The notes below the pieces were generated by a model that searched no databases, was not told where the DNA came from, and saw only the letters and a program-made list of their open reading frames with translations. DNA of 24,409 bases from assembly GCA_030530905.1 (NCBI GenBank), contig JAUMUB010000004.1, positions 1 through 24,409 of the forward strand, read 5' to 3'. This DNA comes from Bifidobacteriaceae bacterium (GTDB lineage Bacteria > Actinomycetota > Actinomycetes > Actinomycetales > Bifidobacteriaceae). A program made the translations under genes and the position numbers. This document shows positions 1-24,409 of the stretch, one piece after another (the stretch's first letter is position 1; every line of letters starts with the position of its first letter).

Positions 1-102
1 ATCTGGGAGTTTCAAGCCCAATTGTTGTGCTAAAAGAATTAGTGTTCCTGCAATAGCTAACAGTGTAGCTTTGTTTTGAAAACGTAATTTCCAGTTAATC
101 AT
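1..102 (-). CDS. Holin, phiLC3 family (N-terminal 34 codons, cut by window edge)
   Basis: The reading frame begins at an ATG at 102 and runs off the left edge. It starts MINWKLRFQNKATLLAIAG and continues with a hydrophobic stretch (residues about 12-25). This N-terminus (MINWK, then a Lys/Arg/Asn-rich stretch and a membrane segment) is typical of phiLC3-type holins, small membrane proteins that release the endolysin across the cytoplasmic membrane at the end of infection. A strong ribosome site (GGAGGAG) lies about 6 nt upstream. The start overlaps the stop of the preceding gene by 4 nt (ATGA), suggesting translational coupling. Family known, function inferred; the C-terminus is not visible. 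The endolysin gene would be expected just beyond the window. Confidence 0.85.
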   Translation of the reverse strand, partial: MINWKLRFQNKATLLAIAGTLILLAQQLGLKLPD

Positions 103-386
103 GATAGCTCCTCCAATTTATTATCAATCTTGTCTACTTTTTCTGACAAGTTTTTAATTTGTTCTGTCATTTGAATAAGCACTTGCATTTGCAAGTCGTG
201 ATTATCCAATCTGGATTTCGTTTCTTCTAACTCTTTATCGTTTTGTTTGTTTTTTTCTTCAAGAATCGTTAAGCGTTTTTCTGTTGAGGTCATACGACTT
301 TGAAAAAATGTAAAGAGCGTTAATAATGACACAGATGCACTAAGAATCATGCTTAAAAATTCTGGTTTCCACATATATTTTTTCAC
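99..386 (-). CDS. Membrane-anchored coiled-coil protein next to holin (XhlA-like)
   Basis: This 95-residue protein has one hydrophobic membrane segment near the N-terminus (about residues 10-29, rich in Leu, Ser and Phe). A long charged helical region follows (about 35-95), with heptad-like spacing of Leu/Ile and many Lys/Glu, ending DKIDNKLEEL. One membrane anchor plus a coiled coil beside the holin resembles the XhlA/haemolysin-associated class of lysis-cassette proteins; the exact family is not certain. The first codon is GTG (386) with a weak ribosome site; an ATG at 374 is the alternative start. It sits 9 nt after the XkdX-like gene and overlaps the holin start by 4 nt. A holin-modulating role is inferred from position only. 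Confidence 0.7.
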   Translation of the reverse strand: MKKYMWKPEFLSMILSASVSLLTLFTFFQSRMTSTEKRLTILEEKNKQNDKELEETKSRLDNHDLQMQVLIQMTEQIKNLSEKVDKIDNKLEELS

Positions 387-395
387 TTTCTAAGC

Positions 396-536
396 TTATT
401 CAGCAGCATTGTCATCTTGCAATCCTGCATGAGACAAATCAAGCAAGTCTTGCACTTGCTTACGAAAACGTTTTGGAACTTGCTCAATAGTAATCCAACC
501 TAATTCAATCTGCATTGCAAAATAGTTAATCATCAT
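396..536 (-). CDS. XkdX/CD1375-like small tail-fibre-associated protein
   Basis: This is a 46-residue protein. The longer open frame reaches 629, but the start used here (ATG at 536, or the adjacent ATG at 533) is preceded by a strong AGGAGG site, and the sequence upstream of it overlaps the end of the DUF1366 gene. The core NYFAMQIELGWITIEQVP followed by a basic segment (KRFRKQV) matches the small XkdX/CD1375 proteins found between tail-fibre genes and holins in Firmicute phages. Their molecular role is not established. The C-terminus is acidic (DDNAAE). Confidence 0.75.
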   Translation of the reverse strand: MMINYFAMQIELGWITIEQVPKRFRKQVQDLLDLSHAGLQDDNAAE

Positions 537-561
537 TGTTTTTCCTCCTATGATTTTATTT

Positions 562-972
562 TTAATTTTCTTTAGCAGTTTCATCTGTAACACCGTCAGT
601 GGCTTCTTCTTCAGGATACATCTTGTCAATCAATTCATTAAGTGTAGCAGTCGTTAATTGAGCTATTTTTTCAGATTTGTCAATGGCCGCTTGCATTTGG
701 TCGATGGTTTTTTCATATTCAGCAGTTTTTTTGCTAAGTTCATCAACCTTCTGAACCGCTTCTGGCATAGCTTTGTCTGCATATTCAGATTTGAAATATG
801 CATCACGAGCTAGTTTGATAAGCTCGTCGTTGGTTTTGCTAGTTTGGTCACCGATGACACGTTCAGTAAATGTGCCGTAGCTGCCTGACATAGTAGCCAA
901 TGTGATTTCTGTGTGTGTTACTTTTTCATCAGTATAGATTGGATATTTTCCGACAACGTACCATGCTCTCAT
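562..972 (-). CDS. DUF1366 family phage protein
   Basis: This 136-residue protein begins MRAWYVVGKYPIYTDEKVTH. The N-terminal half looks like a small beta-rich domain (to about residue 60). The C-terminal half is a predicted helix/coiled coil (about 75-120), followed by an acidic, Thr-rich tail. The sequence and its place between receptor-binding protein and holin match the DUF1366 proteins of Streptococcus and Lactococcus phages, whose function is unknown. Translation starts at ATG 972 with a very strong ribosome site (AAAGGAGGTGAT). The start overlaps the stop of the upstream 55-aa gene by 1 nt (TAATG). Confidence 0.8.
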   Translation of the reverse strand: MRAWYVVGKYPIYTDEKVTHTEITLATMSGSYGTFTERVIGDQTSKTNDELIKLARDAYFKSEYADKAMPEAVQKVDELSKKTAEYEKTIDQMQAAIDKSEKIAQLTTATLNELIDKMYPEEEATDGVTDETAKEN

Positions 973-1139
973 TATTCATCACCTCCTTTCAAATCAGCTG
1001 TTGGCTCAAGCTGAGATTCTAATTTTGCAATTGTTTCTCGCGCTTGTGCTAGCTCTGCTTCTAAACCTGCAATCTGAATTGCTTTATTTGCAATTTCTAA
1101 CGCTAGTTTTTGTTGAATTAATTCTTGAATTTTATTCAT
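972..1139 (-). CDS. Small coiled-coil protein (55 aa), unknown function
   Basis: This short gene was found by translating the gap between the receptor-binding protein and the DUF1366 gene. It starts at ATG 1139 with ribosome site GAGGAAG about 7 nt upstream. The product begins MNKIQELIQQKLALEIANKA and ends LEPTADLKGGDE. Leu/Ile/Ala spacing (about residues 5-45) suggests one long amphipathic helix or coiled coil. Its stop codon overlaps the next start by one base, and its last codons contain the ribosome site of that gene, so the two are probably translationally coupled. Comparable tiny helical proteins are common in this position in streptococcal phages. No function can be assigned. Confidence 0.7.
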   Translation of the reverse strand: MNKIQELIQQKLALEIANKAIQIAGLEAELAQARETIAKLESQLEPTADLKGGDE

Positions 1140-1169
1140 TTTTATCTTCCTCTTTTTTATGTTCTTCCG

Positions 1170-4100
1170 CTATATCCACATAACGCCCGTTTTATTGCAT
1201 AGTTCTTCCACGATTTTTAAGAGTGATTTCATATGACCGCCAATCCCTATATCTTTAACGAGTAGCCCACCATTATATAAACTAACAACAGGAATATCTC
1301 CCCAACCTTGCATATTAAAATTACCCAGATAAGTACTTCTACCATGCACCGAGAGTAACTTTGTACTTGTGGAATCGTATAAATAAAACTCGTCAGCATT
1401 CATTTTGGCTTCGGCTGTAGGTTTGTTTTCTATCGTGTTGTTAAGAGTGAATTTTATACCAGCCAGCCTACTATTATCACTTTTTCTAACATTAAAAGCA
1501 GAAGTCAGATAATCTGGAGAACCGCCACTGTTATTATTCAGAAAAGTTGTAATTTCAAAGATTTTGTCACCCGCGACACGTTGTATGTATCCGTAGTTAT
1601 TATTAAAAGTTAGCGTTCCTCCGTTTAAATCGAATATAGTCGCTCCGTTTGTACTCTTTAGTTTTCCTCCAGTAATCATGTCTGCTGTGATAGAATTAGC
1701 AACTATTTTAGATGCGTCAATGGAGTTCGAAGCTATCTTGTCGCTCGTGATAGCACCTGCAGCAATATTTGCTGCACTAATTGTTCCTGTTTTGATTTGC
1801 GCACTGGTAATTGTGCCACTTGCAATTTGACTAGCTGTAATGCTACCAGCTTTGATTTTGGCTGCATCTAATGTGCCAGCTGTAATGCGGTCACCATTAA
1901 TGCTGTTTGCGCTCATTTTGTCTGTGGTGACTGCACCAGCCTTGATAGCGTCAGCAGTCACGGCATTACTTGAAATCACATCAGCGGTAATGATTTTACC
2001 GTTGAGATGCGCCGTATTGATTTGCTTGCTGGCAATCTTATCACTAGTAATTGCTCCGCTAACAATCATGTTTCCTTTGGCATTAATCTTGTCTGAAAAT
2101 AGGTTGATAGCATTTTGATTAACGCTGAAATAAGAGCCTACCGCATTAGCAAAATCACTGGTCGACTTGCCAGCTTTGATAACCACTCCATCTGTGTTAA
2201 TGGTCAGACTGGAACTCTTGACTGTATTATTATCAAGACTTTGTACACTCGCCTTAATTGTGTCTGTGGTCTGTTTAAATTCGGATTGTGCAGTCTTTAA
2301 GTCTTGACTACTTGCTAATTCAGCTAACGAAGGACTCCAGCCATTGTTTGATTTGCCTTTTTTAACGGAAACATCACCAAAATACAGGTCGGCATTTGAT
2401 CCAGCGGTACTTGTCCCATTATTGTCGATGCGAATATAACCTTCGTCATATTCCCCTGTGTTAAACGTGACAATAATTTCTTCGGCAGCACCTGCTGATA
2501 GTTTGCGTTTTAACAATCTTTGTGGTTCGTCATAATCTGACGTACTACCTTTTTTCCGCTTTAAAAAATACACTTCTGCCGTTTCCAAAAGCACGTTATT
2601 AAAACCTTTAAAATAAAGCGTGTAGTCTGTGTTTCTTTCAATTTTAAAACGGTTAAAATTTAAGAAAATTTTACTTGTGTTCGTGTTGCGCAAAATATAC
2701 ATCTTGTAAGCGCCGTTATAATAAAAGGAATGCGTGGTATATTCTGCATTATTATATGGACTGTAACCATCAGCTGGTCTGCCATACTCGACAAGGTTCA
2801 TTTCACCGCTTGGTATTTTACCATCAACACTCGTAATCTTACTGCTCAACTCGTTAGCTTTCGCTGTGATGTTGTTTTCAGCAGTTGTCACACGACCGCT
2901 TAACGTATTGAATTCAGATTGCGAAACCTTAGCTTGCAAGCCAGTATTCAATGCGCTGATTTGGGTCGTGTGTGTGCTGATTGTTTGCGCGTTGTTGTTA
3001 GCTTTGTTGGTAGCTGTGTTGATACCAGATTGCAACTCAGCCTTAGCACTGTTAACCTCTGTTTTTGTTGCAAGCAAGGTCATTCCGTCTGCGGTTTGCT
3101 TAATTTCACTAGAAACTTTAGTAATAGCTGCATCGGTATCTAGCGGGCTGGCAGTATAAGCAGTTGCCACACCGCCTTCTTCTAATTTGACACCTGCCAG
3201 CCAGACTTCGTCAGTGGTTGAGTTACCGTCATGCCTAAATAGTAGATGTTTATAGACGTTTTCAGCACTTGCTGGACTGTCTTTGAGTTTGTATACAACG
3301 TAGTAACGCTGCCAGTTTGGTGATAGATTAATGTAGAGTAAGCCATCATCGCGGGTGGTAACGGTCTGCCCTTGATTGGTACTACCGCTTGCAACACCTA
3401 AAAAACCTCTTGCGCCGTAAAAAAATATCTGTAGACTGAAATTTCCCTTAGCCCAAAAACTCACTGTGTAAGTACCACCTAAGGTTGGATATAAACAATT
3501 GTTAAATTGTATAATATCTTGATAAGAAGAACTTGCGTCTGTGTTTTTAAAGTACCGTACCGCACAATCTTTATAAGTGTCGCCGTTAAGTTTTCCATAT
3601 CCACTCAGATTGTTCCCATTAAATTTCTTAGTATCACGTAACAAGTTGACCCCGCCAATTTCAGTCGGTATTTTACCTTCAACAGCTGAAATAGTAGTCT
3701 TTAATTGACTGGCTGTTTGGTCAAACTCTGACTTATTCTGCTTAACCGTACCATCTAGGGCTTGTACAGTACTTTGCAAACTTGCGTAGTTTTGGTCAGC
3801 GTTCTGTTTGTACTCAGCTACTTTTTGTTCGATGTCGGCTTCGTTTGGACTGTAGTCTTCGACTACTGCAGATAAGTAAAGATTAAAGTTTTCAAGACTT
3901 ACTGCTGTGTTAAGTGGAAGAGTATTGTTTAAACGAATGAATACATTATCAGTTTTGTAGCTATTACCAGCACCACTCAAATTAAACTTCAAATCAAAGT
4001 GTTGTAAAGCGGTTGTGCCACCTTTGAATGTAATGCCACCGCAGTTATACCAAGGACTAGCGCTAAAATGGACATTTGTTGTAAAATCTGACGGCAAAGC

Positions 4101-6170
4101 TGGATTGAAAGCAATATCAAAAGACATTCTCACGTAGTCTTTAGTAAAACGAGTATCATTTTTCCAAAAATCGTCATCAATAAAAGTTCTGACGTCTTGT
4201 GTTTCTGTATTATCAATATAGTATTTACGTGATTTTGAATTTTTGAAATAGTTTCGACTACCGATTTTTAAAGTTTCAAACTTCGCACTCAGCCCATTCA
4301 AGCCAGTTTCAAGTGTAGCTGTTTTTTGACTGGCACTGTCAGCTGTCGTCTTAACTTGAGATAGTGTTGTTTTAGTTCCTGATAAATCATCTTCAACTAC
4401 TTTAGTTCGTGCAGTAACGCTAGTAATACTCTTCGTATTACTATCTACCGTTTTGCTTAACTCGCTAACAGTCGTCTTCGTACCATTTGCGGTCGTTTCA
4501 ACAGTCGTCACACGTTTAGTCAATTCAGTTTGGGCATTAGCCTGCGTCTGCAATTGTTTGGCGTGGCTCGTCAATTCTTGCTTAGCTGTGTTTAACTCGC
4601 TAGTGACGTTAGTCAAGTCTTGCTTAGCTTTATCAACTGCTGCTTGGGCATTGTTTGCGACAAGACTTGTCGCAGTTAAGTTATTCTTAACGTTAACCAA
4701 GTCCGCCTTGATTTCCCCCGCTGCCGCATTGGCTAGCTCTGCCACCTTGGCTGTTTCTTGGTTAATCGTGTCAGCGTATTCCTTGGCGTTGCTTTCTGCT
4801 TGCGTTTTGGCTGTTTCAATCTTCGTTTCGATTTCCGCTTTTGAGTTAGCCAATTCCTCGGCAATTTTGTTTTCAAATTCTTCACGGTTTGGTACGTCTT
4901 TTAGTTCCTCAGCTATCTGTTCCTTGAATGCTTCAACGTCGTCAATAACTGGATTGATTACCCAATCTGCACCGTTCCAATAATACTGCTTGACCGTATC
5001 ACCAACAGTCAAAAACAATAAATCACCAGTCTTTAATGTGCCTTTAGGGTTATCTACTGGAAAGCTGTCACCGTAATAGTTCGTGTTCTTTCCATCAGCA
5101 GAAATAAGAGCTTTATTAGCGATGCTATAAGCGTTGCTTGCTGTATCTGAAGCGCTTGCCGCTTGTTTCTTGGTTAAGTTATAACTAGCAGACAATTTCT
5201 TAACCGTGCCAATATCATTACAAGTCACCTCATGTTTGACAAGAATCCCTTGAACGTCATATTCACTAGTAAATGACACAATTCTGATTTTTTCTTGAAA
5301 ATCAAGCGTTTCATTGATTGCCATGATATAATCACCAGCAATTGGTTGCTTGTATTTATAACCTGCTCGGGTCAAGTCTTCCATATCAAGACTAACAGAA
5401 ATGGTGTAAGAATTATCAACGTTTTCTTTCAAGACAGCTAACAGGCTACCGCTTTGTGAGTAACGCTCGTCAACGAATGGCTCAGCTTCTAACTTGCCAT
5501 AAACACTAGCCAATGGACTTGTGTATTCAACCTCAAGTCGTCCTTTTGAGTGGTCTTCTTCGTCAAAATAAGCTCCATAACCTTTCTGGTAAGTGACAAA
5601 ATCGCCGATATTCTTTTCAATCGTCAATTCATTCATATTAAAGTTTTTACGGACGACTGTTGACAAGTCTGTTCCGACTTTTTCCAGAATACGGACAACC
5701 TTACCGTTGACTTGAAACTCAACACCTGTGGACGTGATAATGTCGTTAAAAAGTGTTAAACGTTTCTTTAGACCAAATGATTGTTTTTCAAATGCATAGA
5801 CGTTCAATGCAGAATCGACTGTATAAGAATAACCGCTGTTCTTGAAGATAAAATCAAGATAAGCAACAAAGGTATGAGAACCGTCTGTCAACTGGTCATA
5901 GACTGATGACTTGTCAAAGTCCCAGAAAAACTGATGGACAGCGTCAAACTCCACTTGGACGTCTCTACCTTCGTCGATTGGCTTAGCATAAGTCACGACA
6001 TAGTATTCGTCGTCAAATCGCAACCGCCAACCACGTTCAATATTAGACAGAACGTAATCACCAGATACAATTGTCCCAGTTAGCGAACGTTCACCATTGA
6101 CGGCATTAGTTGCCTTGATAGTAGACAAAGCGCCATGTTCGACGTCGTTTTCATCTAAAAATGTAATCAA
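1170..6170 (-). CDS. Tail endopeptidase / receptor-binding tail-tip protein (Tal-like, 1666 aa)
   Basis: Residues about 1-320 resemble the prophage endopeptidase tail (Tal) domain that forms the tail tip below Dit. Then come a short domain at about 355-395 (GDSFPVDNPKG, YYWNGADWV) and a long Ala/Thr/Lys/Gln-rich helical region (about 410-635). Three jelly-roll, carbohydrate-binding-like modules (about 637-775, 837-1010, 1122-1279) are separated by short coiled coils. Thirteen decapeptide repeats of the type AGAITSDKIA span 1371-1500, and a C-terminal receptor-contact domain fills about 1500-1666. The start is TTG at 6170, supported by GGAGG seven nt upstream. It lies 12 nt after the Dit gene. 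Cell-wall polysaccharide recognition is inferred; module boundaries are read by eye. Confidence 0.88.
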   Translation of the reverse strand: MITFLDENDVEHGALSTIKATNAVNGERSLTGTIVSGDYVLSNIERGWRLRFDDEYYVVTYAKPIDEGRDVQVEFDAVHQFFWDFDKSSVYDQLTDGSHTFVAYLDFIFKNSGYSYTVDSALNVYAFEKQSFGLKKRLTLFNDIITSTGVEFQVNGKVVRILEKVGTDLSTVVRKNFNMNELTIEKNIGDFVTYQKGYGAYFDEEDHSKGRLEVEYTSPLASVYGKLEAEPFVDERYSQSGSLLAVLKENVDNSYTISVSLDMEDLTRAGYKYKQPIAGDYIMAINETLDFQEKIRIVSFTSEYDVQGILVKHEVTCNDIGTVKKLSASYNLTKKQAASASDTASNAYSIANKALISADGKNTNYYGDSFPVDNPKGTLKTGDLLFLTVGDTVKQYYWNGADWVINPVIDDVEAFKEQIAEELKDVPNREEFENKIAEELANSKAEIETKIETAKTQAESNAKEYADTINQETAKVAELANAAAGEIKADLVNVKNNLTATSLVANNAQAAVDKAKQDLTNVTSELNTAKQELTSHAKQLQTQANAQTELTKRVTTVETTANGTKTTVSELSKTVDSNTKSITSVTARTKVVEDDLSGTKTTLSQVKTTADSASQKTATLETGLNGLSAKFETLKIGSRNYFKNSKSRKYYIDNTETQDVRTFIDDDFWKNDTRFTKDYVRMSFDIAFNPALPSDFTTNVHFSASPWYNCGGITFKGGTTALQHFDLKFNLSGAGNSYKTDNVFIRLNNTLPLNTAVSLENFNLYLSAVVEDYSPNEADIEQKVAEYKQNADQNYASLQSTVQALDGTVKQNKSEFDQTASQLKTTISAVEGKIPTEIGGVNLLRDTKKFNGNNLSGYGKLNGDTYKDCAVRYFKNTDASSSYQDIIQFNNCLYPTLGGTYTVSFWAKGNFSLQIFFYGARGFLGVASGSTNQGQTVTTRDDGLLYINLSPNWQRYYVVYKLKDSPASAENVYKHLLFRHDGNSTTDEVWLAGVKLEEGGVATAYTASPLDTDAAITKVSSEIKQTADGMTLLATKTEVNSAKAELQSGINTATNKANNNAQTISTHTTQISALNTGLQAKVSQSEFNTLSGRVTTAENNITAKANELSSKITSVDGKIPSGEMNLVEYGRPADGYSPYNNAEYTTHSFYYNGAYKMYILRNTNTSKIFLNFNRFKIERNTDYTLYFKGFNNVLLETAEVYFLKRKKGSTSDYDEPQRLLKRKLSAGAAEEIIVTFNTGEYDEGYIRIDNNGTSTAGSNADLYFGDVSVKKGKSNNGWSPSLAELASSQDLKTAQSEFKQTTDTIKASVQSLDNNTVKSSSLTINTDGVVIKAGKSTSDFANAVGSYFSVNQNAINLFSDKINAKGNMIVSGAITSDKIASKQINTAHLNGKIITADVISSNAVTADAIKAGAVTTDKMSANSINGDRITAGTLDAAKIKAGSITASQIASGTITSAQIKTGTISAANIAAGAITSDKIASNSIDASKIVANSITADMITGGKLKSTNGATIFDLNGGTLTFNNNYGYIQRVAGDKIFEITTFLNNNSGGSPDYLTSAFNVRKSDNSRLAGIKFTLNNTIENKPTAEAKMNADEFYLYDSTSTKLLSVHGRSTYLGNFNMQGWGDIPVVSLYNGGLLVKDIGIGGHMKSLLKIVEELCNKTGVMWI

Positions 6171-6182
6171 TCTATCACCTCC

Positions 6183-7022
6183 CTATTTGTAAAGTTCTTT
6201 AAAGCCTAAAATTTTAATGGTGCCATTAAAATTAGTCGTATAAGTGATTGTTTTTGTTGGTGTTGGCTCAATCACAAAATAACCGTAATTGGTTTTAGCG
6301 TTGACGTTAACTAGATTTTTAGTTGTTCCGATTCCTGTGATTTTAAATATCTCACCAGAATTGATATTACCTGACTGCGTGTATTCGAATCTTCGCTTGC
6401 CTATTTCAAGGTAAAAACTAGACTGACCACCTGTCGAAGTTAATTCAACAACAAATGGTACTTCTAACTGTGATAACTTAGCTGTGCCTGCATAAGTAAA
6501 ACTACCACCACTTAACGTAATGTCTTTGGCTTCCGTTTCACCGTATGGCATTTCTGCAGTGGTAAATACCACGGAGAAGTCATATTTTAACCCTTGACCA
6601 GAATTGCCAACAAATGAAAATGTCGGCTCGCTAGCAGTTACTTTCCAACGATAATGCCAAGGAGTGTGCTCTTGACCGATTAAATCTAAATCACCAGTGG
6701 TCTGACCGGGTGTTTGATAATTATAAAACTCAGCATTGTTAGGATACATTTTAGTGATATAAAAAGGCTCGTCATCCAATAACAAGCCATTGATATCATC
6801 TTTTTTTGCCATAAAATCTTGAATAGTTGCTACTGATACACGACCAGTTGCCTTAATCGTTTTAGCAGTAAATGTCACGCCTCCAAACACTGTCCCGTTG
6901 CGACCACTAACAGAACGCTTATCAAGAGAGATTTCAGGTGCGCCATCTTCAATATCAACATTATAAAAACCATAGTCAGATAGCTTTACTGACGTTGTTC
7001 CTTTCGTTATCAATAAATCCAT
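6183..7022 (-). CDS. Distal tail protein (Dit)
   Basis: This 279-residue protein has the length and layout of siphovirus Dit proteins, which form the hexameric hub joining the tail tube to the baseplate and receptor-binding machinery. The N-terminal half begins MDLLITKGTTSVKLSDYG and includes the KRSVSGRNGTVFGG stretch, typical of the Sipho_tail family. The C-terminal half (about 165-279) is beta-rich and looks like the galectin-like domain. The gene follows the tape measure by 12 nt, with a ribosome site GAGAGGTGA before ATG 7022. Position between tape measure and Tal-like protein supports the call. Confidence 0.88.
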   Translation of the reverse strand: MDLLITKGTTSVKLSDYGFYNVDIEDGAPEISLDKRSVSGRNGTVFGGVTFTAKTIKATGRVSVATIQDFMAKKDDINGLLLDDEPFYITKMYPNNAEFYNYQTPGQTTGDLDLIGQEHTPWHYRWKVTASEPTFSFVGNSGQGLKYDFSVVFTTAEMPYGETEAKDITLSGGSFTYAGTAKLSQLEVPFVVELTSTGGQSSFYLEIGKRRFEYTQSGNINSGEIFKITGIGTTKNLVNVNAKTNYGYFVIEPTPTKTITYTTNFNGTIKILGFKELYK

Positions 7023-7034
7023 TGTTCACCTCTC

Positions 7035-10000
7035 TTAATAGTTAAAATAGTCGTTTTTGGCGTTTTCTCGAGCTTCATGCTGTTTGACAGTCGTATAAAT
7101 CTTGTCGCCAACCATTTCATTGTGTACCTCGAAGACTGGTTCTGACAAGCTAGTATTTTTCACTTCGTCTGATAAGCTATCAAGCGAACTTGAAATACCT
7201 GAGGTGCTAACACTTCCAGCAATTGCCATAGAGCTGTTAACGCCCCATTTTTGGTCAGTAACTGCTAAGGCGTACTCTTTGCTGATGTCGTTGATTTTAC
7301 CTATCCAGTCAGACATACCAATAGCGAAGCCTTCACCCGTATAGCCGCCGAGTGCTTTCATCACACGAGATGGTGAGTGGATGTTTAATGATCTACGAAT
7401 TGTTGCTTGTACTCGTGCAGCGATACCGTTTGCTACCGCGTAAATTGAACCTGCTGAACTAGCAAGACCACTAGCAAAGCCAGCGCCTGCATAATAACCA
7501 GCTGAACGCATACCACCGCTTGTGCTGTGCATAATTGATATCATGCGGTTACCAGCACTGCTTGCTGCTGCGATTGCGCCATTCATACCGTTTGAAACAG
7601 CTGAACGAACACCGCTCATTCCAGATTGCGCTGCGCTTTTAACTTTGTTGAATGAGTTTTTAAACGTTGAACCCATCTTGTTTCCAGCAGAGTTAAAAGT
7701 GCTGTTGACTTTGTTCATTCCGCTAGTTACTGTCGAAGCCAAACCGTTCATGGCTGATGCCGCAGATGCCTTAGCTTTATTGAAGTTGTTAGCGATGTTT
7801 GACGCCATTTTTGATGTTGCAGAGTTAGCAGATGCAGCGGCTGAATTAAGTTCAGATGTCACGTTGTTTGATAATCCACTTGCCGAACTGTTCGCATTTG
7901 CTTGCATTGATTTAAAGTTTGATGTAACACCGCTATTTGCCGCTTGTGCCGCACTCGTTGCATTAGCCTGTGCATTTTTCATGTTATTAGACACACCTGC
8001 TGACAAGCTAAGCGCTTGATTGACAGCACCAAGATTCATACTAGATGTTGCAGCATTAACACCGTTCGCCATGTTCTGTGCGTTGGTTGTGGCGTTTGTA
8101 CTTGCGGTAGCAAGATTATTAGTGATGCCATCACTAAGAGCTTGTGAATTCGCTGTCCCAATTTGATTGGCTAAGTCAGTGTTTGAAGCTATTGCCTGAT
8201 AATACTGCGGCATTTGCATTAGCGCCTCGTTGCTGAGTGATGCCGTTTCAAGATTAACACCATTAGCCATAGCTTGAGCATTGATAATCGCTTGCAATTG
8301 GGCTGAGGAGGTTGAGGTGTCAACAGCATTTTTGAATTGGTCAAGGCTCATACCAGCTTTTAATGCCAACTGGGCCATTTGGTCAGCCGAGTTGACTTGT
8401 AACCCTGTAATTGCCGTTGTTCCTGCCATGTTTGCTTGATTAAAGCCATTTGTCACACTGTTTAAGATACTTTGCATATCTGCATCAGTATTCGTAGCAG
8501 TTTGACTCGTTGAAGCCTTAATACTATTCGTCATATCGGTAGTGTCAGCTTTGATTTTTTCTTTGCTAGAACTAGATTTACCAGTAATGCTGTCCCAAAG
8601 TGAACTAAAGCCGTTCTTAATACCATCCCAAACACCTTTCAAAGCGTTAGGAATAGCTTCGAGCATTGCCTGACCAAGCCCAACAATCAATTGAACACCA
8701 GCAGCAAGAATTTGTGGTATATTTTGGATAATTGTAATAGCCAACTGTCCGACAAGTTGAATACCTGCTGCAATGATTTGCGGTAAGTTTTGTGCAATCC
8801 CTTGAATAAATGATTGAATAATTTGAACCGCGGATTGAACAATATTAGGTAAATTCTGAAGAATACCTTGTACCAGCATTACAATAATTTGAATGCCGCC
8901 CTGCAAGATTTGTGGTAAATAACTAACTAGTCCTGTGATAAATCCAGTGATAACCTGCGTAGCAATTGAAATAATTGTTGGCAAATTTTGGATAATTCCT
9001 TGGACTAAGTTAGTGATAATCTCAACACCTTTAGAAATGATGTTAGGCATATTAGCGGACAAACTTTGCCCAAAATTATTAACAATTTGTTGCGCATATT
9101 GCAAAAGTAAAGGTAAATTTTGAACTATACCATTGACGACATTTGCAATAAAGTCCATACCAACAGACAAGAGTTGCGGTAGTGCGCTAGCGATTGAGCT
9201 AACAAATGTACCGACAATTTGAATAGCTGAGGCAATCAAGCTACCAGCATTTGCCCCCACACCTTGAACAAGGCTAGAAATTAAATCAACACCAGCTTGC
9301 ACAATCACTGGAAACATAACAGTGAATGCGTTAGCGAACTTAGCAATTAAATCCGCACCACTAGCAATCAATGCTGGAATTTGACTAGTAATGCCATTTA
9401 CCAAGTTCGTGATGATTTGCGGTCCTTTAGTTGTCACCGTAGCTAGTAACTGGTCAATCTGTGCTCCAAATTGGCTATTGATTAATCCAACACCAGCAAC
9501 GACCAAACCAAGAATGGCTGCGGGTCCGATTGAAGCAAGTGCCAAACTAGCAACGCTTGCTATTGCCGAAGTCATTCCACCAAGCACTGATAGACCTGTA
9601 CTTGCGGCGCTACCAAAGACACCAACAAGACCTGTCACATTTTCAGCCAAGACACCAATAAGCCCACCAATATTGCTAAAAGCAGTTCCGATAACACTTC
9701 CAAAGACTGCCGCTTTTTCTCCAATGCTACCTAACGCAACTCCAACTTTGCCAATCCCAGAAATGAGCGGCATAAGTGTTGCGATAGCACTTTTCGGATT
9801 CAGCAGCGCCCATGCTGTAACGGCTGCTGGTCCTATCTCGGTTATCTTAGTTTTAATCTTATTAATGGTCTCTTGTGTTAGCTCACCTTTTTGGGCAAAT
9901 TCGCCAAGCGCTGTATTGAGCAAGTCAAAACCTGCTTTGATACCTTTACCGAATCCTGATATATCAATATCAATCATTTTTTTCAGTCTTGCAAAGGCAG

Positions 10001-11450
10001 CGACCAAGTTTGGAATAACTGCAGTGACAGTATCAAACGCCTCGTTGATAGCTGGTTTTAAAGCTAATAAACTTTCTGAAATCGTTTTTAGACCGTTTGC
10101 TTTGGCGGCTTCATCGAACGCAGTAATCATATTAGCAACACCCTTAACAACGGCGGTGTTTAAATTTTGCCATGCTGTGCGAATACCACCAGCAGAAGCT
10201 TGCGCCATTTCAGCAAAACCGCCTTGCGCGCCGTTAAGTTCAATCATCTTATCAGCGAATTGTTGAGCTGTAATTTTTCCATCTGATAAGGCACTCTTCA
10301 AGTCTTGGACACCGTTTGAGCCAAAGCCGAACGCTTCCGCCATCTTAGACATAAGACCCGGTGCTGCTTCCGACACAGAGTTGAACTCCTCTGCCTGCAT
10401 TTTTCCAGAGCCAAGAGATTGGTTAAACTGTCTAAGCGCTTGTTCAGCTTCATCAGTTGATGCACCGTATCCAATCATGGCGTTATTAAAGGCAAGAGCT
10501 AGATCTGTACCTTTTTCAAGGCTGCCTGTCGTGATAGAAAGTTGTTGAGCGCTCTTGACTGCGCTATCTAACGGAGTAGGCAAGCCTTCGATACCGTCTG
10601 ATAACTTATCAATCGCTCTCTTAGATTCTTCGGCTGAATAGCCAAACAGTTTCATTGTTTTTGGAAAACGATTCATGGTATCAACACGACTTACAGCACC
10701 ATCTAGCGCTCCAGTCAGAGCATTAATGCCTTTTTGGGCAATTGCAACAAGAGAAAAACCTGCTGCAATCTGCATCACTGTATTATGCAGCTTTTCACCA
10801 GCACTTGATGCACTAGCGAATTTTTGACTAATACCATTAAGTGCACTAGTTGCCTTGCTGGACAAATTAGAAAAACCATGCCCAAGTGAGCTGGCCATCC
10901 TTGTTGACAACTTAGTCACACTTGACATAATTTTGCCAGTGAAAGAGTTGCTAATGGCATTAGCAGCGCTGTTAGCTTTTGAACTAATCGTGCTAAACGC
11001 TGAGCTAACCTTGCTAGTCGCCGATTTAGCAAAGTTAGAAGCTGAGTTAGTTGCTTTTGTAAAAGCGTCTTGAATAGGCTGAGGGATTTTATTAGCTAAT
11101 GAGTTGACACTATTCTGGATAGCTGTCAAAGCTGTATTGAACCCATTTTTAATAGGCTGAGGAATCTTTTCACCAATTGATGAAGCTATACGCTGAATCT
11201 CACCAATGGACAGATTTAAGCCTGTGCTAAATGCTGTTCCTAAACGTTTGCCAAGTGATTCGCCATTGTTTGCCAACTGTGCCATAATTTGGCCAACACG
11301 TTGGACTAAACGATTAGAACTATTTACAGCTGCGTCCTGTGCTTTCTCAAAAGCACGCTGTGTTGCAGTTGTAATCTTATTCATTGCCGCTTGATAATCA
11401 GCAATATCTGCACCGACATATGCGTAAATTGAGCCATCAAATTCTGCCAT
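7035..11450 (-). CDS. Tail tape measure protein (1471 aa)
   Basis: This protein sets tail length and is carried inside the tail tube. The first 230 residues are Ala/Ser-rich helices. A conserved tape-measure core at about 255-375 includes FPKTMKLFGYSAEESK and SGKMQAEEFNSVSEAAPG. Hydrophobic, possibly membrane-active segments lie at about 590-660. Eleven consecutive 22-residue repeats of the form GIxQNLPxIIxAGxQLIxxLxx span residues 686-927. Ser/Ala/Asn-rich helical repeats follow, and near the C-terminus is the SPSRVMKALGGYTGEGFAIG motif common in these proteins. A GGGGGAG ribosome site precedes ATG 11450. At about 1.5 angstrom per residue the length would suggest a tail near 220 nm (rule of thumb, not measured). 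Confidence 0.93.
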   Translation of the reverse strand: MAEFDGSIYAYVGADIADYQAAMNKITTATQRAFEKAQDAAVNSSNRLVQRVGQIMAQLANNGESLGKRLGTAFSTGLNLSIGEIQRIASSIGEKIPQPIKNGFNTALTAIQNSVNSLANKIPQPIQDAFTKATNSASNFAKSATSKVSSAFSTISSKANSAANAISNSFTGKIMSSVTKLSTRMASSLGHGFSNLSSKATSALNGISQKFASASSAGEKLHNTVMQIAAGFSLVAIAQKGINALTGALDGAVSRVDTMNRFPKTMKLFGYSAEESKRAIDKLSDGIEGLPTPLDSAVKSAQQLSITTGSLEKGTDLALAFNNAMIGYGASTDEAEQALRQFNQSLGSGKMQAEEFNSVSEAAPGLMSKMAEAFGFGSNGVQDLKSALSDGKITAQQFADKMIELNGAQGGFAEMAQASAGGIRTAWQNLNTAVVKGVANMITAFDEAAKANGLKTISESLLALKPAINEAFDTVTAVIPNLVAAFARLKKMIDIDISGFGKGIKAGFDLLNTALGEFAQKGELTQETINKIKTKITEIGPAAVTAWALLNPKSAIATLMPLISGIGKVGVALGSIGEKAAVFGSVIGTAFSNIGGLIGVLAENVTGLVGVFGSAASTGLSVLGGMTSAIASVASLALASIGPAAILGLVVAGVGLINSQFGAQIDQLLATVTTKGPQIITNLVNGITSQIPALIASGADLIAKFANAFTVMFPVIVQAGVDLISSLVQGVGANAGSLIASAIQIVGTFVSSIASALPQLLSVGMDFIANVVNGIVQNLPLLLQYAQQIVNNFGQSLSANMPNIISKGVEIITNLVQGIIQNLPTIISIATQVITGFITGLVSYLPQILQGGIQIIVMLVQGILQNLPNIVQSAVQIIQSFIQGIAQNLPQIIAAGIQLVGQLAITIIQNIPQILAAGVQLIVGLGQAMLEAIPNALKGVWDGIKNGFSSLWDSITGKSSSSKEKIKADTTDMTNSIKASTSQTATNTDADMQSILNSVTNGFNQANMAGTTAITGLQVNSADQMAQLALKAGMSLDQFKNAVDTSTSSAQLQAIINAQAMANGVNLETASLSNEALMQMPQYYQAIASNTDLANQIGTANSQALSDGITNNLATASTNATTNAQNMANGVNAATSSMNLGAVNQALSLSAGVSNNMKNAQANATSAAQAANSGVTSNFKSMQANANSSASGLSNNVTSELNSAAASANSATSKMASNIANNFNKAKASAASAMNGLASTVTSGMNKVNSTFNSAGNKMGSTFKNSFNKVKSAAQSGMSGVRSAVSNGMNGAIAAASSAGNRMISIMHSTSGGMRSAGYYAGAGFASGLASSAGSIYAVANGIAARVQATIRRSLNIHSPSRVMKALGGYTGEGFAIGMSDWIGKINDISKEYALAVTDQKWGVNSSMAIAGSVSTSGISSSLDSLSDEVKNTSLSEPVFEVHNEMVGDKIYTTVKQHEARENAKNDYFNY

Positions 11451-11478
11451 ATAACTCCCCCCTTTCTGTCTTTTTGTG

Positions 11479-11817
11479 TTATCTGTTCATGAAATAGTCA
11501 TTGACCTTTTGCAGACGCTCAGCAAGACTAGTGTTAGTTGTTTGCTTATTGTCGTTTGCATGAAAGGCTTGTTTGACTTTATTTCTGTCTTTTTTCTTGC
11601 TAAGTTTATTGGCACTAGCACGCTTAGCGTTCATAGTGTAACGCATTTCCATAGCAAGCTCAGACAGATTCTCACGAAAATCAATTTGCCTGTAATGAAG
11701 ACCCTCTAAAATTGCGTCAAGTTCCCACTTATTGCAAGAGTAGATTGTTTCTAAGTCTGTTAAGCCAAGACGTGCACACTCAGTTAAGATAGTGCGCTTT
11801 TCATCTTGCCAATAAGT
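11479..11817 (-). CDS. Tail assembly chaperone C-terminal extension, read by -1 frameshift (gpGT-like)
   Basis: The stretch between the chaperone and the tape measure has no well-placed start codon. The -1 frame relative to the chaperone is nevertheless open from inside the chaperone's end to a TAA at 11479. It encodes 112 residues with protein-like content (TYWQDEKRTILTECARLGL near its start, SLAERLQKVNDYFMNR at its end). The two frames overlap at a run of five A residues (plus positions 11817-11821) within codons GAA AAA CTT. By analogy with the lambda G/GT system, a minority of ribosomes would slip back one base and make a fusion of about 256 residues. Position directly before the tape measure is exactly where such an extension is expected. 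The slippery site is not a textbook X XXY YYZ heptamer. Confidence 0.72.
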   Translation of the reverse strand, partial: TYWQDEKRTILTECARLGLTDLETIYSCNKWELDAILEGLHYRQIDFRENLSELAMEMRYTMNAKRASANKLSKKKDRNKVKQAFHANDNKQTTNTSLAERLQKVNDYFMNR

Positions 11818-12248
11818 TTTTCGGTAACTTCGACTTGAAGCTCTTCGCTGTCCTCTTGCGCTTTCATGTACTCTACTGCTGTTTCCAAGTTTTCGATATA
11901 TTTCAAAATCTTGTTCCTGAAAAAACCAGAATCAACCATCTCTTGTTGGATTTCTTCAAACAAGATTTCTGTATCTGCAGCATCATTATCCACTAGCCAA
12001 TTTTCAATAGCTGTGATTGCATCATCTTCTGAGATGGCTTTGCTAAATGCTTTATTAGCTGATAAAAGAATCAAATCAACAAGCCCTTCGTCATTACGAT
12101 TTAAAATGTTGTTGAACAACGCTCCAACACCATCATTGTTACTTGCTCCGGTTTCTCTGTTCTTAGTTGCAAGCTGTTTGTCAACTTTAAACATTGTGCG
12201 ATAATCGAACTTAATTTCAATGATTTTATTTTTTACTTTAAATTCCAT
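11784..12248 (-). CDS. Tail assembly chaperone (gpG-like)
   Basis: This 154-residue protein begins MEFKVKNKIIEIKFDYRTMF and contains the segment SEDDAITAIENWLVD (about 91-105). Its small size, helical acidic character and place between the major tail protein and the tape measure match the TAC family of siphovirus tail chaperones, which bind the tape measure and recruit tail tube subunits. AGGAGA lies about 11 nt upstream of ATG 12248. The stop codon at 11784 lies inside an overlapping -1 frame that continues for another 100 codons. A terminator-like hairpin lies just upstream of this gene. Confidence 0.82.
   Translation of the reverse strand: MEFKVKNKIIEIKFDYRTMFKVDKQLATKNRETGASNNDGVGALFNNILNRNDEGLVDLILLSANKAFSKAISEDDAITAIENWLVDNDAADTEILFEEIQQEMVDSGFFRNKILKYIENLETAVEYMKAQEDSEELQVEVTEKLIGKMKSALS
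11814..11824 (-). other. Candidate -1 ribosomal frameshift site
   Basis: On the minus strand the bases read CCGAAAAACTT, with chaperone codons ACC GAA AAA CTT. Shifting back one base at the A run gives AAA ACT TAT TGG and joins the 112-codon downstream frame. Only the AAA codon re-pairs perfectly after slippage, so this would be a non-canonical site; other slip positions between about 11790 and 11825 cannot be excluded. Confidence 0.5.
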
Positions 12249-12268
12249 AAGGTAAGTTATCTCCTAAC

Positions 12269-12301
12269 TAAAAAATAAAGGCTGGATTTAAATATCCAAC
12301 C
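12269..12301 (-). terminator. Intrinsic terminator/attenuator between major tail protein and tail chaperone
   Basis: On the minus strand an 8-bp stem (GGTTGGAT with ATCCAGCC, one G-U pair) and 6-nt loop are followed by TTTATTTTTT. It lies directly after the major tail protein stop. Partial termination here would lower expression of the low-copy chaperone and tape measure relative to the abundant tail tube protein. That role is inferred. Confidence 0.65.
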
Positions 12302-12310
12302 TCTGACGTA

Positions 12311-12886
12311 TTATTCGCCTCTTTGAATGTTATCGTAATCACCCTTTGTTTCGCCTGGGTTTTGATAGTCATAAACTTCATCGAGCAAAGCAATTTCTGC
12401 AGTAGTCAATGGGAATGTGCCGTTTTTTAGCTTGCCAACAATGCTTGCTGTATAGTTAGCTTCAATGATATCTTCGATACCTTCGCTGTATTCAATATCG
12501 CCAATCTTAGCATAGCCAAACTTCGCAGGGTAAACATCTTTTTGAGGTTCGCCAGCTTGCGTTTTCAAGCTTTCATCAACAAGAACACGCCAAATCTTAA
12601 CTGATTCCCCTGTATCGTTCGCTTGCTCAATAATTTCAATTGAAGGGTCTTTTGGTGCGAATTTAGTTGTCAATTCGATTTCGTGGCTAGTGCTTGTTTT
12701 ATCAAGCAAAAGCCCTTGTTGCGTTTGTTCGTCAGAATATTCAGCACCAAGTGTCAAAGTACCATCAGTACGATAAGCTGGTAAGATTGCAGTGCTGCCA
12801 ATTTCAGCATGAATAGACTGAATGAAATAAAATACTTTTTTACCTGCTAATGGCTTAGCAGTTGTTACTGTAATTTGTCCTGCCAT
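12311..12886 (-). CDS. Major tail (tube) protein, TP901-1 type
   Basis: This 191-residue protein begins MAGQITVTTAKPLAGKKVFY and has the alternating polar/hydrophobic beta pattern of siphovirus tail tube proteins. The length, the N-terminal region and the C-terminal segment YDYQNPGETKGDYDNIQ fit the TP901-1 family major tail protein, which polymerises as hexameric rings into the tail tube. An AGGAG site lies about 10 nt before ATG 12886. It is placed after the neck genes and before the tail chaperone, and is followed by a terminator-like hairpin, as often seen for this highly expressed gene. Confidence 0.88.
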   Translation of the reverse strand: MAGQITVTTAKPLAGKKVFYFIQSIHAEIGSTAILPAYRTDGTLTLGAEYSDEQTQQGLLLDKTSTSHEIELTTKFAPKDPSIEIIEQANDTGESVKIWRVLVDESLKTQAGEPQKDVYPAKFGYAKIGDIEYSEGIEDIIEANYTASIVGKLKNGTFPLTTAEIALLDEVYDYQNPGETKGDYDNIQRGE

Positions 12887-12901
12887 GTAGTAGCTTCTCC
12901 T

Positions 12902-13261
12902 TTAATAAATAGTATCAGAAACAACAATAGAAACGTGATACACATCACGTCCTATGCTGTCATCTGGAATAATGTTAGCTGTTGCGTTTCTACGTCCTAA
13001 TGCCCTTAAAGCTTTTGATTTAACTTCTTCCGCATCAGTCCTGCTCGAGCCATCTAAAAAGATGTCAATATTTACCGTAATATCCTCGATAATAGCCCCT
13101 GTTTGAGCCGTTTGCGAAGTATCTGATGAGTTAGACCCAATCACGACAAAAGGCTCTAAAACGTCAGAATTTGGTAAATAAAAATAGATTGGAATACCTA
13201 ACACTTCTAATCTATCGTGTAATTCTTTTAAAAATAAAGTGGATGGTGAATAATTCGTCAT
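12902..13261 (-). CDS. Tail terminator / tail completion protein
   Basis: This 119-residue protein lies between an HK97-gp10-like neck gene and the major tail protein, where the tail terminator normally sits. It has an N-terminal helix (SPSTLFLKELHDRLEVLG) and then beta strands: IPIYFYLP, PFVVIGSN, DITVNIDIFLDG and DVYHVSIVVSDTIY at the end. This arrangement resembles small tail-terminator folds that cap the growing tail tube. Assignment rests mainly on gene order and fold pattern; no catalytic motif exists. A site AGGTGAT precedes ATG 13261. Confidence 0.7.
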   Translation of the reverse strand: MTNYSPSTLFLKELHDRLEVLGIPIYFYLPNSDVLEPFVVIGSNSSDTSQTAQTGAIIEDITVNIDIFLDGSSRTDAEEVKSKALRALGRRNATANIIPDDSIGRDVYHVSIVVSDTIY

Positions 13262-13268
13262 ATATCAC

Positions 13269-13613
13269 CTATCTTTCGTATATTTTGCGTAAATTACTGA
13301 TTAATTTTGGTCGCTCAGCATCAAGTGATGGTCTTAAGTATGGTTGCGCTCGCATTTTTCGGGTTCCTTTTTCAACATAAATGGCATAGTGTTGCGGTGC
13401 AGTAACTTTATAAGTTAGATCGCCTGCTTTTGCTGAAAAAATTGAATTTTTCAGTGCACCAGTATCAACTGGCGCTTTTGTTTTGGCCATTCGTTCAATT
13501 CGTTTACTAGATAAGTCTAATTCACGATTTGTAGCGATACGTGCCTGCTTGCCTTTATTAGCAATCGTTCTAACCATCCTGTCAACGCCGCTCACTTTGA
13601 AACTAATACTCAA
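13269..13613 (-). CDS. HK97 gp10-like head-tail/neck protein
   Basis: This 114-residue protein has the recognisable HK97-gp10 signature: a helical N-terminal region, then KAPVDTGALKNSI (residues 46-58), then YAIYVEKGTRKMRAQPYLRP. This family acts in the neck or early tail during tail completion. The start is TTG 13613, which overlaps the stop of the preceding gene by 4 nt, with GGTGAT a few bases upstream. Basic overall, like its relatives. Confidence 0.85.
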   Translation of the reverse strand: MSISFKVSGVDRMVRTIANKGKQARIATNRELDLSSKRIERMAKTKAPVDTGALKNSIFSAKAGDLTYKVTAPQHYAIYVEKGTRKMRAQPYLRPSLDAERPKLISNLRKIYER

Positions 13614-13888
13614 ATGTAAATCACCGTTGAATTTTTGTGATGTTTTTTGCCCTGTATTTTGCGCTTTTTGCCATTGTAAATGACCTCAGAAAAACCATCA
13701 TAATGCCCTTGTAAATGCAATTTAAAACTATCAAGATTATATGTTCCAAAAATACCGATTTGTTCTGCGTTGGTCAAATTGTCTTCCTGACAAGGAATTG
13801 GTTCAGATTGCTTCTTGACGACTTTGTCGCCTAAAAAGTCAGGCTCAGTCGTTTCAGTGATTAAAATAACACGCTTGTTATAAATCAT
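13610..13888 (-). CDS. Head closure (stopper) protein
   Basis: This 92-residue protein begins MIYNKRVILITETTEPDFLG and is rich in beta structure. Conserved-looking elements are PIPCQEDNLTNAEQIGIFG (about 31-49) and the region with VIYNGKKRKIQG near the C-terminus. Position directly after the connector and before the gp10-like gene, together with size, fits the head-closure/stopper class that seals the portal channel after packaging. Its ATG overlaps the connector stop (ATGA), and no strong ribosome site is seen, so translation is probably coupled. Confidence 0.75.
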   Translation of the reverse strand: MIYNKRVILITETTEPDFLGDKVVKKQSEPIPCQEDNLTNAEQIGIFGTYNLDSFKLHLQGHYDGFSEVIYNGKKRKIQGKKHHKNSTVIYI

Positions 13889-14241
13889 ATAAATCTAGTA
13901 ATTCCTTTCGCTTGATAGTTTCGACCAACTGCAGCACTCTTCAATGTATTTTCATATTCATCTAAATACTTATCCCAATTAAACGAACGACCTTCTTCGC
14001 TATCAGCACTAGCGCCTTCTGAATTCAAACGGTTGTAGCGTTTAATAGCTACATCTCGAATAATGAAAGTTAAACGGTTTGGAATTTCTGTTAACTCGTC
14101 TTCGCTAAACTCGTTGAGCTTAGCAAGGACACGGTCAACACTTTCATTGATTGCCAGTTCAATCAACTTATCCTGCGTTGTATCTTTAGCAGGAATTCCT
14201 TTGAATAATTTAACTTCCTCTAAAATCAACGCTTTGTCCAT
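13885..14241 (-). CDS. Head-tail connector (adaptor) protein
   Basis: This 118-residue, mostly helical protein contains EIPNRLTFIIRDVAIKRYNR (about 52-71), followed by SEGASADSEEGRSFNW. That EG-S-S-E-G pattern is typical of Phage_connect/gp6-like adaptors. These form a ring under the portal and link head to neck. It comes immediately after the major capsid gene, the normal place. ATG 14241 has AGGA about 12 nt upstream, inside the Gly/Ala-rich end of the capsid gene. Confidence 0.85.
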   Translation of the reverse strand: MDKALILEEVKLFKGIPAKDTTQDKLIELAINESVDRVLAKLNEFSEDELTEIPNRLTFIIRDVAIKRYNRLNSEGASADSEEGRSFNWDKYLDEYENTLKSAAVGRNYQAKGITRFI

Positions 14242-14249
14242 AATCTAGG

Positions 14250-15161
14250 TTATCCTGCTCCTCCAACTCCTGCTCCACCTGGTTCTGAAACAGCTGGCGC
14301 TTGGATTGTAGCCTCAATAACACCTTTAGGAATTTCAGCAAACAATTTAAGAGCGCCAAAGAATACTGATTCATATGTAAGGTTGTTAAGAGAACGGTCA
14401 CGACTTGAAGCAATCAAACCAGTTTCATCAGTATAATCAGCAAACATTCCACCTAAATCAGAGCCGTTCACATCAAGGTAAGCAAGCACAATGTTTTCAA
14501 CTGCAGTTGAGTAAACTTTCCCTTGTGGTACGTTTGGCAATACAATAACGTTTTGCATACCTAAAAAGTTCTTGAGCAATGTCATCCCAAAGACGTTAGA
14601 ACCATCTGAACCAACTGCCTTATCGCCAAGATAATTAGCTACATCAAGTGAGCTTACGAATGACACAATTGGGGCACCGTCAAATTCTGAAAATGTTTGC
14701 AGTTTGCCCCAAGATTGAGCTAAAGCACCTTGAAGACCTGTTCCATTAACTTTCGTTGGATTTGTTTTTAGGAAAGTAAAGAAATCAGTTTTGATGCCAT
14801 TTTGGATTTCGCGCATAATACGTTGGTCAGCTTGGTCAATTGCCAAAGAAGCACCATGACGTGCGATAGCTTCAGCAGAAACGGCACGGCGTTTTTTGAT
14901 CCATGCAACTTGATATTCTTGATCTACTGCACGAGTCACTTTAGAAAGTGGAATTGTGTCACCTTCGGCAGTGCTTGTTTGGTCAATATCTTTTTCCCAT
15001 TTGTAAGTTTTGATTTTCATATCAGCTGACAACGGTTCTTTACGTGTCACACCAATCAATTGCAAAAGCTCAGAGATGTTAGTACTAAATTTGTTGACAA
15101 AGTCGATTGTTTTGATTTCGCCCAAGTCGTTCATAACAGTTAATTTGTTTTCAGCAGTCAT
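14250..15161 (-). CDS. Major capsid protein (HK97-fold)
   Basis: This 303-residue protein begins MTAENKLTVMNDLGEIKTID. Segments typical of this group of siphovirus capsid proteins are KIKTYKWEKDIDQTSTAEGD (about 49-68), the stretch QVAWIKKRRAVSAEAIARHG (about 84-103) and YESVFFGALKLFAEIPKG near the C-terminus. The extreme C-terminus is a short Gly/Ala-rich tail (GGAGVGGAG). It follows the scaffold gene, as expected, and AAAGGG precedes ATG 15161. The HK97 fold is inferred from family resemblance and context. Confidence 0.88.
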   Translation of the reverse strand: MTAENKLTVMNDLGEIKTIDFVNKFSTNISELLQLIGVTRKEPLSADMKIKTYKWEKDIDQTSTAEGDTIPLSKVTRAVDQEYQVAWIKKRRAVSAEAIARHGASLAIDQADQRIMREIQNGIKTDFFTFLKTNPTKVNGTGLQGALAQSWGKLQTFSEFDGAPIVSFVSSLDVANYLGDKAVGSDGSNVFGMTLLKNFLGMQNVIVLPNVPQGKVYSTAVENIVLAYLDVNGSDLGGMFADYTDETGLIASSRDRSLNNLTYESVFFGALKLFAEIPKGVIEATIQAPAVSEPGGAGVGGAG

Positions 15162-15164
15162 AGA

Positions 15165-15740
15165 TTAACCCTTTCTAAATAATTCCAAGTTTTCTGCAAT
15201 GAGTTTCTGACGCTCGTTTGCGTCCTGAACAGCCATGATTTCGGCTTTAGTCATTGCACCAGCTGTTAAGCCACGCCGTGGTTTATCTTGCGTTAAACGC
15301 TCATTTACGCGCTTTTCAACAGCTTCATCAAATACCTTCCGAACACTTGCGATGTTGTCTTTAACAGATTCTGCAGTATCTGCCATGACAACGTCAAGAA
15401 ATTCAATTGGTAAACCTTCATCTGACAAAAGACTTTGTGTTTCGATACGCAATTCTTTAACTGCAATTGCTTTTTCACGAGCTTCGAGGTCTGCTAAGCG
15501 CTTAGCTTCTTCCTCCTTAGCACGTTCATCTTTTGTCAATTTTGCTAAACGTTCACCCTCAGATTGTGCTTGTTTAATTTTGTCTTCGGCGTCTTTTTGT
15601 GCTTTAGCTACTGCACGTTTGACACGCTCTTGGACAATATGGTCAAGTTCATCTTGGGTGAATGTTTTATCCGCCTCAGTAGCTTCTGGATTGTCGACTG
15701 TTTCCGTTTCAACTACTTCAGTGTTAGTTTCTTCTGCCAT
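15165..15740 (-). CDS. Capsid scaffold protein (DUF4355-like)
   Basis: This 191-residue, highly charged protein has an acidic N-terminus (EEVTE-type residues 1-28). The motif TFTQDELDHIVQERVKRAVA (about 27-46) is characteristic of siphovirus scaffolds. A long Lys/Glu/Ala coiled coil follows (about 45-100), then a helical C-terminal domain (about 105-191) with AGAMTKAEIMAVQDANERQK. Scaffolds of this kind guide procapsid assembly and leave before maturation. GGAGGTAGCCAC precedes ATG 15740. It sits 3 nt upstream of the major capsid gene. Confidence 0.87.
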   Translation of the reverse strand: MAEETNTEVVETETVDNPEATEADKTFTQDELDHIVQERVKRAVAKAQKDAEDKIKQAQSEGERLAKLTKDERAKEEEAKRLADLEAREKAIAVKELRIETQSLLSDEGLPIEFLDVVMADTAESVKDNIASVRKVFDEAVEKRVNERLTQDKPRRGLTAGAMTKAEIMAVQDANERQKLIAENLELFRKG

Positions 15741-15818
15741 GTGGCTACCTCCGTTTTAAGTCTGAGTTAGACTGATAACCTGCACCTTTTAAAGTCTTAA
15801 GCAGTTTTGGACAAAACT

Positions 15819-16760
15819 TTATGTTTTATTAATTTCGCTTTTTTTATTTAACTCTTCTTCGTCAGGAATAACAGCAGAACGGCAATTGTAGTGGAATGGT
15901 GGTGCAGTTATACCAGTTTCAAACTCATCAATTCTGTAAAGCTTATTTTCCTTAGCAATCGCCCGACAAGTTTCTGATGTCCTATTGTCCAAATGCACAG
16001 AAATGCGATAAAACTCCAACCCAGATTCTTCATAGCGTTTAATAGCTGAACGATTGACAATTGCTGTCCCATCAGTCCTAATAAGTGTTTGCGCTCGTGA
16101 GCGTGCTACATTGTACTTTTTGGCAAGCTCAGCAGCCATGCTACGAACATCATCACCACGAATGAATCCACGTTTAAGAACGTCCCTTAAATCTCTAGCT
16201 AAATCATCTGTATTCCCCCAAACTTGCTGCGAATAGTTCCGACCATTGAAAGGCGTATCGATAAGCTCTTTTAATGCTGGTTCGTTCAATGTACCACTAT
16301 TGCCGCCCATAATTTTCCTATAAGCATACTTAGCAGTTGACTTCAAATAGTTTTCAAACGACTTCTCAATAATGCCCTGCATGACGCAGATTTTATAAGT
16401 CATTTCAAGATTTAAGGCATCAAAGCGTGTGACTTTGGAGCTAACATACTGCTCGTTTAATCGTTTGAGCAATTCTGGGTCTTTCTCAGCTTGTTTACGG
16501 TACTTCTCAGCGTTAGCTTGATAATCTGATAGGTCAACACCTCTAAGGCGTTGTAGAGCTTCAGAATAGCTTATTTTGTTATCATCAGCATATTTTGTTA
16601 CAAACGCAAATAAGTCACGTTGAACTTCTGCGCTATGCTCAATGTATATTTTTTGCAATTCCTCAAAGACATTGATATCAGTCGAATCAACATAGCGCAT
16701 AATGTCTTCTGTCCGCTTTTGCCAATAATTATCGTGCTTCTTCGCCGTTCTCTTCGTCAT
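15819..16760 (-). CDS. Minor head protein, SPP1 gp7 / Mu gpF-like
   Basis: The C-terminal region carries the family signature: HLDNRTSETCRAIAKENKL, then APPFHYNCRSAVIP (Asp-Arg-Thr, Cys, then Pro-x-His-x-x-Cys-Arg). Proteins of this group bind the portal and are needed for head morphogenesis or DNA ejection. The N-terminal two thirds is helical and basic. The frame is open to an ATG at 16766, but a GAGG site is only 3 nt from that one and 9 nt from the ATG at 16760, so the latter start is preferred (313 aa). It overlaps the portal gene by about 30 nt. Confidence 0.86.
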   Translation of the reverse strand: MTKRTAKKHDNYWQKRTEDIMRYVDSTDINVFEELQKIYIEHSAEVQRDLFAFVTKYADDNKISYSEALQRLRGVDLSDYQANAEKYRKQAEKDPELLKRLNEQYVSSKVTRFDALNLEMTYKICVMQGIIEKSFENYLKSTAKYAYRKIMGGNSGTLNEPALKELIDTPFNGRNYSQQVWGNTDDLARDLRDVLKRGFIRGDDVRSMAAELAKKYNVARSRAQTLIRTDGTAIVNRSAIKRYEESGLEFYRISVHLDNRTSETCRAIAKENKLYRIDEFETGITAPPFHYNCRSAVIPDEEELNKKSEINKT

Positions 16761-18249
16761 CAGCATTTACCTCAACGTCAAAACGTGGCTCTGGTTCTTG
16801 TGGCTCTTCAGCTTTTAGACGTTTCAATTCATCTTCCGCATCAATTCCAGTCACCTGTTCTAACAACTCGTAAACTGTTTGATCGCTTACCACACCAAAC
16901 AACGACTTAGCAATATTCGCACGTTCAGCATCATTTTGTGGCAAGTTAGGACTGAAAATAACAGCAGTTTGATTGATAGCTTGATAATTCGTAGCTTCAT
17001 TGCCTTTAACTTTCCAGATATTTACCGCTAAGCGTAACCGTCGCATAAGTCCTTTTTTGAATAGACGTTCTTGCTTGCTACGGTAATTATCAGATGCCAT
17101 CAGTTTGTATTTCATTGATTCGCCTGACTGGATACCGCTAAAGTTATTGTCAAGAATATCAGGCGTAAACGTAAAGCGAAGAATATCATTCACTAGGCGT
17201 TGCTTATACGCTTCAGCACCAGCTGAGTCATATTGCTTAACTAAGTATTTAGCATCTGGTTGTGAACCACCAGGATTAGGATTATCGTCAAGCACAGCAA
17301 TTTGTGCTTTCTTAAAACCAAGCGCTACACCCAGACGTCCATTAGGATTAACACGACCATCTTCAAGATAATCGTTATCATCTGAACCAGTATAAGGATT
17401 TCCAGTGATTACCAAGATAGCATCATTACTATTTTGTTGGAAATTAGCCAGTTCAGATTGTGATAAATCGTAAGCGTCAATGTCATCAAGAACTGATTCA
17501 TAAGCGCCTGTGCGGTCTTCGTTATTCTTAAATTCGTTAATTGGAACACCTTTAAGATAATGTTGTACTGGTTCATCAACTAAACGAAGGCCAAACTTGT
17601 CTTGATTATCGTCAACATACGTGTAAATCATGTTGTCTGAATAGACACGCACTACCATTTTGCGGTGACCCCTACCATAATCAACTTCATAATAATTGAC
17701 ACCTAACAATGATTTTTGTTGGTAGGTATCATCATAAATAACAAATGTCTGTTCTGGTGCTAAATGATACAGCTTTAAAACGATATTGCCGTTTTCATCT
17801 TCTTCTGGATTTAGCAACTCATAAGCACGCCCATAAATAGATAAGTCAGTCTTAATCAAGATATTGTGATAGGCTTCGTTTGTTTGTTCAGAAAACGTAT
17901 CAATCAATTCTTGGAGCGTTTTATCCTCGTTTATATACTTAACAGGATTGCCAAGCATATAGCCTTGTTCAAATACTGTAATGTACTTAGCAAAGTCGCT
18001 TGAAATACGATTATCAGCCGCAAATTCGTCTGTTTTATCAGGACGGTACTTTATATTGTTATCACCTAAATAGTACCGTTTAAGCTCTTTTAAACGCTCA
18101 ATTTGCAGCTTATGTGTATTGATATATCGTTTTAATTGTTCAATCCATTTTTGAGACGCAAAATCAATAGCTTCGTAGTCTTCCGTCAGCATGATAATTT
18201 GGTCGTTACTATGTGGATTAAATCTGGTTTTAGATAAAAATTTTACCAT
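16729..18249 (-). CDS. Portal protein, SPP1 gp6-like
   Basis: This protein of about 506 residues has the features of SPP1-type portals: the N-terminal region with LKRYYLGDNNIKYRP, then RISSDFAKYITVFEQGYMLG, and later GIQSGESMKYKLMASDNYRS, a well-conserved portal segment. The portal is the dodecameric channel at the capsid vertex through which DNA is packaged by the terminase and to which the neck attaches. The frame is open to a TTG at 18261 overlapping the TerL stop, but ATG 18249 has GAGG six nt upstream and is the likely start. The C-terminus is acidic and Glu/Pro-rich (about 480-510). Confidence 0.92.
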   Translation of the reverse strand: MVKFLSKTRFNPHSNDQIIMLTEDYEAIDFASQKWIEQLKRYINTHKLQIERLKELKRYYLGDNNIKYRPDKTDEFAADNRISSDFAKYITVFEQGYMLGNPVKYINEDKTLQELIDTFSEQTNEAYHNILIKTDLSIYGRAYELLNPEEDENGNIVLKLYHLAPEQTFVIYDDTYQQKSLLGVNYYEVDYGRGHRKMVVRVYSDNMIYTYVDDNQDKFGLRLVDEPVQHYLKGVPINEFKNNEDRTGAYESVLDDIDAYDLSQSELANFQQNSNDAILVITGNPYTGSDDNDYLEDGRVNPNGRLGVALGFKKAQIAVLDDNPNPGGSQPDAKYLVKQYDSAGAEAYKQRLVNDILRFTFTPDILDNNFSGIQSGESMKYKLMASDNYRSKQERLFKKGLMRRLRLAVNIWKVKGNEATNYQAINQTAVIFSPNLPQNDAERANIAKSLFGVVSDQTVYELLEQVTGIDAEDELKRLKAEEPQEPEPRFDVEVNADDEENGEEAR

Positions 18250-18257
18250 GTGTTCCC

Positions 18258-19544
18258 TCAAAATAAATAGCTTGCTTTCTTAGCTTTCTCTCTCATGTTG
18301 CTGTTTGCTCTCATATCGTCAGCAAACGCGTATCTTGTTGCGTCGATCGTGTGGTTATCCTTATCTTCTAGTCTTGGTTTAGGATTACCGTCACGGTCAA
18401 CTTGATAGTCAATATTTTCAAATTCTCGTGCGATGTTCGGTGTGCGTTTTGGGTCAATACAAATGAAATCTAAATCATCAAGCCAACGTTCACCAAATTC
18501 AACCGAGTCAGGACCTTTTTTAACACCGTACACATTAGGTAGGTTAAAGTCACCATGAAGTTCAGCAATAGACTTAGGTTCAGCACTATCTGCACCGATT
18601 CGGTCCGATTGATAACCTCGCGACTTAATCCAGTTAGCAGCTTGACGGTTGCTGATTTTTTGACCGTAATATTCGTCAATTGCATAAATGCCATTGTGTT
18701 TCTTGTCATAATGCCAACGAACGAATGCCAGCGGGTCAGTCGCATAACCAAAGTCGAGACCGTTTCTGATATTGTCAAAGTTAGCTATTAAATCATCTGG
18801 TATTGTTTCAAAGCGTAAATTATCGAACGGAACTACACCAGAACCGATAGCCTCACCAAGGTATTCCCAACGATAACGCCGCTCATCTCTAGCCTTAGTT
18901 GATTCGGCTTCCTCGATAAACTCTTTTGAAATGTAAGGATTATCAAGATATGTCGAATGGTGAACGAATGTATTAGCTGGTTGAAACTGCGTACCGTATT
19001 TCTTATTAACCCATGACTGTTTTCGTTTCGGTGGGTTGTACGTGTAGAAAAACTTATAAAAAAGACCACTACTCAGCTCACCACGTAGCAGTGAGTTAGT
19101 AATAGTCTTGACTTCATCTTCAGTTTTAAATTCAGCTAATTCTTCAATCCAACCAATTGCAAACGGAAACTGACTGTCTTTCAGTGACTTGATACGTTCT
19201 GGATACTGTGCACCACGAAATACAATATAGTTGCCACGAGGTAAATAGGTTATGCGCAACGGCGACTTGTTAAACTTAAATAAGTGCGATACATGTTGCT
19301 CACTGATTGCCCATTTAAGTTGCTCATAAACTGACTGTTCAAGTGTGTTATCTGTCTTACGAATACACACAGCGTTAACTGCATAGCGCATAATAAGCTG
19401 AATAATGATATGTGCCACATCTGATGACTTACCAGAACCACGTCCACCCTCGCAAACAACATGCAGAATACTTTGATTGAGACTAGCTCGCCAGACATCA
19501 TGAAACTTTGGTGGTATCAAACTTGAAAGCTTAACTGATGTCAT
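18258..19544 (-). CDS. terL: Terminase large subunit (PBSX/Terminase_3 type)
   Basis: This ATPase-nuclease packages DNA into the procapsid. Counting from an upstream TTG (19550), the Walker A motif GGRGSGKS is at 35-42, the Walker B-like IGWIEE at about 131-137, and a YTYNP coupling-type motif at 169-173. The RNase H-like nuclease shows its acidic residues in GLDFG (D266), GADSA (D321) and NHTIDATRYA (D403). All key residues appear intact. Start ATG 19544 is preferred because GGTGG lies about 9 nt upstream; it overlaps the terS 3' end. The order terS-terL-portal is standard. Confidence 0.95.
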   Translation of the reverse strand: MTSVKLSSLIPPKFHDVWRASLNQSILHVVCEGGRGSGKSSDVAHIIIQLIMRYAVNAVCIRKTDNTLEQSVYEQLKWAISEQHVSHLFKFNKSPLRITYLPRGNYIVFRGAQYPERIKSLKDSQFPFAIGWIEELAEFKTEDEVKTITNSLLRGELSSGLFYKFFYTYNPPKRKQSWVNKKYGTQFQPANTFVHHSTYLDNPYISKEFIEEAESTKARDERRYRWEYLGEAIGSGVVPFDNLRFETIPDDLIANFDNIRNGLDFGYATDPLAFVRWHYDKKHNGIYAIDEYYGQKISNRQAANWIKSRGYQSDRIGADSAEPKSIAELHGDFNLPNVYGVKKGPDSVEFGERWLDDLDFICIDPKRTPNIAREFENIDYQVDRDGNPKPRLEDKDNHTIDATRYAFADDMRANSNMREKAKKASYLF

Positions 19545-19956
19545 CTTCAAACACCACCTGCTCGACAGTCGCGTCTAATTCAACTTTATCAGTAAATAAC
19601 CTATAACGTTTTCCAAGCAACTCAGCTGCTTTAGTTCGAGCCTGTACTGGTGGAACAGCATTAACAACTTTCTGTGTACCCTCACCGTCCAAAACAAGTA
19701 GTGGTTCAGTCTTTTCGCCACGCATGACAGAGGTTAGGAACTCTAGGACTTCTTGCTGGTCTGCCACACGTTCAGACTTTAATTTTTCGAGTTGCTCATC
19801 TATATAGGCTTTAACCTTAACATTTCCTAACATTCTTGATGCTGCTGCACTTGCTACATTATCCTTTTTAACGCTAGGATACGCAGCTTTATAGGCTCTT
19901 GTAGCATTTAAGTCAATGATGTACTCATCGGCAAAAATCTTCTGTTTTTCTGTCAT
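19531..19956 (-). CDS. terS: Terminase small subunit
   Basis: The N-terminal region MTEKQKIFADEYIIDLNATR, followed by AYKAAYPSVKKDNVASAAAS and SRMLGNVKVKAYI, is the classic Terminase_2 DNA-binding domain that recognises the packaging site and loads TerL. The C-terminal part (about 70-141) is the oligomerisation/regulatory region. The frame is open upstream to 20004, but those codons lie in a terminator hairpin, so that start is rejected. ATG 19956 fits family starts. ATG 19968 is possible, though GGAGG is only 2 nt from it. It is the first gene of the late operon. Confidence 0.9.
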   Translation of the reverse strand: MTEKQKIFADEYIIDLNATRAYKAAYPSVKKDNVASAAASRMLGNVKVKAYIDEQLEKLKSERVADQQEVLEFLTSVMRGEKTEPLLVLDGEGTQKVVNAVPPVQARTKAAELLGKRYRLFTDKVELDATVEQVVFEDDIS

Positions 19957-19984
19957 CCCATTTTCCATCACCTCCAAACATAAC

Positions 19985-20017
19985 AAAAAGGGCAGACACT
20001 TCATAGGTGCCTTACCC
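19985..20017 (-). terminator. Intrinsic terminator immediately upstream of terS
   Basis: On the minus strand GGGTAAGGCAC pairs with GTGTCTGCCC (two G-U pairs and one bulged A) across a 7-nt loop, followed by TTTTTG. It would stop transcripts coming from the early region or from the candidate late promoter only about 10 nt upstream. It lies between that promoter and the terS ribosome site. Confidence 0.7.
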
Positions 20018-20035
20018 TCATTTCTTGATGATACT

Positions 20036-20044
20036 ATAATAACA
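20036..20044 (-). promoter_or_regulatory. Candidate late promoter (extended -10, no -35)
   Basis: Minus strand TGTTATTAT matches the extended -10 TGnTATAAT with one mismatch. The -35 region (AGCGCA at 20059-20064) does not resemble TTGACA, as expected for an activator-dependent promoter. Transcription would start near 20029 and read into terS. Four 10-bp repeats lie just upstream. Confidence 0.5.
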
Positions 20045-20070
20045 CGTTAAAACTGCAATGCGCTGTCTCT

Positions 20071-20110
20071 TTATGTCTTGTTATGTCTTACTATGACTTG
20101 TTATGTCAGC
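20071..20110 (-). repeat. Four 10-bp direct repeats upstream of late promoter (candidate activator sites)
   Basis: Plus-strand units are TTATGTCTTG, TTATGTCTTA, CTATGACTTG and TTATGTCAGC, exactly 10 bp each. They span about -42 to -81 from the inferred start of the terS transcript, one helical turn apart, and overlap the last codons and stop of the ArpU-like gene. The block at 20061-20070 (CGCTGTCTCT) may be a fifth, degenerate unit. Position and period suggest binding of an activator on one DNA face. Confidence 0.6.
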
Positions 20111-20506
20111 ATTTTCAAGATCTTTTTGAGCAGCTTTTTTCAGTCTAAAATAAGTTCGCTCGCTGATTACCATTTCATCCATTACTTCATACATCGACAT
20201 CTTATCAATGTACACAAGACTTAGAATAGTTCTGCTTGCAGTATCTTCCAAACTATCAATCATATTCTGCAATTCTCTGCGCTTTTGAATAGCTTCAACT
20301 GTCTTATTATCAATCTCATCAATCGAATCAAGTAATTCAACATATACATCATCTTGCTTTCTATTCAATCCACCTTTGACCTTATCAGCGGACCATCGAG
20401 GACTTGAAAGTAATGAAGCACTAAGTCTATCTCGTCGTCTGATTAAACTTTGGATGTATAAATCTAAATTTCTTAAATCTTTCAAAATAGTCTTAGCTCT
20501 ACTCAC
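20081..20506 (-). CDS. ArpU/DUF1492-family late transcriptional regulator
   Basis: This protein of about 141 residues is helical and basic. A long N-terminal helical region holds RAKTILKDLRNLDLYIQSLI and PRWSADKVKGG. The C-terminal sigma-region-4-like helix-turn-helix is at about 93-133 (TILSLVYIDKMSMYEVMDEM, then ISERTYFRLKKAA). Proteins of this group, encoded just before terS, are the late activators (Ltr/ArpU/RinA-like) that switch on the packaging-to-lysis operon in Gram-positive phages. The frame is open to a TTG at 20512, but GGAGG is 1 nt from it and 7 nt from GTG 20506, so GTG is chosen. Its 3' end contains the 10-bp repeats it may bind itself. Confidence 0.85.
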   Translation of the reverse strand: MSRAKTILKDLRNLDLYIQSLIRRRDRLSASLLSSPRWSADKVKGGLNRKQDDVYVELLDSIDEIDNKTVEAIQKRRELQNMIDSLEDTASRTILSLVYIDKMSMYEVMDEMVISERTYFRLKKAAQKDLENADITSHSKT

Positions 20507-20522
20507 TTTCAATCCTCCGATA

Positions 20523-20531
20523 TGATATAAT
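20523..20531 (+). promoter_or_regulatory. Candidate plus-strand promoter (perfect extended -10)
   Basis: TGATATAAT matches TGnTATAAT exactly. No -35 is seen at the expected distance. A transcript starting near 20538 would meet the plus-strand terminator at 20556-20582, so it would be only about 45 nt. No plus-strand gene lies downstream. It could also occur by chance in AT-rich DNA. Confidence 0.35.
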
Positions 20532-20532
20532 A

Positions 20533-20541
20533 GTTATAGCA
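20533..20541 (-). promoter_or_regulatory. Candidate promoter of the ArpU-like gene
   Basis: Minus-strand TGCTATAAC matches the extended -10 with one mismatch and would start RNA near 20526, about 20 nt before the GTG start of the regulator. The -35 region is poor. It faces the plus-strand candidate within the inverted repeat. Confidence 0.4.
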
Positions 20542-20555
20542 TTTTAAATCATATC

Positions 20556-20582
20556 GAGCTTGCGTGAGCAGGCTCTTTTTTT
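20556..20582 (+). terminator. Plus-strand intrinsic terminator
   Basis: GAGCTTGC and GCAGGCTC form an 8-bp stem (one G-U pair) with loop GTGA, followed directly by TTTTTTT. The run of T is on the plus strand only, so it acts on rightward transcripts, although no plus-strand gene is seen in the window. Confidence 0.75.
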
Positions 20583-20585
20583 ATT

Positions 20586-20609
20586 AAAAACGGGCAGGCG
20601 CACGACCCG
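20586..20609 (-). terminator. Minus-strand intrinsic terminator upstream of ArpU-like gene
   Basis: Minus strand CGGGTCG...CCTGCCCG forms a GC-rich hairpin (one internal mismatch) followed by TTTTT. It faces the plus-strand terminator, with the two T runs only 3 nt apart. It would separate early transcription from the ArpU-like gene. Confidence 0.65.
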
Positions 20610-20660
20610 ACCACCATTTTTAGTAGCGCCTTGCATAATAACAGCCGACTGTTAGAGCTG
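20586..20660 (-). ncRNA. Candidate ~75-nt structured leader or small RNA
   Basis: A perfect extended -10 upstream and a terminator downstream would give an RNA of about 75 nt. It contains a 6-bp hairpin, TAACAG/CTGTTA with a TCGG tetraloop (20639-20654). The minus-strand segment AGGCGC (20626-20631) can pair with GCGCCT (20596-20601), which is part of the terminator stem. The two folds exclude each other, as in attenuators. No known riboswitch family is recognised. It may act on ArpU expression by controlled read-through or be an independent small RNA. Confidence 0.4.
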
Positions 20661-20666
20661 CGTTAG

Positions 20667-20675
20667 ATTATAGCA
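20667..20675 (-). promoter_or_regulatory. Candidate minus-strand promoter (perfect extended -10)
   Basis: Minus-strand TGCTATAAT matches the extended -10 exactly. At a 17-bp spacing the -35 region reads GAGACC (three of six matches to TTGACA). Transcription would start near 20660 and read leftward into the structured leader. Confidence 0.55.
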
Positions 20676-20716
20676 GTAACACTTAAAAAGGTCTCCTCAC
20701 TTTCTATATTTTCATT

Positions 20717-20773
20717 TCAGCCTTGCCAGCTAGCGCCTAGTAACCAACTGACTTGTACTTTTAGAAATTGCAA
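20717..20773 (-). CDS. Possible 18-aa leader peptide
   Basis: A TTG codon at 20773 has GGAGG seven nt upstream and opens a short frame (MQFLKVQVSWLLGASWQG, stop TGA at 20717). The ribosome site is partly inside a small GGAG-GAA-CTCC hairpin. This interval holds no other gene. The peptide has no known relative that I recognise, and it may not be translated. Confidence 0.2.
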   Translation of the reverse strand: MQFLKVQVSWLLGASWQG

Positions 20774-20810
20774 AGGAGTTCCTCCATTCTTTTTTTAAAA
20801 TTCTAGGCTT

Positions 20811-20850
20811 ATACCCACGAACCGAATCGAACGGTTCTAGATACCATTGC
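20811..20850 (-). repeat. 40-bp direct repeat, copy A (T-arm-like hairpin)
   Basis: Identical over 40 bp to 21025-21064, and both are followed by GGT after one mismatched base. On the minus strand it contains a 6-bp stem, GAACCG/CGGTTC, closing the loop TTCGATT, which fits the tRNA T-loop consensus. In this copy the flanks ACCCGC and GTGGGT can also pair (one G-U) like an acceptor stem. The element therefore resembles a tRNA reduced to acceptor and T-arm, about 43 nt long. Confidence 0.8.
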
Positions 20851-20942
20851 GGGTTACATTTCCATGTCTGTAAATTCAATTTGATTGTCTAAAATGCCAC
20901 TACATACATAGATACTTTGGAAATTGGGACTATTTCTGGTTA

Positions 20943-21022
20943 TAGAGAGGGAGGGATTCGAACCCTCAAAGCTTTACGCTCCCTGATTTCAGGTAACCAT
21001 CTTCCAATTCTGAGACCTCTCT
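20943..21022 (-). tRNA. tRNA-like gene or degenerate tRNA (isotype undetermined)
   Basis: On the minus strand a 7-bp acceptor stem AGAGAGG/CCTCTCT is perfect. The T-arm GAGGG-TTCGAAT-CCCTC is perfect, and a D-arm-like segment (TCAGAATTGGAAGATGG) includes the invariant GG. The variable region is long (AGC-GTAAA-GCT), as in Leu/Ser-type tRNAs. The anticodon arm does not fold into a good 5-bp stem with a 7-nt loop: the bases CCTGAAATCAGG form a self-complementary block instead, and the best alternative has a mismatch and an 8-nt loop. CCA is not encoded. It is either a decayed tRNA or a tRNA-like RNA with another role. It lies between the two 40-bp repeats. Confidence 0.55.
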
Positions 21023-21024
21023 GA

Positions 21025-21064
21025 ATACCCACGAACCGAATCGAACGGTTCTAGATACCATTGC
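21025..21064 (-). repeat. 40-bp direct repeat, copy B (T-arm-like hairpin)
   Basis: This second copy begins 6 nt after the YopX-like gene's stop codon and ends 3 nt before the tRNA-like gene (reading on the minus strand). It has the same T-arm-like hairpin (21033-21051) as copy A. The acceptor-like flank is weaker here (ACCAGC against GTGGGT, one mismatch). Spacing between copies is 214 bp. Confidence 0.8.
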
Positions 21065-21070
21065 TGGTCA

Positions 21071-21454
21071 TTATCCTTCTAATAATTCTGGATTTTCGTA
21101 AATGTTACCAACAACTTCGAGAGAACTAAAGTAAATGTCTTCGGCCAGTTCTCCAAAAGTAAAAAAATAACCTCCATCATCTACTAATCCAAATCCTGCA
21201 AAGTCCTTGTTATATGTTACAGCCCCTGTGAAAGCATTAACGACATACTTATATTTAACAATATCACCCTCATAAATCTCTTTGCCGTTCTTATCTTTAA
21301 GCCCTGTTGATTGCATGAGGATAAAATCGCTCGCTGGCACTTCATCAAAAGCAATTTCGTCATAACTTAGCAATAAAGTATCATCTTTGAAAGGATAGAC
21401 ATCGTGATACATCACTTCGCCTTCTTCCGTCCAAACTCTAAATTTTGGTTTCAT
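21071..21454 (-). CDS. YopX family protein
   Basis: This 127-residue protein begins MKPKFRVWTEEGEVMYHDVY. It contains the YopX hallmarks FILMQSTGLKDKNGKEIYEG (about 63-82), DIVKYKYV, and a C-terminal VVGNIYENPELL. YopX proteins are common in Firmicute phages and prophages and have no established function. The frame is open further upstream (to 21568), but ATG 21454 is preceded by GAGGTGG and matches family starts. The gene overlaps the DUF1642 gene by 17 nt. It is the last clear protein gene before the repeat/tRNA-like interval. Confidence 0.88.
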   Translation of the reverse strand: MKPKFRVWTEEGEVMYHDVYPFKDDTLLLSYDEIAFDEVPASDFILMQSTGLKDKNGKEIYEGDIVKYKYVVNAFTGAVTYNKDFAGFGLVDDGGYFFTFGELAEDIYFSSLEVVGNIYENPELLEG

Positions 21455-21833
21455 CTTCCACCTCTTTAATTTCAAACGCTGGGTTATTCCAAATTCCAAC
21501 ACCTTCCCACGTCTCCTGTGTTTGTTCCACGCCCGACGTGAAAGGACTACAAGACATAAACCATTCACCTAGCTTCTCATTCCAACCCAGATATTGGTTT
21601 GTGTCTCTAAAAGAAGCGAGATACAGCTTCTCTTTCTCAACCTCATATCCGAAAAGCTTCATCTTAACAAGTGTCACAATTGGTTTGTTATCATCATTAT
21701 CAAACCAAATGTCTATTTGTCTTACCGGTTTACAGCCCTGAACACAGAGACATTGTACGCTATATTCAAAATTATCTTTGTGTTCCTCGTACCAATCAGC
21801 CACGTATTGCGGTACCACTGGTTTTTTGTCCAT
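21438..21833 (-). CDS. DUF1642 family protein
   Basis: This 131-residue protein has the DUF1642 start pattern KPVVPQYVADWYEEHKDNFE (about 4-23) and the family's C-terminal pattern WNNPAFEIKEVE (about 115-126). Such proteins are small, acidic and typical of the early accessory region of Streptococcus and Lactococcus phages; their function is unknown. AGGAGG lies 6 nt before ATG 21833. It carries two close cysteines (CLCVQGC at about 28-34), which may be incidental. Confidence 0.82.
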   Translation of the reverse strand: MDKKPVVPQYVADWYEEHKDNFEYSVQCLCVQGCKPVRQIDIWFDNDDNKPIVTLVKMKLFGYEVEKEKLYLASFRDTNQYLGWNEKLGEWFMSCSPFTSGVEQTQETWEGVGIWNNPAFEIKEVEDETKI

Positions 21834-21879
21834 GTTTATCCTCCTAACAACTTTATCAACAAAACTAAAATGATAGTAA

Positions 21880-22377
21880 TTACAACCCGCAGAACGCCGC
21901 AGCTTTCATTGTTATATATTTGCGTTTACGTTGCTTGTCTTCTTTATCAGATACAACATCATCCACCTCGATTTTATCTTCAGGCGGTTCTTCGTCACAG
22001 CTAACCTCTTCCATGTGCAGCTTTACTCTTTCAATGCCGTTTCTTTGTTCGTACTGTGAAAGATATCCCAATTTCACACCTAAAAATTCAGCGCATTTTT
22101 CACGGGTGCCAGTAAATAACCACTCGCCATCCTTAAACAACTGATATATCCAAACCTTGCGGCGTTCTTTCTCCTCTCGTGGTTTGCGTGTTAGTGTTCG
22201 CAGTTCTCTGCGTTTCTCCTGTAAAACATGCATACCTTTTCGCTGTCTAGTATATACAGTAACTGGGGAAATCCCTAGCTTTTCAGCAATCTCGTTAACT
22301 GTTCCTGTAAATACCACATTGCCATCCATTATCAAATCATAGATAATAACTTCCCTTTTGTAATTCGCGTTACCCAT
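21880..22377 (-). CDS. Protein with two tandem HTH-like modules, unknown function
   Basis: This 165-residue protein contains an internal duplication offset by 65 residues. Module 1 (about 12-46) reads IYDLIMDGNVVFTGT then AEKLGISPVTVY; module 2 (about 77-110) reads IYQLFKDGEWLFTGT then AEFLGVKLGYL. Shared positions are Y, DG, FTGT, AE, L and G. Each module looks like a short beta hairpin followed by a helix-turn-helix. This pattern is seen as a single module in other Firmicute phage proteins. The linker is strongly basic (residues 55-75), and the tail is acidic then basic. DNA binding is inferred. AAAGG lies 9 nt before ATG 22377. Confidence 0.65.
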   Translation of the reverse strand: MGNANYKREVIIYDLIMDGNVVFTGTVNEIAEKLGISPVTVYTRQRKGMHVLQEKRRELRTLTRKPREEKERRKVWIYQLFKDGEWLFTGTREKCAEFLGVKLGYLSQYEQRNGIERVKLHMEEVSCDEEPPEDKIEVDDVVSDKEDKQRKRKYITMKAAAFCGL

Positions 22378-22447
22378 CTTTCATTACCTTTCTCATCATT
22401 TTTTCAACTCTTTCATTTGGCAAATTGCCATCAGCCAATATAGTAAA

Positions 22448-22630
22448 TCAATTATCTTCTTGCACCTCAATTGTTAAAATATCATCTGTTAGAAAGACAA
22501 TTTTTGATTCAGAAAAAGTTTTAAAATCATCTGGAATTTTCCAACTTTCAATCAAAGCGTCATATGCTTCTCTAGTCATATTGTAGATTTGTGTTTTTGC
22601 TCCGCTTTTCGATGTAATCCGAACTATCAC
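22448..22630 (-). CDS. Hypothetical protein (60 aa)
   Basis: This small protein begins MIVRITSKSGAKTQIYNMTR and ends in the acidic DILTIEVQEDN. It appears to be a compact alpha/beta protein: strand, helix (REAYDALIESW), then strands (SKIVFLTDD, ILTIEVQE). It starts with GTG at 22630, overlapping the RusA stop by 4 nt, with GAGG seven nt upstream, so it is probably coupled to RusA translation. I do not recognise a family. Confidence 0.65.
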   Translation of the reverse strand: MIVRITSKSGAKTQIYNMTREAYDALIESWKIPDDFKTFSESKIVFLTDDILTIEVQEDN

Positions 22631-23073
22631 TCTAATTCCTCGATTTCAATTTCAATTCGTGGATTTGGACTATACAACTTTCTAGCTCTCAAATCACAGA
22701 CTATGTTGTCATCTGACCAAACTATTTCAGATTTTGAAATACTGTCAAACAATGATTTGATTAGGTTGTCCAAATCTGGCTTTTTAACGTGCCACAACAG
22801 CCGTGAAATGTATTTTGAATATAATTGTTTAGCTTTATCTTTCGCACGCTCTGGTGGCTTTTTAGACACGTTCTGGGGTGCTCTCATGTAAAACGTGACT
22901 CTTACACAGATAGCACCGTCAAAGTAGCGTCCATCGTAATTCTCTTTGATGTAGTCTGTGACCTGTTTTCGCCACTTCATCATTTTAGGGTCTTCATACA
23001 CTGCTGCATGTCGTCCTCTGATCGTTGCTCGTGGTCTTGATTGTGGCTTGGGTTCGAATGGTATCAAAAACAT
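22627..23073 (-). CDS. rusA: RusA family Holliday junction resolvase
   Basis: This 148-residue endodeoxyribonuclease cuts four-way DNA junctions during phage recombination and before packaging. It begins FLIPFEPKPQSRPRATIRG, with the usual proline- and arginine-rich N-terminus. It has the catalytic motif KKPDLDNLIKSLFD (D100, D102, K106) and a downstream acidic pair (VWSDDNIV, D121/D122), all matching RusA active-site positions. AAGGAAG lies about 8 nt before ATG 23073. It is encoded downstream of RecT and a nuclease, consistent with a phage recombination module. Confidence 0.92.
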   Translation of the reverse strand: MFLIPFEPKPQSRPRATIRGRHAAVYEDPKMMKWRKQVTDYIKENYDGRYFDGAICVRVTFYMRAPQNVSKKPPERAKDKAKQLYSKYISRLLWHVKKPDLDNLIKSLFDSISKSEIVWSDDNIVCDLRARKLYSPNPRIEIEIEELE

Positions 23074-23086
23074 CTATATTTCTTCC

Positions 23087-23142
23087 TTCAAAAATCAAAA
23101 GCGGACACATTTAAATTGTGAGTGAGTAAGGCTTGTGCCCGC
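23087..23142 (-). terminator. Terminator-like hairpin in the leader of rusA
   Basis: Minus-strand GCGGGCAC pairs with GTGTCCGC (one G-U) across a 26-nt loop and is followed by TTTTGATTTTT. It lies in the 148-nt gap between the nuclease and rusA, just before the rusA ribosome site, so it could attenuate rusA and downstream genes. A 22-codon frame (starting MCRLTGRHIKNFGG) overlaps the upstream arm but lacks good support. Confidence 0.5.
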
Positions 23143-23221
23143 CGAAATTCTTTATATGCCGTCCTGTTAACCGACACATACTTTCTAGCTCGCTTTTATA
23201 GCCGTTCGCGGGGCTTGATTC

Positions 23222-24019
23222 TTAATAAATTTCAACTCGTTTTGTGAGTTTCTTCTCTCTGCAATAGTCACAACGTCCACAAGGCTTTGCTTGCGCTCTG
23301 CCATGCTTAACATCATCTAAACGTTTGATAATCTTAGCCAGCTCGTTCAATTCGTCTTGAATAGCGTCGATGTTTTGAACGCGAATGGCACGGGTATCGC
23401 TCGGACTTTCTTTGGTTACTGCGTAAATGATTGGCTCGAACGGTTTATTATATTTTGCTTCAAGCATAGTCTTATACACTGCCATTTGTAAAATATAGCC
23501 ATACGCTTCGAACCAGCGAACTTTGTAATTATTGCCGCTTTCATCTTTAACCCAAACCTCGTCGTCGATTGGACCTTTTGTGGTTTTGATATCAACAAAG
23601 TACCCATGTTCAATATTCAAACAGTCAATCTTGCCTTTAAACTCAACACCTGAAATTTCACCTGTTACGGCAACCTCTTTTTCACCTTGGTAGAGCGCCG
23701 TGAAATTTTTATCTGTTGCAAGTGCGTCAATCATACTTTCTGCTGTTTCAAACGGTGCGTATAAGCTGCCATTCTTTTTAAAGATTGACTCTTTATTTTC
23801 ATCAATGAATGCTTCGTGAGCTTCTTTACTTTCAAAAGCACTATGAACATAATTACCTACAAGCAAAGCCGTATTATCTCGATTATCTTTCCATTCGTCA
23901 TTAAGCTCTGCTAACGCTCTAGCCTCACATTCCTTAAATCGTTTGACTTGTGAAACAGACCAGTAAGCTTTTGATGATTCAAGGCTATAATAATCTTTGC
24001 CAAGTAAATCTTTAGTCAT
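23222..24019 (-). CDS. PD-(D/E)XK nuclease with Cas4/AddB-like cysteines (DUF3799-like)
   Basis: This 265-residue protein has GNYVHSAFE (H59), GKIDCL (D132) and FVDIKTTK (D143, K145), the order of the PD-(D/E)XK nuclease core, and a Q-containing helix (YILQMAVYK, Q178). Cys31 together with Cys247, Cys250 and Cys253 (CGRCDYC) is the arrangement that holds a 4Fe-4S cluster in Cas4 and AddB nucleases. It is probably the exonuclease partner of the adjacent RecT annealing protein, making single strands for recombination. Its ATG overlaps the recT stop by 8 nt, with GGAG 9 nt upstream. Motifs are seen directly; the cluster and partnership are inferred. Confidence 0.85.
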   Translation of the reverse strand: MTKDLLGKDYYSLESSKAYWSVSQVKRFKECEARALAELNDEWKDNRDNTALLVGNYVHSAFESKEAHEAFIDENKESIFKKNGSLYAPFETAESMIDALATDKNFTALYQGEKEVAVTGEISGVEFKGKIDCLNIEHGYFVDIKTTKGPIDDEVWVKDESGNNYKVRWFEAYGYILQMAVYKTMLEAKYNKPFEPIIYAVTKESPSDTRAIRVQNIDAIQDELNELAKIIKRLDDVKHGRAQAKPCGRCDYCREKKLTKRVEIY

Positions 24020-24409
24020 CTGTTAAATCTCCGAGCTGGTCAAATAGGACCGCTTGTTCCTCCCGAATTTCACCTGTTTCTGGGTCCGCAATTGGTACTT
24101 CCTCTTGCGGAACTTTACCAATCAGATCTGACAAGCTTTCTTCTTGTGGCGTTACGTCAATTGGCGCTGCTTTCTCGTCTTCCGCTTCGTTATCATCCGT
24201 GATTGCTTCTTGCAGCTCGGTGCTGAGCGGTGCATATTTGCTGATAATCTGTTTCAATAAAGTTTTTTGAGCCATCGCATCAAAATCAGTCTGCCAAGGG
24301 CTGTTTCCAAAACTTCTTGAGAAACGCTTGCCGTGATTATAGGCACGCTCTTTCGTCCAATAAATCAGCTTCTTAAACCCGTTTAAAAGCTCGAGTGTTG
24401 CAAAATAAC
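24012..24409 (-). CDS. recT: RecT family single-strand annealing protein (C-terminal part, cut by window edge)
   Basis: The frame is open to the right edge, so the true start is outside the window. Visible residues include the RecT-typical core FKKLIYWTKERAYNHGKRFS, then NSPWQTDFDAMAQKTLLKQI and ISKYAPLSTELQEAI. An acidic, Pro/Glu-rich tail follows (about the last 60 residues), as in many phage RecT proteins. RecT anneals complementary single strands. The internal ATG at 24275 is not the start, because conserved RecT sequence continues upstream of it. It is translationally linked to the following nuclease. Confidence 0.88.
   Translation of the reverse strand, partial: YFATLELLNGFKKLIYWTKERAYNHGKRFSRSFGNSPWQTDFDAMAQKTLLKQIISKYAPLSTELQEAITDDNEAEDEKAAPIDVTPQEESLSDLIGKVPQEEVPIADPETGEIREEQAVLFDQLGDLTDD

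Follow-up and report, generated by a model that had tools for sequence, protein, structure and literature searches.

What are tRNA-like hairpins without a decoding part doing on a phage contig, and why are two of them almost identical? The question is raised by positions 20811 to 21064 of the window, by which we mean the whole stretch analysed, 24,409 nucleotides of contig JAUMUB010000004.1 (assembly GCA_030530905.1, binned as a Bifidobacteriaceae bacterium). The initial annotation described three T-arm hairpins on one strand in this region. They were confirmed as two 43-nt elements, called minihelices here, and one 80-nt tRNA-like element, all on the minus strand, from which the neighbouring YopX, DUF1492 and terminase genes are read too. 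The region is thus real, but the array runs past its reported end, through pseudoknots, to about 20591. The features, in minus-strand order, are as follows.

21071..21568, minus strand: YopX-domain ORF, ending directly before minihelix 1.
21026..21068, minus strand: minihelix copy 1; acceptor ACCAGC/GTGGGT with one A-G mismatch, linker AATGGTATCTA, T-stem GAACCG/CGGTTC, loop TTCGATT, discriminator A followed by T.
20943..21022, minus strand: 80-nt tRNA-like RNA; 7-bp acceptor, 5-bp T-arm, short variable-arm hairpin, and at the anticodon-arm position a short hairpin CCTG-AAAT-CAGG (from the fold and an alignment with 8 homologues).
20935..20941, minus strand: seed-like AACCAGA directly after the tRNA-like RNA; a broken module.
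20854..20931, minus strand: open frame ending ...SPNFQSIYVCSGILDNQIEFTDMEM-stop, a phage gene tail that shares one base of its stop with minihelix 2.
20812..20854, minus strand: minihelix copy 2; acceptor ACCCGC/GTGGGT, fully paired, with linker AATGGTATCTA, T-stem GAACCG/CGGTTC, loop TTCGATT, discriminator A followed by T.
20803..20808, minus strand: seed GCCTAG of pseudoknot 1, starting at the fourth base past minihelix 2.
20725..20752, minus strand: hairpin of pseudoknot 1, GTCAGTTGGT[TACTAGGC]GCTAGCTGGC, whose loop contains CTAGGC, pairing with the seed GCCTAG.
20717..20722, minus strand: seed GGCTGA of pseudoknot 2.
20641..20662, minus strand: hairpin of pseudoknot 2, whose loop contains CAGTC, pairing with GGCTG.
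20626..20630, minus strand: seed GGCGC of a possible pseudoknot 3, seen by eye, without statistics.
20591..20609, minus strand: hairpin CGGG[TCGTGCGCCTG]CCCG of the possible pseudoknot 3, then T5, likewise by eye and without statistics.
20081..20512, minus strand: DUF1492 protein gene (Pfam PF07374, 134 bits), downstream of the RNA array.

Each 43-nt element corresponds to the top half of a tRNA, with 6+6 bp of acceptor and T-arm, the T-loop UUCGAUU, and an 11-nt linker containing GG in place of the D- and anticodon arms, for neither of which there is room. Of the parts of a tRNA that were looked for, the 12-bp acceptor plus T-arm with its T-loop is present, and the D-arm and anticodon arm are absent. 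The reading of the repeats as acceptor plus T-arm only is upheld by this 12-bp structure and by compensatory changes in related phages (below). The repeats had also been called perfectly identical over 40 bp; 40 nt are indeed identical between the two 43-nt elements, but the full 44-nt direct repeat (20811-20854 / 21025-21068) agrees at 43 positions, the sole difference being C/A at acceptor position 4. Because of this difference, copy 2 pairs 6/6 in its acceptor and copy 1 carries one A-G mismatch. Folded alone, copy 2 formed the acceptor and T-arm (-15.0 kcal/mol, z -2.0), and copy 1 kept the T-arm, its lower part differing in the best fold. ARAGORN found no tRNA and no tmRNA in the window.

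The 80-nt element scored 28.2 bits against the Rfam tRNA model (RF00005), just below the gathering score of 29, so that it did not pass as a curated tRNA either by this measure or by ARAGORN, which calls none in the window. By inspection, a 7-nt anticodon loop with an anticodon is absent, the loop having 4 nt in the window and either 4 or 6 nt in each of the 8 homologues. The acceptor, T-arm and D-loop-like letters are kept in the window and the 8 homologues, the T-stem shows a two-sided change from GAGGG/CCCTC to GGAGG/CCTCC, and the shortened anticodon arm is common to the window and 8/8 aligned homologues. The element, which we take to resemble a leucine tRNA, derives from a tRNA and has no usable anticodon loop; judged from its letters, it looks like a tRNA that has lost decoding and kept its top half. 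The tRNA finder reported no normal tRNA with an ordinary anticodon, and the 80-nt element is not usable as a tRNA. A search for similar DNA returned 58 streptococcal phage records, most of them through this element, which was annotated as tRNA-OTHER in 13 of the 40 records listed. Other phage tRNA-like genes with odd anticodon arms were seen at two fetched loci (L005:3274-3354 and L166:1179-1257); ARAGORN labelled the L005 element tRNA-???, and the MismyG record labels its own copy tRNA-Tyr.

The same minihelix plan, spelled quite differently, turns up again in streptococcal phages and prophages and, with few cases, in the rest of their order. Loci of relatives (L numbers) were obtained by way of the DUF1492 gene and of a conserved 3' motif, and many of them hold minihelices of this plan in other letters. 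Two examples are ACCAAC-AACGGTACTT-CGGACG-TTCGACT-CGTCCG-GTTGGT (L009) and GCCTATG-ATGGTCTTGAG-CGTGA-TTCGATT-TCACG-CATAGGC (L070). The exact core of the window repeat was found in one IMG/VR contig. All 7 phage records similar to window 20550-20860 had no annotated feature beneath the match; among them, vB_SbS-pSY22 gives S. ruminicola as host. In 116 fetched loci (722,742 bases, with a few near-duplicates among the loci), 59 sites satisfied a strict descriptor that asks for 12 bp, a T-loop and an 8-14-nt linker with GG; each of 20 dinucleotide shuffles gave 0 sites, the loci containing N not being shuffled. The linker was mostly 10-11 nt, with extremes of 8 and 14.

The initial annotation had proposed a search for compensatory stem changes in related phages, and these were found. 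From 37 matches to model R1, 29 copies entered two ungapped alignments, A3 (17 rows, window copy 2 among them, with an 11-nt linker) and A4 (12 rows, 11 distinct, with a 10-nt linker). Left out were the duplicates L041 and L051, the 12-nt-linker copy of L038, the irregular L037 and window 21023-21071, and the weak matches L049, L002:3108 and window:3124. Against the 12-bp structure, 204/204 cells of A3 were paired with two-sided changes in 12/12 pairs, and its covariation score was 0.784, compared to a shuffled mean of 0.337 (0/500 as good) and at most 0.285 for slid structures. In A4, 132/132 cells were paired (11 distinct rows) with two-sided changes in 9/12 pairs and a score of 0.780, against 0.234 when shuffled and at most 0.153 for slid structures. 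Over the 29 ungapped copies together, all 12 pairs form and 21/24 pair columns show two-sided changes. Most members of A3 and A4 were picked by a descriptor with pairing as a requirement, which makes the complete pairing partly a matter of construction; the two-sided changes and the asymmetry between G-U and A-C are free of that bias.

When copies were aligned to the model's structure (alignment A6), the stem cells of 46 distinct copies comprised 522 Watson-Crick pairs, 22 G-U, 0 A-C, 1 A-G and 7 gapped cells. Departures of the G-U kind without A-C indicate that selection acts on the RNA of the minus strand, that is, the minihelix strand. The T-loop was TTCGANY in 39/46 copies, the remaining 7 deviating at one position; the linker GG was present in 45/46; the discriminator was A in 39 and G in 7; and the base after the discriminator was T (U in the RNA) in 46/46, against a background T of 0.31. 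Thus, the acceptor letters vary, and the 12-bp length, linker GG, T-loop and U after the discriminator are near-constant. Charging by one synthetase is unlikely, since acceptor-stem letters differ between copies. Length, loop and 3' context are what general tRNA enzymes read, and these are nearly fixed in the minihelices. In the tRNA elbow, G18/G19 dock on the T-loop, and the linker GG would by analogy be their counterpart. A reading of the minihelices as ordinary tRNAs was dropped, the minihelix model R3 barely seeing true tRNAs: it scored no higher than 15.6 bits in 16 loci, the majority of them with full tRNA genes. The minihelix RNA family is well supported.

Directly after many minihelices comes a 5-8-nt seed, which pairs with a downstream hairpin through the hairpin's loop. 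With the seed anchored next to the minihelix, 32/59 sites were followed by a pseudoknot under a strict definition, compared to a mean of 1.2 and a maximum of 3 in 60 rounds of control in which the downstream sequence was shuffled. The other 27/59, including most of those outside Streptococcus, had no anchored pseudoknot; the test took 13 of 17 new order-sample loci (L119, L122, L123 and L124 left out). The pseudoknot finder missed those of L099 and L107. In the 3' module, taken in fixed register, a complementary seed was present in 29/31 complete-hairpin modules, with 8 seed types, the seeds having been chosen among a few motif-picked candidates. The exceptions were L090, taken for a chance match of the anchor, and L100, whose 3' module breaks the seed-loop complementarity. 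Pseudoknot 2 of the window is itself a 3' module, with a shifted hairpin register, and is not among the 31; the possible third pair, GGCGC/GCGCC, precedes the DUF1492 gene (by eye). Minihelices and pseudoknots are therefore conserved, covarying RNA structures on one strand. Since pseudoknot modules stand without a preceding minihelix in L021 and L049, minihelices are not obligatory. In these two loci (about 2640-2820 and about 4010-4180, respectively) a structured-looking unit of the type CCCACGCAAGCG...GTGGG replaces the minihelix before the same pseudoknot module.

The family is sparsely distributed. Model R2 found it in 11/284 Streptococcus genomes, the two centre genomes included. With model R3, 17/395 genomes of the order sample matched at E<=1e-3, several weakly, and 10 of the 17 lie outside the 284 Streptococcus genomes; in most of those 10 loci the streptococcal pseudoknot does not come after the minihelix, and often, by eye, a short hairpin stands there instead. 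Of 398 genomes sampled evenly from the class, 2 matched, both of them the centre genomes; the genus to which the window genome is assigned gave 1/112, itself; and the sample of the bin's phylum, serving as background, gave 2/296, the window genome and a second one with a weak, partial match. For searches of more than 40 genomes the filters were set tighter, at the cost of weak matches, and the model E-values are rough. Candidates in phage Sfi21 and in L049 were weak with R3 (19.0 and 19.9 bits); those in Sfi21, a phage of S. thermophilus, are two weaker minihelix-like elements in an unannotated stretch (L110, 2787-2827 and 2895-2932). Minihelices also occur outside the DUF1492 locus (L101, L112, L116, L121 to L123), and several of these are followed, by eye, by a short hairpin, a ribosome-binding-site-like stretch and a start codon. 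At L012 to L020 and L035, phages with related DUF1492 genes have no minihelix that we could find, and full tRNA-type genes lie directly downstream of DUF1492.

The window DNA has its best matches in streptococcal phages. From these similarities, the contig is likely to be a streptococcal phage contig mis-binned with another genus, one probably belonging to another phylum than Streptococcus; base composition (0.395 for the window and 0.37-0.40 for four readable stretches of the bin) does not separate the two origins. The array lies upstream of the terminase genes, and an inverted repeat, CGATATGATATAA/TTAAATCATATCG, lies just before the DUF1492 gene at 20518-20556, a possible operator.

Why, then, are the two window copies nearly identical? 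Strong constraint was suggested initially and was dropped, since the copies inside other genomes, two to four per locus, differ from each other (L036, L098, L100 and L106). The upstream neighbours of the window copies also differ, the YopX ORF standing before minihelix 1 and before minihelix 2 the tail of another phage gene, which has 78% identity over 23 residues to a Javan472 protein. The seed-like AACCAGA after the tRNA-like RNA has no matching hairpin given by the pseudoknot finder in the window, and L007 holds an intact counterpart, AACCAGA/TCTGGTT. Two arrays joined by recombination at a shared minihelix would leave such an arrangement. Recombination is likelier than constraint because other genomes' copies differ and because the DNA before copy 2 is another phage gene's tail, so the repeat identity most likely reflects recent modular recombination (or duplication).

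As to function, we think it rather probable that the minihelices serve host RNase P and RNase Z as recognition sites for excising a modular noncoding RNA from the phage transcript. The RNA would be transcribed together with upstream phage genes; RNase P would measure 12 bp from the T-loop and cut before the acceptor, and RNase Z would cut after the discriminator, at the invariant U. Both cuts would separate the upstream message from the pseudoknot modules, a tRNA punctuation carried out by mini-tRNAs, and the freed minihelices could receive CCA as host tRNAs do. An open frame of at least 30 codons ends at -15..+3 of 21/48 minihelices, often with the TAA of TAACC (a raw count without control, some of the 48 lying inside arrays), which is in keeping with co-transcription. 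It is the combination of length and sequence marks on the minihelix with an upstream frame ending at its 5' end that favours excision by host tRNA enzymes. The place of the modules before the DUF1492 and terminase genes suggests that they may take part in the early-to-late switch.

The marks expected of an RNase P and RNase Z substrate are all present, namely the 12-bp ruler, the T-loop, the CCA-less end and the trailer base of Streptococcus tRNA genes. Among the best 30 of 51 tRNA matches in S. vicugnae (G112), 30/30 have no encoded CCA (one being a phage tRNA) and 28/30 have T after the discriminator. Streptococcaceae tRNAs are described as CCA-less, with the RNase Z cut falling after the discriminator, and one tRNA trailer mapped there starts with U (PMC8549757). 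Model hairpins of acceptor plus T-arm are reported to be cut by RNase P at the canonical site, with 12 bp as the ruler (PMC11143913), the enzyme measuring from the elbow (PMC4919913), and in the B. subtilis RNase Z structure the contacts described are to the T-arm and acceptor only (PMC7479834). Against this, pre-tRNAs lacking arms were, by the same account, processed by archaeal RNase Zs and not by the B. subtilis enzyme (PMC7479834), and RNase P is described as pairing with the RCCA 3' end (PMC10731613), which is not encoded in the DNA at minihelix 3' ends. The mismatch in window minihelix 1 also speaks against processing, as do the pseudoknot modules that stand without a minihelix and the 27/59 minihelices without an anchored pseudoknot. 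Among the roles first listed for the locus, a processing site for RNase P or RNase Z fits best, given the 12-bp ruler, T-loop, invariant U and lack of CCA, the cleavage itself being what we infer from them. More tentatively, the free-standing mini-tRNA arrays may be cutting marks that hand a new class of pseudoknotted phage RNAs to the host tRNA-maturation enzymes, with the GG linker closing the elbow.

The main rival to excision is a large RNA that stays uncut and has a structural elbow. Minihelix and pseudoknots would then be domains of one ornate folded RNA, a reading we hold to be unlikely although serious. In it, T-loop and GG would make a tRNA-like elbow, such as tmRNA or large phage RNAs have, by which the RNA could dock in its tertiary fold, dimerise or bind protein. 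The seed lies within 5 nt of the minihelix, so that the helices could stack, there are several modules per locus, GG is kept in 45/46 copies, and the large phage RNAs ROOL and GOLLD are described near tRNA islands (PMC12286853). The invariant U and the GG could also be structural needs of an uncut RNA. On the other side, modules are variable in number and order, some minihelices (L101, L112-L120) sit in other contexts where the streptococcal pseudoknot is missing, and the U after the discriminator together with the missing CCA matches Streptococcus tRNA genes.

An improbable alternative is that the minihelices are decoys, mimics of the tRNA acceptor and elbow which occupy tRNA-directed enzymes, such as host nucleases or anti-phage toxins, or shield against them. 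Several copies per genome with varied letters and a constant tRNA top half, and the want of a decoding part, would suit this; the evidence at hand contains no partner gene or target, and conserved pseudoknots and recurrent placement would be left unexplained. Still less probable is an element acting at the DNA level, that is, a recombination, attachment or terminase site with hairpins as protein-bound palindromes, for which the location upstream of the terminase genes and the near-identical 44-bp window repeats might speak. An attachment or terminase site was dropped on the stem departures (22 G-U vs 0 A-C), and the loops are asymmetric, the pseudoknot topology has seed and loop covarying, and the stem letters differ widely across phages; we found no support for the attachment relic proposed at first. 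The least probable view, that these are decayed ordinary phage tRNA genes of no present function, draws on the tRNA-derived look and shortened anticodon arm of the 80-nt element, and fails on a defective form shared by the window and 8/8 aligned homologues with T-stem compensation, and on minihelix stems that pair throughout despite their diverse letters.

No family tested looks like this array of mini-tRNAs and pseudoknots, although tRNA mimicry itself is well known. In the loci scanned with Rfam (the window, 10 loci and 20 further loci), no family other than tRNA exceeded its cut-off. An sR41 match at 16776-16839 was rejected at 21.8 bits against a cut-off of 54, and two other weak matches, one to a plastid element and one to tRNA-Sec, lie on genes of the tRNA type. 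Titles and abstract starts among the literature matches listed, mostly not subscription papers, contained no description of minihelix or pseudoknot elements of this kind, and the RNA is apparently undescribed so far. The MALAT1 mascRNA is a tRNA-like element that serves as a site for tRNA-processing enzymes; like the plant-virus tRNA-like structures, it is eukaryotic, single-copy and of another fold. tmRNA lacks an anticodon arm and has its pseudoknots elsewhere in the molecule, and its charging with alanine needs an acceptor G-U. The third acceptor pair of the minihelix is C-G or U-A in all A3 and A4 rows, not G-U, and ARAGORN detected no tmRNA in the window. The likeness is to the tRNA-like domain of tmRNA, described as a tRNA mimic with a T-loop (PMC8394870). 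The plant-virus structures (named in PMC11143913) likewise offer a tRNA-like site to tRNA-processing enzymes. As to the aminoacylatable 3' end that marks viral tRNA-like structures, the acceptor letters of the minihelices differ between copies, which argues against one charging enzyme.

YrlA, a bacterial Y RNA, is also a modular noncoding RNA with a tRNA-like domain, but it is described with D-, T- and acceptor-like arms and a large basal stem binding Rsr (PMC8394870), which the minihelix does not have; no D-arm was found in the minihelix, and no Rsr-type family among the 8 window proteins run on Pfam. GOLLD and ROOL are large structured phage RNAs near or containing tRNAs, of function given as unknown (PMC12286853), and their Rfam models had no match in the window, in the 10 loci or, at gathering scores, in the 20 further loci. 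The C4 antisense RNA of P1/P7 and the M3 RNA of phi80 are non-tRNA phage RNAs cut by host RNase P, and the descriptions of them in the parts of PMC11143913 and PMC10731613 at hand mention no arrays of T-loop/GG minihelices. Alike in shape are the RNase P model substrates such as AT1, hairpins of acceptor, T-stem and T-loop without D- or anticodon arm; those are designed (PMC11143913), whereas the minihelices are natural, repeated and carry the linker GG.

If the proposed reading is true, these elements would be a naturally occurring version of the tRNA minihelix, which laboratory constructs and theories on how tRNA arose have made familiar. A natural minihelix with only a 10-11-nt linker comes close to the smallest test-tube tRNA substrates. 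For annotation they are a warning, as the minihelices escape the tRNA finder and the 80-nt element is often unannotated or labelled tRNA-OTHER. If the minihelices are processed in cells, phages would be cutting a multi-part transcript by means of minimal tRNA mimics, an unannotated RNA would be revealed in the much-sequenced streptococcal prophages, and work on RNase P, RNase Z and CCA-adding enzymes would gain a ready set of minimal substrates made by evolution.
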